Below the pieces are notes generated by a model that saw only the letters and a list, made by a program, of their open reading frames with translations, was not told the DNA's origin and searched no databases. From Candidatus Gastranaerophilales bacterium (GTDB taxonomy: Bacteria > Cyanobacteriota > Vampirovibrionia > Gastranaerophilales > Gastranaerophilaceae): DNA of 64,000 nucleotides. The stretch covers positions 62,001-126,000 of the forward strand of contig CANPYW010000001.1 in assembly GCA_947588745.1 (NCBI GenBank), in the 5' to 3' direction. Positions 1 to 64,000 of this stretch are shown here, one piece after another (the first letter of the stretch is position 1; every line of letters starts with the position of its first letter). The translations under genes and the position numbers were made by a program.

Positions 1-358
1 CTTGATATTTACATTGCTGTTTATTTTCCATACACATTTTTGCTTGTATAGAATATGATGTGAGTTTTGGAACAGAATTTATTTGTACCACCTTATCAAA
101 TGCCTCATGTGCTTCTGTTTTCATTGAAATTTTCATATAGGCATTACCTAAATAATACCATGCAACAACATTCGACGGATCTTCTTCCAAATATATTCTT
201 AAATCCGATATGCAACCTAAATAATTTCCTTCTTTATACTCGCTAATTGCGTCCTTTATCATGCTCACATCTTGAGAGGAGGCTGCAGCCGCATATTGCA
301 TCGTCATTAAAGATACCATCACAGCTATCACAAAACTGAATTTTACAAACCTTTTCAT
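1..358 (-). CDS. Secreted TPR-repeat protein, C-terminus cut by window edge
   Basis: The reading frame starts at ATG 358-356 and runs open off the left edge (119 codons visible). It begins with a Sec signal peptide: MKRF, a hydrophobic core, then an Ala-rich stretch YAAAASS as the likely cleavage site. Residues about 40-115 read as tetratricopeptide repeats (YKEGNY, then AWYYLGNAYMKI, then EAHEAFDKVVQI). TPR domains bind partner proteins, so an exported scaffold or envelope-assembly role is likely, but no specific function can be given. Upstream (359-617) is very AT-rich and holds the promoter of the divergent HTH gene. Confidence 0.75.
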   Translation of the reverse strand, partial: MKRFVKFSFVIAVMVSLMTMQYAAAASSQDVSMIKDAISEYKEGNYLGCISDLRIYLEEDPSNVVAWYYLGNAYMKISMKTEAHEAFDKVVQINSVPKLTSYSIQAKMCMENKQQCKYQ

Positions 359-573
359 CTTTTATCCTCTGATTATTTCTTAAATCTATCTTTATATAAT
401 TTGCATTATATAAATTATATACCCAAATTTATAAAAATATCTATACTATAAATATTATAGCAAACTTTTTTATAATTTTGCTCCTAATACTCATTTTATA
501 CTAAATTAATATTTTTTTTCATTCATTAAAATGAATTATTGCACAAATATTATGTTAACTTTTGTAACATGTG

Positions 574-584
574 TATAATATAAT
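574..584 (+). promoter_or_regulatory. Putative -10 region for the small HTH gene
   Basis: Two overlapping perfect TATAAT boxes lie at 574-579 and 579-584, about 35-45 bases before the start codon at 618. No good -35 box is visible (weak TTAACT at 555-560), so the promoter call is tentative in this AT-rich stretch. Confidence 0.35.
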
Positions 585-617
585 ATATATTTGTTGAACA
601 ATTTTTGCGGAGGATTT

Positions 618-848
618 ATGAAAATTAAAATTAAAGAAACTGCTAAATTAAAAAAAGGCTGGAGTTTATATAAACTTGCAAAAGTTTTAAATCTTCCGCA
701 GCAAACTGTTTATTCGTGGGCAAACGGACGCACTCAGCCTTCTTATGAAAATATGGACAGACTCTGCGAAACATTATCCTGTTCTATCGGAGAATTATTT
801 GAAGCCGAACCGGTTCAGCAGAAATTAAATCTGGCAGTTAACCAATAA
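618..848 (+). CDS. Small XRE/Cro-type HTH DNA-binding protein
   Basis: A 76-aa protein made almost entirely of one helix-turn-helix domain. SLYKLAKVLNLPQQTVYSWA gives helices 2 and 3, and MDRLCETLSCSIGELF is the closing segment typical of the Cro/C1 family. I chose ATG 618 rather than an upstream in-frame TTG at 591 because GGAGGA sits 5 bases before it. It probably acts as a stand-alone repressor or activator. It has no partner toxin gene, phage gene or partner domain nearby, so its targets are unknown. It is transcribed towards, but not with, the minus-strand gene that ends at 853. Confidence 0.8.
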   Translation: MKIKIKETAKLKKGWSLYKLAKVLNLPQQTVYSWANGRTQPSYENMDRLCETLSCSIGELFEAEPVQQKLNLAVNQ

Positions 849-852
849 TTAA

Positions 853-1317
853 CTAACTGTTTCGTAAAAATGTTTGTACTTTGGTATTCATTGATTCTTC
901 TTTGATTTTCCATTCCCCTTTACTATCTTTGCCTACTATAAAATAAGCCGGTACTTTATAATCACTTGTAGACGGTGTTCTCATTGCAACAATTTTATAG
1001 TCTTTACCATGCGGAAATATCTTTATATTTGAATAATAGTTCTTATACTTTCTTAATTTCATCAATTTTGTTGAACGCTTAGCTTCCGATTTATACCTTT
1101 CTAACGGTATATTTACAGCTTGCTGTGTTCCGTCGTCTTTTTCAACCACCCTTATTATCTTCGCATCATCAGTATAATAATTAAAATACCCGTTGTCATA
1201 ACTGTTTGCGGCTGTTACGTATTGATTAAAAAACTGTTCCACATCATCAGTTTCACTAGCTTTCACGCCTAACCCTATTACAATCAGCAACATTAATATA
1301 AATAAATTCCTTTTCAT
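853..1317 (-). CDS. Secreted NTF2/SnoaL-like small protein
   Basis: A 154-aa protein with a clear Sec signal peptide (MKRNLFILMLLIVIGLGVKA, cut near residue 20). The mature part begins with an acidic helix (VEQFFNQYVTAANSYD) and ends with a strand pair around YFIVGKDSKGEWKIKEE. That order of helices and curved sheet resembles the NTF2-like/SnoaL-like/DUF4440 fold, which is used for ligand binding or as a protein module. I see no catalytic signature. It stands alone between two plus-strand genes. The fold assignment is by pattern only. Confidence 0.6.
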   Translation of the reverse strand: MKRNLFILMLLIVIGLGVKASETDDVEQFFNQYVTAANSYDNGYFNYYTDDAKIIRVVEKDDGTQQAVNIPLERYKSEAKRSTKLMKLRKYKNYYSNIKIFPHGKDYKIVAMRTPSTSDYKVPAYFIVGKDSKGEWKIKEESMNTKVQTFLRNS

Positions 1318-1477
1318 AATTTCTCCATATCAATAATTCTTAAACACAAATCACTGATATTTTTATCGAAATTATTATCTCTTTCATCCGTTAACAGATT
1401 AATACTTCGTTACATATTATCAATTTTTATCTCTGATTTTTCTTTTTTTAATAGCAACTACAAAAAAAGGAGTCCGC

Positions 1478-1915
1478 ATGAATAATATCCCCAATGAAAC
1501 CCTTCCTGCAATCAGAAACAAACAGGAACTTACTGTACTTCCAAAAAGAAGTAAAGCTGTCGTTATAAGCCAATCGACGGATACTTTTAATCCTAAACCT
1601 AAAATCACTGTTCAAGGATATGCCGCAGCAGGACTGGGTGCAGCAGGATTTGCCGGCTCCGTTTATAAACTATCAAAAGGGGTTATTGAAAAAGGTACAA
1701 ATTGGATTGAAAAAGAAATCACCAATTATTTTCGTGAAATGGGTAAAAATTACAAAGGACTTCCTAACGGTTTAAAAGTTAATTCAAAATATTTTGGTGC
1801 GGGAATTGCCGCAATCGCAGCTGGTCTTTTATTCTTTAAAGATTCCGATAAAGACGGACAACTGGATATTTTAGAAGCCGGCAACAAATTTGCCAATCCA
1901 GATTCTGGCAATTAA
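1478..1915 (+). CDS. Unknown protein with two Gly/Ala membrane-like segments and a calcium-loop motif
   Basis: A 145-aa protein whose start at 1478 is preceded by an AAAAAAAGGAG ribosome binding site. It has no N-terminal signal peptide. Two Gly/Ala-rich hydrophobic stretches (about residues 48-62 and 107-122) could be membrane hairpins. Directly after the second comes DSDKDGQLDILEAG, which matches the DxDxDG(x)D(x2)E spacing of an EF-hand/dockerin-type calcium loop, present as a single copy near the C-terminus. I do not recognise the family. The gene ends 63 bases before rpoC2, which is convergent, with a shared terminator between them. Confidence 0.6.
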   Translation: MNNIPNETLPAIRNKQELTVLPKRSKAVVISQSTDTFNPKPKITVQGYAAAGLGAAGFAGSVYKLSKGVIEKGTNWIEKEITNYFREMGKNYKGLPNGLKVNSKYFGAGIAAIAAGLLFFKDSDKDGQLDILEAGNKFANPDSGN

Positions 1916-1930
1916 TAATTTTATAAATAA

Positions 1931-1962
1931 AAACAGCTTGCAGATTTGCAAGCTGTTTTTTT
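1931..1962. terminator. Bidirectional intrinsic terminator
   Basis: A 12-bp perfect stem (AAACAGCTTGCA at 1931-1942, TGCAAGCTGTTT at 1947-1958) with a GATT loop, followed by a T-run on the plus strand and by an A-run on its other side. It therefore can end both the plus-strand gene at 1915 and the minus-strand rpoB-rpoC1-rpoC2 operon. Confidence 0.9.
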
Positions 1963-1977
1963 ATTGAAGTTGATTTT

Positions 1978-4900
1978 CTACTCGATTGTATAATCGGTTA
2001 ATTCAGGTGTGCCAAACATACCCTCGATTTCTTCAAGAATTGCAGACGGCTTTCTTGCATTATTTTTTTCAGCTGCTCTTTTCTGTGCTTCTCTGTCTTT
2101 TTCTTCCGATGCATTTGTTAAATGATAGAAACCTGTACCGGCAGGTATTAATCTACCGATTATAACATTTTCTTTCAATCCTCTTAACAAATCACGTTTT
2201 CCTTCAACAGCCGCTTCAGTTAGAATTCTGGTTGTTTCCTGGAATGATGCTGCGGATATAAAACTTTCAGTATTCAAACTTGCTTTTGTTATACCTAACA
2301 ATACAGGTTCAAAAGTAGCTTCCTGTCCGCCTGCTTCTTTAACAGCAGCATTTTCTTGTTCTACAATCTTATATTCCAAAAATTCTCCGGGTAATAACTT
2401 TGTATCACCAGATTCTATAATCTTAACTTTCTTTGTCATCTGACGTACAATAACTTCAACGTGTTTATCAGCAATATCAACACCCTGTGAACGATATACT
2501 CTCTGTACTTCATCCACTAAATATTGTTGAGCAGCCTCAACACCGTTTAATCTTATAACATCATGCGGATTTAAAGGCCCACCCGTTAAAGGTTGTCCTA
2601 CTTTTATTTCTTGTCCGTCAGCTACTATTAGATTTGAATCTATAGAATATTTAACTTCTTGACGACCCAAATCACCATTCAAGAATAAACGGGGAACATC
2701 ATCTTCAATTTCTATTTCAGCCTTGCCCGCATACTCTGCAACTACTGCAGAATCTTTGGATTTTCTTGCTTCTAGCAATTCTTCAACACGAGGCAAACCT
2801 TGTACGATATCACCTGTTTTTTGTCTTTCGAATACCAATGTAGCAATCATATCACCTCTGTTTACAAGCGAACCGTTTGCTACTTGAAGCATTGTTCCAG
2901 GGCTAATTAAGTACGGACGTCCGACTCTTAATGTAATTGCATCTTTATCGACTTTAACTACCAGCCCTGAAATAGGAGAAGTTTCTCCGCTTTGCGAAAT
3001 TACAGTATCCATTTTGACCAATTGTGCTTCTTTTACTATCGGTTTTGATTTTAAAGGAATTTTGGTTTCGCAATTTTCTGATACCAACAATAATCTTCTT
3101 ACATCCTGATTATTATCTTTTATACTTGCTACAGCATCATTTATTGCAAGCACTTGAGTTTTAGCAACAGGTGTTTTCGGGTCAATAATCTGACCTTCCG
3201 TTACAAGAAGCTCTGTTTGCATGGAAGCTGCAGACGTATTTTCATTATCTCTTCTTACTATCAATGTTTCAAGAACAACAATTTTTAAATTGTTATTATC
3301 GTCAAGCTCTACCAGACCCTTTAAATGACTTAGGTATCCATCCATCTGAAGAACTAAACTTGTTCTTGTTAACACACTGCCGTCTAAATTTCTGACTCTT
3401 GCACCATCTTTAAATTGAAGCTGTGTTACCGGAACTAATTCAATTGCTTCATCTGTTGAATTAAATTTAATTGAAACATCTTTAGTATCGATTTTGAATT
3501 TCTGAATAGGTCTTACAAGTATTTGCACCGGCTGATTAGAAATAGATTTTTCATCTAATGAAACAACACCTAAATCTGCTTCTAAGTCATCGATATCTTC
3601 TTCTATTGTATCTTTCTCATTATCTAAAATTGTTACAATAGAATCCTCTTTAACTGTAATTTTTGGTGCGATTTCAGTACCCGCAGATACAACCTCGCCT
3701 TCATATACTTTTAATTCACTAATACTGCTTAAGTTGTATATAGCCCCCGGTCTGATTATAACCTCGTGTATCATATCATTAAATTCTTTAATCTCTACAA
3801 TACCGTCTATATGAGCATATAAGTCTTTAACTACCTCAGTTCCTGCGGTTACAAAAGTACCAGACTCAACCATTTTTAAGGAAGAATCCTTATTTACTTG
3901 ATGAATTTCATCAGGAATAAATATAACTTCACCAGGTTTTGTTATAATTTGATTTTCATCAACTTCAACACCGTTATATCTTATTTCTCCGCTTGACGGA
4001 ACAGTATATTCTTCATCTATCAATTCGGCAATAATCATACCGCTTTCAACTACAGTATCGATAGGAGCTTTTACAATATATTTTTCCCCTGTTTCATCAA
4101 CCGTCCAAATTTGTTCTTTTTTAGTCTGTTCAAAAGAAGCATTGGCTGCGGTAATTGAAGCTATAACAATTGTTAACTCTTTACCTTGTACTATTTTTTT
4201 GATTTTTTTACCGTCGAATTTTACATCCTCGACTTGTAAATTGTCACCAATTCTTACTTCACCGCCGTGTTCTGAAATAATATGAATTTCAGCAAGTTTA
4301 TCACCCTGCTTAACAGCTTTTCCGTTTTGAACTAGTATTGTAGAACCTCCGGGAAGGTTATATACATCACCGCCCAATACCCATACAATACCGTTTTTAT
4401 TTGCGGTTCTTGAAATATTACCTTGTCTGTCTTTCTTTTCGTCCGCAATGAAATCTTCAAATACAATTTCACCCGATAAATCAGACGTAATATCTTTTGT
4501 AGCTTTTTCTGTCAAACGGCTGCCGTCACCGCCCGAAGCAGGTTCATAAACGGCAATTTTATCACCTTTTTTAATTTCCTGCCCCTCATGAACATATAAT
4601 ATTGCACCTGACGGTATATGATATTTCTTTGATTTATTGCCTTTAATTTCCAAATCAGATTCTTGAAGAGTAATAGCTACATTATCACCATGTCTTGTTC
4701 TTTGATCTCTTGTAAATACTTTATTTGCAACTTTACCGTCAATATCTGCAATAATTTCTTTCATAGCACCGGCACCTTTAAATACACCGCCCGTATGGAA
4801 AGTTCTCATTGTTAATTGTGTACCCGGTTCACCGATTGACTGAGCGGCAATAATACCAATAGCTTCACCGATATCTACAAGCTTTTGCGTAGTCATTGCC

Positions 4901-5826
4901 CAGCCGTAACATTTTTGGCATATACCGTATTCCAATTCACAAGTCAATGGTGAACGAACGAGCAATTTATGCAAATCTAAAGGTTTAATTTTTCTTATAT
5001 CGTTTCTGTCAATTGTCGTATTAGCCGGAATTACAACATTGCCTTCTTTATCTTGAATATCCTCGGCAATCGTTCTTCCAAGCAATCTTTCCGTTAACGG
5101 AGCAACTATTTTTTCACCGTCAGAAATATCAGTCATAACAATACCTTTATGCGTACCGCAATCATGATCTCTGATTATTACATCTTGAGCTACGTCAACC
5201 AAACGCCTTGTTAAATATCCGGAGTCTGCTGTTTTTAAAGCAGTATCAACAAGTCCTTTTCTTGCACCGTATGAAGAAATGATATATTCCGTTACAGACA
5301 AACCTTCTTTGAAGTTTGACTTAATAGGTAAGTCGATAATCTGACCTTGTGCATCAGCCATCAAACCTCTCATACCAACCAGCTGTGATACCTGCGAAAC
5401 ATTACCTCTTGCACCTGAAAATGCCATCATATATACAGGATTTAATCTGTCAAAATTTTCGATAACCCTTGCTGTGAGTTTGGATGTTGTTTCAGACCAA
5501 GTATCTATAACTTTAGTATATCTTTCTACTTCGGTTATATCACCTTTTAAATATCTGTGAGTTGATTTTTCAATTTCCTTCTCAGCTTCATTTAAAAGCT
5601 CTTTTTTATCTTCCGGTACGGATAAATCTGCAATAGATATTGTAGTACCGGATTTTGTAGCATATTTATATCCTAAATTTTTAAGATTATCAGCTAAATT
5701 TGCAGTCTTAGCTCCGCCAAATTCCAGATATACTTGAGCCAATAATTTATTAATAGACTTTTTATTCACCTGTTCATTGATGAAATCAAAAGACTTTTTT
5801 GTATTTTTATGTGCTATTGTATCCAT
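1978..5826 (-). CDS. rpoC2: RNA polymerase subunit beta' (C-terminal part, cyanobacterial RpoC2 type)
   Basis: A 1282-aa protein corresponding to the C-terminal half of bacterial beta'. Near the N-terminus are NPVYMMAFSGARGN and QLVGMRGLMAD, then Cys residues of the second zinc site (HDCGTHKG, then CELEYGICQKC at about 300). The trigger-loop start TMRTFHTGG is at about 345. The C-terminal core resumes near residue 1010 with GDIVQGLPRVEELLEARK. The roughly 650 residues between are barrel-sandwich-like repeats that match the position and size of the cyanobacterial SI3 insertion. It starts 22 bases after rpoC1 with its own AAGGATGAG ribosome binding site, so the break is a true gene split. A shared terminator follows. 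Confidence 0.97.
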   Translation of the reverse strand: MDTIAHKNTKKSFDFINEQVNKKSINKLLAQVYLEFGGAKTANLADNLKNLGYKYATKSGTTISIADLSVPEDKKELLNEAEKEIEKSTHRYLKGDITEVERYTKVIDTWSETTSKLTARVIENFDRLNPVYMMAFSGARGNVSQVSQLVGMRGLMADAQGQIIDLPIKSNFKEGLSVTEYIISSYGARKGLVDTALKTADSGYLTRRLVDVAQDVIIRDHDCGTHKGIVMTDISDGEKIVAPLTERLLGRTIAEDIQDKEGNVVIPANTTIDRNDIRKIKPLDLHKLLVRSPLTCELEYGICQKCYGWAMTTQKLVDIGEAIGIIAAQSIGEPGTQLTMRTFHTGGVFKGAGAMKEIIADIDGKVANKVFTRDQRTRHGDNVAITLQESDLEIKGNKSKKYHIPSGAILYVHEGQEIKKGDKIAVYEPASGGDGSRLTEKATKDITSDLSGEIVFEDFIADEKKDRQGNISRTANKNGIVWVLGGDVYNLPGGSTILVQNGKAVKQGDKLAEIHIISEHGGEVRIGDNLQVEDVKFDGKKIKKIVQGKELTIVIASITAANASFEQTKKEQIWTVDETGEKYIVKAPIDTVVESGMIIAELIDEEYTVPSSGEIRYNGVEVDENQIITKPGEVIFIPDEIHQVNKDSSLKMVESGTFVTAGTEVVKDLYAHIDGIVEIKEFNDMIHEVIIRPGAIYNLSSISELKVYEGEVVSAGTEIAPKITVKEDSIVTILDNEKDTIEEDIDDLEADLGVVSLDEKSISNQPVQILVRPIQKFKIDTKDVSIKFNSTDEAIELVPVTQLQFKDGARVRNLDGSVLTRTSLVLQMDGYLSHLKGLVELDDNNNLKIVVLETLIVRRDNENTSAASMQTELLVTEGQIIDPKTPVAKTQVLAINDAVASIKDNNQDVRRLLLVSENCETKIPLKSKPIVKEAQLVKMDTVISQSGETSPISGLVVKVDKDAITLRVGRPYLISPGTMLQVANGSLVNRGDMIATLVFERQKTGDIVQGLPRVEELLEARKSKDSAVVAEYAGKAEIEIEDDVPRLFLNGDLGRQEVKYSIDSNLIVADGQEIKVGQPLTGGPLNPHDVIRLNGVEAAQQYLVDEVQRVYRSQGVDIADKHVEVIVRQMTKKVKIIESGDTKLLPGEFLEYKIVEQENAAVKEAGGQEATFEPVLLGITKASLNTESFISAASFQETTRILTEAAVEGKRDLLRGLKENVIIGRLIPAGTGFYHLTNASEEKDREAQKRAAEKNNARKPSAILEEIEGMFGTPELTDYTIE

Positions 5827-5848
5827 GTTATTCTCATCCTTAATTTTA

Positions 5849-7567
5849 TTATGATGCTAATATTGCATTTCTAACAGTTTCATTGAAGATTATTCTTCCG
5901 ACGGTAGTTATAAATCTTTCACCATGTTCATCACGAACCGTTATTCTGTCGTGTAGCTTAATTACACCTGTTTCGTGAGCGGCTATAGCATCTTCAAAAC
6001 TGTAGAAGTATTTCATTTTTTCATCATCTGATTCTTCATCCATCAATGTTAGGTAATACATACCTAAAACCATATCTTGTGAAGCAGCTATAATCGGCTT
6101 ACCTGTTGCAGGAGCCAATATGTTATTTGTTGCTAACATCAACATTCTGGCTTCTGTTTGAGCTTCTATTGATAGAGGTACATGCACTGCCATCTGGTCA
6201 CCATCGAAGTCGGCATTAAATGCTGTACATACCAACGGATGAAGCTGAATAGCTCTACCTTCAACCAAAACTGGTTCAAAAGCTTGAATACCTAATCTAT
6301 GAAGCGTTGGAGCACGATTTAATAATACAGGATGTCCTTGAATTACTTCTTCCAATATATCCCATACAACCGCTTCCGACCTTTCGATTTTTTTCTTGGC
6401 AGATTTTATATTTTGTACAAAACCACGTTCAATTAACTTGTTAACAACAAACGGTTTAAACAATTCAATAGCCATTTCTTTTGGCAAACCACACTGATTT
6501 AATTTCAGCATAGGGCCTACAACAATTACTGAACGACCAGAATAATCAACACGTTTACCTAACAAGTTTTGTCTGAAACGTCCTTGTTTACCTTCAATTA
6601 TATTACTTAAAGATTTCAACGGTCTGTTACTTGGCCCAACAACTGTGCGTCCTCTTCTGCCGTTATCTATTAAAGAATCGACAGCTTCTTGAAGCATTCT
6701 TTTTTCATTTCTTACAATAATCTCAGGTGCACCCATTTCTAACAATCTTAATAAACGATTGTTTCTGTTAATTACACGTCTGTATAAATCGTTCAAATCT
6801 GAAGTTGCAAATCTTCCGCCGTCCAATTGAACCATAGGTCTTAAATCGGGCGGTGTAACGGGTAATACATCCATTATCATCCAAGTAGGTTCTGTATTAC
6901 TTTCAATTAAGGACTCAACTAATCTCAATCTTTTTATTAATTTCGCCTTTCTTTGAACAGACCCCGGTAAACCAGACAATTCACCTCTTATTGATTCAGC
7001 CATTTCTTGAAGTGATATTTCACCCAATAATTCTTTGATTGCCTCAGCACCTATTCCCACTTTCAGTTGAGAATCTTCATGTTCCATTACATAATCATCG
7101 TACTCTTCTTCCGATAATAACTGGTATTTTTTGAATTCACTATCAGCAGGATCAATAACTACGTAATTATTAAAATATATAACTTGTTCTAAATCTTTTA
7201 ACGTCATGTCCAAAAGAAGTCCCAAATAACTTGGTATTCCCTTTAAAAACCATATATGACTAACAGGAGCAGCTAACTTTATATGCCCCATTCTGTGGCG
7301 TCTTACTTTTGAGTCAGTAACTTCAACACCGCAGCGTTCACAGATTATACCTTTATGTCTTACTCTTTTATACTTACCGCAGTAACATTCCCAGTCTTTT
7401 GTAGGCCCGAATATTCTCTCGCAAAATAAACCGTCCCTCTCCGGTTTTAAAGTACGATAGTTTATTGTTTCAGGTTTTGTTACTTCTCCATACGACCATT
7501 TAAGCACACGTTCGGGGGAAGCTATGCTTATTCGTATATAATCAAAATAATCTATACTTGTAGACAA
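5849..7567 (-). CDS. rpoC1: RNA polymerase subunit gamma (N-terminal part of beta', RpoC1)
   Basis: A 572-aa protein, the N-terminal half of beta'. It has the first zinc finger [20 protein letters not shown] (about residues 70-90). The clamp and switch regions include [17 protein letters not shown], and [13 protein letters not shown] follows. The catalytic magnesium loop [16 protein letters not shown] carries the three invariant Asp. It stops after [14 protein letters not shown], the same point where cyanobacterial RpoC1 ends. It is the middle gene of rpoB-rpoC1-rpoC2, with 69 bases to rpoB and 22 to rpoC2. Confidence 0.97.
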
Positions 7568-7636
7568 TTTATTATCTCCTTAATATTTTCTTTAAAGTTT
7601 ATGCTCAAGCTTAATTTTTCATACAGCTATTGCAAA

Positions 7637-10600
7637 TTATTCCTTGAATGAGCTTTGCGTATCTAAAAAGTTAATATTTAACAGCTCTGAATCGATATCA
7701 GAAAGAATTCTCTTTGGAGCAGTCTTTCTTAAATCATCTGTATCTGACATTAAATCAACTTCTTCACCGCTCTTTTTCGCTACAGATATATCCAAACCAA
7801 TACTTTGTAACTCTCTTACAAGTACTTTAAATGATTCGGGAATACCCGGACGAGGTATATTATCACCTTTAACGATTGCTTCATAAGCTCTTGAACGACC
7901 GTTAACATCATCAGATTTTATTGTTAACATTTCTTGCAGAGTATAAGCTGCACCGTAAGCTTCCAACGCCCAAACTTCCATTTCGCCAAATCTCTGACCG
8001 CCGAATTGAGCTTTTCCACCCAACGGTTGTTGAGTTACCAATGAGTATGGGCCTGTGCTTCTTGCGTGGATTTTATCGTCTACTAAGTGAACTAATTTTA
8101 AGAAGTATGTAATACCGACAGATACAGGTCTATCAAACGGTTCACCGGTTCTACCGTCGTAAAGTTGAACTTTACCGTCTTCGCCAACCCAATCACATCC
8201 GGATTCTTTTATACCTCTTAATAACTCATATTTTGTAGATATTTCAGATTTATTTTCACCGTACATCTCATCAAAAGAAGGTGCTTCGTAATAATTTCCG
8301 GTCAAATACGAAGCTAAACCAAGCAAACATTCGTAAGTTTGACCGACATTCATACGAGAAGGTACGCCCAGAGGGTTCAATACAATATCAACAGGAGTTC
8401 CGTCAGGTAAAAACGGCATATCTTCTTTAGGTAATATTCTTGAAACTATACCTTTGTTGCCGTGACGTCCTGCGAGTTTATCACCTACAGAAACCTTACG
8501 TTTTTGAGCTATATAAACCTTAATTAATGTATTAGCTCCGGGTAAAAGTTCATCACCTTTCTCTCGGTCGAATACTTTTACATCGACTACACGACCGCCT
8601 TCACCATGAGGAACTCTTAATGAATTATCTTTTACATCTCTTGCTTTTTCAGCAAATATTGCTCTTAATAATTTTTCTTCGGGAGGATGTTCAGACTCAC
8701 CTTTTGGTGTAACTTTTCCTACCAATATATCATCTGCATAAACTCTTGCACCAATTCTTACAATTCCTCTTTCATCCAAATGTCTTAAAGAATCTTCAGA
8801 TACATTAGGAACTTCCCTTGTAATTTCTTCAGGGCCAAGCTTTGTTTGTCTTGCTTCTATTTCTAATTTTTCTATATGCAAAGAAGTAAATACATCATCA
8901 TATACACATCTTTCACTTAAAAGGATGGCATCTTCAAAGTTATATCCTTCCCAGGGCATATAAGCAACCAATACATTCTTACCTAATGAAAGCTCACCGT
9001 AATGAGTTGAAGCACCATCGGCAATAACATCGCCAGCCTTAACTTCATCTCCTTCTGATACAATCGGCTTCTGGTCTATACAAGTATCCTGATTACTTCT
9101 TACATACTTCATCAACGGATATTTATAAAGCTTGCCGGATTTATCTTTTATCCATATTTCTTCACCGACAACTTTTACAACCGTACCGTCAACATCTGAT
9201 ACAACAACCATACAAGAGTCTTTTGCTGCTCTTTTTTCAAGTCCGGTAGCAACCACAGGTCTATCAGTAATTAAAAGAGGTACAGCCTGACGTTGCATGT
9301 TTGAACCCATTAATGCTCGGTTGGCATCATCATGTTCAATGAACGGAATAACAGATGTAGCAACAGAGATAACCTGTATAGGTGATACACCCATATAGTC
9401 AACCCTTTTGGATTCACCCATTGTAAATTCAGATTTATAACGGATTGGTACGTATTGAGCTTTTATACTTCTGTCTTCATTTAGTGTCAAATCAGAAGGT
9501 GCAACACGGAAGTTTTCTTCTTCATCCGCACTCATATAATGAACTTCATTTGTAACAACACCGTCTTTAACGACGAAATAAGGTGTTTCTATAAATCCGT
9601 ATTCGTTAACCCTTGCGTGTGTAGCCAAAGAACCTATCAAACCTGCATTCGGACCTTCCGGAGTTTCAATAGGACATATTCTTCCGTAATGAGAAGGGTG
9701 AATATCACGAACGGCAAACCCCGCTCTTTCTCTTACCAAACCACCGGGGCCTAATGCCGATATACGTCTTTTATGAGTTAATTCTGATAACGGATTAACC
9801 TGATCCATAAATTGAGATAACTGTGACGAACCGAAAAATTCTTTTAATGAAGCAACTAACGGCTTTGTATTTAACAAATTCAAAGGAGTCAAAGTTTCGG
9901 AATTTTGAAGTGTCATTCTTTCTTTTACAATTCTCTCAATTCTCGAAAGACCAACTCTGAATTGGTTTTGTAATAATTCGCCTACGCTGCGTATTCTTCT
10001 GTTACCCAAATGGTCAATATCATCACAACTTCCTTCATCGTATGTTAAGTTTATTAAATATTCAACAGCTGCAACTAAATCTTGAATTGTCAAAGTTCTT
10101 TGTGTTTCAGCTATATTTAAGTTCAATTTCTTGTTTAATTTATAACGGCCAACTCTGCCTATATCATATTTCTTATCATCAAAAAATCTGGCTTCAATAA
10201 TCGAACGTCCACCCGCAGCAGAAGCAGGATCACCAGGTCTTAACTTTTTATATACTTCAATTAATGCGTCATCGGTAGTTTCAGCCGTATCTTTTTCCAA
10301 TGTTTTTTTCAAAAATTCAAAGTGAGTAAATAAAGTTTCCATTTCAGAAACAGTAATGCCCAATGCTTTTAATAATGTCGTAGCTAAAATTTTTCTGTTT
10401 TTATCGATTTTAATATATATAACATCATTAGCATCAGTTTCAATTTTCATCCAAGCACCTCTGTTAGGAATCAAAGTTGCATTGAATAATCTTTTACCTG
10501 TCGGAGAAATTTCACGTTTATAATATATTCCTGGAGAACGTACAATCTGTGATACAACTACACGTTCGGCACCGTTTACAATAAATGTACCTTTGTTTGT

Positions 10601-10951
10601 CATTGTAGGAATATCACCAATATATACTTCCTGTTCTTTTATTTCACCGGTATCACGATTTACTAAACGAACCATTACTCTTAATTGTTTTGCATAAGTA
10701 GCATCGTGAATTCTTGCTTCTTCCAATGAATACTTAGGATTATCAAATGTATAATTCGGAAGAAAATGTAATTCTAACCTGCCCGTATAGTCTTTAATAG
10801 GAGAATAAGAAAGAAATTCTTCTTTCAATCCTTCTTTTAAAAACCACTCAAATGACTTTTTCTGAATTTCGATTAAATCCGGTAAATCATCCAATCTTGT
10901 TTTTGGCATGCCCATCGGAGTTATTCTTTCAGAATACTTTTTCTTTAACAT
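7637..10951 (-). CDS. rpoB: RNA polymerase subunit beta
   Basis: A 1104-aa beta subunit, the compact length usual in Cyanobacteria (Escherichia coli has 1342). The rifampicin pocket reads [20 protein letters not shown] then [10 protein letters not shown]. It is followed by [15 protein letters not shown], and further on by [23 protein letters not shown] and [18 protein letters not shown], all hallmark beta motifs. Asp, His and Ser at the three main rifampicin-resistance sites are wild type. The start has GAGAGGTG five bases upstream. The usual rplJ-rplL genes are not in front of it. Instead a leader of about 95 bases and a promoter at 11054-11081 precede it. Confidence 0.98.
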
Positions 10952-11053
10952 TCATTCACCTCTCGTTATGTGGTGTACTACAACTATATATAAAACTCTT
11001 TATTTATCGCTTTTTAGAAGCAAATTTTGCATAGAAATCTGCACCATTATAAA

Positions 11054-11081
11054 ATCATACTTACTAAAACATGCCAGTCAA
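11054..11081 (-). promoter_or_regulatory. Sigma70-type promoter of rpoB-rpoC1-rpoC2
   Basis: Read on the minus strand: TTGACT (11081-11076), a 16-base spacer, then TATGAT (11059-11054). This is the best -35/-10 pair in the window. It predicts transcription from near 11047 and an untranslated leader of about 95 bases. Confidence 0.7.
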
Positions 11082-11373
11082 GAAAAACCCCGTTTTTTAT
11101 ATTTTTATATTAAAAATTGTTAACATTACAATTAATGATAAATTTGAAACGGGCAAAAATCCCAAAATCATTGAATTTGACTGTCAAGTCCCTTATTTAT
11201 TTGATATATTTAATTTTCATTTTGTTAAGAAGTTAATTTTTACCGTTTTTTCGGCACTTTCAGGCATAATATTCTATAAATGGCAAAGTTGATTTCAAAC
11301 AGGCTGTAAAATTACTTTACAATTAAAAACATAAATATGTTATTTTTAAAGTCTGGAAAAAAAATCATACAAA

Positions 11374-11382
11374 TGTTATAAT
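11374..11382 (+). promoter_or_regulatory. Extended -10 promoter of the histidine kinase, almost leaderless
   Basis: TGTTATAAT is a perfect extended -10 (TGnTATAAT) ending only 10 bases before the ATG at 11393. Transcription would begin about 3-4 bases before the start codon. There is no Shine-Dalgarno sequence, which fits a nearly leaderless mRNA. Confidence 0.55.
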
Positions 11383-11392
11383 TTTTCCGCTT

Positions 11393-13159
11393 ATGGACAC
11401 AAAATTCTTTAAACTAAATAAACCGATTAAATCGACTATTATAATGTTTTTCTTATGCTCCGCTTTAATTGGAGTATTGGCATATATAGTTATCAATAAT
11501 GTTGAAGATAAGATTGACAAATTATATACAAAGTTTGCCCAATATACTACCAATGCGATTGCAGAGGAAGCAACGGAAATAGTCAAGCTGAAATCACCAA
11601 ATCAATCAGAATTATTTTCCGAAAAATTTGCGGATTATATAAACAAAAACAGTGAAATCTCGTATATTCAATACAAAGATGTCAATTCTGATTTCTTTTA
11701 CACATCAAAGACTCAATTTCCGATTGATGATGATGAAACAATTTTAAGCATTAGTTCACCGGTAAACGGAATTGGTTTTTCGGGTTATATTACTGTAGGA
11801 ATGAGAGGGAAGCAAGCTTTTGAAACAAATTCTGCGGCAATTAAAGAGCTTTCGGGATGTTTCTTAATTGTATGGTTCATACTGGCACTATTTTTAATCA
11901 TTAACTATATTATAACTGCAAAGGAGTTAAAGAAGTTTTATACCGGTGTAAAACAAATTTCTACCGGGCAATTCGGCTATAAATTGGAATCGGAAAATAT
12001 GAAAGAATTATCTGAAGCATTTAATGATATGTCAAACATTCTTTCTAAATATGAAGAACAAAACATTGCCCAACTTACACTCGAAAGAAATAAACTGGAA
12101 GCCGTTCTTATGAGCATTATAAATGGGGTTATAGTTTGTGATAACTTTGATAACGTAGTGCTTGCAAATTCTGCTGCACTTAAAATGCTTGATACAGACG
12201 AGCAACATTTTATAAACACAAAAATTCAGGACTATATTGACTCACATGGTCAAAAATGTTTCCTTGAGAAAATAGAAGAATTTAAAGATACTCCACTTAA
12301 CATAATCGAACAAAAACCAATAGAATTCAATATTGAAGCCGGTAAATTAACGATAAAGGCAATGATTTCGCCAATGTTTTCAAAACAACTTGATTATGTG
12401 GGGTATATTATTGTACTACTTGATATTACAAGGGAAGCAGAAGTTAATAAGCTTAAAAATACTTTTATATCAAATGTTTCACATGAACTTAGGACTCCGG
12501 TTACAGTTTTAAGAACATATATAGACACTTTATGCAATAATGCTGATGATTTTGATGAAAAAACTAAATCAGAGTTTATGCAAACGATAGATACGGAAGC
12601 AAAAAGACTTCATGCCATGGTTAATGATATTCTGGACTTTTCAAGGCTAGAATCGGGCAATGTTAATTTGAAAAAGCAATATGCGAATATAGAAACCCTT
12701 ATAGAGCAAAACATAAATTCCATAAACATTCTTGCCCTTGAAAAGAATATACATATTAATTTTGACAAATCTGAAAAAATCCCCGACATACCCGTAAATA
12801 TTGAAAGTATAGACAGAGTAATACGAAATTTATTGTCAAATGCAATAAAATATTCTACTGAAGGGAAAGATATTTCCGTAAAAACAAAAATGTCCGACGA
12901 TAATACATACGTGCAAATCGAGTTCATAGATAATGGAATAGGCATAGCAAAAGAGCATCTAGAAAAAATTTTCGACAGATTTTACAGAGTCGAAAATGCA
13001 ACACACACAATAAAAGGAACAGGTTTAGGACTTCACCTTGTTAAAATGACAGTTGAAAAATATCACCACGGCAAGATTACAGTTTCAAGTACGGAGGGTA
13101 AAGGTTCAACATTTACGGTATTTTTGCCCATTTCGGCAGATAAAGAAGAATTAGAATAG
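11393..13159 (+). CDS. Membrane-bound sensor histidine kinase (orphan)
   Basis: A 588-aa two-component sensor. TM1 is at about 17-35, then an extracytoplasmic sensor domain of about 115 residues, TM2 at 152-174, a HAMP-like linker, and a PAS domain at about 235-345 (GVIVCDNFDNVVLANSAA). The HisKA phospho-acceptor is in FISNVSHELRTPVTVLR (His about 364). The ATPase domain has N box NLLSNAIKYS, G1 DNGIGIAKEHLEKIFDRFYR and G2 GTGLGLHLV. The layout resembles PhoR, VicK and ResE. No response regulator adjoins it, so the partner must be encoded elsewhere. All catalytic motifs look intact. Confidence 0.93.
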   Translation: MDTKFFKLNKPIKSTIIMFFLCSALIGVLAYIVINNVEDKIDKLYTKFAQYTTNAIAEEATEIVKLKSPNQSELFSEKFADYINKNSEISYIQYKDVNSDFFYTSKTQFPIDDDETILSISSPVNGIGFSGYITVGMRGKQAFETNSAAIKELSGCFLIVWFILALFLIINYIITAKELKKFYTGVKQISTGQFGYKLESENMKELSEAFNDMSNILSKYEEQNIAQLTLERNKLEAVLMSIINGVIVCDNFDNVVLANSAALKMLDTDEQHFINTKIQDYIDSHGQKCFLEKIEEFKDTPLNIIEQKPIEFNIEAGKLTIKAMISPMFSKQLDYVGYIIVLLDITREAEVNKLKNTFISNVSHELRTPVTVLRTYIDTLCNNADDFDEKTKSEFMQTIDTEAKRLHAMVNDILDFSRLESGNVNLKKQYANIETLIEQNINSINILALEKNIHINFDKSEKIPDIPVNIESIDRVIRNLLSNAIKYSTEGKDISVKTKMSDDNTYVQIEFIDNGIGIAKEHLEKIFDRFYRVENATHTIKGTGLGLHLVKMTVEKYHHGKITVSSTEGKGSTFTVFLPISADKEELE

Positions 13160-13212
13160 ATTTACGGAAATTATACCTGCCGCCGTTGAAATACATAGTA
13201 AATTCAGTCAAT

Positions 13213-13692
13213 TTACCAGAAATTCGCCTCTTTATACTTTCTGTATTCGCTCAATTGTTTATATAAATCGGGCCACCATACACGAATTAAGCCGTCAATA
13301 ATACCGACTCCGTCATAATACGGTATATCGCCTTTTGCGTTGATATATTTAGTATTAAAATTAGCCTCCATCATAGGAGTCATAGCAGTACCCCGTACTG
13401 CAATTTTTGTACTTTCAATTTTTAAAGTGTTTAATCTTTGAGTGGGACTACCATGTTGTATTTCGTTAAATAAATCCATTTCCAATCGTTCAATTCTATC
13501 CATAGTATTTTCCCATCCGAATGAATTTTCATATATTCTTTTTTCAATCATATCGAGCGTTCTGAACTGTTGAGGAGTTAAATTAACCAATCTTGGATTA
13601 TCAGCAGTATTTTCAATATCTAAAGCATAGCCGTTAAGAGATATTAGCAAATACATAGACAGCAAAATAAACGACTTTTTCAACTTCGTCAT
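13213..13692 (-). CDS. Secreted protein with RIERLE motif, unknown function
   Basis: A 159-aa protein with a Sec signal peptide (MTKLKKSFILLSMYLLISLNGYA). The middle holds MDRIERLEMDLFNEIQHGSPTQRL. That RIERLE..LF...Q...R pattern recurs in exported Cyanobacteria and Melainabacteria proteins as I remember them, but its role is not known. I chose ATG 13692 over an in-frame GTG at 13701 because GGGAAG (13701-13706) lies 8 bases before the ATG and would overlap the GTG. Part of that ribosome binding site is inside a strong stem-loop at 13704-13744. The C-terminus is rich in Trp and Tyr. Confidence 0.65.
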   Translation of the reverse strand: MTKLKKSFILLSMYLLISLNGYALDIENTADNPRLVNLTPQQFRTLDMIEKRIYENSFGWENTMDRIERLEMDLFNEIQHGSPTQRLNTLKIESTKIAVRGTAMTPMMEANFNTKYINAKGDIPYYDGVGIIDGLIRVWWPDLYKQLSEYRKYKEANFW

Positions 13693-13703
13693 ATAACACA
13701 CTT

Positions 13704-13744
13704 CCCGTAAACTATAAAAACATTCCTTTTTATTAGTTTACGGG
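13704..13744 (-). promoter_or_regulatory. Leader stem-loop overlapping a ribosome binding site
   Basis: CCCGTAAACT (13704-13713) pairs with AGTTTACGGG (13735-13744). An inner stem, ATAAAAA (13714-13720) with TTTTTAT (13727-13733), extends it, leaving a six-base loop and one bulged T. On the minus-strand mRNA the 3' side contains the GGG of the GGGAAG Shine-Dalgarno. No T-run follows, so control of translation is more likely than termination. Confidence 0.6.
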
Positions 13745-13809
13745 ATTATGTTAAGCTGAAAAATACACAAAAAGACACACCTATTTAATATTTAATTAAA
13801 TATCAAAAG

Positions 13810-14271
13810 TTATTCTTGTATTTGAATTGAGTTTTTACCGCCTTCTTTAACTTCAAGAGTGAGTTCTCCCGTTTGACTGTCTTGAGAAACGACCATAACA
13901 ACTGCGGAAAAATACCCTTGATCCTGATAAAATCTCATTACATTTTTTCTTATATCAGCAATATTCTCAGCTGTCATCGGCTGGTTGATTTTATCCTTTA
14001 CTAAATTATTTAAGACAGTTGAAGAAATCGAATTATTATTTACAAATACAACAGACTTAATATCAGCATTTTTAACTTCGGGCGTAACCTGAGTTGCAGT
14101 TTTTGGCTTAACTATAGCACTATTCTGTCTTGCTCTTGTAGTTGCCTCATGCATACGCATATCCTGAACGTATTGTCTGTTTAGAGTACCGGCGTCATAA
14201 CCTCCGTATTGAGCATTTGCCGCACCGGAAAATAAAACTAAAATAAAAACTAATGTTAATAATTTTTTCAT
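13810..14271 (-). CDS. Exported single-POTRA-domain protein
   Basis: A 153-aa protein with a signal peptide (MKKLLTLVFILVLFSGAANA). A low-complexity linker follows, then one POTRA-like domain at about residues 70-150. It runs IKSVVFVNNNSIS, then LVKDKINQPMTAENIADIRK, RFYQDQGYFSAVVMVV and GELTLEVKEG. This is the beta-alpha-alpha-beta-beta order seen in BamA/Omp85, ShlB and FtsQ. Those proteins carry a barrel or a membrane anchor, and this one ends straight after the POTRA. It may be a periplasmic partner or adaptor for an Omp85 barrel encoded elsewhere. The domain call is from pattern and the role is inferred. Confidence 0.7.
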   Translation of the reverse strand: MKKLLTLVFILVLFSGAANAQYGGYDAGTLNRQYVQDMRMHEATTRARQNSAIVKPKTATQVTPEVKNADIKSVVFVNNNSISSTVLNNLVKDKINQPMTAENIADIRKNVMRFYQDQGYFSAVVMVVSQDSQTGELTLEVKEGGKNSIQIQE

Positions 14272-14360
14272 AAAATTTCCTCTGAAAGAATGTACCAGCA
14301 GTATAAATTATATCATAATTTACTATTTAAGTATATTTTCCTCTAAATCGTTTATTTTAT

Positions 14361-14387
14361 TTGAAAGAAATATGTTTATGTTATAAT
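14361..14387 (+). promoter_or_regulatory. Putative promoter of tig-clpP-clpX
   Basis: TTGAAA (14361-14366), a 15-base spacer, then TATAAT (14382-14387) with an upstream TG (14379-14380), that is an extended -10. The spacer is short, but the extended -10 compensates. The leader to the tig ATG is about 63 bases. Confidence 0.55.
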
Positions 14388-14456
14388 CTATCAGTAAGAT
14401 AAAATTATAATTATAAAAGGGCATGTGTATAATTTAAAAGAAAAGGTGAAATAAAA

Positions 14457-15755
14457 ATGACAGTAACAATCGAAAAATTAAACAACAATGAAGTAAAATT
14501 GAACATCGAAATAGAATCTTCAGTAGCATCGTGGGAATATGATAAAGCTTGTAAAAGATTAGCTCAAAGAGTTAATGTTCCGGGCTTCAGACAAGGGAAA
14601 GCACCAAAAAACATTTTGGAAAAATATGTAGGCATTGCAGCACTTCAAAGAGAAGTTCTTGATAGTCTTTTACCTACTATTTTCGAATCAACAATTGATG
14701 AAAATAAATTTGAATTAATTTCCGCTCCGAATGTTGAGTCATTTGAGTTTGCCGAAGATAAATCATTAAAAGTTGTTGCTAAATTCGAATTAAGACCTGA
14801 AGTAAACCTTGGTGAATATAAAGGTATGGAAGTTGAAGTTGATGAATTTAAGACTCCTGATGATGCAATGGATAAAGAGCTTAAAACTTTAGCCGAAAGA
14901 TATGCAACACTAAACGATATTACGGATAGAGAATCAAAAAATACGGATTTGGTTAACATTGACTTTACAGGTTATGTAGACGGAGAAGAAATTAAAGGAG
15001 GAGCCGCTAAAAATTACATTCTCGATTTGGCTCATTCCAATTTTATTCCCGGTTTTGCGGAACAATTGGAAGGTAAAAAAGCAGGTGAAGAATTTAAAAT
15101 AAACGTTAAATTCCCTGATGAATACCACGATGAAAAGTTAAAAGGCAAAGATGCCGAATTTAATATAAAAATAAATGCCGTTAAAGAAAAAATCTTACCC
15201 GAATTCGATAACGAATTTGCAAAAAAGATAAATGCCAAATTTAACAATATGGATGAAGTCAAAGAAGATATTCAAAAGTTCCTCGATAACAGTGCAAAAA
15301 TGGAAAACGAAAGACGAGTTGCGGTAAAAATCTTTGATACGCTTGTTAATAATACTAATATCGAAATTCAGGATAATATGATTAACAGAGAAATTCAATC
15401 ATTAATGGGTGAATTCAGACAAAGAATAAATATGCAGGGTGGAAATTATGACGAAATGCTCGAAAAAGAAGGTCATGAAAAAGTTTATGCCCAAATGAAA
15501 GAAGAAGCTGTTAAAAGAATTAAAACATCTTTAATTGTCGGAAAAATTGCTCAAACGGAAAATATATCAGTTACTCAAGCAGATATTCAAGGTAAAATAG
15601 CTGATATGGCAAATATTTACAGAACAACACCGGAAAATATAATTTCCGAAATACAAAAAAATAATAATATTCTTCACGCAATGAACCAACAGGTAATTAC
15701 AGAAAAAGTAACCAAACTGTTATTGGATAATGCAAAAGTAAATTATAAAAATTAG
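14457..15755 (+). CDS. tig: Trigger factor, ribosome-associated chaperone
   Basis: A 432-aa trigger factor of normal family length. The N-terminal ribosome-binding domain contains VPGFRQGKAPKNILEK (the FRxGKxP signature, about residues 40-55). An FKBP-like prolyl isomerase domain at about 160-245 contains VNIDFTGYVDGEEIKGG and FIPGFAEQLEGKKAGEEF. A long helical C-terminal chaperone domain follows. It binds nascent chains at the exit tunnel. It is first in tig-clpP-clpX, a gene order common in bacteria, and has an AAAAGG ribosome binding site. Confidence 0.96.
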   Translation: MTVTIEKLNNNEVKLNIEIESSVASWEYDKACKRLAQRVNVPGFRQGKAPKNILEKYVGIAALQREVLDSLLPTIFESTIDENKFELISAPNVESFEFAEDKSLKVVAKFELRPEVNLGEYKGMEVEVDEFKTPDDAMDKELKTLAERYATLNDITDRESKNTDLVNIDFTGYVDGEEIKGGAAKNYILDLAHSNFIPGFAEQLEGKKAGEEFKINVKFPDEYHDEKLKGKDAEFNIKINAVKEKILPEFDNEFAKKINAKFNNMDEVKEDIQKFLDNSAKMENERRVAVKIFDTLVNNTNIEIQDNMINREIQSLMGEFRQRINMQGGNYDEMLEKEGHEKVYAQMKEEAVKRIKTSLIVGKIAQTENISVTQADIQGKIADMANIYRTTPENIISEIQKNNNILHAMNQQVITEKVTKLLLDNAKVNYKN

Positions 15756-15763
15756 TAAATTCT

Positions 15764-15804
15764 ATCGCCGTTTGCAGCTATAATTAAGTTGTAAATGGCG
15801 ATAT
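15764..15804 (+). promoter_or_regulatory. Stem-loop between tig and clpP
   Basis: TATCGCCGTTTGCA (15764-15777) pairs over 14 positions, with two G-U pairs, with TGTAAATGGCGATA (15791-15804). The loop is 13 bases. No T-run follows, so it is not a standard terminator. It may be an mRNA-processing or stabilising element that sets the tig to clpPX ratio. The loop also contains TATAAT (15780-15785). Confidence 0.5.
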
Positions 15805-15836
15805 TATAAGACAACAAAAAATAGAAAGGGAAAAAA

Positions 15837-16448
15837 ATGAGTTTTGTACCCGTAGTTATAGAACAGTCAAGCAGAGGCGAAAGATCATTTGATATTTTCT
15901 CAAGATTATTAAGAGAAAGAATTATCTTTTTAGGTACTCCTATAGACGATATGGTAGCAAATTTGATTGTTGCTCAATTGTTATTGCTCGATAGTGAAAA
16001 TCCAGAAAAAGATATAATGCTGTATATAAATTCACCGGGCGGCAGTGTTACGGCAGGGTTTGCAATTTATGATACCATGCAGCACATCAGAGCAGATGTA
16101 TCTACAATATGCTTAGGACAAGCTGCTTCTATGGGAGCATTCCTTCTTTCTTCCGGAACAAAAGGGAAAAGAATGGCACTTCCACATTCAAGAGTTCTTA
16201 TCCACCAGCCTTTAGGCGGTGCACAAGGTCAGGCAACGGATATTGAAATTCAAGCCAATGAAATATTGAGAATAAAGAAATCCTTAAATTCTATTTTGGC
16301 ATCAAATACCGGACAACCACTTAAAAAAATAGAAAAAGATACGGATAGAGATTATATCATGACACCGGAAGAAGCACTTGAGTACGGTATGATTGATAAA
16401 GTTGTTACAGCAGCAGCTCATGAACCGAAAACAAATCAGGAGATATAA
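15837..16448 (+). CDS. clpP: ATP-dependent Clp protease proteolytic subunit
   Basis: A 203-aa serine peptidase of family S14. The catalytic triad is visible: Ser98 in [11 protein letters not shown], His123 in [10 protein letters not shown], and Asp172 in [13 protein letters not shown]. The oxyanion-hole segment [10 protein letters not shown] is intact. ClpP forms a tetradecameric barrel fed by ClpX, encoded 3 bases downstream, or by other Clp ATPases. The ribosome binding site is GAAAGGG before ATG 15837. Confidence 0.98.
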
Positions 16449-16451
16449 TTA

Positions 16452-17801
16452 ATGCCGACACATGATGAAAGCCGTTTAAAATGTTCATTCTGCGGTAAAA
16501 CACAGGAGCAGGTAAAAAAACTGATTGCCGGCCCAGATGTTTATATATGTGATGAATGCGTTGAATTGTGCAATGAAATTTTAGATGAAGAATTTCTTGA
16601 AAACAAAGACAAAACGGAAGAAACGGAAATTAAAGAGGCTGATATTACAAATGTTCCAAAGCCGCACGAAATAAAAAAATATCTTGACGAATACATTATT
16701 GGTCAAGATGATGCCAAAAAGGTATTATCGGTTGCCGTATACAACCACTACAAAAGAATTGCACATAATACATCAAATGATGATAAAAAAGTTGAAATTC
16801 AAAAAAGTAATATCTTACTTGTAGGGCCGACGGGAAGCGGTAAAACTTTATTGGCACAAACGCTTGCAAAAATGCTTGATGTTCCGTTTGCCATTGCGGA
16901 TGCAACAACATTAACCGAAGCCGGTTATGTTGGTGATGACGTTGAAAACATCTTATTAAGACTGTATCAAAACGCCGATTTTGATGCTCAAAAAGCCGAA
17001 AGGGGCATTATATATATTGATGAAATCGATAAAATATCAAGAAAATCGGAAAATACGAGTATAACAAGAGATGTTTCGGGCGAGGGAGTTCAACAGGCAT
17101 TATTAAAAATGATAGAAGGTACGGTTGCAAACGTTCCGCCGCAAGGGGGAAGGAAACATCCGCATCAGGAATTCATTCAAATTAATACCGCAAATATCTT
17201 GTTTATCGTGGGCGGTGCATTTGTCGGTCTTGATAAAATTGTTGAAAGACGTGCAGGTGATTCCGCAACAATCGGCTTTGGTGCGGTTCAGGTAAAGACG
17301 CAGGCAGAAAAAGAACTTGAAGCCGCCAAATTATTAAAGAAATTACAGCCCGAGGATTTACTAAAATTCGGATTAATTCCCGAATTTATCGGCAGAGTTC
17401 CTATTTATGCCGTATTAGACCCGCTGGATGAAGCTACGCTAAAAAATATTTTAACAGAACCAAAAAATGCATTGTTAAAGCAGTATCAATGTTTATTGGG
17501 CATGGATGGTGTTGAGTTAAAATTTGATAACGAGGCTATAGATATAATTGCGGCAGAAGCTATTAAACGTAAGACCGGTGCAAGAGCTTTGCGTTCAATT
17601 GTTGAAGAAATTATGCTGGATGTTATGTATGAAATACCCGAAAAGGAAGACATTAAGGAATTTGTATTAACAGCTGAGCTTGTTAAGCAAAAGATTAAAG
17701 GTTCTTCCGAGAATGCTTCATTAATAAAACTTCCAACCAAAAAAGAAGATAATGAAACGGATATTAAGCCTCAAGTCAAACCTACGGAAGAAATAGCATA
17801 A
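16452..17801 (+). CDS. clpX: ATP-dependent Clp protease ATP-binding subunit ClpX
   Basis: A 449-aa AAA+ unfoldase. The N-terminal zinc-binding domain has CSFCGK and CDECVELC (about residues 11-39). Walker A is GPTGSGKT (about 125) and Walker B is [10 protein letters not shown]. The pore loop GYVGDDVE and the IGF loop region IGFGAV (contacts ClpP) follow, with sensor regions later. It selects and unfolds substrates for ClpP. It is last in the tig-clpP-clpX operon, just before an intrinsic terminator. Confidence 0.98.
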
Positions 17802-17816
17802 TAATAAATTTAATTA

Positions 17817-17845
17817 TAAACCCCCCTTTAAATAAGGGGGTTTTT
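17817..17845. terminator. Intrinsic terminator after clpX
   Basis: The stem AAACCCCC(C)TT pairs with AAGGGGGTTT and is followed on the plus strand by TTTTTATAATT. It sits between convergent clpX and the aminotransferase gene. On the minus strand the trailing T-run is weaker, but it could end both transcripts. Confidence 0.85.
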
Positions 17846-17869
17846 ATAATTAAAACCGCATTAGAGGAT

Positions 17870-19051
17870 TTATATTTCTTCAAGAGCATTTGCCAAACGT
17901 TTAATACCTATTTTTATCGTATCTGTATCGGCATTTGTATAATTTAACCTTAAGGTATTAACCTTATCGGGTTTTACATAGAACGGGTGACCGGGAACAA
18001 ATGCAACTTTTTGGGCAATAGCCTTATCGAACAATTGAAGAACATCTTTCCCTTCTTCTAAAGTAACCCAGGTAAACATACCGCCTTTAGGATGAGTAAA
18101 TTTTACCGTTTTTGGGAAATATTCTTCCATGGCACTAACCATTGCATTTGCTTGTGCTTTATATAATTTCTTAATTTTTTCAATATGCCTGTCCAAGTCA
18201 TTATTATGCAAATAATCTGAAATTAAATATTGCCCGAAAATATTTGAATGTAAATCGGAAGCCTGTTTTGCCGTTTCAAGCATTTTGATTATTTCTTTAT
18301 TACCGATAATATAGCCGAGGCGCATTCCGGGTGTAACAATTTTTGAAAAAGAACCCAAATACAAATTCTTTTCTGTTTCATTAAGACCGATATAAGGAAT
18401 TCTTGCACCTTCTTCAAATCTTAATTCGCCATAAGGGTCATCCTGAACCAAAATCATATCTTCATCTTTAATTGCTTCAAAGACTTTTTTTCTGTTTTCG
18501 GGTGTATATGTCAAACCTGTAGGATTTTGGAAATTGGGAATTAAATATGCCAATTTAGGTTTATAAGTTTTCAAAGTATTTTTTAAATCATCGATATCCA
18601 AACCGTCATCATTTAATTTTGTCTGCACAAAATTGGCACGATACATACAGAAAGCCTGTAAAAGACCAAGGTACGAGGGCTTTTCCACCATAACATTATC
18701 GTTTTCGTCAACAAATACTTTTCCGATTAAATCAAGAGCCTGCTGTGAACCGGTCGTAATTATTATATTTTCGATTGATATATCCATATTCCAAATTTTT
18801 TTATATCTTTCGGCAATATACTCTCTAAGGCTGTCCAAACCTAAAGTAGTAGAATATTGATATATTTTGGAGCCGAATTTATCTGCAATTCTGTTCATGG
18901 AAATCTTAAGTTCATCTTGAGGAAAAGAAACTGGATTTGGTAAACCTCCCGCAAAAGAGATTATTTCAGGGTTTTGAGTCACTTTTAAAATTTCTCTTAT
19001 AAAAGAAGACGGTGTATTTTTTATTCTTTGCGAAAAGTATTTTTCAAACAT
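17870..19051 (-). CDS. PLP-dependent class I/II aminotransferase (2-aminoadipate/aromatic type)
   Basis: A 393-aa fold-type I aminotransferase. The N-terminus ISFAGGLPNPVSFP and GLDSLREYIAERY are typical of the LysN/MocR-like subgroup. NFQNPTGLTYTPENRK, VQDDPYGELRF and the PLP lysine in GSFSKIVTPGMRLGYI (about 235-250) are present. GMFTWVTLEEG and FVPGHPFY near the end also match the subgroup. The likely substrates are 2-aminoadipate, aromatic or branched amino acids. Specificity cannot be read from sequence. It is a single gene with a GAGGAA ribosome binding site. Confidence 0.88.
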   Translation of the reverse strand: MFEKYFSQRIKNTPSSFIREILKVTQNPEIISFAGGLPNPVSFPQDELKISMNRIADKFGSKIYQYSTTLGLDSLREYIAERYKKIWNMDISIENIIITTGSQQALDLIGKVFVDENDNVMVEKPSYLGLLQAFCMYRANFVQTKLNDDGLDIDDLKNTLKTYKPKLAYLIPNFQNPTGLTYTPENRKKVFEAIKDEDMILVQDDPYGELRFEEGARIPYIGLNETEKNLYLGSFSKIVTPGMRLGYIIGNKEIIKMLETAKQASDLHSNIFGQYLISDYLHNNDLDRHIEKIKKLYKAQANAMVSAMEEYFPKTVKFTHPKGGMFTWVTLEEGKDVLQLFDKAIAQKVAFVPGHPFYVKPDKVNTLRLNYTNADTDTIKIGIKRLANALEEI

Positions 19052-19125
19052 TATTTATTCCTCATTCCAAATATTATCTTATAACTATAATATAACTAAA
19101 ATTTTTTATTGTTAAATTGTAACAT

Positions 19126-20007
19126 TTAACAGTCCTTTTTGTTTACAACAATACTTAACACTCCCGTTAATATTGCCATAACACCGACTATAATACGAAT
19201 TGTAAGCGGCTCATGAAAAAATAATACACCGAAAAATATTGCGGTTAAGGGTTCTAAAGCACCTAAAATTGCCGTTAATGTTGAACCTATAAGTTTTATT
19301 GCGATATTTATTGTTTCAACCGATACAATAGTCGGAATAATTGCCAATCCAAATGCATATAACCATAATAGGGGCTTATCTAAAATTTGAAGTTTGCTTA
19401 AGAAATTCAAATTATAAATATAAACAAACGTTCCAAAGAAAATTACATAAAATGCCAATTTATCCGCAGGCATTGTCTGAACGGCTTTTATTTTTTTTGC
19501 TCCGACAATATAAAGTGCATAAGATAATGCGGATAAAAACACCCAAAATACCCCTTTTAAATCCAAGTCAATATCGGGTTTACCTTTATATAAAAGCAAA
19601 ATTCCGAAAGATGTAAGTATAATTGCGAATATTGTTGTCTTAGTAATTTTTTCTTTATAAAAAACAGCCATTATTATTGCAACAAGAACAGGATACATAA
19701 ACAATATCGTACAGGCTATTCCTGCTTCAATATAACAAAATGCTTTAAAAAGAGTTAAAGAAGATAATGAAAAAAATAAACTTAAAATTATCAAAGGAAA
19801 AAATTCTTTTAATGAAATTTTTAATGATTTCTTTTTTATAAATTTCAACCATATAAAAAATATCAGGGAAGCCAAAAAATATCTGTAGAACAAAACAGAG
19901 TTTACTCTTATCCCTGCATAATATAAAGGCAGAGTAAACAACGGATTTGTTCCGTAACTTGCCGACGCAACGGCACCCGATAATGTTCCTTTAATATGTG
20001 TATTCAT
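19126..20007 (-). CDS. EamA/DMT-family membrane exporter
   Basis: A 293-aa protein with about ten hydrophobic helices in two EamA halves. The second-half signature includes LIGSTLTAILGALEPLTAIFFG and FFHEPLTIRIIVGVMAILTG. The family exports amino acids, nucleosides or other small metabolites. It lies downstream of the lipid A operon and upstream of the aminotransferase, all on the minus strand, but is separated by gaps of about 75-145 bases. A substrate related to the aminotransferase product is possible but only a guess. Confidence 0.88.
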   Translation of the reverse strand: MNTHIKGTLSGAVASASYGTNPLFTLPLYYAGIRVNSVLFYRYFLASLIFFIWLKFIKKKSLKISLKEFFPLIILSLFFSLSSLTLFKAFCYIEAGIACTILFMYPVLVAIIMAVFYKEKITKTTIFAIILTSFGILLLYKGKPDIDLDLKGVFWVFLSALSYALYIVGAKKIKAVQTMPADKLAFYVIFFGTFVYIYNLNFLSKLQILDKPLLWLYAFGLAIIPTIVSVETINIAIKLIGSTLTAILGALEPLTAIFFGVLFFHEPLTIRIIVGVMAILTGVLSIVVNKKDC

Positions 20008-20119
20008 CTTACATTCTATTTTAAACTACCTTAATAAGTAAATAAAATCAAGTATAAATATACCAAATTAAAAAGAATAATCTTATCGGGAGCATAAATC
20101 CGCATATTCATAATAAATG

Positions 20120-20149
20120 AAGAACCGGGAGCATATTACCCCGGTTCTT
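20120..20149 (-). terminator. Stem-loop terminator of the lpx-aminopeptidase operon
   Basis: AAGAACCGGG (20120-20129) pairs perfectly with CCCGGTTCTT (20140-20149). It lies 6 bases after the minus-strand aminopeptidase stop. The following minus-strand T-content is modest (CATTTATTATG), so efficiency is uncertain. Confidence 0.65.
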
Positions 20150-20154
20150 TAATT

Positions 20155-21258
20155 TTAAATTAAAAATTTACCGTTTTCATAGAACAACTCATCATCAGCA
20201 TAGATTTTACCGCCGTTTTTCATGTTTTTAATCAAATCCCAATGAAGCCCGGAAACATTTTTACCGCCGGTATCGGGGTAAGAAGCCCCTATTGCCATGT
20301 GAATGGAACCGCCTATTTTTTCATCAAACAAAATATTACCCGTTACATCTTTAATCATTTCATTTGTACCAATGGCAATTTCGCCGACAAATCTTGAACC
20401 GTCATCCATATCCAGCATATTTATAAGAAATTCTTCGCCCTTTTCCGCTTTTGCTTCAATAACTTTACCGTCTTTTAACGTTAATAACACTTTCTGTGCT
20501 TCATTTCCTCTGTATATTTGAGGAAAATCAAAATATATCCGGCCGTTTGCACTATCTTCTACGGGAGAAGTATAAACTTCGCCGTCGGGGAAATTACACT
20601 CACCAGCACAGCTTTTCCAAATTCTGCCCGACACATTGAACGAAATATCCGTTTTTTCTCCAACCAATCTGATTTTCGATTTTCCGTTCAAATAATCCGC
20701 AATTTTTTGCTGTTTTTGAGCAATTTCTTTCCATTTTTCAACGGGATTATCCGTATGCAAATAACACGCATTAATTAAAAACTCGGTATATTCGTCAAGC
20801 GACATATTTGCTTCCTGAGCAAGTGCATTTGTTGGGAAATCTGCTATTACCCATTTTAAATCACCTGCTGCCGAACGTTTCAACATTTTTTCGGATAACC
20901 TTCGAACCACGCTTGAACGTTTTGCAAGTTTTTTTGAATCTAATCTCGTCATGCTTTTCACATTAAAAGGTGCACCTATCGATATAAAATTCTTTGCTTT
21001 ATCGTACTCAACCTCCGTCATGGGGTCAATATATTCAAGCTGCATATCGGAAGCATTCTTAATATATACTTCACTTAAGCCCTCAACACCCATTCTTACA
21101 ACGGGATATCCGCCTTTTTCAAGCACTCTTTTATAAATTGCCTTAATTAACGGTTGCGATTGGTATGAGTCTGTTCTTATAACGGTTAATTCACCCGGCT
21201 GTACATTCACCGAATAATCAACAAGAACCTTTGCATATTTATCCCATAAATTATCCAT
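20155..21258 (-). CDS. Aminopeptidase of family M29 (AmpS/PepS type)
   Basis: A 367-aa metallo-aminopeptidase. Family M29 signatures are EVYTSPVEDSANGRIYFDFP, then GEIAIGTNEM, LFDEKIGGSIHMAIGASYP and GLHWDLIKNM, which together supply the Glu, His and Asp metal ligands. Residues 1-110 form the usual N-terminal sub-domain (VNVQPGELTVIRTDSYQ). It cleaves N-terminal residues from peptides in the cytoplasm. The gene begins 2 bases after lpxA, so it appears to be co-transcribed with lipid A genes. This is an odd pairing with no evident functional link. GAAGAGG lies 7 bases before the ATG. Confidence 0.92.
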   Translation of the reverse strand: MDNLWDKYAKVLVDYSVNVQPGELTVIRTDSYQSQPLIKAIYKRVLEKGGYPVVRMGVEGLSEVYIKNASDMQLEYIDPMTEVEYDKAKNFISIGAPFNVKSMTRLDSKKLAKRSSVVRRLSEKMLKRSAAGDLKWVIADFPTNALAQEANMSLDEYTEFLINACYLHTDNPVEKWKEIAQKQQKIADYLNGKSKIRLVGEKTDISFNVSGRIWKSCAGECNFPDGEVYTSPVEDSANGRIYFDFPQIYRGNEAQKVLLTLKDGKVIEAKAEKGEEFLINMLDMDDGSRFVGEIAIGTNEMIKDVTGNILFDEKIGGSIHMAIGASYPDTGGKNVSGLHWDLIKNMKNGGKIYADDELFYENGKFLI

Positions 21259-21260
21259 TA

Positions 21261-22064
21261 TTATACCTCTTCATCAGCTAAATCATTACACCTTGAAAGA
21301 TAAATTCCTCTTTTTGATGTTCTAAAGAATTCAACAAGCCTCATAACATTTTTATCAGAAGAATATTTTTCCTCCAGCTCTTTTAATACTTCGGTAACCG
21401 TAGTTTTTCTGGCCTGAATAATTTTATACGCCTCTCTTATATTTTTGCGTTCTTCGGGGGTAAAACCACGTCTTTTTAAACCTATTACATTCGGGCCATG
21501 AAGTATTGCGGGACGTCCGTCCGCTTTTGCAAACGGCGGTATATCCATTCTTGCTGCGGAAAATCCCGATATAATAGCATATTCACCTATTCTTACATTT
21601 TGATGATATACGCTCATACCGCCCAAAAACGCACCTTTTCCAACTTGGCAATGACCTCCGATTGTAGCTAAATTTGCGAAAATAGCTTCATCATCAACTG
21701 TGCAGTTATGAGCAACGTGAGAAGAAGCCATAAACAAGCACTTATTACCGACTTTTGTAACGGCACCGTCTTCTCCCGCAGCTCTGTTTATTGTTACATA
21801 TTCTTTAATTATACAATTATTACCTATTTCAACTCTGGTTTTCTGTCCTTTGTAACTCAAATCCTGAGGGGCTGTACCCAAACTTGCAAAAGGATATATT
21901 ATTGTATCATTTCCTATATCACAATATTCCAAATAAGCATTTGCAACGATTTTAACATTTTCACCCAATTTTACACCGTTTCCGATTACAACCCCGGGGC
22001 CTATTTCACAACTTGACGGAATTACCGCATCCGATGCTATGATTGCTGTTTGATGAATTGTCAT
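21261..22064 (-). CDS. lpxA: UDP-N-acetylglucosamine acyltransferase
   Basis: A 267-aa left-handed beta-helix acyltransferase that catalyses the first step of lipid A synthesis, using acyl-ACP. It shows hexapeptide repeats from residue 4 to about 190. It has the family signature TVDDEAIFANLATIGGHCQVG preceded by HVAHNC (with the catalytic His), and LKRRGFTPEERKNIREAYK near the C-terminus. It has the usual length. It is preceded by AGGAGA and lies 16 bases after fabZ. Confidence 0.96.
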   Translation of the reverse strand: MTIHQTAIIASDAVIPSSCEIGPGVVIGNGVKLGENVKIVANAYLEYCDIGNDTIIYPFASLGTAPQDLSYKGQKTRVEIGNNCIIKEYVTINRAAGEDGAVTKVGNKCLFMASSHVAHNCTVDDEAIFANLATIGGHCQVGKGAFLGGMSVYHQNVRIGEYAIISGFSAARMDIPPFAKADGRPAILHGPNVIGLKRRGFTPEERKNIREAYKIIQARKTTVTEVLKELEEKYSSDKNVMRLVEFFRTSKRGIYLSRCNDLADEEV

Positions 22065-22080
22065 AATTTTTCTCCTAAAT

Positions 22081-22536
22081 TTACTTATTTCCCGCCATAG
22101 AAAACATTAAATCAGCCTCAACTGCCAGTTGTCCGTCAACAAAACCTCTGGCATGTGCTTTTGCTATCGGACCTTTTAATTTTACCAACTCTGCTTCCAT
22201 GTCAAATCTGTCACCCGGTCTAACCTGCTTTCTAAACCTGACATTATCTATTCCAGCATATAAAAATAACTTATCTTTATATTGAGGAAGCGGCATTAGT
22301 ACACTTGCAGACATTTGAGCCATTGCTTCCAGCTGTAATACCCCCGGCATTACAGGATTACCCGGAAAATGCCCCGTAAAAAACGCTTCATTTGCCGTTA
22401 AATTTTTATATCCCTTACAATATTTTCCCGGTACACACTCGGTTACTCTGTCTACAAGCAAAAAAGGATATCTGTGAGGAAGCATTTCCATCATATCCAT
22501 AACATCAAATTGCATGATTTCTTGTTCTTCTGTCAT
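22081..22536 (-). CDS. fabZ: (3R)-hydroxyacyl-ACP dehydratase FabZ
   Basis: A 151-aa hot-dog-fold dehydratase of fatty acid elongation. The catalytic His is in LPHRYPFLLVDRV and the Glu is in GHFPGNPVMPGVLQLEAMAQ. Its start overlaps the lpxC stop by one base (TAATG), with GGAGGA upstream, so translation is coupled. The product competes with LpxA and LpxD for hydroxyacyl-ACP, which explains its place in the operon. Confidence 0.97.
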   Translation of the reverse strand: MTEEQEIMQFDVMDMMEMLPHRYPFLLVDRVTECVPGKYCKGYKNLTANEAFFTGHFPGNPVMPGVLQLEAMAQMSASVLMPLPQYKDKLFLYAGIDNVRFRKQVRPGDRFDMEAELVKLKGPIAKAHARGFVDGQLAVEADLMFSMAGNK

Positions 22537-23342
22537 TATTCCTCCATAATCAATTTATCTTTTATTTGTTTTGCAGCCGTTATGTGAACGGTATGTCCGG
22601 CTTCCTTGACTATAATATCAGCTTTTAAATTTAATATATTACAACCCGCAAGATAAAAATCGCCGATTAAATCAAGTATTTTATGTTTTATAGGTTCAAA
22701 GTCGGATTTTAATTCGGAAGTATACCCGTCATCAGTCAACCCCAAAGTATTTTCCAAGCTTGCACCTCTGCCGTATCCGGCTTTTTGAAGCATTTCAAGC
22801 TCGTTTAGATATCCGAACGTTCTTGCCTCTGTGTATTCGTCAAGTTTACTCGTATCCAGGGCAATCCAGCGGTTTTTTAAATCTTTATGTCTGAAATTTA
22901 CGGCGTATGTTACGTTTAAAGAGTCTGACGGAAGTACAATCAAATGTGTTTTTCCGTTTTGATACATTACGGGTTCTTTTAACACGTAAGTTTTATTGCA
23001 AGCCTTACACATGCCCGCATTTTTAAAAGCCTCCACCCACATTTTGGCACCACCGTCAAGAATGGGAAGCTCATAATGTGATAAATAGACATCCAGGGAA
23101 TTTATGTTGCAAATAGCACATGCCGCCATAAAATGTTCGATGAGCATTATTTTTACATCGCTGTTTCCGATAACGGTGCAATGTTGTGTAGATACAACAT
23201 TATCAATATGTGCTTCAATTGTTTTACCGTTAAAATGAAACCTTATACCCTTGTTATCGGAGGGGCAAATTTTTGCTTCGGAGTCAATCCCCGTCATAAG
23301 TGCAACGGATTTCAAAACAATTTCTTTTTTCATAACGTTCAT
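22536..23342 (-). CDS. lpxC: UDP-3-O-acyl-N-acetylglucosamine deacetylase
   Basis: A 268-aa zinc amidase that commits UDP-GlcNAc to lipid A. The zinc motif reads MLIEHFMAACAICNINSL (Glu-His). EARTFGYLNELEMLQKAG, SLENTLGLTD and the second zinc pair in KHKILDLIGDFYLAG follow, with a C-terminal His (HTVHITAAKQ) as catalytic base. It is some 35 residues shorter than the E. coli protein but all core motifs are present. The start overlaps the lpxD stop by one base, and AAAGGA is correctly spaced. Confidence 0.96.
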   Translation of the reverse strand: MNVMKKEIVLKSVALMTGIDSEAKICPSDNKGIRFHFNGKTIEAHIDNVVSTQHCTVIGNSDVKIMLIEHFMAACAICNINSLDVYLSHYELPILDGGAKMWVEAFKNAGMCKACNKTYVLKEPVMYQNGKTHLIVLPSDSLNVTYAVNFRHKDLKNRWIALDTSKLDEYTEARTFGYLNELEMLQKAGYGRGASLENTLGLTDDGYTSELKSDFEPIKHKILDLIGDFYLAGCNILNLKADIIVKEAGHTVHITAAKQIKDKLIMEE

Positions 23343-24418
23343 TATTTTAAATCCTTTAAAAGATGTTCGTAATCTTTGAATTTGTTAACCAAATCTTCAG
23401 CTTTTTTCATTGTTTTCATGTGTTTCAGGAAATCTTTTCTCGGCATGGCGGGTGCACCTATTAATATGGTTTTTTCGGGGAAGCTTCTTGTAATACCGGC
23501 TTTAGCCATTACAATAGAATCACTTCCGATTTCTATATGGTCTGCCATACCGACTTGTCCTGCGATAACGACTCTGTCACCTATTTTGCAGCTGCCTGCA
23601 ATACCCACTTGAGATACAATCATACAGCCTTTTCCGATTTTGCAATTATGACCGATTTGAACCAAATTATCAATTTTTGTTTGTTCTCCGATAACGGTAT
23701 TTTCTATTGTACCTTTATCTATACAGGTATTAGCACCTATTTCGACATCATCTTCAATCACAACGGAGCCGATTGAGGGTATTTTATATATTTTCTGATC
23801 GGAGTTATCATCTTTAGCTTTCCCTTCCTGTCTTGCATTTTCGACATTATTTGGATTTTCGGTAACAAAACTAAAGCCGTCCGCAGCAATACTAACCCCG
23901 TGCTGTAGGATAACTCTGTTGCCGATAATTGCATTATCACCTATGTTGCACCCGGGATGAAACAGACAATTTTCGCCGATTTGTACCGAACGACCTATAT
24001 ATGTATTTGCGAGTATTTTGGAATTTTTACCGACCGATACGTTTCTTGAAATAACAACATTAGGGCCGATAGAAACATTTTCGCCCAATTTTGCCGTAGG
24101 ATGTATAACTGCGGAGGGATGTATCCCTATAGTAGATTCGGGAGGCATATAAAACAGATGTAACAGCTTCATCATTGCCAAACGTGGACGTTCAGCCTCT
24201 ATAGTAGAAATACTATCCGATGAAACACCTATAGGAACAAGTGCCGCCTTCGCTTTTGTTTTGGATAAATTTTCTATTTCATCTTCATTCATGGCAAGTG
24301 CAAGTGTTTGTTCGTCAGCTAAAAGAGGCGGGCCGAGCCTTGAAATTTTAACATCTTCAACCTTTGTTAAAATGCCGCCGACTATATCCGCTATTTCTTC
24401 TAATGAATATTCTGTCAT
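23342..24418 (-). CDS. lpxD: UDP-3-O-(3-hydroxyacyl)glucosamine N-acyltransferase
   Basis: A 358-aa acyltransferase for the third step of lipid A synthesis. The N-terminal uridine-binding domain is at about 1-100 ([15 protein letters not shown]). The left-handed beta-helix of hexapeptide repeats contains the catalytic His region QIGHNCKIG and the C-terminal [15 protein letters not shown] followed by [15 protein letters not shown] chose ATG 24418 rather than TTG 24448 because AGGGAT is 9 bases before it and the protein then begins as LpxD proteins do. It is first in lpxD-lpxC-fabZ-lpxA-aminopeptidase. lpxB is not in the window. Confidence 0.95.
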
Positions 24419-24523
24419 ATTATCTGTATCCCTATAAATCTGTACCAAAACATCTAATCGAATTTATTTTATTCGGTTCATTTCTATTTTAATACGAGGC
24501 ACTAAAAAACACAAACTTAAAAA

Positions 24524-26893
24524 CTAATACTTAAACCCGTACAAAAATCTTTTATATCTTGGCGAGTAAAAATATTTTTCATACCCTTTATCATCGAATA
24601 CTATTTTTATGGCATTATTATAGTCTGTTCTGTAATATTCTTTATCTTTTAGAATTTCTAAAGTTTGATAAGCTGGATGACCGTATATATTTTGCCCCGT
24701 TGAAATAACAAAGAATTTCGCACTATTAACCATTTTACTGTTTATTGTATTATTTGCACCATGGTGTCCTATTTTTATAAGTAATAAATTCTTTTTATAC
24801 ATATCATCCAGCCCGTTATACGTTTCTATATCACCGTCTGCCATAAATAATACATTGTTATTTTTGTATTTTAAATGAGTAATTATGGATTTTTGATTTT
24901 CATTGCTGATATTTTTTGTTTGAGCTTTTAAAAGCGTAATTATCGTATTTTCATTCTCAAAAATTCTCTTATCATGCCCGATAATTTCAGTGTTTATTTT
25001 ATTAAGTTTTAAATAATTTTCAATATCATTATACAATTTTGTATCTTCGCTGCAATCGGTTATATAAACATGCTTAACATTCAAATTATTAAGAATATCG
25101 ATTGTTCCGCCTGCGTGGTCAGCATCAAAATGAGTAACAATCAATGCTTCTATATCTTTAATTCCTTTATCTTTTAAGTATTTGATAATTATATTTTTAG
25201 CCTGAGAAGAAGTACTCATATAAGGAAGTTTTCCTGTATCTATCAGAAAATATTTGTTCGTATCCGTTTTAAGCATTATTGCATCGGCATTTCCGACCGA
25301 AAAAAAGATTATCTCCGTGTTATTTTTATGTACGGAAATAAATGTTAACCCGAACAACACAAGTAAAGCGGAAATGAGTATATAAAATTTTCTCTTAAAA
25401 AGTTTATTTTCAAAAATGACGGTTATAAAAATAATTATCATGAAATACAAAACTATTTGTAACATTGACGGCTTTTTAAGATATATAATCGAATTTGGTA
25501 AAGATGAAAAGAATTCTGCCGTTTTTACAATATAAACCAGAAAAGGATTTAATATAAAATCCGCTATTTTGCACACTTGAACTGCGAGCAGGGGAATTAA
25601 CGCAATTATCGAGCTTATAAACCCGATAAAAGACACTACACTTAAAACGGGAATAATTGTAATATTCGTTAAAACGGAATACATTGTAAACGTATTAAAA
25701 TAATACATTTGCAGCGGCATTGCATAAATTTGTGCAATAACAGGTATAATGCAAGCACCCAGTATGTTATTAACGAGTTTATATTTAGTATTTATCGATA
25801 CCAAAGGAGCGGTTAAAATAAGTGCAAACGTTACAATAAACGATAATTGAAAGCCTATATCGAACAACATTAAAGGGTTAAATAACAGCATAATAAAACC
25901 GACCAAAAACAGAAGCGAAATAGTGGATGTTGTTCTGTCAAAAAGTTTACCGATTAAAATCAAAGTAAGCATAAGTGTAGCCCTGATAATAGGAGGCCCA
26001 AAACCCGTCATACAAGTGTAAAACAGGATTAACATAATTCCGGTTATTATTGAAAATCTGTAATTTAACTTTAGTTTTACCGCAAAGAAAAACCAAATAC
26101 CGAAAATTAAAGTAACATTCATGCCCGATGCTGCAAGTATATGAAAAATTCCGGAATTAATAAATTTTGTTTTCGTTTCCTCATCTGGGTTAACGGCGTC
26201 ATCACCGAAGATTATTCCTCCGAGGACTTCAAGCATGGGTGATTTAATATTTTGAGCATGGATATTAATAATATTAGTTCTTGTATCATTTAATTTTCTT
26301 AACACTTTCCCCAAAAAAGTATTTGAATGTGATTTTATACTCCAATTTTTATTAACATAAAAAACGGTAAAGACTTTTTTTAATTGAAGATACTTTGCAT
26401 AATCAAACTGTGAAGGATTTTGGGAATAAGGAACCGTTTTAATTTTTCCTTCCATATTAAGCGTATCACCGATTTTTATATTTTTAAGTTTAGCTTCATC
26501 ATCACTCAAAGTCACAAGAATTTTGGCATTTACATTCACAGGTTTATCTTTTCCTATTTTGTAAGAAATTACATTTGCATAAAATTTTGTTTTATTAATC
26601 AAATTATTAGCAGGTATTGAACAAACTTCCGCTGTTATGCCCGCATATTTGTCCGATAAAGAAACCAAGTCATCATAAAACTTTAAATGCAAAGCAGTGT
26701 TAACAAGTCCGATTATAAAAGTTATTAATAAAACCAGTGCATATTTAAACGAAATGATTTTTTGTTTGAGAAATAAAAAAGACACACAAAAAACACAAAT
26801 TAAACCTGCAACAGTTATATAATCGTAATAGTAGGCAAGTATTGCCAAAATATATATAAAAGCAAAAAGTATTATTTTAGTTTGTTTATTCAT
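24524..26893 (-). CDS. comEC: ComEC/Rec2-type DNA uptake channel
   Basis: A 789-aa membrane protein with the full three-part ComEC layout. An N-terminal OB-like DUF4131 domain lies between early helices. The central Competence domain has many helices (SGIFHILAASGMNVTLIFG, TGFGPPIIRATLML). A C-terminal metallo-beta-lactamase domain from about residue 515 contains LIVTHFDADHAGG, KIGHHGANNTI and GHPA. It carries single-stranded DNA across the inner membrane in natural transformation. The motif usually written VGQGDA is VGNADA here. No other com gene is nearby. Confidence 0.93.
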   Translation of the reverse strand: MNKQTKIILFAFIYILAILAYYYDYITVAGLICVFCVSFLFLKQKIISFKYALVLLITFIIGLVNTALHLKFYDDLVSLSDKYAGITAEVCSIPANNLINKTKFYANVISYKIGKDKPVNVNAKILVTLSDDEAKLKNIKIGDTLNMEGKIKTVPYSQNPSQFDYAKYLQLKKVFTVFYVNKNWSIKSHSNTFLGKVLRKLNDTRTNIINIHAQNIKSPMLEVLGGIIFGDDAVNPDEETKTKFINSGIFHILAASGMNVTLIFGIWFFFAVKLKLNYRFSIITGIMLILFYTCMTGFGPPIIRATLMLTLILIGKLFDRTTSTISLLFLVGFIMLLFNPLMLFDIGFQLSFIVTFALILTAPLVSINTKYKLVNNILGACIIPVIAQIYAMPLQMYYFNTFTMYSVLTNITIIPVLSVVSFIGFISSIIALIPLLAVQVCKIADFILNPFLVYIVKTAEFFSSLPNSIIYLKKPSMLQIVLYFMIIIFITVIFENKLFKRKFYILISALLVLFGLTFISVHKNNTEIIFFSVGNADAIMLKTDTNKYFLIDTGKLPYMSTSSQAKNIIIKYLKDKGIKDIEALIVTHFDADHAGGTIDILNNLNVKHVYITDCSEDTKLYNDIENYLKLNKINTEIIGHDKRIFENENTIITLLKAQTKNISNENQKSIITHLKYKNNNVLFMADGDIETYNGLDDMYKKNLLLIKIGHHGANNTINSKMVNSAKFFVISTGQNIYGHPAYQTLEILKDKEYYRTDYNNAIKIVFDDKGYEKYFYSPRYKRFLYGFKY

Positions 26894-26910
26894 TAATTTA
26901 ATAATACTAT

Positions 26911-26936
26911 AATGCTCTTACAATAGTAAGAGCATT
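26911..26936 (-). terminator. Stem-loop between a secreted protein gene and comEC
   Basis: AATGCTCTTAC (26911-26921) and GTAAGAGCATT (26926-26936) form an 11-bp perfect stem with a four-base loop. It begins 8 bases past the stop of the upstream minus-strand gene. The run after it is AT-rich rather than a pure T-run, so it is a probable but not strong terminator. Confidence 0.55.
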
Positions 26937-26943
26937 AATATAT

Positions 26944-27357
26944 TTATATCATTGTTTTTCTTATATTATTTTTTGACCGTTCAATATTATTGATTTTTTT
27001 CTCGGTATTCTTTATTTTATCGGCGAGATTTTTACGCTGTTCCTTAATCAATTGATATTGAGTGTCAATTTCCTGATATTTTGCTTTATAGTCCAACAAT
27101 TCATTTCTTATGTTAACTTGTGCACTGTCCAATTCGAATAATGCATTATTAAAGCTTGATGCATTTTGAGTCGTAGTTGTTGATGTATTTTTAACGGATG
27201 TAACATCTTTTTCCGAAACAGTTTTCGTATTATCCGTTACTTTTGATTTAGAAATTTCCGGTATTTCCGTATATTCAGTAGGATCATACACCATTCCCTC
27301 AGCCAAAGCTGCGGATGAAAATATTAATAAAGCCAAGGTTGTCAATAAGTACTTCAT
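26944..27357 (-). CDS. Secreted coiled-coil protein, unknown function
   Basis: A 137-aa protein with a signal peptide (MKYLLTTLALLIFSSAALAEG). A Ser/Thr-rich linker follows (residues 30-70), then a long amphipathic helix to the C-terminus: ALFELDSAQVNIRNELLDY, QLIKEQRKNLADKIKNTEKK and NNIERSKNN. This looks like a periplasmic coiled coil (OmpH/Skp-like or a tether), but no family signature is clear. It is divergent from mfd across a 100-base gap. Confidence 0.6.
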   Translation of the reverse strand: MKYLLTTLALLIFSSAALAEGMVYDPTEYTEIPEISKSKVTDNTKTVSEKDVTSVKNTSTTTTQNASSFNNALFELDSAQVNIRNELLDYKAKYQEIDTQYQLIKEQRKNLADKIKNTEKKINNIERSKNNIRKTMI

Positions 27358-27399
27358 GTTTATTCTCCAATGTTATTTATATTAAATCATTTTTTAGCG

Positions 27400-27428
27400 T
27401 TGCGGAAATCATATATATAATTGATAAT
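27400..27428 (+). promoter_or_regulatory. Putative promoter of mfd
   Basis: TTGCGG (27400-27405), a 17-base spacer, then GATAAT (27423-27428). Transcription would start near 27435, giving a leader of about 23 bases. No clear ribosome binding site precedes ATG 27458. Confidence 0.45.
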
Positions 27429-27457
27429 TTAGTATTATGATTTAAAATGATAATTAC

Positions 27458-30400
27458 ATGAAAACTTTTATTAAACAACTTAAATGTGAATACAGTGAAA
27501 AAATAACCGCCCTAATGAATAAAAAAACTTCTTTTGCGATTAGCGGCATTACAAACTGTACAAAACTGATTATTTTAGCACAGTTGATTATAAAAAATTC
27601 TCAAAAGATTGTATTTATTACGGAAACAGAACAAACCGCACTCAAATTTCAAAATGACCTTAAAAATTTATTCGATATAAATGCCGTCATTTTTCCGTTT
27701 CAAGACGGTTCTATTTATGACACAAATTCAAAAAATCTGTATAAATATTCAAGACAAACTCAAATTTTGAATGACAGTTTAAAAAACGATATCCTTATTG
27801 TTCCTCAAAAAGCACTGTTTGAAAAATTTCCCTCCAAAGAGTTTTTTGATAAAAACAGCATAAAATTAAAACCTGATGATGATATTGATACGGAAAAATT
27901 TGCTCATCAACTTACGGAATTAGGCTATAAAAGAAAAACACTTGTGGCAGATGTCGGAGAATTCAGCATAAGAGGTGATATCATAGATGTCTTTCCCTTA
28001 TCCGAAAACCCTTTCAGAATAGAACTCTGGGGAGATACAGTTACGGATATCAGAACTTTCGACAATTCCTCACAAAGAAGTATCGCAAAAGCAAAAGATA
28101 TCACAATTCAGCCCGTATACAAATTTATATTAAAAGATGAGTCTTATAAAGAAATCGAAAGTCTTATCAATAAAGATGATGAAATTCAATCGGAATTATC
28201 GGAAGAAATCAGGAATAAAAATTATTTTGAGGGAATAGAATACTACGCTTCTTATTTTAACGATAACTTAAAAACTTTTTCCGAACTTGCGGATGAAAAT
28301 TTGATTTTTATATTTGATGATTATACGCAGTTTAAATCAAAATATAAACAAAACGATGAAAATCTTACAAAACAGTATGAAGAAAACATTAAAACCAATC
28401 TTACTCTGCCTTTAAAAAATAAAAACCACCCCGATTTAAAAGAATTTTTAACAAGTTTAAGTTCACATCAAAAAATTTATTTTGATAATTTTATTTCCGA
28501 CGAAACCGATATAAATATTGAGCTTACAACGGAATTAATTCCGTATTTTTCAGGTGGAATGAAAGATATGGCAGAATTTATTTCCGAAAAATTAAGAAAA
28601 CACTATAAAGTAATAATCGCAACGGATTATAAAAACAGAATTGAAGAAATTTTAAAAGAATATGAAATACCGTTTTCTTATGATATTTTAACCCAAAATT
28701 CAGTATATATCACAAATAATACAGTGCTGGCGGGCAGTATTACGGAAGATTGCAAACTCGTTATTCTCACCGATAAAGAATTTTTCAATAAACGCTCAAA
28801 GGATATAACGGGCATAAGATACAATTACAAAAGAGAAAATCTTGATTTCATAGAATCACTTAATGATATTAAAGAGGGCGATTACATAGTTCACATGGTG
28901 CATGGAATCGGAATATTCAAAGGGTTATCGAAACAAGTGATAGACGGCGAAGAAAAGGATTATCTTACACTTGAATATGCAAAAGGCGATAAACTCCACA
29001 TTCCCGCCGAACAGATAAATATGCTGTGCAGATACAGAGGCTCCGGAAACGTTCTTCCACCACTTTCAAGAATGGGCGGTAATGACTGGAATAATACAAA
29101 AAACAGAGTAAAAAAGGCAGTTGAAGATGTAGCCGCAGACCTTATTAATCTTTATGCGTTAAGAAAATTATCAAAAGGCTACGCTTTTGAACCCGATACC
29201 GTTTGGCAGTACGAAATGGAAGATGCATTCGGTTATACGGAAACTCCCGACCAAATGAAAGCAATCGCACAAACAAAAGAAGATATGGAGTCGGATAAAC
29301 CGATGGACAGGCTGATTTGCGGAGATGTAGGGTTTGGAAAAACGGAAGTTGCAATTCGTGCAATATTTAAAGCCGTAATGTCATCAAAACAGGCTGCCGT
29401 CGTTGTTCCCACAACCATACTTGCCATGCAGCATTATCAGACAATTTCAGAAAGATTTAAGCCGTTCCCCGTAAAAGTTGAACTTTTATCAAGATTTAAA
29501 ACTCACAAGGAACAAAAAGAAACAATAAAAAAGCTTATTTTAGGTGAAGTTGATGTTGTTATAGGCACACACAGACTGCTTCAAGACGATATTCAATTTA
29601 AAGATTTAGGGCTTCTTGTTATAGATGAAGAACATAAATTCGGAGTTAAACACAAAGAAAAACTGAAACGGCTGAAGAAAAACATTGATATACTTACAAT
29701 GTCTGCCACTCCCATACCGAGGACTTTATATATGTCATTATCGGGAATAAAAGATATGAGTATAATAAATACCGCACCGACAAACAGATTGCCCGTCAAA
29801 ACCTATGTATGCACATACAAAGACTCCGTTATAAAAAATGCAATTAATTATGAATTAGAAAGAGAAGGACAGGTATTTTACTTATACAACAGAGTCGAGA
29901 GTATATATGAGTTTTCCCGCCAATTAAAGGAACTCATGCCCAATATAAGACTTGCCGTTGCACATGGTCAAATGGATAAAAATGAACTTGAAACGGTAAT
30001 GACAGACTTTTTAAACAGGGAATATGATGTTTTATTATGCACAACAATTATTGAATCAGGCTTAGATATTCCTAATGCAAATACGATGATTATACATGAC
30101 GCTGATAAATTCGGACTGGCACAGCTTTATCAAATAAGAGGGCGTGTGGGAAGAACAGATAAGCAAGCATTTTGCTACTGTTTGTATAGAAATGCGGCAA
30201 ATCTTACAAGCGATGCCGTAAAACGACTACAATACATAAAGGAATTCACTGTTTTAGGCAGCGGATATCAAATTGCAATGCGTGATATTGAAATAAGAGG
30301 AGTAGGGAATGTTTTAGGAACTAAGCAGCATGGTCAAATGATAAACGTAGGATTTGATACATACTGTCAAATGCTTGAAGATGCAGTTGCTGAAATTCAG

Positions 30401-30919
30401 GAAGGAAAGACCATTGAGCATAAAAATGCAATTGTTGATATAAATGTAACAGCATTTATTCCGGATGAATGGGTCGGCTCAAAAGAGCAAAAAATGATTG
30501 AATATAAACGTCTTGCGGATGTTAAATCCGTCAGTGAGCTTGAAATAATAACGAGCGAATGGAAAGACAGATTTTCAAAAATGTCAGAACCGGTTAAAAA
30601 CCTTATAAAACTGGTTCATTTAAGATTACTTGCAACACAAGCGGGAATTTCTCTAATTCGTGAAGCGGGTGATGATATCAGGGTTTATACAAATCTTTCC
30701 AAAGGCGAATGGAATATAATCTGCTCCAAAACAGATAAAAATATTACGAAATATATTAAATATACAATTGCTCCAAAGTCTTGTCCTGACGGGAACAGCA
30801 TATTAATTGTAAATAAAAGATTTTTAAATTTTGAAGAATTGTTTAACATTCTTTCAGGTTTATTTTATCATATATTAAAAATAGAATGTAATTATAATAA
30901 AAATGAAATGGTTAGTTAA
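27458..30919 (+). CDS. mfd: Transcription-repair coupling factor
   Basis: A 1153-aa Mfd of full length. The N-terminal UvrB-like module contains FPFQDGSIYD and VGEFSIRGDIIDVFP. The RNA polymerase-interacting and CarD-like segment has EGDYIVHMVHGIGIFKGL and DYLTLEYAKGDKLHIP (about 475-520). The RecG-like translocase has Walker A GDVGFGKTEVA (about 620), DEEH in LVIDEEHKFG and TMSATPIPRTLYMSL. It ends with IESGLDIPNANTMI, QIRGRVGR and a C-terminal TRCF domain. It removes stalled RNA polymerase and recruits UvrA. The next gene starts 17 bases downstream. Confidence 0.97.
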   Translation: MKTFIKQLKCEYSEKITALMNKKTSFAISGITNCTKLIILAQLIIKNSQKIVFITETEQTALKFQNDLKNLFDINAVIFPFQDGSIYDTNSKNLYKYSRQTQILNDSLKNDILIVPQKALFEKFPSKEFFDKNSIKLKPDDDIDTEKFAHQLTELGYKRKTLVADVGEFSIRGDIIDVFPLSENPFRIELWGDTVTDIRTFDNSSQRSIAKAKDITIQPVYKFILKDESYKEIESLINKDDEIQSELSEEIRNKNYFEGIEYYASYFNDNLKTFSELADENLIFIFDDYTQFKSKYKQNDENLTKQYEENIKTNLTLPLKNKNHPDLKEFLTSLSSHQKIYFDNFISDETDINIELTTELIPYFSGGMKDMAEFISEKLRKHYKVIIATDYKNRIEEILKEYEIPFSYDILTQNSVYITNNTVLAGSITEDCKLVILTDKEFFNKRSKDITGIRYNYKRENLDFIESLNDIKEGDYIVHMVHGIGIFKGLSKQVIDGEEKDYLTLEYAKGDKLHIPAEQINMLCRYRGSGNVLPPLSRMGGNDWNNTKNRVKKAVEDVAADLINLYALRKLSKGYAFEPDTVWQYEMEDAFGYTETPDQMKAIAQTKEDMESDKPMDRLICGDVGFGKTEVAIRAIFKAVMSSKQAAVVVPTTILAMQHYQTISERFKPFPVKVELLSRFKTHKEQKETIKKLILGEVDVVIGTHRLLQDDIQFKDLGLLVIDEEHKFGVKHKEKLKRLKKNIDILTMSATPIPRTLYMSLSGIKDMSIINTAPTNRLPVKTYVCTYKDSVIKNAINYELEREGQVFYLYNRVESIYEFSRQLKELMPNIRLAVAHGQMDKNELETVMTDFLNREYDVLLCTTIIESGLDIPNANTMIIHDADKFGLAQLYQIRGRVGRTDKQAFCYCLYRNAANLTSDAVKRLQYIKEFTVLGSGYQIAMRDIEIRGVGNVLGTKQHGQMINVGFDTYCQMLEDAVAEIQEGKTIEHKNAIVDINVTAFIPDEWVGSKEQKMIEYKRLADVKSVSELEIITSEWKDRFSKMSEPVKNLIKLVHLRLLATQAGISLIREAGDDIRVYTNLSKGEWNIICSKTDKNITKYIKYTIAPKSCPDGNSILIVNKRFLNFEELFNILSGLFYHILKIECNYNKNEMVS

Positions 30920-30936
30920 TCCAAGGAGAATAAAAC

Positions 30937-32088
30937 ATGAATAAAATGAAATTAGCTGTCTTTACATTTATTGTAATGATTATTTGCAGCGGTTGTTCAT
31001 TAAAAAAAGGCGGTGAAGACATCATAAAAATAGATGGTACACCAATTACAAAAGTGGAATTTGACAAAGCATATAATGAAGCAATATCAAACAATATGTT
31101 TGCTCAAATGGGCATTGATATAAAAAAGGATCCTAATAACACATTTGCACTTATGATTAAAGAAAAAGTTGTTGCAGAACTTATTGTAAAAACTATTTTA
31201 GAAAACGAAATGGAAAAAAATAAAATTACAGTTTCTAAAGATGATATTCAAAATGCGGAAAAAGAAGTTATAAATAAATTCGGTACAAAAGAACAATTCC
31301 TGCAAATTCTCAAACTTAACGGAGTTGATTATGATAAATTTAAAAAAGATTTAGAAGACGAAATTAAATTGAAAAAATATGTTGATTCAATTGCAATGGT
31401 TTCTGTAGGCGAATCGGAAGCTAAAAAATACTATAATGAAAATATCGATAAATTCAAATATCCGCAAAGAGTTCGTGCTTCTCATATTTTAATAAGTTCT
31501 AATAAGGAGCAAATAAAAGCTCAAATAAAAAAAGCAACCCCTGATATCTCGGAAAAAGAATTAAATAACAAAGTTCAGCAAATTATGAATAATAATCGCA
31601 AAAAAGCAGAATCAATCCTTGCAAGAGTTAAAAAATCACCTGATAATTTTGCTAAAATAGCAAAAGAAACCTCGCAAGATACCGGTTCTGCAATAAAAGG
31701 CGGTGATTTGGGATATTTTGGTAAAGACGAAATGGTTGAAGAATTCGCAAACAAAGCTTTTGATATGGCACCTAATACTATAAGTGGCATCGTTCAAACC
31801 CAATTCGGATATCATATTATAAAAGTTACGGATAGAACTGAGGCTGGTACTTATTCTTTTGAACAAAGCAAAAAAGATATAATTAATTTATTAGAAAGTC
31901 AAGATAAAGTAGAAATTCTTAAAAATAAAATAGAAACTTTAAGAAAATCTGCTAAAATTGAATTTTTAAGTGATGATTATAACCCTGAAATTCTCCAAAA
32001 AAAGATTAAAAGTGCTACTGCTGCAGATAAAAAGCAAAATGCAGAAATCACAAATGAAATTAATCTTGAAAAACCAAAGAAAAAATAG
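30937..32088 (+). CDS. SurA/PrsA-like peptidyl-prolyl isomerase lipoprotein
   Basis: A 383-aa exported foldase. The signal peptide ends in IICSGC, so Cys20 is probably lipidated. A SurA-N-like chaperone region is at about 30-150 (IKIDGTPITKVEFDKAYNEA). A parvulin domain is at about 160-310 (YPQRVRASHILISS, GGDLGYFGKDEMVEEF, TQFGYHIIKVTDR). The C-terminus is a charged Lys-rich tail. It helps fold secreted or outer-membrane proteins. An insertion rich in Lys and Asn splits the parvulin domain after the first strand. It lies 17 bases after mfd with an AAGGAG site and is followed by a strong terminator. Confidence 0.9.
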   Translation: MNKMKLAVFTFIVMIICSGCSLKKGGEDIIKIDGTPITKVEFDKAYNEAISNNMFAQMGIDIKKDPNNTFALMIKEKVVAELIVKTILENEMEKNKITVSKDDIQNAEKEVINKFGTKEQFLQILKLNGVDYDKFKKDLEDEIKLKKYVDSIAMVSVGESEAKKYYNENIDKFKYPQRVRASHILISSNKEQIKAQIKKATPDISEKELNNKVQQIMNNNRKKAESILARVKKSPDNFAKIAKETSQDTGSAIKGGDLGYFGKDEMVEEFANKAFDMAPNTISGIVQTQFGYHIIKVTDRTEAGTYSFEQSKKDIINLLESQDKVEILKNKIETLRKSAKIEFLSDDYNPEILQKKIKSATAADKKQNAEITNEINLEKPKKK

Positions 32089-32095
32089 ATTTTAT

Positions 32096-32128
32096 AAAAA
32101 GGGATGGGATATTTCCATCCCTTTTTTT
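32096..32128 (+). terminator. Intrinsic terminator between the foldase gene and hldE2
   Basis: AAAAAGGGATGG pairs with CCATCCCTTTTT around a seven-base loop and is followed by seven T. It starts 8 bases after the foldase stop and ends 11 bases before the next start codon, so the next gene's ribosome binding site follows it directly. Confidence 0.92.
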
Positions 32129-32138
32129 AGAGGGATTT

Positions 32139-32603
32139 ATGTTAGTAAAACAAAATGAATTAGATGATTTATTAAAAAAATTAAGAAACGAAAAGAAAAC
32201 AATCGTCACTACAAACGGCTGCTTTGATATACTTCACGTCGGGCATGTCAGATATTTGGAAAAAGCAAAAAGTTTTGGCGATATTCTTATTGTTGCACTT
32301 AATTCGGATAAATCCGTAAAAAGCATTAAAGGTGAAAGCCGCCCGATTAACAACGAAAATGACAGAGCCGAAATTTTAAGTGCTTTACGCTGTGTTGATT
32401 ATGTTGTTATTTTTGATGAAGACTCCCCCATAAATCTTCTTTTAAAAATAAAGCCCGATGTTCATACAAAAGGAGCGGACTACACCATTGAAACACTGCC
32501 TGAAGCTAAAGGAATTATAGCTTCAGGCGGTAGAATAGAGTTCATTTCTTTTGTAGAGGGAAAATCAACCACTTCCGTTATTGAGAAAATGAAAAACAGT
32601 TAA
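32139..32603 (+). CDS. hldE2: D-glycero-beta-D-manno-heptose 1-phosphate adenylyltransferase
   Basis: A 154-aa nucleotidyltransferase, equal to the C-terminal half of E. coli HldE (RfaE). The signature is TTNGCFDILHVGHVRYLEKA (with the HxGH motif), then GDILIVALNSDKSVKSIKG, SRPINNENDRAEIL and VEGKSTTSVIEKM. It adds AMP to heptose-1-phosphate on the way to ADP-heptose for LPS inner core. The kinase half (HldE1) is not fused and must be encoded elsewhere. AGAGGG is just before ATG 32139, immediately downstream of a terminator. Confidence 0.93.
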   Translation: MLVKQNELDDLLKKLRNEKKTIVTTNGCFDILHVGHVRYLEKAKSFGDILIVALNSDKSVKSIKGESRPINNENDRAEILSALRCVDYVVIFDEDSPINLLLKIKPDVHTKGADYTIETLPEAKGIIASGGRIEFISFVEGKSTTSVIEKMKNS

Positions 32604-32896
32604 TTTTTCGAATACATGTTTTGGTCGGGCGTAATTTTCTCATTGGCGTTTTGTTCACCCGAAATAATGGGCTGAGAACTTTGTTTTGTCCGCATATTTT
32701 CGGAAGATAAAGCAGGCATGGTGTTTTGAGCATTATCACAAGAGGTTTTTTCAATCGTAGTTTCGGAATTAACCCGTTTTAATTTTGCAGCCTCTCTTGC
32801 TTCTTTTATAACATCCGATAATTCCAAATCTGCCGCAAAACAAACATTATTGAGAATTAAAGCGGCAACAATCATCTTAATAATAAATTTACCCAT
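32600..32896 (-). CDS. Small secreted protein, unknown function
   Basis: A 98-aa protein with a signal peptide (MGKFIIKMIVAALILNNVCFA). The short mature part is rich in Ser, Asn, Gln and Glu, with one Cys and no recognisable domain. One amphipathic helix (LSDVIKEAREAAKLKR) follows the cleavage site. Its last codon and stop overlap the hldE2 stop by 4 bases on the opposite strand. GGAGGA is a good ribosome binding site next to an A/T stem-loop (32905-32929). Confidence 0.55.
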   Translation of the reverse strand: MGKFIIKMIVAALILNNVCFAADLELSDVIKEAREAAKLKRVNSETTIEKTSCDNAQNTMPALSSENMRTKQSSQPIISGEQNANEKITPDQNMYSKN

Positions 32897-32904
32897 AATT
32901 CCTC

Positions 32905-32929
32905 CGTTTTTTTACATAATAAAAAAACG
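32905..32929 (-). promoter_or_regulatory. A/T stem-loop abutting a ribosome binding site
   Basis: CGTTTTTTT (32905-32913) pairs with AAAAAAACG (32921-32929) around a seven-base loop. On the minus-strand mRNA it ends directly against GGAGG of the small secreted protein. It is weak (mostly A-U pairs) and lies between nagZ and that gene, so it may be a poor terminator or a leader element. Confidence 0.35.
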
Positions 32930-32948
32930 TTGAATTTATTGCCATAAC

Positions 32949-33962
32949 CTACGGAATAATTCCATATCGGCATTTTAGTTTATATATCTTACCTACTGCC
33001 ATATCAATTTTATCTTCATCGATAATACCCTTTTGAACCGCACTTTCGATATCATCAATCAGTTTAACGATTTCTTTTGTTCCGTCACGAAAAATGAACA
33101 TCGTAATTCCCGCATTTATAGCCATAGTGCAAGCTTCAAGCCTCGAATACCCTTTTATTCCGTTCATTTCCATATCATCCGTAATTATAACTCCGTCAAA
33201 CTTTAATTTATCGGTTAATAAATCTGTTATAATCGTTTTTGATACGGAAGCGGGAATATTTCGGCATTCCAAGGCTGGATATAAAACGTGTGCAACCATA
33301 ATTGCGGGGATACCATTTTCAATTGCACACTTAAACGGTGCAATATGAACAGTTTCAAGCTCTTGTTTCGGAATATCTATAACGGGCAATGTTTTATGAG
33401 AATCTAAAGCGGCTTCGCCATGCCCGGGGAAATGTTTTCCGACCGTTATAATATTTTTAGATTTATACTCATTTAGAACGACGTCTGCCGCTTTAATAAC
33501 CTCGGATGTTTTATCCGAAAACGCACGTTCACCTATAATCGGATTATTTTTATTCGTATTAACATCCAAAACGGGGGCAAAATTCATGTTTATTCCGTAT
33601 GATTTAAGTTCCTCCGCAATATTTGCCGTCTGATTTTTAAGAAAGCCCAATCCTTTTTTAAAGGCAAACTTTGCACTCAAATATTTTTTACCGTTATGAA
33701 TATTTTCGGTTCTTTCAACACGTCCGCCTTCCTGGTCAATACTCAAAAATAAAGGGGTGCGGGCATCAAATTTCAATTTATTTATAAGTGTTTTAAATTC
33801 TTCAACACCCGAAATATTATGCGTAAAAAAAATAACTCCGCCCAAATTATTATTCAAAAGCGTTTTAAAATAATCATTTTGATTATAATCCGAACCCGAA
33901 AATCCCGATATAAACATTTGAGTAATTTTTTGCTTTAAAGTCAAATCTTTGGTATTCATCAT
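32949..33962 (-). CDS. nagZ: Beta-N-acetylhexosaminidase, GH3 glycoside hydrolase family
   Basis: A 337-aa GH3 hydrolase of the NagZ class. LFLSIDQEGGRVERT, GKHFPGHGEAALDSHKTLP (the His-containing general acid/base loop of NagZ) and the nucleophile Asp in GVIITDDMEMNGI are present. No signal peptide is seen, fitting cytosolic removal of GlcNAc from anhydro-muropeptides during cell-wall recycling. It overlaps the upstream GH13-like gene's stop by one base (TAATG), so the two are translated together. Confidence 0.94.
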   Translation of the reverse strand: MMNTKDLTLKQKITQMFISGFSGSDYNQNDYFKTLLNNNLGGVIFFTHNISGVEEFKTLINKLKFDARTPLFLSIDQEGGRVERTENIHNGKKYLSAKFAFKKGLGFLKNQTANIAEELKSYGINMNFAPVLDVNTNKNNPIIGERAFSDKTSEVIKAADVVLNEYKSKNIITVGKHFPGHGEAALDSHKTLPVIDIPKQELETVHIAPFKCAIENGIPAIMVAHVLYPALECRNIPASVSKTIITDLLTDKLKFDGVIITDDMEMNGIKGYSRLEACTMAINAGITMFIFRDGTKEIVKLIDDIESAVQKGIIDEDKIDMAVGKIYKLKCRYGIIP

Positions 33963-36250
33963 TATCTTTTTATTTTAAATATCCTGAATTCACAAGGGTT
34001 TATCGTCTTAATTTCAATTGTTTTGACATTCGGAGCAAAATAATGTTCGACAAAATCTTTTTTATCGGGTTCATAAATATACTCACTGTTAAGCACAAAA
34101 TCACCGGGAACTTCTATTTTTTTATTCTCTGCGGGAAGATTATGCTTAACTTCATAATCGGGCAGAGAATTTTCATCCGATGTCAATATTTTTTCATTTT
34201 CACTTTTATAATTTGCGGCAATTATTAAAGATTCTTTAACGGTTTCTTTGGATATCATCCAGCTTATAAATCCGTCTTTATGCTTGGTAATAATCTGTGC
34301 TTCACCATCCAAAGTAAGCTCATTATGGAGTGCAAAGCGTCTTATAGCATCAAACCTGTTATAAAAATCTTCATCATTTGCCCTTATAAGCGAAACTTCA
34401 TCTTCAATTGTTGCTTCAATACCGTCTTTCGAGAACGATTCATCCCCGTCAACATACATACAAGGTCTTGGTGCCAGCTTACCGCCCGGCAAAAATTTCA
34501 TTTTAAACCACTTAAATAAAGCTTCTTCCTTATCCATTAAACCGATAAATCTGTTAACAGTTCTAAAATAGCCGTCTTGATTATTATAAGTTTTAAGAAC
34601 CGATAACAAGGAAAATTTTAGCGAACCGCTGTTATAATCCTGTAATTCCCGATTATCGTTTATAATATCCACAGGCGTTTTTTCATAATCCGTTTTGGTA
34701 TCGTTTCCCCACAACAAATCAAAATTCATATCCTGATGATATTCCTTATAAAATGAACCTCTTAACCTGTATTCGGACATTGTTGCAAAATAAGGAATAT
34801 TCTCTTTTAAAGCTTCGTTTGCCTTTTTAAGCAAAAATCTCGGAGCTCTGTAGCTTATCGGTCTTAAATCTTTTTCGCTCATCTCATCAACGACAAAATC
34901 GGTATGCGAAATTCTGAAACCGTCAAAATTATAGTCGTTCTGTAACTCCAGCAGATAATTAATATAAAAATTTATAACCGGCAAATTGTAATCGCCATTT
35001 TCGAGATATACAAAATAAAACGGTGTTTGACAATCGGATTCCGCAAACTCGGATACATCATGCCCGTTTGAATTATAATGCCTGAAAACGGGATACGAGC
35101 CGCATTCAAACATCTTGTCAAATACGGGTATTCCGCTTGAACACCATGCTCCGTCGGGAAGAGTCCAAAGTCCTTCATTAATTAATGTGCGTATAATTTC
35201 GCCTCTTTTGGTTATATCTTTATCGTGTTTAATCTTATTGAACGGAACGTTTTCAATTTTAGAAATAACCTCTTTTACTCTTTTTTGAAGTTTTTCCTGT
35301 TCTTTTTTGCGTGTAATAAAATCGGAAAGCTCTTTTTTCTTTGTTTCAAGCTCCTGATTAAAACGTTGATAAATAACCCGGTATTCGTTTGTGAGATTAT
35401 CATCGGAGCCGCCTTTTAATGCGGATTTATAAATATTTTTGACGATTGTTACATCATCCTCATCAAACTCATGTGATAGTTTTATTGCCGCATAATTCAG
35501 CGATTTTGTTATTTCATCAATTAAAAAGTTTATGTCAATCCATCTTGCGATTTCGGGATGTGCCAGCACGGTTTTCGAGAACCTGCCGGTTTGAGGGAAA
35601 ACATCATATATAACGGGGTGTCCTGCAAGCTGGGCAAGAAATATAAACAGCCGAATTTGTTCTTTTGCACCGATACCGATATTTTTTAAATCTTTATCGA
35701 TGATTTTTTCACTGACTTCTTCCGTACTTGCGGTAAGATAGGCATTACCGAAATCACGGGGGTGAAAGGGTACAAGATAAATCGTGGAGGATAAAATATC
35801 TTTTTCAATATTGCCCGAGGGTAATATTACTATTTGCCTTAACCAATCGGAAAATTTTGCAGCCGAAAATTCATTTGCACCGTCACCCAAAGCGGCGAGA
35901 TTGATAAGCTTTATATCGTGCTGTTCCTTTGAAATCCAGCTCGAATTTTTATAGCCGGCACGTTTTACAGCACTAATTTCATTCTCTTTTATTTTTAAAT
36001 TGCCGTCTTGAAATAAACCGTTTATTTCAAGTTTTTTTTCAAGGCAGAAAATAACCTCCTCCTCGGTTAATTCTTCAAGTGCTTTTGCTTGTGAATACGG
36101 AAGATATCCGAATTTTTCGATTAACTCGGAAAGTTCCTTTTTTCTTTCGGCAGAAATCGGATTTTTAACATAAAATTCCTTAATTTTGATATATTGATTA
36201 ATTAATAAATCAACTTTTGAGCCGCCCTGCTTTTTCAGAAAATCAAACAT
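33962..36250 (-). CDS. Divergent GH13-like (alpha-amylase fold) protein
   Basis: A 762-aa protein that reads like an alpha-amylase barrel. AQLAGHPVIYDVFPQTGRFS is at the usual beta-3 position. YNFDGFRISHTDFVVDE at about 445 is like beta-4, and YFATMSEYRLRG at about 490 is like the beta-5 acid Glu. A beta-sandwich-like end (CEFRIFKIKR) follows. The usual nucleophile in GFRxD is Ser here (GFRIS). A charged coiled coil (about 285-335) is inserted in the barrel. I chose ATG 36250 (GAGGTGAG upstream) over TTG 36274. It is coupled to nagZ. Glycan processing is likely, but activity and substrate are open. Confidence 0.65.
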   Translation of the reverse strand: MFDFLKKQGGSKVDLLINQYIKIKEFYVKNPISAERKKELSELIEKFGYLPYSQAKALEELTEEEVIFCLEKKLEINGLFQDGNLKIKENEISAVKRAGYKNSSWISKEQHDIKLINLAALGDGANEFSAAKFSDWLRQIVILPSGNIEKDILSSTIYLVPFHPRDFGNAYLTASTEEVSEKIIDKDLKNIGIGAKEQIRLFIFLAQLAGHPVIYDVFPQTGRFSKTVLAHPEIARWIDINFLIDEITKSLNYAAIKLSHEFDEDDVTIVKNIYKSALKGGSDDNLTNEYRVIYQRFNQELETKKKELSDFITRKKEQEKLQKRVKEVISKIENVPFNKIKHDKDITKRGEIIRTLINEGLWTLPDGAWCSSGIPVFDKMFECGSYPVFRHYNSNGHDVSEFAESDCQTPFYFVYLENGDYNLPVINFYINYLLELQNDYNFDGFRISHTDFVVDEMSEKDLRPISYRAPRFLLKKANEALKENIPYFATMSEYRLRGSFYKEYHQDMNFDLLWGNDTKTDYEKTPVDIINDNRELQDYNSGSLKFSLLSVLKTYNNQDGYFRTVNRFIGLMDKEEALFKWFKMKFLPGGKLAPRPCMYVDGDESFSKDGIEATIEDEVSLIRANDEDFYNRFDAIRRFALHNELTLDGEAQIITKHKDGFISWMISKETVKESLIIAANYKSENEKILTSDENSLPDYEVKHNLPAENKKIEVPGDFVLNSEYIYEPDKKDFVEHYFAPNVKTIEIKTINPCEFRIFKIKR

Positions 36251-36297
36251 CACACTCACCTCGAATAAACACAAATAAACCTGATTTTATTGTATTA

Positions 36298-37116
36298 TTA
36301 TTTTGATTTTAAAGCAAGATTATATATCTTATTTTTATTAATTCCGAAAAGTTTTGTGATAATTCTTGTTATATCTTTTTGAGAGAACCCTTCACTTTTT
36401 AGTATTTCTATTTTTTCGGCTAAATCTTCCTCATCAAAATCCTGTTGCTCTTTTGCAAAGACCATAACGACGATTTCGCCTTTTAACGGATTTTCTTTAT
36501 AATATTCGATGATTTCTTCAACGGGTGCAATTTTTACTTCTTCAAAAATTTTTGTAAGCTCTCTTGCAACGGCAATTTTGGTATCTTTGCCGAATTCTTC
36601 CGAAATATCTTCAAGAGTTTCCATTAACCTGTTCGGAGAGTCGTAAAATACGGTATTTACATATCTGTATTTCTTTAATAATTCAATTCGGCGGGTTTTT
36701 ATTCGGGGGATAAACCCTATAAATGCAAACTCTTCCGTTTTTCGGGGTACCAAACTCAAAAATGTACTAACGGCACACGCCCCCGGAATTGCCGTAACTT
36801 TTATGCCCGATTTTATTATTTCATCCGTTAATATACACCCGGGGTCCGAAATGCACGGTGTACCGGCATCCGATACAAATGCAACATTACATCCCGAATT
36901 TAAGAGTTCTATAATCTTTATGCTTCTTTCTTTTTCGTTAAATTTATGACAATCAAATAATTTTGCCCCAATATCATACTTATCAGCAAGAACCTTTGTA
37001 ATGCGTGTATCTTCGCAAGCTATATAATCCGCAGACTTTAAAACCTCTATCGCTCTTAACGTAATATCGCCCAAATTACCTATGGGAGTAGCCACAATAT
37101 AAAATTGTCCTGCCAT
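36298..37116 (-). CDS. rsmI: 16S rRNA 2'-O-ribose C1402 methyltransferase
   Basis: A 272-aa SAM-dependent tetrapyrrole-methylase-fold enzyme. The family signature is IVATPIGNLGDITLRAIEVL, ACEDTRITKVL, CHKFNEKER, FVSDAGTPCISDPG and FYDSPNRLMETLEDI. It methylates C1402 of 16S rRNA in the decoding centre. It overlaps the STAS gene stop by one base and is followed 47 bases later by the GH13-like gene, all on the minus strand. Confidence 0.96.
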   Translation of the reverse strand: MAGQFYIVATPIGNLGDITLRAIEVLKSADYIACEDTRITKVLADKYDIGAKLFDCHKFNEKERSIKIIELLNSGCNVAFVSDAGTPCISDPGCILTDEIIKSGIKVTAIPGACAVSTFLSLVPRKTEEFAFIGFIPRIKTRRIELLKKYRYVNTVFYDSPNRLMETLEDISEEFGKDTKIAVARELTKIFEEVKIAPVEEIIEYYKENPLKGEIVVMVFAKEQQDFDEEDLAEKIEILKSEGFSQKDITRIITKLFGINKNKIYNLALKSK

Positions 37117-37403
37117 TATCTTCTGCTGCCTTTTATAATCGGATTTTCGGACAGATTTGCGAATGTTTTGTTAAACCCAGTTAAATCAAGCATTTCTTTT
37201 ACCTGCGGCTTCAGATTACACAGTGAAAGAGTTTTATTATTCAATAATGCAACTTTTTGAATGTCCAATAATACCTTAATGGCATTCAAATCAATAGTTT
37301 CTATATTGGAAAAATCAAGATTAATACTTCTCGACTGTTCAAATTCATTATTATTTATATTATTTATGTTGCTGAATAAATCAACAGCTTTTAAAGTTTG
37401 CAT
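37116..37403 (-). CDS. STAS-domain protein without the usual phosphorylated Ser
   Basis: A 95-aa single STAS-like domain. INLDFSNIETIDLNAIKVLL matches the strand-loop-helix of SpoIIAA/RsbV proteins, and LSLCNLKPQVKEMLDLTGFN matches the closing helix. In anti-anti-sigma factors the loop is usually D-S-x-G, and the Ser is phosphorylated. Here it is D-L-N-A, so this copy cannot be switched in that way. It could be a constitutive antagonist, a scaffold, or an MlaB-like lipid-transport subunit. It is translationally coupled to rsmI. Confidence 0.7.
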   Translation of the reverse strand: MQTLKAVDLFSNINNINNNEFEQSRSINLDFSNIETIDLNAIKVLLDIQKVALLNNKTLSLCNLKPQVKEMLDLTGFNKTFANLSENPIIKGSRR

Positions 37404-37474
37404 TATAAATTACTCTTGTATTTGTTGCATAAAAATATATTAAACTTTTCCGCTCGTTTTTGCAAGAGTTTTAA

Positions 37475-38197
37475 CTAACCTGCTTTTCTTATTTTTTGTT
37501 CTAAATGTTCATTTATAACAAAGTCATTAGGAATACTCATATTTGCATCTTTGAAACTACCGTTATGCATATAATTTATTGATAATATATTATTCGATTG
37601 AGTCATATTTTTTCTTCTTAATGTCATAGGTTTATTTGTTGATTTAACGTTCAAATTTGAAGTTTCCGTAATAGTTAATTTTTTTTGTTTCGGTTTAGAA
37701 CCCGATAGAATTAAAGATAAAAGCAGCAAAACGAATATCCCTGCCGCAGCAGTTTTATTATCATTAATGAACATTAAAGCGTTTTGAAAGCTGTCTGAAT
37801 TATTAAGTTTTTTGGTAATACCCGTCGAAATATCTTTTGTAAATATCTGCGAATTTTCAATCTTACTGCCTTGAAGAACAATCATGGTATTATCGGAATT
37901 CTTTTTTTGAACGGTAATATTTTGTAAATCGGCGGCATTATCATAATTAATTTCCATAGAATCTGACGGCAATGCATCCGGTATAGTTAAAATAAGACTC
38001 TTTCCGTCATATACTTTCTTTATCGAAGAAGATTTATTTAATTTGACTAAAATATTATATTCACCATTATCAATTTGTTTAACACTTATTCCGTATACGG
38101 AATTTACAGCTGCAATTGAGCTTACTTGAGAATAAGCAATCATAAGAAAAAATAATAAAACTTTGCTAAAAAAATTAATTGTCTTCCTGAAATCCAT
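37475..38197 (-). CDS. Membrane-anchored AMIN-like exported protein
   Basis: A 240-aa protein with an N-terminal signal or anchor (residues 10-28) and an extracytoplasmic beta-rich region. That region (about 35-125) contains YNILVKLNKSSSIKKVYDGK and SLILTIPDAL, resembling AMIN domains that bind cell wall. A second membrane helix follows (AAAGIFVLLLLSLILSG, about 150-167), with a basic cytosolic tail. I saw no enzyme motif. It may anchor an envelope complex. The family assignment is weak. Confidence 0.55.
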   Translation of the reverse strand: MDFRKTINFFSKVLLFFLMIAYSQVSSIAAVNSVYGISVKQIDNGEYNILVKLNKSSSIKKVYDGKSLILTIPDALPSDSMEINYDNAADLQNITVQKKNSDNTMIVLQGSKIENSQIFTKDISTGITKKLNNSDSFQNALMFINDNKTAAAGIFVLLLLSLILSGSKPKQKKLTITETSNLNVKSTNKPMTLRRKNMTQSNNILSINYMHNGSFKDANMSIPNDFVINEHLEQKIRKAG

Positions 38198-38318
38198 TAA
38201 ATCTCCAATGACTACACTTACTATCCTTGTTTAATCAGTGTATAAAATTTTTCAAAAAAACACATCAATCCAAAGGTTTATAATTTGAACTAAATCTTTT
38301 GATTAAGATTAAAAATAA

Positions 38319-39311
38319 TTATATAAACAACGACTTAAACAGACCTTTAAAGAAATTCAGGTCGAATGAAAAGAAAATTCTTTTATAAATCAATATCAAA
38401 TTGGTTCTGTTAAATTTTGACCTGAAATAATCTCTGTTATCATATATAAATCTATACATCTGAATTCTAATTTTTTTATTGTTCCTGAAATAACTGTTTT
38501 GAGTTTTTTCTTTTAGATACTTTTTATTTCCCATAACCGGGTTAGCCATAGAATAATTTGACGAATGGCGTCTGTAGGCATACAAAGCTTTATCTATAAC
38601 GGCACTTGAACCTATTAAATGACAAAACGAAAAAATAAACTTATCGGCGGTAATTTTTAATTTTCTTGTTTTATCGATTAAAAGAAGCATTTCGCAAACC
38701 GAACGACGCATCATAGCCGAGGTGGAAGGCCCCCAATGCCACGTTGCAAATGAATATTTATCACTATCCAATACTTTTACACGACACCCTTCATTATTAA
38801 TGCCTTTTGCTTTTCTGTATTCGTTAAACTGCATATAAGACTTATTTTCTATTTCAAATTCAGTATTTTTCTTACCCGGACTATCAATAGAACTAAGTGT
38901 ATGAATTATATTATCAGCATCTATTTCAACCTGTTTGCAGGTTGTTAATGCAACGCTTGTTTGCATGTGAGCCTCTAAATGCATTGCACAATATTCGGGG
39001 AATAATATGTCATCCCCATCCACAGAACATACAAACTGACCTTGTGCCGCTTGTAATCCAAGAAGAAAACAGGCTAACTGACCTTTATTAATTTCATTTT
39101 TGATTAATTTAATATCCAGCCCTGAATTTGAATTAATAAAATTTTCTATCTTGTTTACGGTATCATCTTTCGATAAATCATCAACAACAATGATTTCTAT
39201 ATTTTTATAAGTTTGATTTTTAATACTGTTCAAAGTGTCACACACAAAATTCGAGAAATTGTGTGTGACAACAATAAACGATACTTTCGGTAAATTTAAA
39301 ATATCTTCCAT
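38319..39311 (-). CDS. Family 2 glycosyltransferase
   Basis: A 330-aa GT-A fold glycosyltransferase. The nucleotide-sugar site is VSFIVVTHNFSNFVCDTLNS with IEIIVVDDLSKDDTV (about 10-55). The metal-binding motif is CSVDGDDILFPEY (about 95-105). A probable acceptor region is ATWHWGPSTSAMMRRSVCEM. It probably adds a sugar to LPS, O-antigen or another surface glycan. It starts 4 bases after the gltX stop with no evident ribosome binding site, so it depends on gltX translation. The C-terminus is basic and aromatic, perhaps for membrane contact. Confidence 0.9.
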   Translation of the reverse strand: MEDILNLPKVSFIVVTHNFSNFVCDTLNSIKNQTYKNIEIIVVDDLSKDDTVNKIENFINSNSGLDIKLIKNEINKGQLACFLLGLQAAQGQFVCSVDGDDILFPEYCAMHLEAHMQTSVALTTCKQVEIDADNIIHTLSSIDSPGKKNTEFEIENKSYMQFNEYRKAKGINNEGCRVKVLDSDKYSFATWHWGPSTSAMMRRSVCEMLLLIDKTRKLKITADKFIFSFCHLIGSSAVIDKALYAYRRHSSNYSMANPVMGNKKYLKEKTQNSYFRNNKKIRIQMYRFIYDNRDYFRSKFNRTNLILIYKRIFFSFDLNFFKGLFKSLFI

Positions 39312-39315
39312 TTCA

Positions 39316-40785
39316 TTAATTAATTGCTTTTTCTATGCGATATTTTACTTTTTCCTTACCTAAAACTTCAAGGATAACACCCATATCAGCACCATGAGTT
39401 CTTCCGGTTAAAGCAGCCCTTACAGTCCACATTGTAACTTTTGGTTTTATTCCGAATTTTTCTTTAAAATAGGTTCTAAAATCAGCTAATTGCTCATGAA
39501 GCTTTTCTTCATTGTCAAAATCATAACCGCTTAATTGTGAGTCAAAATACTTAAGAATTTGCTGTGCCTGCTCGGTATCAACATTGGCTTCTTTTACACC
39601 TTCTTCATATTCAATATCTTTGCCAAAGAAATAAGCCGCATCATTCGTTAAATCGGAAAGAACAGTTATTGGTTCACGTATTGCCGCAATAACTTTTTCA
39701 AGCTGTTCTTCAGTTAATTCGGATAAATCATACTTTGAAAGATATGGTTTTGCTCTTTGCGTAAGTTCTTTTATATCCATTTTCTTAATATACTGACCAT
39801 TCATCCAGTTTAATTTATCATATTCAAAAATAGAATTTGAAGAAGAAACTTCATTTATTCTAAAATCGGCGGCAATTTCATCAAGTGTTTTAATTTCTTT
39901 TCCGTCAGAAGGCGACCAGCCTAATAATGCAACAAAATTAAGCAACGCTTCGGTTAAATATCCTTTTTCAACGAATTCTGAAACTGCAGTTGCACCATGT
40001 CTTTTTGATAATTTACTTCTGTCGGGGGCTAAAATCATTCCCAAATGACCAAATTTAGGCACGTCAGCACCCAATGCTTCATAAATTAAAATTTGTTTAA
40101 AGGTATTTGAAATATGGTCTTCCCCTCTTATAATATGCGAAATTTTCATTAACATGTCATCAACAACAACCGCAAAATTATATGTAGGCGAGCCGTTTGA
40201 TTTCATTATTACAAAATCACCGATTAAACTTGTATCCTGATGTAAATCGCCTTTAACTAAATCTTCAAAATGAATTACAGGTGAATTGTGAAAAGCCTTT
40301 TGAGCTTTTTCCACGGAAAAACGGATGGCGGGTTTTCTACCTTCTGCTCTAAGCTTTTTCTTTTCTTCCTCGGTTAAATTTGCACACTTTTTTGAATAGA
40401 CATAAGCTAACTTATTCTTTGTTGCTTCTTCCTTTTCGGCTTCAAGTTCTTCGGGAGTGCAAAAACATTCATAAGCAAAACCCTTATCCAAAAGCATTTG
40501 CACATATTTAGGATATATATCAAATCTTTCCGATTGGGTATAAGGCCCGTATTCACCGCCCACATCGGGACCTTCATCCCAATTTAACCCCAATGCTTTT
40601 AAACTGTCAAAAATATTATCTATATATGCTTGACTTGTGCGTTCCGCATCGGTATCTTCTATTCTCAAAACATACTTGCCGTTATTTTTTTTAGCAAATA
40701 AATAATTAAATAATGCCGTTCTTGCCGTACCTATATGCAAATTTCCGCTTGGCGACGGTGCAATTCTGACTCTTAATTCATCCAT
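39316..40785 (-). CDS. gltX: Glutamyl-tRNA synthetase
   Basis: A 489-aa class I synthetase. The HIGH motif appears as PSPSGNLHIGTARTALFNYL and KMSKS as KLSKRHGATAV (about 257). GGEYGPYTQSERFDIYPKYV, IRGEDHISNTFKQILIYEAL and the C-terminal anticodon-binding domain are in place. CFCTPEEL marks the start of the zinc-like subdomain. It charges tRNA-Glu, and in organisms lacking GlnRS also tRNA-Gln. GGAG precedes the ATG. The GT2 gene follows in the same transcript. Confidence 0.97.
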   Translation of the reverse strand: MDELRVRIAPSPSGNLHIGTARTALFNYLFAKKNNGKYVLRIEDTDAERTSQAYIDNIFDSLKALGLNWDEGPDVGGEYGPYTQSERFDIYPKYVQMLLDKGFAYECFCTPEELEAEKEEATKNKLAYVYSKKCANLTEEEKKKLRAEGRKPAIRFSVEKAQKAFHNSPVIHFEDLVKGDLHQDTSLIGDFVIMKSNGSPTYNFAVVVDDMLMKISHIIRGEDHISNTFKQILIYEALGADVPKFGHLGMILAPDRSKLSKRHGATAVSEFVEKGYLTEALLNFVALLGWSPSDGKEIKTLDEIAADFRINEVSSSNSIFEYDKLNWMNGQYIKKMDIKELTQRAKPYLSKYDLSELTEEQLEKVIAAIREPITVLSDLTNDAAYFFGKDIEYEEGVKEANVDTEQAQQILKYFDSQLSGYDFDNEEKLHEQLADFRTYFKEKFGIKPKVTMWTVRAALTGRTHGADMGVILEVLGKEKVKYRIEKAIN

Positions 40786-40865
40786 TTTTTACTCCGATAA
40801 TTTTATTTATAATCAGTTTAATTCTATAACAAACATGAGCAAATATAACAAATATCCGATATTTA

Positions 40866-41879
40866 TCACATACTCATTATATATTCTTTTATTTTTTCAC
40901 ACTTTTTCATTTTATATGTATAACATAAACCGCATTTATTTAATAACCTGCTTTTACAATCTTCGCATTCCTGATTTTCAAATGACAGTTTAGCATATAC
41001 GTCTATTTTGTTGTAAAAATACTTTTTTAAACTTTCAAGATTTCTAAAATTATCAATTGGAACTTTTAAAACATTAGATAAGCCAAAACATCTAACAGCT
41101 TGTAAATTAGGCATAATGTCTATTACAGGCATACATGTGAAGGCAGTATCTATGACACCGCCTACCTTTTCCTCTCTATTTTGTTTTGCTATAATATCCA
41201 ATTTCAAAAGCAATCTCTTTTCCTCAACGGTTAATAGACAGTTCGGTATCGAATTACAGTCATTAGTCGGTATTACATCATTTTTCAAGCAATCGTTAAA
41301 AAATTTGAATAAAAACGGTTTAAACTTTCTGTAACTTTCTAAAGGATTACTAACCTGTTCCTTTGCCGAATTAGGCAATGCAGTTGAGAACCTTAAAGCT
41401 CGATGCCCTACCATTTTTAATAAATCAAATATATAGGAATAATCCATCCTATCTGAATAAAGGTTTATGCCCATATGAAAATTTTTGTCATTTTTTTTTA
41501 ATAATTTTAAATTACGTTTTAATTTATTATAATTCTTGTCACCTAAATCTTTCGGAGGATTACAATTGACAAGCATACCGGTTTTATCTTTGATAAAATA
41601 ATCAATATATTTATCTATTTCAAGTCCATTTGTATATATAGTATAGATTTTAACATCATTATCAGAATTTAACAGTTCCAAAAATGTCTTAAACTCGGGA
41701 TGTAGAGTAGGTTCACCTCCAATTAGTCCAACTCGTTCCTGGGGAGATGTTTTAATAAAATCTAAAGCTCTAATAAAATTTTCTGTGGTAATTTCTTCGT
41801 TTGCTTTATTAACAAACTCATCCGCAAAACAATACGGACATTTTAAATTACATTTTCGTGTTAAAAATATATTTGCCAT
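40866..41879 (-). CDS. Radical SAM protein with SPASM-like C-terminal cysteines
   Basis: A 337-aa radical SAM enzyme. The cluster motif is FLTRKCNLKCPYCFADE (Cys10, Cys14, Cys17), followed by LIGGEPTLHPEF, a typical SAM-binding segment. The C-terminal third has Cys in TCMPVIDIMPNLQAVRCFG and a cluster CEDCKSRLLNKCGLCYTYKM ending in KKC, as in SPASM/twitch proteins that bind extra Fe-S clusters and modify peptides or proteins. I chose ATG 41879 (AGAGG upstream) over TTG 41885. No peptide precursor gene is evident. A divergent cupin gene shares its upstream region. Confidence 0.88.
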   Translation of the reverse strand: MANIFLTRKCNLKCPYCFADEFVNKANEEITTENFIRALDFIKTSPQERVGLIGGEPTLHPEFKTFLELLNSDNDVKIYTIYTNGLEIDKYIDYFIKDKTGMLVNCNPPKDLGDKNYNKLKRNLKLLKKNDKNFHMGINLYSDRMDYSYIFDLLKMVGHRALRFSTALPNSAKEQVSNPLESYRKFKPFLFKFFNDCLKNDVIPTNDCNSIPNCLLTVEEKRLLLKLDIIAKQNREEKVGGVIDTAFTCMPVIDIMPNLQAVRCFGLSNVLKVPIDNFRNLESLKKYFYNKIDVYAKLSFENQECEDCKSRLLNKCGLCYTYKMKKCEKIKEYIMSM

Positions 41880-42006
41880 AAACAACCTCTTAATTTCATC
41901 TCTAAATATTATATAATAAAAAGAAATAAAAATATATTATCGGTAAATCAGGGAATTATTTTTTTGATATTTTCCTTTAAACTACAAATCATTGAAAGGA
42001 GAATAT

Positions 42007-42375
42007 ATGCTGTATAAAGTTTTAGAACCTGAAGATTTTCTTAATTCAAAAGATGCGGAACGTGAAATTATCGATATTATGGAAAATAATAACTCTCATT
42101 TAAAGCTTGTTTCGCTGAAAAAACATGCAGAAATAGAACCTCACATGGCACATACTGACGTTTGCGTATATGTAACGGAAGGAGAAATAGAACTGACTTT
42201 TCTTCATGATGATGAATGCACCTGTCAAGCTTGCATGTGTACATTACCCGAAGAAAATTCAAAAGACAGCAGAAAATATAAAGTAAAAAAAGGAGAAATG
42301 CTGCTTTTTGAAAAAAATATAACTCACAGTGTGAAAGCATTAAAAGATTCGTTATTTTTGTTAATAAAAATATAA
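42007..42375 (+). CDS. Small cupin-domain protein
   Basis: A 122-aa single cupin barrel. The first motif reads EIEPHMAHTDVCVYVTEGEIEL and the second KKGEMLLFEKNITHSVKAL, giving three His and a Glu for a metal site. Between them is a loop with four Cys (CTCQACMC). It may bind metal as a sensor or be a small isomerase or dioxygenase. I chose ATG 42007 (AAAGGAG upstream) over TTG 41992. It is divergent from the radical SAM gene. Confidence 0.8.
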   Translation: MLYKVLEPEDFLNSKDAEREIIDIMENNNSHLKLVSLKKHAEIEPHMAHTDVCVYVTEGEIELTFLHDDECTCQACMCTLPEENSKDSRKYKVKKGEMLLFEKNITHSVKALKDSLFLLIKI

Positions 42376-42380
42376 ACGTA

Positions 42381-42406
42381 AAGCGGGGTTTTTTTAAACC
42401 CCGCTT
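42381..42406. terminator. Strong stem-loop after the cupin gene
   Basis: AAGCGGGGTTT and AAACCCCGCTT form an 11-bp stem with a short T loop. It sits between the convergent cupin gene and the Gly/Ala-rich protein gene. A T-run after the stem is missing on both strands, so it may act as a 3' end or stabiliser rather than a classic terminator. Confidence 0.55.
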
Positions 42407-42433
42407 AATACATATCCCAAATCAAAAAAAGTA

Positions 42434-43240
42434 TCAGCCTAAGTTGTTCACTTTATCTTTCATACCGTCAATGTCATCTTTTAACATCTTTTTAACGACA
42501 TCATTTTGGGCATCAAGCATTTTTACGACCGTTTCAATGTTTTTTACTTTATTTTCAAGAATCGTATCGGCATTATTCAAAATACTGCTTGAAACCTTTT
42601 GATATGCCGCCAACGGGGCACTTGCACAACCTTGAAGCAAGTTTCCGATTAAAGTTGTACCTAAACCGAACGAACCCAAATACGGCGACATAGCCTGTAA
42701 TATACCGCCAAAACCGGCCACACAGCTTGCGGCCGGAAGCAGAAAACTATCACCGAAACCAAATCCCGAAGCTAAACCGCCCGTATAAGTTAATGCATTC
42801 AGTGCCGTAGAACCTGCTACATCAGAAACCGCAGTTATAGGAGCAGCAGCACCAGTACAGGTTCCGTCAACGGCAGCACCAAACCCCTGCATAATCGGGC
42901 TTGCACCACCGGTAAAACCTGAATAATGAGATAAAGACCCTATACCGAATGCGGCATTATTTCCGCTCGTCATATTAGAGGGTGTCCAATAGGAAGTTCC
43001 GGGAATATTCAATGCTGTACCACCGCCCATTGTTGACATAAACGAACTCGGGGCTATCATACTTGCGAGCTTCCAAAGGAAACTTCCCGCCGTACCAAAG
43101 CCCGCACCGTCGGAGGCAGAACCTGATACGGTAATATCTCTTAAAAGATCATAAGTTTCAAATAACATGGCAGAAGCATCACTGCTCAATCCTCCATATT
43201 TATTTGATATGACTAAATAGCTGTCATTTTTGTAACTCAT
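42434..43240 (-). CDS. Gly/Ala/Ser-rich protein with C-terminal coiled coil, lineage type
   Basis: A 268-aa protein without a signal peptide. Residues 1-40 are ordinary (MSYKNDSYLVISNKYGG). Then comes a long low-complexity segment rich in Gly, Ala, Ser, Thr and Met (about 40-205, e.g. GFGFGDSFLLPAASCVAGFGG). It ends in a helical coiled coil (NADTILENKVKNIETVVKML to the end). I do not recognise a family. The composition is reminiscent of secreted effectors or structural proteins that lack Sec signals. It lies 87 bases downstream of the MGLAASQA protein gene on the same strand, probably in one transcript. Confidence 0.6.
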   Translation of the reverse strand: MSYKNDSYLVISNKYGGLSSDASAMLFETYDLLRDITVSGSASDGAGFGTAGSFLWKLASMIAPSSFMSTMGGGTALNIPGTSYWTPSNMTSGNNAAFGIGSLSHYSGFTGGASPIMQGFGAAVDGTCTGAAAPITAVSDVAGSTALNALTYTGGLASGFGFGDSFLLPAASCVAGFGGILQAMSPYLGSFGLGTTLIGNLLQGCASAPLAAYQKVSSSILNNADTILENKVKNIETVVKMLDAQNDVVKKMLKDDIDGMKDKVNNLG

Positions 43241-43327
43241 CTTCTTACATTCCTTTTATTCGTGTTTATTTGATGTTTTGCTTCTCTTTTCTCGTATTTT
43301 TGATGTTTTTATATCGTTACTGTCATT

Positions 43328-44317
43328 TTATGCAAATGTCTTAAATGTATTTTCAATATTTTTATCAAGTACGGCCTTTACGGCTTCCAATTCTGTTTGA
43401 AGTTCGTTTTGTTCCGTATCAATCTGGTCTAATCTCAATTCAAGAACTTTATCTTCCTGCTGCAATGTTTCCGTTTGAGCATTCAAATCAGCAACCATTT
43501 TGTCATATTCGTCTTTACTCATTGTGTAATCTCTTAATGCAGCTTGATACCCGTCATCATTATGAACTCTTGTCGTACCGACTTCTGCATTGATATTTAA
43601 TGAAATACCAGAAGCTGTTGTAGCATCCTGAATTGACGAAATTCTGTTATTATCGTCGAATGTTAAAACGGCACTAGTAAACACAATAGATTCTGTTACG
43701 CTTTTATTTGTACCGTAATATGTAGATAATGACTGCATAGGATTTTGAATTGAAGCATTCAATTGACTTTCACTTATATAATAAGGACGTCCTTTATCAT
43801 TACCGTCTTCAACCTGATAATAATAGAACTTTTCGCCGTCCTTAATTGTACCGGCACCATAAGTGGAATTGATAAGTTCAGCCATCATTGAGTTTGACCC
43901 TTCACCTGCTTGGGCAAGTTTGTGTTCAACACCGTCTGAAGATGTAAAATAGAAGCTTCCGTCCTCTTTTTTGGAAACAGAAGAACCCGAATATACGCTG
44001 CCTACGGCAACATTTTTATCGTAAGTACGTTCCGTATTTAAGTAATATGTGCCGTCATCATTTCTGTAATAATTTTTGATTAAATATGAGCCGTCTAAAC
44101 CGTCTGTGTTGCTGACATCAAAAGAATAATCAGTTTCATAGAATTCCGTAGTATCAGGAGCAACAGGAACATCCAATGCAAGCAATTTAGAATACAATGC
44201 ATTTACTTCTTCAGCCAATGCGGTACGTTGCTGGTTAACCTGCTGACCTTCATATTCTATGTTGCTCTTTCTTGCTGTTATACCTAGAAATCTTGCTTGT
44301 GATGCTGCTAAGCCCAT
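43328..44317 (-). CDS. MGLAASQA-type helical protein, unknown function
   Basis: A 329-aa protein with helical ends and a beta-rich middle. The N-terminus MGLAASQARFLGITARKSN runs into a long amphipathic helix (about 1-50). The C-terminus is a heptad coiled coil (LRLDQIDTEQNELQTELEAV) ending NTFKTFA. The middle has many Tyr, Asp and Gly, with strands such as DGTYYLNTERTYDK and DGSFYFTSSDGVEH. Paired N- and C-terminal helices around a variable middle recall flagellin/hook-type axial proteins, but no motif proves it. I remember similar N-termini repeated in Gastranaerophilales genomes, which I could not check. There is no Sec signal. It is probably co-transcribed with the Gly-rich gene. Confidence 0.65.
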   Translation of the reverse strand: MGLAASQARFLGITARKSNIEYEGQQVNQQRTALAEEVNALYSKLLALDVPVAPDTTEFYETDYSFDVSNTDGLDGSYLIKNYYRNDDGTYYLNTERTYDKNVAVGSVYSGSSVSKKEDGSFYFTSSDGVEHKLAQAGEGSNSMMAELINSTYGAGTIKDGEKFYYYQVEDGNDKGRPYYISESQLNASIQNPMQSLSTYYGTNKSVTESIVFTSAVLTFDDNNRISSIQDATTASGISLNINAEVGTTRVHNDDGYQAALRDYTMSKDEYDKMVADLNAQTETLQQEDKVLELRLDQIDTEQNELQTELEAVKAVLDKNIENTFKTFA

Positions 44318-44598
44318 TTTTAATTCTCCATTATTATTGTTTGTAATTTTGATATCGACAACTTATTTAATTTACTTTAGTTTTTGAATTAAATTGTTAA
44401 CATTTATTAACATTGTCATCAAATCAAATGGAGTAAACTTACCTTAATTTTTTATTTAATGATGATTTTTAAAAAGTCAAAGAATGTTTATCAAAATTTA
44501 AAATCTTAATTAAATATAAATTTTTTTAGATTTTCAAAAAAACAATATTAAACTGATAATAAGGGAATTAAAAAACCTTATGAAAGAAGGTGTTCTAC

Positions 44599-47208
44599 AT
44601 GATAGATTTTAACAGATTAACGGATTACACAAAGGAAGTAATTTATAATTCACAGCAAATTATGTACAGGTACAAAAACTCACAGTTAGAACCGCTGCAT
44701 ATTATGCTTTCAATACTTGAAGATAATGACGGCATTTCAAGTGATTATTGCAAAGAATTAAAAATTAACAATGACAGATTTAAACACGAAATAGTCAATG
44801 AAATATCGTCGCTGCCTCAAATTCAAACACAGAACCCAAACCAGCAGCTTTATTTATCGCAAACCACCAATGTAATGTTTGATAATGCTCAGGATGTAGC
44901 GGACGGATTAAAAGATTCTTTTATCAGTATCGAACATATATTAATGTCCATGAGCGAACTATCGGGTTCAAAAATTCAACAAATATTAAATAATAATAAT
45001 ATAAATAAAAATACTATATTAAATGCAATGAAAAAAATAAGAGGAAACAGAAAAGTGGATTGTAAAAATGCGGAAGACTCGTATAAAGCATTGGAGAAAT
45101 ATTCAACAGATTTAACAAAAATGGCTAAATTGGGCAAATTAGACCCCGTTATAGGTCGTGATGATGAAATAAGACGTATAATTCAGGTATTAAACAGAAA
45201 AACAAAAAATAACCCCGTATTAATAGGTGACCCCGGTGTCGGTAAAACTGCGGTAATAGAAGGACTCGCACAGAGAATTATACGAGGCGACGTTCCCGAA
45301 AATTTAAAAGATACCAAATTAATTTCTCTGGATTTAGGTGCTTTAATAGCGGGTGCAAAATTCAGAGGTGAATTTGAAGAAAGATTAAAGGCCGTTTTAA
45401 AAGAAGTTGAAAGCTCAAACGGCGAAATCATAATGTTTATTGACGAACTTCATACCGTAGTGGGTGCAGGTGCAACGGAAGGTTCAACGGATGCGGGCAA
45501 CTTATTAAAACCGATGCTTGCAAGAGGCGTATTAAGATGTATAGGAGCTACGACCATAAACGAATACAGAAAATACATAGAAAAAGACCCTGCACTTGAA
45601 AGAAGATTTCAACCTGTTATGATAAACGAACCCTCTGTTGACGATACCGTAAGTATCTTAAGAGGGTTAAAACAACGATATGAAGTACATCACGGAGTAA
45701 GAATAAAAGACTCTGCACTTATAGCTGCTGCAAAGTTATCGGACAGGTATATAACGGACAGATTTTTGCCCGATAAAGCAATAGATTTGGTTGATGAAGC
45801 AGCCTCTTCTTTAAGAATTGAAATTGATTCCATGCCCGAAGAACTCGATATGCTGGTAAGACAAAAAATGCAGCTTGAAATCGAGCGTGAAGCATTAAAG
45901 CAGGAAAACGAAGCGGAAAATCAGGAAAAAATCCAAAATATAGAAGCGGTACTGTCTGATTTAAACATAAAGATTGATAAGCTGAAAACTCAATGGGAGT
46001 TTGAGAAAAAGAACATCCAAGGCGAAGCTTCCATAAAAGAAGAAATAGAAAAAGTAAAAATACAAATAGAAGCAGCCGAACGTGATATGGATTTACAAAA
46101 AGCTGCGGAATTAAAGTATGGAAAACTTATGCAGCTTGAAAAACAGCTGAGTGAAACGGGCGAAAATTCAAACAAAGCAAAAAATACTTTATTAAAAGAA
46201 GAAATAGATGAAGATGATATTGCCGAGATTGTAAGCAAATGGACGGGCATTGCGGTAAACAAACTGCTTGAAAGCGAAAAACAGAAATTAATTAATATGG
46301 AAGAATTTTTGCATAAACGTGTAATCGGGCAGGATGAAGCCGTAAATGCGGTATCCGATGCAATAAGGAGAGCTCGTTCAGGATTAAAAGACCCCGCAAG
46401 ACCAATCGGTACATTTATATTTTTAGGCCCGACGGGTGTCGGAAAAACAGAGCTGGCAAAAGCCTTGGCAGAATTTATGTTTAATGACGAAGATGCTTTA
46501 ATCAGAATTGATATGTCCGAATATATGGAAAAACATACCGTAGCAAGACTAATTGGTGCACCTCCCGGATACGTAGGCTATGATGAAGGAGGACAATTAA
46601 CCGAGCAGGTAAGAAGAAAGCCATATTCGGTGGTACTTTTTGATGAAATAGAAAAAGCTCATCCCGATGTATTTAATATAATGCTTCAAATTTTTGACGA
46701 CGGAAGATTAACAGACTCAAAAGGCAGAACCGTTGACTTTAAAAATACCCTCATTATATTAACAAGTAACATAGGAAGCGAAATAATACTTCAAAACTCA
46801 TTACAGTCAATGCTTTCAGAACAGCAGGACGAAAAAACAAAAGAAGAAGTAACGGCATTAATGCAGCAACGATTTAAACCCGAATTTTTAAACAGAATAG
46901 ATGATATAGTATTCTTTAAAGCACTTTCAATGCACCAGCTTGCCAAAATTGTGGATATTCAAATTGCACATCTGCAAAAATTATTAGCAGAACAGGAAAT
47001 CACAATTGAAATAACGGATGATGCAAAAGAATTTCTTGCTCAAAAAGGCTACAACCCCATATACGGAGCAAGACCGCTAAAAAGAACATTAAGACAGCTT
47101 ATAGAAAACCCGCTGTCAAAGAAATTATTAAAACAGGAAATCATACCGAATTCTAAAGTTAAAATAGATGTAAAAGATGATGAATTAACTTTTGAAACTG
47201 TCAATTAA
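44599..47208 (+). CDS. clpB: ClpB-type disaggregase
   Basis: An 869-aa Clp/Hsp100 ATPase. A Clp-N repeat domain (1-145) is followed by AAA1 with Walker [16 protein letters not shown] (about 209) and [13 protein letters not shown]. The middle coiled-coil domain is at about 410-520. AAA2 has [17 protein letters not shown] (about 610) and [14 protein letters not shown]. The ClpP-binding loop of ClpA/ClpC is not seen, and the coiled coil is long, so ClpB is favoured. I chose ATG 44599 because AAGAAGG lies 8 bases upstream. An in-frame GTG at 44590 overlaps that site. It works with DnaK to dissolve aggregates. Confidence 0.94.
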
Positions 47209-47241
47209 AATTCAAATAACACACAAAACACATAATTACAT

Positions 47242-47272
47242 TCCGAAGATTATTTATCTTCGGACTTTTTTT
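47242..47272 (+). terminator. Intrinsic terminator after clpB
   Basis: TCCGAAGAT pairs with ATCTTCGGA around a five-base loop and is followed by C and seven T. It is placed 34 bases after the clpB stop. Confidence 0.9.
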
Positions 47273-47280
47273 ATTTATAA

Positions 47281-47571
47281 TTAACTCTTATTTTTTTCTT
47301 CACGATGTTCTTTATTAAATTTAAGTGCCATCCAGAAATTTTTGATTTTTGTGCCTATAGAATCAAGCTCCTCCATTAAAACATCTTCACGTATATCCTC
47401 TGAAGATGAAGAGAACTCAAAAACATCACTTTCTTCTTTTTCGTTTTTTTCTTTGTTTTCATCTTTTTGACGTTTAAAATAGCCTAAATTTCCCGCACCT
47501 CCGTCACTTGTATGATGCGACTTTTGAATTGCGGATAAATTATTATCAGGGCCATTGATACCGAATGACAT
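47281..47571 (-). CDS. Small charged protein, unknown function
   Basis: A 96-aa protein beginning MSFGINGPDNNLSAIQKSHH. The middle is highly charged (KRQKDENKEKNEKEESD) and Ser-rich (EFSSSSEDIREDV), then a helix (MEELDSIGTKIKNFWMALKF). It has no signal peptide or membrane segment, and no known family. AAGGTAAAGAGATG provides a ribosome binding site. It is divergent from another small unknown gene at 47787, with a shared 215-base promoter region. Confidence 0.5.
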   Translation of the reverse strand: MSFGINGPDNNLSAIQKSHHTSDGGAGNLGYFKRQKDENKEKNEKEESDVFEFSSSSEDIREDVLMEELDSIGTKIKNFWMALKFNKEHREEKNKS

Positions 47572-47786
47572 CTCTTTACCTTCTTTTAATAAAGCAGAAC
47601 ACTTTTATTAAAACTTAGTACCTACTATTATTATATACTACTTTTGTAGAAATTAAAATCATGTTTAAGATTTTATGTTAAGAAATATTAAATATTTATG
47701 ACAAAAAACTAAAGTTCATTAAAAGGTATGTCGATAGTAAGTGTGTAACAAACAATATGATAGCAAACAATAGGAGGAAAACAGCA

Positions 47787-48167
47787 ATGTCAAGTATCAA
47801 TCCGTTAAGATTTGGAGTACCGGGGAATAATTACATAAAAAGGGAAACTCCTAATCATTCAAAGCAGTCATCAGAACAAGATGACAAGAATACAAGCAAA
47901 AAAGAGAATAATATAAATTCTAACTCTGTATTTGATTATATGGCAGCACAGAATGCAGATATCATGCCTGCTTCCATTACAAAAACATATAACGTATCAA
48001 AATATGTATCGGCAGAACAAGAAACAAGAATTCAAGATTTTATGAAGGGTTTTGAAACAGATTTTGATGAAATTGCGAATGCAGCTTCTAATGAGTTTCC
48101 GGAGCTGACAGAAGGAGCTGTTTCAGAACTTGCACTTACTTATATCAACAATAAGTATGAAGAATAA
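47787..48167 (+). CDS. Small soluble protein, unknown function
   Basis: A 126-aa protein beginning MSSINPLRFGVPGNN. It has a disordered Ser/Asn/Lys segment (about 20-50) and then a helical, acidic domain (RIQDFMKGFETDFDEIANAA, LTEGAVSELALTYINNKYEE). No signal peptide or known motif is seen. I chose ATG 47787 because AGGAGG lies 9 bases upstream. An in-frame ATG at 47757 lacks such a site. Its style (short motif start, disordered linker) resembles the divergent neighbour at 47281-47571, so the two may work together. Confidence 0.6.
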   Translation: MSSINPLRFGVPGNNYIKRETPNHSKQSSEQDDKNTSKKENNINSNSVFDYMAAQNADIMPASITKTYNVSKYVSAEQETRIQDFMKGFETDFDEIANAASNEFPELTEGAVSELALTYINNKYEE

Positions 48168-48206
48168 GTTTTCCCAATCTCCCTAATATTGTTTGTTATT
48201 TTCTCT

Positions 48207-48225
48207 AAGACCGCAAAGCGGTCTT
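48207..48225 (+). terminator. Short stem-loop after the small unknown gene
   Basis: AAGACCGC and GCGGTCTT form an 8-bp GC-rich stem with an AAA loop. The tail TGTCCTTATTTATA is only partly T. It is a probable weak terminator 39 bases after the stop at 48167. Confidence 0.6.
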
Positions 48226-48256
48226 TGTCCTTATTTATACATAAATTTTTAAGTTA

Positions 48257-48265
48257 TGATATAAT
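48257..48265 (+). promoter_or_regulatory. Extended -10 promoter of the NfnA-like gene
   Basis: TGATATAAT fits TGnTATAAT, with no obvious -35 box. Transcription would start near 48272, about 27 bases before the GTG start, leaving room for the AAAAGGAGG ribosome binding site. Confidence 0.5.
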
Positions 48266-48298
48266 ATTGTTATTAAGTGAAAAAAGGAGGTTATACAA

Positions 48299-49147
48299 GT
48301 GGGTTATAAAATACTGGATAAAAAAGAATTATGTCCAAATCAGTATGAATTAAAAATAGCAGCACCTTATGTTACAAGAAATGCTAAGGCAGGCCAATTT
48401 ATTATATTTAGAGTGGAACAAGACGGAGAAAGAGTTCCCATTACGATTGCAGACGTTGATAAAGAGCAAGGAATTTTAACTGTAGTATTTATGGCTGTCG
48501 GTTATACAACAAAGAAGCTTGCACTTTTGGAGGTCGGTGACGAAATATTAGACGTTGTAGGGCCTTTGGGCAAACCTACCGAAATAGAAAAATACGGTAC
48601 AGTTGTTTGCGTAGCAGGCGGTTACGGGGCAGCTCCATGTTATTTGATTTCAAAAGCATTCTACGATGCAGGCAACAAAGTTCACATGATTATGGGTGCA
48701 AGAAACAAAGATTTATTATTCTGGCAAGATAAAATGGCTAAAGCTTGCAATGAACTTCATATTGCAACAGATGACGGTTCTTTGGGACATAAAGGCTTTG
48801 TTACTGAGGTTTTAGCCGAAATTATGCAGAAAGAAAAAGTTGATTATGTTATAGCCGTTGGGCCTATGCCTATGATGAGAGCAGTTGCAAATTTAACAAA
48901 AGATAAAAACATCAAAACGGAAGCAAGTATGAACCCGATTATGATTGACGGAACAGGCATGTGCGGAGCTTGCAGGGTAACCGTCGGAGGAGAAGTTAAA
49001 TTTGCGTGCATTGACGGCCCTGACTTTGACGCTCATAAAATTGATTTTGATGAAGTAATAAACAGAACAAAAATATACAAAGACCAGGAAAGAGCAAGAA
49101 GCGAAAACTGTAATCTTTTAAAAAAAGCTGATGCGGTATTAAGATAA
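48299..49147 (+). CDS. NfnA/SudB-like FAD and [2Fe-2S] oxidoreductase subunit
   Basis: A 282-aa ferredoxin-NADP reductase-fold protein. The N-terminal FAD barrel contains KAGQFIIFRVEQDGERVPIT. The NAD(P) domain contains VVCVAGGYGAAPCYLI. The C-terminal cluster-binding region reads MNPIMIDGTGMCGACRVTV and KFACIDGPDFDAHKIDFDE. That end is the hallmark of the small subunit of NADH-dependent ferredoxin:NADP oxidoreductase (NfnA) and SudB. The large GltD-like subunit that normally follows is absent, and a 59-aa Cys protein is there instead. The start is GTG with a perfect AAAAGGAGG site 8 bases upstream. Confidence 0.88.
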   Translation: MGYKILDKKELCPNQYELKIAAPYVTRNAKAGQFIIFRVEQDGERVPITIADVDKEQGILTVVFMAVGYTTKKLALLEVGDEILDVVGPLGKPTEIEKYGTVVCVAGGYGAAPCYLISKAFYDAGNKVHMIMGARNKDLLFWQDKMAKACNELHIATDDGSLGHKGFVTEVLAEIMQKEKVDYVIAVGPMPMMRAVANLTKDKNIKTEASMNPIMIDGTGMCGACRVTVGGEVKFACIDGPDFDAHKIDFDEVINRTKIYKDQERARSENCNLLKKADAVLR

Positions 49148-49158
49148 AGGAGTTATTA

Positions 49159-49338
49159 ATGGCTAATTCAATTCCAATCTGTCCTTTAATGAGTGCAGGT
49201 AATGAAATAAGTATAGTTTGTGCACAAGAGAATTGTGCGTGGTATATGAAAAATTATAAAACTTGTTCTGTTTATCTATTGGCACATAATGCAGTATTGG
49301 ATATCAAAGAGAAGCAAAATCAAAAAACACCTCAATAA
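49159..49338 (+). CDS. 59-aa four-Cys protein downstream of the NfnA-like gene
   Basis: A short ORF starting at ATG 49159 with AAAGGAG just before it and only 11 bases after the NfnA-like stop. The protein starts MANSIPICPLMSAGNE. It contains Cys at residues 8, 21, 26 and 36, in the pattern C-x12-C-x4-C-x9-C (ICPLM, VCAQENCAWYM, KTCSVYL). This could bind zinc or an Fe-S cluster. Similar small CPLM...C....CAW proteins exist in anaerobes as I remember, without a known role. Co-transcription with a redox subunit suggests an electron-transfer or regulatory link. A terminator overlaps its last codons. Confidence 0.75.
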   Translation: MANSIPICPLMSAGNEISIVCAQENCAWYMKNYKTCSVYLLAHNAVLDIKEKQNQKTPQ

Positions 49339-49351
49339 GAGGTGTTTTTTT
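49326..49351 (+). terminator. Intrinsic terminator overlapping the end of the four-Cys gene
   Basis: AACACCTC (49326-49333) and GAGGTGTT (49339-49346) form an 8-bp stem with a five-base loop that contains the stop codon. A run of T follows. The 5' arm encodes the last residues of the small protein. Confidence 0.88.
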
Positions 49352-49428
49352 CATTAAAAACTCAAGTAAATAAGGCAGAAAAAACAATAAATTATTAAAT
49401 ATACAATATTATTACACTTAATAATTTA

Positions 49429-49437
49429 TGCTATTAT
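49429..49437 (+). promoter_or_regulatory. Extended -10 just before a GT-C gene, leaderless
   Basis: TGCTATTAT fits an extended -10 and ends only 6 bases before ATG 49444. Transcription would begin at or next to the start codon. No Shine-Dalgarno is present. Confidence 0.4.
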
Positions 49438-49443
49438 ATATAA

Positions 49444-50835
49444 ATGCAAAATTCAAAAAATTTTAATATTTTCTTACTGATAATATATATTTTGATAACT
49501 TGTACATCAATATTTTTTCATGAAATATGGAGAGATGAAGCTCAGGCCTGGTGTTTAGCAAGAGATTTGAATTTTATTGATTTATATACCCAGACGAGAA
49601 TAGAAGGTCATCCTTTCTTATGGTATTTAACCTTATTTCCGTTCACAAAAATGCATCTTCCCGTTGAAGCTATGCAAATTTTAAGCACAATACTTGCTTC
49701 ATTATCAGTAGCATTATTAATTTTTAAATCTCCTGTCAATAAATTCATAAAGTGTTTAATTATATTTAGTGCCGGCATGCTATATTATATACCTTCTATT
49801 GCAAGGAATTATTCACTAATTCCCTTATTACTATTTTCATGTGCATATTTATATCAAAAACGGGAAGAAAAGCCCTATTTATACTTATTTTCCATACTTC
49901 TCTTATCCAACACACATATCTACATGCTTGGCTTCAGCCTAATAAGTTATTTTTGTTATCTGTATGAAATAAGAAGAAAAATTAACAAAAAAAATATAGT
50001 TCCAATTTGTATATTATTTTTAAATTTTTGTTTTATTGGCATTTCTCTTTTACATTCCATGCAGGAAAATTACGTAATTTCAGAGAAAATAAATAATACT
50101 TTAAACTTTGCCGATACTTTTTTATTGATATCAAACGCTTTTGTATACAAAATATGTGCGATTTCAGCATTTTCAAGAAAATATATAAACATCATAGGTA
50201 TAACACTATTTTATATACCGCTCATAATATATCTATATTCTCTTTTTAAAGCTGATAAAAAAATTTTTTTAATATGTTCAACAGGCATTACTTATATATT
50301 TCTGGCATTTTTATATGTATACTTCAACGGTATTTTATACCAAAAAATGTTTTTAATACTATTAATACTCATATTTGGATTATGGAATATCAAAGCAGAT
50401 AAAATATCAAAAATAAGTTTTAGTATATTATTTATTTCAGGACTAATAATTGCACCTATAGTTATTAGCGAAGATATAAAATATAACTTTTCAGGCAGTA
50501 AAGATATTGCAAAATACATAAAAGCGAACTTAAACTCAGAAAACACTTTTATATGCGTAGGAAATCCTTACTTATTTTCAGGTATTTCAGCCTACTTACC
50601 GGATAAAAAATTTTATAATATAGTCACAGAAACTTATATTACATATTATACTTATAATAAAACCGGAAATAATTTAAAATCTGCTTATCCTGAAAATACT
50701 TCTTACAGCATTGTTACAGATGATATAAAAATACCGGATAATGACCAATTAAAGATGATATATAAATCAAGCAAAACAAATTTAAGCAGTAAAACACAAA
50801 AAGAAATTTTCAAAATATACAATGAAATAAAATAA
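49444..50835 (+). CDS. GT-C-like integral membrane glycosyltransferase
   Basis: A 463-aa polytopic membrane protein with about ten helices. The first periplasmic loop has EIWRDEAQAWCLARD, and the acidic DE pair there is the catalytic signature of GT-C enzymes (ArnT, PMT, GT39 and GT83-like). A small soluble tail follows (about 355-463). Such enzymes move a sugar from a polyprenyl-phosphate carrier to lipid A, protein or glycan on the outer face of the membrane. It is followed 14-17 bases later by a second GT-C gene. GC content looks lower than in the housekeeping genes. Confidence 0.75.
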   Translation: MQNSKNFNIFLLIIYILITCTSIFFHEIWRDEAQAWCLARDLNFIDLYTQTRIEGHPFLWYLTLFPFTKMHLPVEAMQILSTILASLSVALLIFKSPVNKFIKCLIIFSAGMLYYIPSIARNYSLIPLLLFSCAYLYQKREEKPYLYLFSILLLSNTHIYMLGFSLISYFCYLYEIRRKINKKNIVPICILFLNFCFIGISLLHSMQENYVISEKINNTLNFADTFLLISNAFVYKICAISAFSRKYINIIGITLFYIPLIIYLYSLFKADKKIFLICSTGITYIFLAFLYVYFNGILYQKMFLILLILIFGLWNIKADKISKISFSILFISGLIIAPIVISEDIKYNFSGSKDIAKYIKANLNSENTFICVGNPYLFSGISAYLPDKKFYNIVTETYITYYTYNKTGNNLKSAYPENTSYSIVTDDIKIPDNDQLKMIYKSSKTNLSSKTQKEIFKIYNEIK

Positions 50836-50852
50836 ATTATAAAGGTAATGTG

Positions 50853-52388
50853 TTGAAAGAGAAAGAAAATCAAGAATTAAAAAAGAATTCAAATTTTTTG
50901 TATCCGATAGTTATAATTTTAATTATTTGTTTCGGGATATATTTAAGAACACGATTATATTTATTTCAAGCGGAATTTTGGCTTGATGAAGTAATGACTT
51001 CATTATCATTTATAGATAAAAGCATTAAGGATTTATTTTTGCCGTTAGAAGCGGAACAAAAAGCTCCACCATTATATTTATGCACTATTTACTTCATTGT
51101 TAAAATTTTTGGCTTCAATGAATTATCATTCAGATTTATTCCCTATATTTCAGGCTGTTTATCCTTAACAGCATTTTATTTTTTATTAAATTCATTTGTA
51201 AAAGATAAAATAGGAAAGATATTCGGACTTATACTTTTTGCAATATCCATTCCGCTTATTTATAATTCCGCAGAATTTAAACCATATTCAAGTGATACTT
51301 TAATATGCATATTACTTTTAATTTTTTATCAATATGTTTATTCCAAAAATAAAGTTATAATTAAAGGTGAAATTAAACAAGCATTACTATATACAATCAT
51401 AACTATTTTATTAGTATTTTTCTCTTTTCCGGCTTCATTTGTTATTTTTTCAATGGTCTTAACAAATTGTTTATTTGAACGAAAAATAACCATTCAATCA
51501 ATTTTTATAGTTTTAGGAATTATAATTGCCTCAAGTGCTGCCTTTTTGACTGATATACAAGGCTATGGTTTTTTACGTGATTTTTGGTGGCAAAAAGAGA
51601 GTAAAAGTATAGTTTTTATGTATAAAACAAGCATTAAATATTTTATGAGCAATCAGAATGATAAATTTTGCTATTCTTTTACAGTGCTATTATTAATAGG
51701 TCTTATAATTTTATATAAAGATAAAAAACAATCAGCTTGCGTATTATTAATTTGTATAGCAGTTCCGATAATTGCAAATCTTTTAAAAATATATCCGTTT
51801 GAAGAAAGACTTATTTTATATTTACTGCCCATATTTTTACTATTAACAGCAAAAATATTTGATTATCATATTTTTAATATTATTTCCGGAAAGCACGAAA
51901 TAATTCAAAAAATATTTTTATGTACAGCTTTAATTATGGTAATTAATATAAAAGTTCCTTATTTGAATTTTTCTCAAGATAATTTAATCGATTACAGAAG
52001 ATATGATGATTTTAAGCGTTCATTAGGATATAGACGTGAAATGAAAAAAATAAGTTTATATATATTACAAAACTACAATAAAGACATAAAAATATTATCA
52101 ACTAACGAATTTTCACATTATGTAAAATTTTATAATAAATACTACAATATGAAAAAGAATATATGCATAAACGTTTTGGGCTGGGATAATAACGGAAAAA
52201 TTACGGATATAACAAACAAATTTATTAATGAAAATTACGAAAAACATCCGATGTGCTTTATCAGCAGAAATGATGAATTCTATTTTAGGAATTGGAAAAG
52301 AAAAGAATTAAAAACTATGCTGGATAAAAAACATATCCCGTATGAAATCGAATACAAAGGAAATGTTTATTTTGTTTATACTTTATAA
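50853..52388 (+). CDS. Second GT-C-like integral membrane glycosyltransferase
   Basis: A 511-aa polytopic membrane protein with the acidic loop motif AEFWLDEVMTSLSFID and KAPPLYLCTIYFIVKIFG, typical of GT-C proteins of the PMT/ArnT superfamily. The helical core runs to about residue 365, then comes a soluble C-terminal domain of about 145 residues. The start is TTG 50853 or GTG 50850. AAAGG at 50841-50845 suits the TTG better. An ATG at 50848 is out of frame. It forms a pair with the gene before it and is convergent with the methyltransferase gene. Confidence 0.75.
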   Translation: MKEKENQELKKNSNFLYPIVIILIICFGIYLRTRLYLFQAEFWLDEVMTSLSFIDKSIKDLFLPLEAEQKAPPLYLCTIYFIVKIFGFNELSFRFIPYISGCLSLTAFYFLLNSFVKDKIGKIFGLILFAISIPLIYNSAEFKPYSSDTLICILLLIFYQYVYSKNKVIIKGEIKQALLYTIITILLVFFSFPASFVIFSMVLTNCLFERKITIQSIFIVLGIIIASSAAFLTDIQGYGFLRDFWWQKESKSIVFMYKTSIKYFMSNQNDKFCYSFTVLLLIGLIILYKDKKQSACVLLICIAVPIIANLLKIYPFEERLILYLLPIFLLLTAKIFDYHIFNIISGKHEIIQKIFLCTALIMVINIKVPYLNFSQDNLIDYRRYDDFKRSLGYRREMKKISLYILQNYNKDIKILSTNEFSHYVKFYNKYYNMKKNICINVLGWDNNGKITDITNKFINENYEKHPMCFISRNDEFYFRNWKRKELKTMLDKKHIPYEIEYKGNVYFVYTL

Positions 52389-52407
52389 ATAATGCGTATA
52401 AACTTAA

Positions 52408-53283
52408 CTAAACTTTTTGAAATAAATATATATATTCATGCTTAAAGATGTAGAAACCGCCATTTAAAGCCCTATACCGCCACAAATTAGCAGTTTTACC
52501 TTTAGCCCGTTCATTGCCTTCCATATTTTTTACAATTACGGCTTTCATCTTAAATCCGAGTTTTCTCATTATAGCCGCACAATCTGAACTGAGCGGAACT
52601 ATTTCTCCGTTTGCATATTTATCCCCAATTATCAAAGCTGCAAATCTATTTTTTTCAAGCATATCATAGCCATTTTTAGCAGTCTTTTCAAACAAGCGGT
52701 AAAATTCTTCAGTTGAACTACAATTAGACAAATCTTCTTTTAAGTCCGAAAACTTAATAATATCATCATAAGGCGGATGAAGAATAAGAAACTGAGCCTG
52801 TTTTTTACGCATTACATCAAGTCTTGCCTGAATTTTTTCCTGAACATATTCAGAGGAACTGTCAGCACATATAATATTTACATCCGTAACAAGTTCTTTT
52901 GGCGAAAACTTACTTTTTACTATATCAACTTGATTTGGCTTCAATTCAACACCAATGCAGCGTCTTTGCATATTTTTAGCTTCTATTGCGGATGTACCGG
53001 AACCTAAAAATAAATCAAGAACGACATCACCTTTTTTTGTAAATCTTTCAAACAATTGCTGTGCAATTTGAGGAATATAATTGCCATGATATTCGTTAGA
53101 ATGACCATGAGTATTATCTCTTGAAGCAAATTCCCACCACGTATCAGTTTTAATATGCTGATAATTTTTCCAATTATTTAAGTCAATATCGCTGTACGGT
53201 TTTGTTTTTACTTCTTTTACAACCCTCAATACAGGTTGTTGTTCTGATATTTTTACTTTTTTTGTATTATTTATTCTTCCCAT
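52408..53283 (-). CDS. Orphan DNA methyltransferase (amino-group, HPPY motif)
   Basis: A 291-aa SAM-dependent DNA methylase of the N4/N6 amino type. Motif I is DLFLGSGTSAIEA (about 94), followed by RRCIGVELKPNQVDIVKSKF. Motif IV is LILHPPYDDIIKF (about 168), where the usual D/N/S of D-P-P-Y is His. WWEFASRDNTHGHSNEYHGN near the N-terminus is like the substrate-side segment of this class. Motif I precedes motif IV. There is no restriction enzyme or specificity subunit nearby. It may regulate genes epigenetically or come from a mobile element. RNA methylation is an alternative. Confidence 0.8.
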   Translation of the reverse strand: MGRINNTKKVKISEQQPVLRVVKEVKTKPYSDIDLNNWKNYQHIKTDTWWEFASRDNTHGHSNEYHGNYIPQIAQQLFERFTKKGDVVLDLFLGSGTSAIEAKNMQRRCIGVELKPNQVDIVKSKFSPKELVTDVNIICADSSSEYVQEKIQARLDVMRKKQAQFLILHPPYDDIIKFSDLKEDLSNCSSTEEFYRLFEKTAKNGYDMLEKNRFAALIIGDKYANGEIVPLSSDCAAIMRKLGFKMKAVIVKNMEGNERAKGKTANLWRYRALNGGFYIFKHEYIYLFQKV

Positions 53284-53407
53284 ATTTAACCAAAATGAAT
53301 ATTACATCTATTTGTTTAGTATATAAAATTTTTACTTTATGTATATCATATAAATTGATGATTTTTATATAAAAAACACACTGTTAAAATTTAGATAATA
53401 AATATGA

Positions 53408-53413
53408 TATAAT
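53408..53413 (+). promoter_or_regulatory. Putative -10 box for the WG-repeat gene
   Basis: A perfect TATAAT lies 30 bases before ATG 53444. No convincing -35 box is visible. Confidence 0.35.
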
Positions 53414-53443
53414 TTTTTCATAAACTGGTTGAAGGAATTGTGT

Positions 53444-55153
53444 ATGAAAAAAATTTTATCATTATTTTTATCGTTCTTAATTTTATTCATTTCAGGGCTA
53501 CCGATTATGGCAGTTCCCGTTAGTGAAGATGAAAATCTTGCTGCTTCCCTGCTTCAATATAAAGATGTAGAAAAAGGCACATATACGTTTAGAAGTAAAA
53601 TCCCTGACAATATCAAGATAAAAAAGCAAAACGGGAAATTTGGAGTTATAAATTCCGAAAATAATAGTGTTTTAATTCCGTTTGAATATGAAAAGATAAA
53701 AAAACTCGGTAAAGATACCGTAAAGGTAAAAAAGGACGGGAAATGGGGCGTACTTACAAATAATAACAAACTTGTTATGAAGAATGATTTTGAAAAAATT
53801 TATATTATGAGAATAAATAACAAAGCTCCCAAAGATATTATTCATTCTATATATTTTGGCAAAAAGAACGGCAGCTTATATGCGGCAACTCCGGGAAGAA
53901 CCTCCAAAGATATTTTTGAAAAAGCTTTTAATAAAAATAACGAACTTTCCTGGATTAAGTTTTACAATTATCCGAAAGAAGGTATAATTGTTGTTCAAAA
54001 ATCTGATAAATACGGATTTTTAATGACAAAAGGTTCGGAATCCTGGCTTATAATGCCTGAATATGAAGATTTTTATATTCAAGATAAAGGCACAACCGTA
54101 TTTCAGCAGTTTCAAATATCCTATTCAAATCCTGACTATATAATAGTCAAAAAAGACGGGAAATGGGGTATATTAAATACAGACGGTACAATAAGCGTTG
54201 ATTTTCAGTATGAACAAATTGTTATGCTCGAAGCTACCATTGATGAGGACATTGATAAAATAGGTGATAATCTTGTTTTAACATATAAATCCATAACTTT
54301 TCCGCAAGAGAACTATTTAATTGCAAAAAAAGATGGAATGACGTATATAATTGATAAAAAAGGTAAAATATACGCTCAGAAAAAAACTGTTAAAAACGAG
54401 ATTACATTTAATGATACGTCATCAAAAGATTTTTTAAACGAAATTTATAAAGAAAATAATGCTAAAGCATTTGTCAAATTTAAGAATTATCCTAAGTATG
54501 GCATATATGTAACAAAAAACAAATACGGAAAACAAGGACTTGTAATTTCAGAGCCGGAAAAAAATTATATAATTCCTCAAGAATATGATGAGTTTAAATT
54601 TCAAGACTCAAATACGGGGATTTATAAACAGCTTGGAATTTCATTTTCCGACGGAAATTCAATACTTGCGAAAAAAAGAGGAAAATGGGGATTAATAGAT
54701 AAAAATAACAATATTATTCAGGACTTCAAATACAATAAAGCAATTATACTTGCTGCAAGACCTAAATCCAAAGCATCTTTTGACAAAAACGGAGTTACAA
54801 TAGAATATGAAAGTATTGATTTTCCCAAAAGCAATTTAATTCTTGTAAAAGAGAACAAAAAATACGGCGTAATAGACAGAAACGGAGAGGTAATAATACC
54901 TTTAAGACATGAATTTGTTAAGAAAGAATACATAGACCAATATGCACTTAAAGACGGCGATAAAATTGCAATGTTATATGATGATAATTCATTAACGGAT
55001 AACGTCCTTTTGGCAAATTCAGATGACTCATTCGGGCAAAAAGTGCTTTCAAATACCGGTTATGTTCTTGGATGTATAATTGCAATACCGGGATTTATAA
55101 TATTAAGTCCGTTTTTAATATGGATGTTTCTTTCTTTTGGCGGTGGGTGTTAA
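53444..55153 (+). CDS. Exported WG-repeat protein with internal duplication
   Basis: A 569-aa protein with a signal peptide (MKKILSLFLSFLILFISGLPIMA). At least six WG-type units follow (NGKFGVIN, DGKWGVLT, DGKWGILN, RGKWGLID and KKYGVID among them). The middle is two long homologous modules of about 150 residues each (roughly 160-310 and 345-495). The C-terminus has a hydrophobic anchor (GYVLGCIIAIPGFIILSPF). WG repeats form beta-propeller-like surface modules of poorly known role. I chose ATG 53444 with AAGGAA upstream. The next gene starts one base after its stop. Confidence 0.85.
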   Translation: MKKILSLFLSFLILFISGLPIMAVPVSEDENLAASLLQYKDVEKGTYTFRSKIPDNIKIKKQNGKFGVINSENNSVLIPFEYEKIKKLGKDTVKVKKDGKWGVLTNNNKLVMKNDFEKIYIMRINNKAPKDIIHSIYFGKKNGSLYAATPGRTSKDIFEKAFNKNNELSWIKFYNYPKEGIIVVQKSDKYGFLMTKGSESWLIMPEYEDFYIQDKGTTVFQQFQISYSNPDYIIVKKDGKWGILNTDGTISVDFQYEQIVMLEATIDEDIDKIGDNLVLTYKSITFPQENYLIAKKDGMTYIIDKKGKIYAQKKTVKNEITFNDTSSKDFLNEIYKENNAKAFVKFKNYPKYGIYVTKNKYGKQGLVISEPEKNYIIPQEYDEFKFQDSNTGIYKQLGISFSDGNSILAKKRGKWGLIDKNNNIIQDFKYNKAIILAARPKSKASFDKNGVTIEYESIDFPKSNLILVKENKKYGVIDRNGEVIIPLRHEFVKKEYIDQYALKDGDKIAMLYDDNSLTDNVLLANSDDSFGQKVLSNTGYVLGCIIAIPGFIILSPFLIWMFLSFGGGC

Positions 55154-56287
55154 ATGATTGAAATTTATGATAAAGAAAATATAAACGAAATAAAAAAAAG
55201 CCTCACTAATAATCAAGAGGCTTTTTTTAATTATTTTGAGCCTATAATGCAATCGGGAATTAACTGTTTTATCAAAAATATTAATTGCGAAATTAAAATT
55301 TTAAAAATTAATGATTTGCTTATTCCCCTCGTTTTTACAGATAGAAATTATGACGATTGCCTTTATACGTCACTACTTTCTCACTACATCAAATATATAA
55401 GTGAAGAATTTGATAAAAAAAATTCAAAGTTTAATTTTATTTTAAAATTTATAGAAAAATATCTTATCAAAAACGAAATCAACAAAACAATATACGTAAA
55501 TCAATGGTTTATTTCAACCAATTTGTACCCGGCATTAACAAAAGATGATATTCAAGAAATTACGGATTTTCTAAAAATCAATTATAAAAATTATGCCATA
55601 GTTTTTAAAAATATCATTAAAGAATACGATACAAATTTATATGAAAATCTCAATAGACAAGGATATAAAGAAATCATTTCACGTCAAATTTTTATAAATG
55701 ATAAAAAAATGACAAAAAATTCAAAACAACGTGCAAAGGTAAAAAAAGATTTTAAATTTTATATTAATTCGAATTATAAAGCATACAAAGTTCAAAACAA
55801 CGATGATTATACGAGAATAAAAGACATTTATACAATGCTTTATATTAAAAAGTATTCAAAATACAACCCTTTATATACAGAGGAATACTTTAAACTAACG
55901 GCATTTAATCCTATATTTAATTTAACAGTATTCAAAAATAAAAACATAATTGACTCGATGTGCTTAACACTTGCAAACTCAAACGTCATGACAGCACCCG
56001 CAGTAGGTTATGATTTAACTATGAGCAAAGATTTAGGTTTATACAGAATTATCTCTGCTTATATTGGTGAGCTATACAATAAAAACTACGCTATATTCAA
56101 CATGAGTGCGGGAATAGGCGAATTTAAAATGCAAAGAGGAGCTAAACCTTATTTTGAATACCTAATGATTTACTATAATCATTTACCTGCAAATAAAAGA
56201 ATTATGTTTTATATCTTAAAATCTTTCGTTAATAAAATAATTCCAATATTGTGTAAATATAAATTATGCGGTTTTGTCCGATTATAA
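55154..56287 (+). CDS. GNAT-like acyltransferase (BioF2/FemAB-like)
   Basis: A 377-aa protein beginning directly after the WG-repeat stop (TAAATG), so it is translationally coupled. The C-terminal half has the order found in BioF2-like/FemAB-type GNAT domains. LTVFKNKNIIDSMCLTLANS is followed by PAVGYDLTMSKDLGLYRIIS, then AIFNMSAGIGEFKMQRGAKP, and a final basic region. A basic stretch (SKQRAKVKKDFKFYINS) lies just before it. The N-terminal half is not recognised. It may transfer an acyl or aminoacyl group. Its last 6 bases overlap the convergent amidohydrolase gene, linking it to the cluster. Confidence 0.65.
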   Translation: MIEIYDKENINEIKKSLTNNQEAFFNYFEPIMQSGINCFIKNINCEIKILKINDLLIPLVFTDRNYDDCLYTSLLSHYIKYISEEFDKKNSKFNFILKFIEKYLIKNEINKTIYVNQWFISTNLYPALTKDDIQEITDFLKINYKNYAIVFKNIIKEYDTNLYENLNRQGYKEIISRQIFINDKKMTKNSKQRAKVKKDFKFYINSNYKAYKVQNNDDYTRIKDIYTMLYIKKYSKYNPLYTEEYFKLTAFNPIFNLTVFKNKNIIDSMCLTLANSNVMTAPAVGYDLTMSKDLGLYRIISAYIGELYNKNYAIFNMSAGIGEFKMQRGAKPYFEYLMIYYNHLPANKRIMFYILKSFVNKIIPILCKYKLCGFVRL

Positions 56288-57124
56288 TTTAAGAAGTTTT
56301 TCACCCCTATTAAATATACTTTCTTCAAAACCTAAATCTTTAAACATATTATACCAATCATCAAAAATATTCGAATTAGCTTTTAAATTTATATATGGAT
56401 AACATGGATAATCAGTTGCAAAAATCAACTTTTGACAAAGCTCTTTATCCTTTAAAAGTTTTTTTAAATAAGATTTTCTGTAAAACCAAATCATTGCACT
56501 TAAATCACCGTATAAATTTTCATATTTACGGGCTAAATTACACCAACATTCAAAATAATCTTTTTCCCAAAAATTTAATTTAGCACCTAAGTGTGCAGCA
56601 ATAACTTTTACACCAGCGTTTAATGCAGCATTCAATCTGATAGGATTATTCAAATCCTGATTTCCGCCTTTTATTGTATGTTCTATTCCCGTATGAACCA
56701 ATAACGGAATATTATATTCCTTTAGCAATTCATAAAATTTAAAACACCGCTTATCTGCCAAATCAACATTTTGATATGAAGGCAGAATTTTTATTAAAAC
56801 AGCATTTTCTTCAATAACTTTTTTAAATTTATTTTCTAAATCGTTATCATAAGGATTAAGGTTTGCCCCAAAAAGAAAATTTTTATTTTCTGCACATATT
56901 TTTACACATTGTTCATTATTTGCACAAGTTATTACATTCTCTATTGCACAAATAACTGCTTTATCAACTTTACTTTTTTCTAAAGACTGTGACATTTTTT
57001 CATAATATTGTTCATAATTTTTCGTTTTAAGTCTTAAAAAGAACATTTTTGTTGTGAAATTATGCTTAAAAGTTTTTATATCAAAGTTTGAATTTATCAT
57101 GTGTGAATGAATATCAATAATCAT
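56282..57124 (-). CDS. Metal-dependent amidohydrolase (TIM barrel)
   Basis: A 280-aa amidohydrolase-2 type protein. Metal ligands are in MIIDIHSHM (His-x-His), LLVHTGIEHT, VIAAHLGAKLNFWEKDYFE and LIFATDYPCYPYI. It probably hydrolyses or decarboxylates a small organic compound. ATG 57124 overlaps the upstream gene's stop (ATGA). A GTG at 57136 is less likely. It is the last gene of the seven-gene minus-strand operon and may release, trim or recycle a pathway intermediate. Confidence 0.82.
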   Translation of the reverse strand: MIIDIHSHMINSNFDIKTFKHNFTTKMFFLRLKTKNYEQYYEKMSQSLEKSKVDKAVICAIENVITCANNEQCVKICAENKNFLFGANLNPYDNDLENKFKKVIEENAVLIKILPSYQNVDLADKRCFKFYELLKEYNIPLLVHTGIEHTIKGGNQDLNNPIRLNAALNAGVKVIAAHLGAKLNFWEKDYFECWCNLARKYENLYGDLSAMIWFYRKSYLKKLLKDKELCQKLIFATDYPCYPYINLKANSNIFDDWYNMFKDLGFEESIFNRGEKLLKL

Positions 57125-58149
57125 AACAATGCACACTCCATATAAATATTATTAAATTTATCAACATCAATATTTTTATCCCAATCAACAAGATAAACAA
57201 AACTTTTATATTTAATAGGCGGCTTAATTTCTTTTAATTCCTGAGTGCTTCCATACACAAAAAAATCATAACAGGCACAGTTCGATATTTGCCTTATAAA
57301 ATCAGCAAGAACGTTTTCATCTCTATATAAAACATAAGAAAGAGTTTGATATTTTATAACCTCACGTTCATTAGGGAATTTAGGGTATGAAAAGAATTTT
57401 AATACCGGATTAAAAATAGTTTTTAAAATCTTATATTTTAAAGAATATTTCTTTATTATTAATTGTTTATAATCCGTTTGTTCCCATAATAAACCGCAAG
57501 CTTGAATATTATTTTCTTTGTCTTTCAGAACATAAAAATTATCTAAATCTGTTATTTCCGGGAAAAAATTCTTATTTTTGGAATAAAAATCAATAAAATC
57601 TTTTAATTTAGATTTTTCCTGCTCATTAATTTTTTCACAAATATATTCAGATTTATATTCTAAATTTTTAGGGAAAATATTAACCGTAAAATCTGCTATT
57701 TTAATGTAATACGGCATTACTTTCCTTTTTTTTGTAAGCATTTTTTGAGCATAAAGATTATCTTCCAAAATCGTTGTAAAAGTATATTTGACATTATTTT
57801 CTCTAATAAAATTTTCCAGAATTTTATATGCTTCAACAATATTTAAAACAGAATTTTTATCAATCCTGAACCCGCCTAAATAAGCAATATTTTCATATTT
57901 CCCATTAAAAAGCATTTTGAATATCTGACAAATTCCAACTCCTTTTATCATGCCTGTTTCTACTTCTTTACCGACCACAACGGCACTTTTTAAACAATCT
58001 TTATTTACGGATAAAACAGCATTAGTACGTCTGGCATATATCAAACTAATATCACCGTTAAAAGCAGTTTGTTCAAGCAGTTTTGAAATTTCTTTGCCGT
58101 CAGAGTCATTTGCCAATTCATATTTGTATTTTTTATTTTGAAACGGCAT
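57121..58149 (-). CDS. GNAT-family acyltransferase
   Basis: A 342-aa protein. Residues about 10-150 read as a GNAT domain: KEISKLLEQTAFNGDISLIY, then SAVVVGKEVETGMIKGVGIC, NIAYLGGFRIDKNSVLNIVE (the acyl-CoA-binding strand region) and ILEDNLYAQKML. A second, weaker part follows (ITDLDNFYVLKDKENNIQAC and FVYLVDWDKN). I chose ATG 58149 because AAAGGG is 8 bases upstream. It overlaps the preceding radical SAM gene by 17 bases and the following amidohydrolase by 4. It probably acylates a pathway product. Confidence 0.78.
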   Translation of the reverse strand: MPFQNKKYKYELANDSDGKEISKLLEQTAFNGDISLIYARRTNAVLSVNKDCLKSAVVVGKEVETGMIKGVGICQIFKMLFNGKYENIAYLGGFRIDKNSVLNIVEAYKILENFIRENNVKYTFTTILEDNLYAQKMLTKKRKVMPYYIKIADFTVNIFPKNLEYKSEYICEKINEQEKSKLKDFIDFYSKNKNFFPEITDLDNFYVLKDKENNIQACGLLWEQTDYKQLIIKKYSLKYKILKTIFNPVLKFFSYPKFPNEREVIKYQTLSYVLYRDENVLADFIRQISNCACYDFFVYGSTQELKEIKPPIKYKSFVYLVDWDKNIDVDKFNNIYMECALL

Positions 58150-59470
58150 TATCAAGGCCCTTTCCGACAGGTAAATTTAATTTTTCATCTATTTCTCGCC
58201 TTAAATTAAAATTTTGAGTAAAAAATATCATAAGCAGAAATAAATCTTTATTCCTAAGGAATTGTGCTATGCCTCTTTTTATAATATTTTTAACCGAGAA
58301 AAATTCCCGCCTTGCATCTGCACAATAATTTCTTAACTCCATATATGGCATAGCTAAAGGTTTATAAGGAATATCACCATATTTATAATCATCTTTAAGC
58401 CACCACTTATCATATAAAAGTCTGTTTTCATTTTTTAACCTTTGATACAAAGGAGTACCCGGAAAAGGTAATAAATGATTAAACGCAGCATAAAAAAATT
58501 TATGTTTTAAAGCAAAATCAATTGTTCTTCTAAAGTTTTGCGGATTATCAAAATCAAAACCGAATAAAAATGTTGCATAAATACTTATCCCTTTTTTATG
58601 TATTTTTTCTATTAACGCATCGGTTTCTCCGAGTTTATAATTCCAGCTTTTATTCATTTGGTCAAGATTTCTTTCATCCATTGACTCAAATCCTATCAAA
58701 ATATTTTTACAACCACTTTTTGCCATTAAATCCAATAATTCATCATCTTGGGCAACATTTAATGCCGTTTGCGATGTCCACGAAATTTTAAGAGGAATTA
58801 AAGCTCTGCATAAATCTTTTAAATGCTCTTTATTCGCACAAATATTATCATCGACGAAAAAAATCATTTTAGGTTTTATCTGCTTAATTTCTTCAATTAT
58901 TTTTTCAATGGGCCTTGCCGTATATTTATGATTATAAAAAGTCGTTATTGAACAAAATTCACAATTATTTGGACACCCCCTCCCTGTTTCAATTAAAGAA
59001 AGAGGAAGATACTTTTTTCCCTTAAATATACTTCTATCAGGTAAAATATCAGAAAATTTATTTTCTCCGTAATATTTCTGCTTTAATTTATTTTCTGAGA
59101 AATCATTTAAAACCGTTTTCCATATCATCTCAGCATTACCGGATATTACAGAATCTGCGTGTTCAAGAGCTTCATCAGGGATTGCCTGAACGTGATAACC
59201 TCCCATTATTACTTTTTTACCTTTATTCCTAAATGTATCGGCAATAATATAAGCTCTATGTGCAGTATAAGTTTCGACACTTATTAAAACCAAATCAACA
59301 TCAATATTATAATCAATATTTTCAATTCTATCGTCAAAAAAGAAAGTTTCTATATTTTTAGGGGTAAGTGATTTTAATGTTGCAACCGTTAAAGGCTCCA
59401 TTTTCCATGTGCCTATATATTTTTCATTATCTTTTTTACCTATCGCAGGTGTAATAAAAAGAATTTTCAT
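58133..59470 (-). CDS. B12-binding-type radical SAM protein, third in operon
   Basis: A 445-aa protein with an N-terminal cobalamin-binding-like domain (KILFITPAIGKK, VLISVETYTAHRAYIIAD, GYHVQAIPDEALEHADSVIS). A radical SAM domain has RGCPNNCEFCSITTFYNHKY (Cys at about 170-177), then FFVDDNICANKEHLKDLCRA, ILIGFESMDERNLDQMNK and HLLPFPGTPLYQRL. The DxHxxG cobalamin motif is not obvious, as in many members. The family (BchE, HpnR, HpnP and related) performs methylations, rearrangements or cyclisations. It is closely similar in outline to the partial paralogue at 62925-64000. It lies 12 bases after the preceding radical SAM gene. Confidence 0.88.
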   Translation of the reverse strand: MKILFITPAIGKKDNEKYIGTWKMEPLTVATLKSLTPKNIETFFFDDRIENIDYNIDVDLVLISVETYTAHRAYIIADTFRNKGKKVIMGGYHVQAIPDEALEHADSVISGNAEMIWKTVLNDFSENKLKQKYYGENKFSDILPDRSIFKGKKYLPLSLIETGRGCPNNCEFCSITTFYNHKYTARPIEKIIEEIKQIKPKMIFFVDDNICANKEHLKDLCRALIPLKISWTSQTALNVAQDDELLDLMAKSGCKNILIGFESMDERNLDQMNKSWNYKLGETDALIEKIHKKGISIYATFLFGFDFDNPQNFRRTIDFALKHKFFYAAFNHLLPFPGTPLYQRLKNENRLLYDKWWLKDDYKYGDIPYKPLAMPYMELRNYCADARREFFSVKNIIKRGIAQFLRNKDLFLLMIFFTQNFNLRREIDEKLNLPVGKGLDNAVSK

Positions 59471-59482
59471 AAATACCTTCTT

Positions 59483-60814
59483 TTATATCGGAATATCACT
59501 ATTATCACATAATCGTTCTTTTGTATACACCTTAAACTTATCAGCCCAGTGCATATATGCAAAGTTTGCGGCATATTTTATAAAAAACATACTATCAGGC
59601 TTAAAGCCGAGTCTTTCGATTATATTAGACAATTTATATGTTTCTTTCCAAGCCCAATCAACGCCTTGATATAATTCATCAACACTCATATTTTTAGGCA
59701 GAAAACAAACATGTTCAACATCATACATTGCATTTTCCGTTTCTATAATACGATTTTGTGCCATTAAACTATTATAAAACGGAGTACCCGGAAAAGGAGT
59801 AATTATTGAATATCTTGGTAAATCTATCTTTAATTTTTGAACCGCCTCAACAGTTTTTTCAAACACATCTTTATCATCTTCATCACCGCCAAAAGCAAAA
59901 CATCCGTTAACCGTAACTCCGATATCATGAAGCTGTTTCATTAACAATTCATAATTTGCAGTCTTATTAACACCTTTGTTTACAAAATCTTGTGACTTCT
60001 GATTTATTGATTCAAAACCAATTAAAAGCCCTTTACATCCGCTTTTTTGAAGCAATTTCATAAGTTCTTTATCAAGAACAACCGCAGATGTTGTTAAACC
60101 GAACCAAATTTTATTTAACGGTATCATAGCAGTAAAAAGTCTTTTTGCATAATTTATATCACTTATAAGATTTACATCTGGAAATAAAACCTCTTTTCCT
60201 TTCAAAGTTTTCATCTCTGCTATAACATCTTCAACGGGTCTAAACAATATATTTCGCCCGAATGCGGCAGGATAAGCACAAAACGAACAATGATGAGGAC
60301 ATCCTCGTATAACTTCCATTGTATTATAAGTCACATAAGAATTTTTCTTTAATATGTCACGTCGTGGAAAAGGTCTATTAGCAAGTGATTTAGATTCATA
60401 ATCCGAATATTCATGTTTTAATTGCCCGTTTTTATAATCCCAAAGTGCCTGAGGGAATGTATAATCCCCAAGACCGGTAAATAATACATCACAATGAAGT
60501 CTTGCTTCATTCGGTCTTAAAGAAGGATGAACACCGCCTAAAAAGACCTTTATTCCTTTTTTTCTGTAATAATCAGCCCAGGCATAAGCTCTTGAGGCAG
60601 TACCTGTTATTGCGGTTATAGCAATTATATCCGCTTCAATATCCAAGGGAATTTTTTCAACTGTTTCATCATAGAATTTAATTTCAGCATTAAATTCCTG
60701 CGGCACGAGTGAAGCCAATACAGGAGCAGTCATAGGTGCATAATGAAGTGCTTTTCCGAAACTTCCGTTATATCTGTGCATAGCCCCTGCAGGTGATAAA
60801 AAAACTATTTTCAT
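59483..60814 (-). CDS. B12-binding-type radical SAM protein, second in operon
   Basis: A 443-aa protein. The N-terminal cobalamin-like domain is at about 1-150 (MKIVFLSPAGAMHRYNGSFG, IIAITAITGTASRAYAWAD, KVFLGGVHPSLRPNEARL). The radical SAM motif is VIRGCPHHCSFCAYPAAFG, followed by GLLIGFESINQKSQDFVNKG, FAFGGDEDDKDVFEKTVEAV and YSIITPFPGTPFYNSLMAQN. It is more distant from the other two. The start ATG 60814 overlaps the GH3 stop by 4 bases. An upstream TTG at 60850 was rejected. A methyl or rearrangement reaction on the GH3 product or its precursor is plausible. Confidence 0.88.
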   Translation of the reverse strand: MKIVFLSPAGAMHRYNGSFGKALHYAPMTAPVLASLVPQEFNAEIKFYDETVEKIPLDIEADIIAITAITGTASRAYAWADYYRKKGIKVFLGGVHPSLRPNEARLHCDVLFTGLGDYTFPQALWDYKNGQLKHEYSDYESKSLANRPFPRRDILKKNSYVTYNTMEVIRGCPHHCSFCAYPAAFGRNILFRPVEDVIAEMKTLKGKEVLFPDVNLISDINYAKRLFTAMIPLNKIWFGLTTSAVVLDKELMKLLQKSGCKGLLIGFESINQKSQDFVNKGVNKTANYELLMKQLHDIGVTVNGCFAFGGDEDDKDVFEKTVEAVQKLKIDLPRYSIITPFPGTPFYNSLMAQNRIIETENAMYDVEHVCFLPKNMSVDELYQGVDWAWKETYKLSNIIERLGFKPDSMFFIKYAANFAYMHWADKFKVYTKERLCDNSDIPI

Positions 60815-62253
60815 GATACAAATTTTCCCATAAAATCCATAATTGTACAATTAGAAAAAATTTTAGGTTTAATGTCACCTATTTTTTGTCCTTTTTTTTG
60901 ACATATTTCAATATATTGATTTAAGCCGTTTTTCAGTGTAATAATTCTGAAACGCCGAAGTTGATTTAGCTTACGTGCATAATTATAGTGAAAATTCTTT
61001 AATAATTCATTTTCGAATTCCACTTCCGATTTTATTAAATTCAATTGTGATTTTGGCTCAATATAAAGTACATAAAAGAACTCATTATCCCTTTTATACG
61101 GTGCAAACAGGCAGAAATAACTATTAATGTCAATCTTTAAACGGCTTATTATATCTAATACAAAATCTTCATTAAGTTTTTCACCAAAATAGTCAGAAAT
61201 ATTATTTCCTCTACCAATAAATTTTATAAGCGGGCAATTATTGCTGAAATCATATACATTAATAATATCTCCGGTATTATAACGGTAGAACCCGCCTTGA
61301 GTAGTTACAATCACCTCATAATTTCGACCTTTTTCAAGTTCCTGCAACAATTTTAACTTTTTTGTTTCGATATCTGTAAATTCAAGAAAATGAGATGTAA
61401 AACAAGGCACTTTACCCATATTTTCAATTGGAACGGATATCAAAGCTTCGGTTGACAAAAGTCCTTTCCCTTGAATTTTCACATCCGGAAACAGTGATTT
61501 TAATTTATCAAAATACATTTTAGAATTCCCATCATCCCAGCAGCTTATAAGCTTTAAATCTTTCCATATATTCTTAGGTGAATTTTTTAATTTTTCAACC
61601 AAAAGAAGCAATAATGAAGGACTCCAAACAGAAATAAGCCCCAAAGACGGAAATTGAGATAAAAAAACAGCACTTGTTTCTATAACATCATCATTATTCA
61701 AAACAGGCGGAATAACAATTTTTTTCGATATAATATCTGCAAAATCAATATCAAGATAATCAATATCATTTTCAAACCCTATTTTAACTTCGGATTTAAC
61801 CCCTTGTTGCTTAACTTTCGGAGTAATCGACCAATACATGGGACGATTAATTATATCGGGGAAATTTAAAAATAAATCACTTAACCATGGTTTTATACCG
61901 TTATTAAATGCATTTTTTAAACCTTTTGTATACGGAATTAACTTTAGTTCTCCGCTTGAACCTCCTGTTGGCTCAAGCAAAATAACATCTTCAGAAGTTA
62001 AAACATTTTTTTTCCCCAACATAATTTCTTTTATATATACTTCATAATCTTTATATTCCGTTACAGGAACAGCCTCTTGATACTCGGAAACTGTTTTAAT
62101 TTTTTCAAAACTATATTTTTTCCCGTAATTTGTATATGAATTATTTTTTAATATTTTCTTTAAGATATCCGTCTGCATAAAATCAATTTTACCCAACGCA
62201 GACAAGAACTCACTTCTTATATTTTCAAAAAGCTCATTATATGCCGAGTACAC
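60811..62253 (-). CDS. GH3 (auxin-responsive)-family acyl-adenylating amidosynthetase
   Basis: A 480-aa protein matching the GH3 family of the adenylate-forming superfamily. The ATP motif is LLEPTGGSSGELKLIPYT, a second is KIQGKGLLSTEALISVPI, and YRYNTGDIINVYDF is the core Y..GD motif. Plant GH3 proteins join carboxylic acids to amino acids through an acyl-AMP. Bacterial relatives occur in natural-product settings. I chose GTG 62253 because AAGGCGGG lies just before it. An upstream GTG at 62292 is the alternative. It overlaps its neighbours on both sides, so it is a core gene of this operon. Confidence 0.85.
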   Translation of the reverse strand: MYSAYNELFENIRSEFLSALGKIDFMQTDILKKILKNNSYTNYGKKYSFEKIKTVSEYQEAVPVTEYKDYEVYIKEIMLGKKNVLTSEDVILLEPTGGSSGELKLIPYTKGLKNAFNNGIKPWLSDLFLNFPDIINRPMYWSITPKVKQQGVKSEVKIGFENDIDYLDIDFADIISKKIVIPPVLNNDDVIETSAVFLSQFPSLGLISVWSPSLLLLLVEKLKNSPKNIWKDLKLISCWDDGNSKMYFDKLKSLFPDVKIQGKGLLSTEALISVPIENMGKVPCFTSHFLEFTDIETKKLKLLQELEKGRNYEVIVTTQGGFYRYNTGDIINVYDFSNNCPLIKFIGRGNNISDYFGEKLNEDFVLDIISRLKIDINSYFCLFAPYKRDNEFFYVLYIEPKSQLNLIKSEVEFENELLKNFHYNYARKLNQLRRFRIITLKNGLNQYIEICQKKGQKIGDIKPKIFSNCTIMDFMGKFVS

Positions 62254-62938
62254 GTTTTCCCGCCTTATTAAGATTTTCCTCGGATAATTCACTTATGCAT
62301 ACAAGTTCATTACCTTTATAATAAAATGGATTTTTTCGAACAAAAAATTCTATATTTTTATCCTTAAGCTTTTCTTCCGGTATTTTTGAAAATTCTTCTT
62401 TTAAATAGTCTTTTTTGCCATTCAGAACAATAATTCCGGTATTTTTATCATAATTTAAAGGATAAAATTTTTCGCCGAAATAATTTATTAACTTTTGCTC
62501 AAAATCAGGAGTTGATTTATCAAATCTGGGATAAAATTCTTTATAAAATGAAGATAAATATTTATAAGTTTTATATCCTTTTGACATTAAAAGCCAATAA
62601 AGCCCCTCTTTGAAATTTGTTTTCATACTAAGTGCATTTTTAATCCACACTTGCATTAAATCATTATTTGACCAGTAATCTTTATGTATAACTGTATCAC
62701 CTGAAAAAAGAAGCTTAACTTTTATACCGTCAATTTGAGCATCATATAAAACAATTGTAGTAAAACCTTTTATACCGCCTTTATCATCTTTAAGCAGAAT
62801 TATTCTGTTCTTTTTTTTCAAATCAGAAATGAAGTTAGTTTTCGTTACATTTTCATAATACTCAGACATCAACTCATACATAGACTCAACTTCATCTGAC
62901 GATATTTCCTGTAAAAGATATACCTTACCTTTCAGCAC
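62237..62938 (-). CDS. GNAT-family N-acyltransferase
   Basis: A 233-aa protein. Residues 5-150 read as a GNAT domain: SSDEVESMYELMSEYYENVT, then ILLKDDKGGIKGFTTIVLYD, KVKLLFSGDTVIHKDYWSNN (the CoA site region) and LYWLLMSKGYKTYKYL. The C-terminal part (SKIPEEKLKDKNIEFFVRKN) is unassigned. The start is GTG with AAGGAA 5 bases before. It overlaps the partial radical SAM gene upstream by 14 bases and the GH3 gene downstream by up to 17. It may supply the acyl group to an amine used by the GH3 enzyme. Confidence 0.75.
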   Translation of the reverse strand: MLKGKVYLLQEISSDEVESMYELMSEYYENVTKTNFISDLKKKNRIILLKDDKGGIKGFTTIVLYDAQIDGIKVKLLFSGDTVIHKDYWSNNDLMQVWIKNALSMKTNFKEGLYWLLMSKGYKTYKYLSSFYKEFYPRFDKSTPDFEQKLINYFGEKFYPLNYDKNTGIIVLNGKKDYLKEEFSKIPEEKLKDKNIEFFVRKNPFYYKGNELVCISELSEENLNKAGKRVLGI

Positions 62939-64000
62939 TGTTATTCCTTTCCAGATAGCGTTTTAAACCAAACAGCATACCTTGTTTTTTATAAACTTCT
63001 TTTCTGAATAAAGGATTATAAATCCAGTATATAATAAACCTGTGCAATGAAGCCATATTTGTATTAAATTCAAACATACGATATAACAATGATGACGGTT
63101 TATTAAATTCGTTTCTGCAATAAAAACCGACTTCCGAAAGTTCATCAGGTGTCATATTTTTAGGTATGAATGCTGCATTATTAAATCTGTATGAATCATC
63201 AAGCCACCATTTCCCTCCGTATAATAATCTGTTTTCTTCTTTAAGCTTATTATATAAAGGTGTATTCGGATAAGGCATTAAAATATTAAAAGCAGCAAAT
63301 GTGAATTTATTTTGAATTGAGAAATCTAATGTAGCTTTTATACTTTCAACGGTATCTGTATCATGCCCGATAGTGAATGCTGCCCACGTTTGAAGCCCCC
63401 AATATCTCAATCTTTCAATTTCCCATTTGAATTTGTTAAACCCGTTTAATTTGTTAACTCTTTTCCCCATAAAATCAAGACTTGCTTCATTAATCGATTC
63501 AAAGCCCATTACAAAACCCAAACCACCGGATTTAACAATAAGTTCCATTAACTCATCATCATATAACATATCAATGCTACCTTGACTAACCCAATGAACC
63601 TTCAACGGAATTAATGCCTTTAAAAACTCTTTTGCTTTCTCTTTATTAGCTGCAAAATTATCATCAACAAAGAATAAAAATTTTCTATTTTGGAATTCTA
63701 TCTCTTTTATAACTTCATCAATATTTCTTGTATAATGGCGGCTGTTAAAATATCTGCTGACAGCACAGTAATTACAATTATGCACACAGCCTCTTGAAAA
63801 TTGAATTAAAGAAATAGGAAGATACCCCTTGCCTTTATATAAATCACGTCTGGGGAAAACCCCTTTTTGAGGAGGTATGACAACACCGCCTTCATATACT
63901 CTTTTAAGATTATTAGTTTTAAAATCTTCTATAACTTTATCCATAATATTTTCCGCATCGCCAAGAATAATGCTATCGCAATGTTCAAGCACCTCTTCCG
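62925..64000 (-). CDS. B12-binding-type radical SAM protein, partial at right edge
   Basis: An open frame of about 358 residues continues past the right edge, so the N-terminal cobalamin-like domain is mostly missing. The visible part starts near EEVLEHCDSIILGDAENIMD, matching EALEHADSVISGNAEM of the paralogue at 58133-59470. The radical SAM motif is FSRGCVHNCNYCAVSRYF. FFVDDNFAANKEKAKEFLKA, GFVMGFESINEASLDFMGKR and LMPYPNTPLYNKLKEEN follow. It is the most upstream gene of the operon visible here and overlaps the GNAT gene by 14 bases. Confidence 0.87.
   Translation of the reverse strand, partial: EEVLEHCDSIILGDAENIMDKVIEDFKTNNLKRVYEGGVVIPPQKGVFPRRDLYKGKGYLPISLIQFSRGCVHNCNYCAVSRYFNSRHYTRNIDEVIKEIEFQNRKFLFFVDDNFAANKEKAKEFLKALIPLKVHWVSQGSIDMLYDDELMELIVKSGGLGFVMGFESINEASLDFMGKRVNKLNGFNKFKWEIERLRYWGLQTWAAFTIGHDTDTVESIKATLDFSIQNKFTFAAFNILMPYPNTPLYNKLKEENRLLYGGKWWLDDSYRFNNAAFIPKNMTPDELSEVGFYCRNEFNKPSSLLYRMFEFNTNMASLHRFIIYWIYNPLFRKEVYKKQGMLFGLKRYLERNNSAER

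Follow-up and report, generated by a model that had tools for sequence, protein, structure and literature searches.

A nine-gene operon in Gastranaerophilales

At the right-hand end of the window (the whole stretch of 64,000 nucleotides analysed here), ORF calling defined seven minus-strand ORFs between positions 56282 and 63998. Listed from the window edge inwards, they encode a B12-type radical SAM enzyme (rS3, 62925..64000, whose 5′ end lies beyond the window, near 64304), a predicted GNAT-fold protein that serves as the marker of the system (GNAT1, 62237..62938), a GH3 acyl-acid amido synthetase (60811..62253), two B12-type radical SAM enzymes for core tailoring (rS2, 59483..60814, and rS1, 58133..59470), a probable two-domain acyltransferase (GNAT2, 57121..58149) and, as the last gene of the operon, an Amidohydro_2/ACMSD-like amidohydrolase (56282..57124). 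With starts corrected against orthologues (likely start codons are GTG 62253 for GH3, ATG 60814 for rS2 and ATG 57124 for the amidohydrolase), the intergenic gaps are −4, −17, +12, −4, −17 and −14 bases, with ATGA-type overlaps. The operon runs past the window edge to the window-equivalent position 66278. This outer part holds the remainder of rS3, a gene for a fourth B12-type radical SAM enzyme (rS4, 64255-65604) and a gene for a conserved 224-residue membrane protein (TM224, 65604-66278), which brings the total to nine genes. An earlier, sequence-only reading had proposed a single co-transcribed biosynthetic unit of overlapping or abutting minus-strand genes continuing beyond the right edge, and in these respects it is supported. 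Its count of three B12-type radical SAM genes is correct for the window, but the whole operon has four.

The same nine genes are found in identical order in two other Gastranaerophilales genomes, G200 and G193, and partly in one further genome of the order, with flanks that mostly differ. Because of this shared content and order, the operon is more than a chance arrangement, and the neighbourhood conservation that the earlier reading had proposed to look for in this order is present. In comparison with G200, dN is 0.06-0.23 and dS 0.9-1.4, and dN/dS lies well below 1 in all genes, indicating purifying selection. Of the 286 genomes in the order, only 5 have the GH3 gene, and a collection-wide genome scan with GH3 returned a single locus, L011. 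GC content is 29.4% against 32.7% for the window, a difference that is not telling, and base composition was dropped as an argument for a recent foreign origin. Comparison of left- and right-flank genes across the genus revealed no clean empty site, because the left-flank methyltransferase gene, present in most of the genus, lies in G193 on a different contig from the cassette and the radical SAM genes of the right flank occur in several copies. A SPASM-like gene at 66321 was excluded from the cassette, as other carriers have no homologue at that position. At the opposite end, a convergent plus-strand gene for a 377-aa protein (up377, 55154..56287; family unassigned, no Pfam match) overlaps the 3′ end of the operon by 6 bases and is treated as an associated gene. 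It occupies the same place in G193 and G200 and is present as a fragment in G062; homologues also stand last in an unrelated operon of G095 and G015, and G030 has one too.

Enzyme families of the cassette

The three GH3 domains (Pfam GH3, GH3_M and GH3_C; N-terminal, central and C-terminal) score 116.4, 63.3 and 30.7 bits, respectively, against a cut-off of 23.6. PDB matches are plant GH3 amido synthetases, and the nucleotide-binding motifs TxGSSGxxK, LxTE and GGxYRYxxxD are largely conserved. The closest named bacterial GH3 is OlsH, a GH3-like lyso-ornithine lipid synthetase of Singulisphaera that makes N-acyl ornithine (PMC12493201). The two have the GH3 family and, for the most part, the ATP motifs in common, but OlsH partners the alpha/beta hydrolase OlsI and no radical SAM enzymes (PMC12493201). 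Membership of the window GH3 in the OlsH family was rejected (45.9 bits against a cut-off of 620 for the NCBIfam equivalog NF052613). Catalysis by OlsH requires S115, a P-loop serine; in our own motif alignment its place is taken by Gly110 in the window protein and in L011, and by serine in four of six orthologues. In the phylogenetic tree, with two weakly placed rows left aside, a 100/100 branch divides the GH3s linked to GNAT1 from the remaining ones. The amidohydrolase scores 34.8 bits against the Pfam Amidohydro_2 cut-off of 26.4 (E = 2e-8), and its metal ligands H10xH12, H148, H182 and D242 are invariant in five orthologues, fitting the pattern HxH...H...H...D. Domains above cut-off uphold the identities previously assigned to these two proteins.

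For the two GNATs the grounds are much weaker than had been claimed. Neither protein of the window has a Pfam match, and PDB profile searches with the GNAT1, GNAT2 and amidohydrolase alignments yielded nothing significant. In a Foldseek search every listed match of GNAT1 was a GNAT or an acetyltransferase (best E = 2.6e-6); GNAT1 is thus a GNAT-fold protein as judged from a low-confidence model (mean pLDDT 51). Alignment of 13 homologues revealed the invariant motifs SGDT, W-L, KG, TY and NP. By our reading of this alignment, GNAT1 lacks the Q/R-x-x-G-x-G/A acyl-CoA loop, the corresponding stretch being mostly W-S/G-x-N-x-L, and its donor may be other than acyl-CoA. GNAT2, for which the predicted model was unusable, is probably a two-domain acyltransferase, as suggested by its Citrobacter homologue, which barely passes the Acetyltransf_1 cut-off (21.0 against 20.7 bits). 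Family placement of GNAT2, TM224 and up377 is not firm.

All four radical SAM proteins exceed the Pfam Radical_SAM cut-off (E = 4e-19 for rS1), and the three cysteines of CxxxCxxC are invariant across 18 radical SAM sequences. For the N-terminal B12-binding domain (cut-off 32.1 bits), rS2 lies above with 35.1 bits, whereas rS3 (31.1), rS4 (28.9) and rS1 (26.3) lie below; in the genome scan rS3 and rS4 reach the cut-off and rS1 still does not. The best NCBIfam models for these genes are HpnJ (81-110 bits, best 110.4, cut-off 577.6) and BchE (71-94 bits, best 93.8, cut-off 481.35), with HpnR at 42-71 bits (best 70.5, cut-off 650). The hopanoid proteins HpnJ and HpnR and the 'ladder' lipid proteins of TIGR04072 belong to the same enzyme class, are linked to lipids and rank among the better-scoring models, yet all fall far below their equivalog cut-offs; membership in the ladderane-type family was rejected on this basis. 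Weak NCBIfam matches to rSAM_ocin_1 and ApyD were also obtained.

Relatives in other phyla and two enzyme kits

Homologues of seven of the genes (rS1-rS4, GNAT1, GNAT2 and GH3) lie together on a Citrobacter plasmid; the gene set is therefore cross-phylum and probably mobile. The Citrobacter orthologue of rS3 is 53% identical (clade support 100/100). In the tree, rS3 and rS4 each pair with a separate Citrobacter enzyme at full support, and rS2 groups with enzymes of Citrobacter, G290 and G155 (pairing support 89/91). Smaller sets comprising rS1, rS2, GNAT1, GNAT2 and GH3 are found in G290 and G402, the latter additionally with TM224; the amidohydrolase, rS3, rS4 and TM224 are missing from some carriers. 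The core of the system is GNAT1 and GH3, usually with GNAT2. In Acinetobacter, GNAT1-GH3-GNAT2 stand beside an amidase gene and EmrAB/TolC-like exporter genes (HlyD/EmrA-like and outer-membrane efflux), a neighbourhood equally compatible with a soluble product, and in G431 a predicted ABC-type exporter, judged from the start of its sequence, adjoins GNAT1. No match to the Citrobacter cassette was detected in E. coli genomes and no GNAT1 relative in viral contigs. A literature search for a cluster combining GH3 with radical SAM enzymes found none.

In cyanobacterial loci the same GNAT1 and GH3 occur with Rieske, AurF/CylC-like, ferritin-like and FA_hydroxylase or FA_desaturase proteins; Mpo1-like domains also accompany the core in relatives. 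Loci with two or three Rieske proteins together with AurF/CylC-like, ferritin-like and fatty-acid hydroxylase/sterol-desaturase-family proteins fit the description of the Rieske-containing orphan clusters of Eusebio et al. 2021 (PMC8406957), a match by description and not by sequences. The AurF/CylC-like protein gave no match in the PDB, so the CylC assignment rests on weak AurF matches and on the matching published description. In these Rieske-type loci GNAT1 and GH3 are homologues of the window proteins, whereas the window cassette has no oxygenases (no Rieske, no CylC-like protein) and instead has four B12-type radical SAM enzymes, GNAT2, the amidohydrolase and TM224. GH3, the acetyltransferases and a radical SAM version go unmentioned in the paper describing the Rieske clusters, whose authors propose fatty-acid-derived substrates (PMC8406957). 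The earlier view of the cluster as a candidate for an undescribed system needs amending: it missed both the spread across phyla and the oxygenase-based counterpart, already described as an orphan cluster.

Among the loci compared, none combines the radical SAM and oxygenase kits. All seven radical-SAM-type genomes lack COX1, which 13 of the 14 oxygenase-type genomes carry (Fisher p = 7e-5, a value that overstates independence because many of the genomes are related). Where the COX1 oxidase gene is lacking, the core goes with B12-type radical SAM enzymes; in oxygen-respiring cyanobacteria it goes with oxygenase-type enzymes instead. An exchange of this kind has a precedent in chlorophyll biosynthesis, where, depending on the organism, one and the same step is carried out by BchE, which is a B12-type radical SAM enzyme, or by AcsF, a diiron enzyme that depends on O2. 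There the substrate and the enzyme families differ from those considered here, and the BchE model scores far below cut-off.

Proposed pathway and alternatives

We propose, with a probability of about one half, that the cassette is an O2-independent route to a tailored, membrane-associated fatty-acyl amide, that is, a lipid resembling an N-acyl amino acid. GH3 would adenylate a carboxylic acid, long-chain or modified, and couple it to an amine that is probably an amino acid; GNAT1 and GNAT2 would either prepare the amine or transfer one or two more acyl groups. rS1 and rS2, followed by rS3 and rS4, would then methylate or oxidise unactivated chain carbons via SAM radicals with cobalamin, the amidohydrolase would trim the product by deacylation or decarboxylation, and TM224 would complete or flip it. 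In the aerobic relatives, Rieske, diiron and fatty-acid hydroxylase enzymes beside the same GNAT1/GH3 core occupy the place of the radical SAM enzymes. Of this picture, the genes and their order, the conservation across phyla, the kit exchange and its association with oxygen respiration are observed, whereas the substrates, the sequence of steps, the lipid character of the product and what the GNATs, the amidohydrolase and TM224 do are inferred. The idea of an acylated or amidated lipid or signal molecule, already put forward in the sequence-only reading, gains indirect and partial support because related GNAT1/GH3 pairs adjoin a fatty-acid hydroxylase or desaturase and OlsH makes N-acyl ornithine (PMC12493201). 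Against the proposal stand the low OlsH score of the window GH3, its Gly110, the exporter genes of the Acinetobacter version and the lack of a firm family for GNAT2, TM224 and up377; moreover, the cassette of the window itself has no fatty-acid-modifying enzyme and no carrier protein.

Alternatively, the acid that GH3 joins to an amino acid might be aromatic or short, and the product an exported soluble molecule such as an antibiotic, siderophore or signal. The plant GH3s retrieved from the PDB couple small acids with amino acids, and the exporter genes in Acinetobacter and G431 agree with such a product. However, the cassettes of Gastranaerophilales, Citrobacter and G290 contain no transporter, and the core is accompanied in relatives by fatty-acid hydroxylase, fatty-acid desaturase and Mpo1-like domains; we regard a soluble product as unlikely, if worth keeping in mind. 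Far less probable is a RiPP pathway in which the radical SAM enzymes C-methylate a ribosomal peptide. Many B12-type radical SAM enzymes do act on RiPPs, and rSAM_ocin_1 and ApyD are matched weakly, but the peptide-family models score far below cut-off, the overlapping or abutting genes (at most 12 bases between them) leave no space for a precursor gene within the operon, and the flanks differ between carriers.

Hardly any weight can be given to a hopanoid or tetrapyrrole pathway of the HpnJ, HpnR or BchE type: HpnJ and BchE are the top models, but all three score far below cut-off, and the cassette lacks squalene-hopene and tetrapyrrole genes. The standard hopanoid route, which the earlier reading had named as a case that would refute it, is not borne out. 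It is just as improbable that unrelated enzymes serving separate pathways simply happen to lie in one operon. The up377 homologues in other operons and the carriers without amidohydrolase, rS3, rS4 or TM224 would fit that view; it is contradicted by synteny, with the same order in three genomes, and by the same core set turning up in a Gammaproteobacterium as well as in further families of the phylum.

Returning to the fatty-acyl amide route, a broader and more tentative scenario is that at least two phyla share an acyl-amide pathway in two interchangeable forms, one aerobic with Rieske, CylC-like and fatty-acid hydroxylase enzymes, the other anaerobic with two to six B12-type radical SAM enzymes carrying out equivalent C-H chemistry on a shared scaffold. 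Gut cyanobacteria and an enterobacterial plasmid might then give rise to lipids or signals of a new class. The Rieske-containing clusters are a large group of cyanobacterial CylC-type clusters with an orphan product; GNAT1 and GH3, a shared core not noted in the describing paper, provide a handle on them. With an oxygen-free enzyme set for possibly the same scaffold, each version could be used to decode the other. If the proposal is true, four functionally unassigned B12-type radical SAM enzymes, members of a class prized for its chemistry on unactivated carbons, would gain a defined context. Gut Melainabacteria and an enterobacterial plasmid share this biosynthetic gene set, which may have a role in host or microbial interactions.

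Layout and products of the operon

Seven genes, all on the minus strand, occupy positions 56282-63998 of the window (bases 62001-126000 of a 133,865-base contig; genome, 2.0 Mb). The sequence-only reading held that this cluster runs past the right edge, and the rest of the contig (L002; window-equivalent = L002 position + 61999) bears this out: the same operon gains two genes, for a fourth B12-type radical SAM enzyme (rS4) and a 224-aa membrane protein (TM224), the latter ending at window-equivalent 66278. As transcribed, the order is TM224, rS4, rS3, GNAT1, GH3, rS2, rS1, GNAT2 and amidohydrolase. Counted from the amidohydrolase end, the spacings are -4, -17, +12, -4, -17, -14, -50 and -1 bases after correction of starts by orthologues. 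The 3′ end is abutted by a convergent gene for a 377-aa protein (up377). Next to the cassette there are also five short radical SAM genes of MoaA-like type (325-377 aa; L002:4322-9795, window-equivalent 66321-71794), related to one another and in mixed orientations; DNA related to them is multicopy in the genus. A putative N4/N6 DNA methyltransferase gene (52408-53283) is kept in most genomes of the genus; no restriction partner is visible beside it.

GH3 passed all three Pfam GH3 domains, its PDB matches are plant GH3 amido synthetases and its ATP motifs are kept in six orthologues. The serine reported as essential in the GH3-like lyso-ornithine lipid synthetase OlsH (S115; PMC12493201) corresponds, by our reading of the alignment, to Gly110 in the window and in L011, a rabbit-gut locus, and to Ser in four others. 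The radical SAM genes of the cassette carry CxxxCxxC and have N-termini of the B12-binding type, for which rS2 alone was clearly over the cut-off in a direct scan, joined by rS3 and rS4 in the genome scan. The metal ligands of the amidohydrolase are those of the ACMSD-like group. GNAT1 has no Pfam family; all matches listed for its low-confidence model (mean pLDDT 51) are GNAT structures (best E = 2.6e-6), and its acyl-CoA loop is non-canonical. GNAT2 is named a GNAT solely from a borderline Pfam match of its Citrobacter homologue. Neither TM224 nor up377 was assigned a family in Pfam, and invariant residues in TM224 (GKFR..HGF, FWN.IYDI.A..CGFI, AP.YF..FGF) suggest that it is probably a membrane enzyme.

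Conservation and core gene set

GH3 is present in 5 of 286 genomes of the order Gastranaerophilales. A conserved neighbourhood in related genomes was found, G200 and G193 carrying all nine genes and up377 in identical order; L011 holds the first six genes before its contig ends. For each gene, dN is 0.06-0.23 and dS 0.9-1.4 (reference G200). Genes flanking the cassette are not alike among carriers, except for a WG-repeat protein (up574; 53429-55153, upstream of up377) common to the window and G193, where it adjoins the cassette, as it does not in G200. The variant in genomes G155 and G062 combines B12-radical SAM genes (rS1-like and others) with GNAT2, GNAT1, GH3, a hexapeptide-repeat protein (LbH), the amidohydrolase and another radical SAM gene. 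Beside the G062 variant lies an up377 fragment of ~73 residues (L015:6625-6855), to all appearance a decaying copy. In another Gastranaerophilales genome, a degraded GNAT1 match, interrupted by three stops (G153:C38:1665-1868; E = 1.6e-4), suggests that a cassette was lost there. An up377 homologue is also the end gene of another conserved operon (L114:4667-10962, L115:4497-10956) with, by our own reading, KAS III-like, ATP-grasp, SDR, MBL-fold and AMP-ligase-like genes; on this reading the order would have a second pathway yet to be characterised.

Using GNAT1 as a tblastn query, we found a Citrobacter portucalensis plasmid with the row GNAT1, GH3, rS2, rS1, GNAT2, rS4, rS3, PAP2 phosphatase, a hypothetical gene and a fifth radical SAM gene. 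In the tree, the Citrobacter enzymes pair with rS3 (100/100), rS4 (100/98) and the rS2 group (89/91); the placement of rS1 is not settled by the tree, the Citrobacter enzyme being closest by similarity. G290 and G402, from other families, have rS1, rS2, GNAT2, GNAT1 and GH3, G402 also TM224. These gene sets point to rS1, rS2, GNAT1, GNAT2 and GH3 as the likely core of the radical-SAM form, with rS3, rS4, the amidohydrolase and TM224 as additions. Acinetobacter has GNAT1, GH3, an efflux protein and GNAT2 adjoining HlyD/EmrA-like genes, and Burkholderia has GNAT1, GNAT2 and GH3 with a Rieske protein.

An oxygen-using counterpart

The GNAT1 profile matches 31 of 386 genomes of the phylum. In larger genomes of other families, taken as photosynthetic cyanobacteria, GNAT1 neighbours two to three Rieske proteins, ferritin-like, AurF-like and FA_hydroxylase-family proteins, LbH and GH3. 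At two cyanobacterial loci (L088:2253-5297, L095:16730-19597), FA_desaturase accompanies GNAT1, GH3 and GNAT2 in place of the Rieske-type set. A ~1000-aa protein is encoded nearby, which in L088 is a fusion of an NQR2/RnfD-like membrane domain with FG-GAP and ASPIC/UnbV domains; enediyne clusters are known to encode UnbU/UnbV-type proteins.

B12-radical SAM and Rieske/AurF-like genes occur together in none of 33 loci. None of the seven radical-SAM-type genomes tested carries COX1, and 13 of the 14 oxygenase-type genomes do, the exception being G313 (88% complete); Fisher p = 7e-5, ignoring relatedness of genomes. A 100/100 branch separates the GNAT1-adjacent GH3s from the remaining GH3s in their class, with L090 and L104 weakly placed.

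The GNAT1/Rieske/AurF-like loci agree with the published 'Rieske-containing' clusters, in which two to four Rieske proteins accompany a CylC homologue and usually a sterol-desaturase-family protein, with no known product and proposed substrates from fatty-acid metabolism; neither GH3 nor acetyltransferases are mentioned for them (Eusebio et al. 2021; PMC8406957). The aerobic cluster is an orphan already known. In the open-access literature searched, we found no account of the radical-SAM form, of a GNAT1/GH3 core common to both forms, of the cassette on an enterobacterial plasmid or of the tool-kit exchange with oxygen use.

Proposed pathway

By analogy with its family, GH3 would form an acyl-AMP and couple it to an amine, and the GNAT-like proteins would add or move acyl groups. 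The B12-radical SAM enzymes would next methylate or oxidise unactivated carbons, and the amidohydrolase would trim the product. We infer that this product may be lipid-like, because the partners seen in relatives include FA hydroxylase, FA desaturase and Mpo1-like proteins, because of OlsH, and because several of the B12-radical SAM families nearest to these enzymes are linked to lipids.
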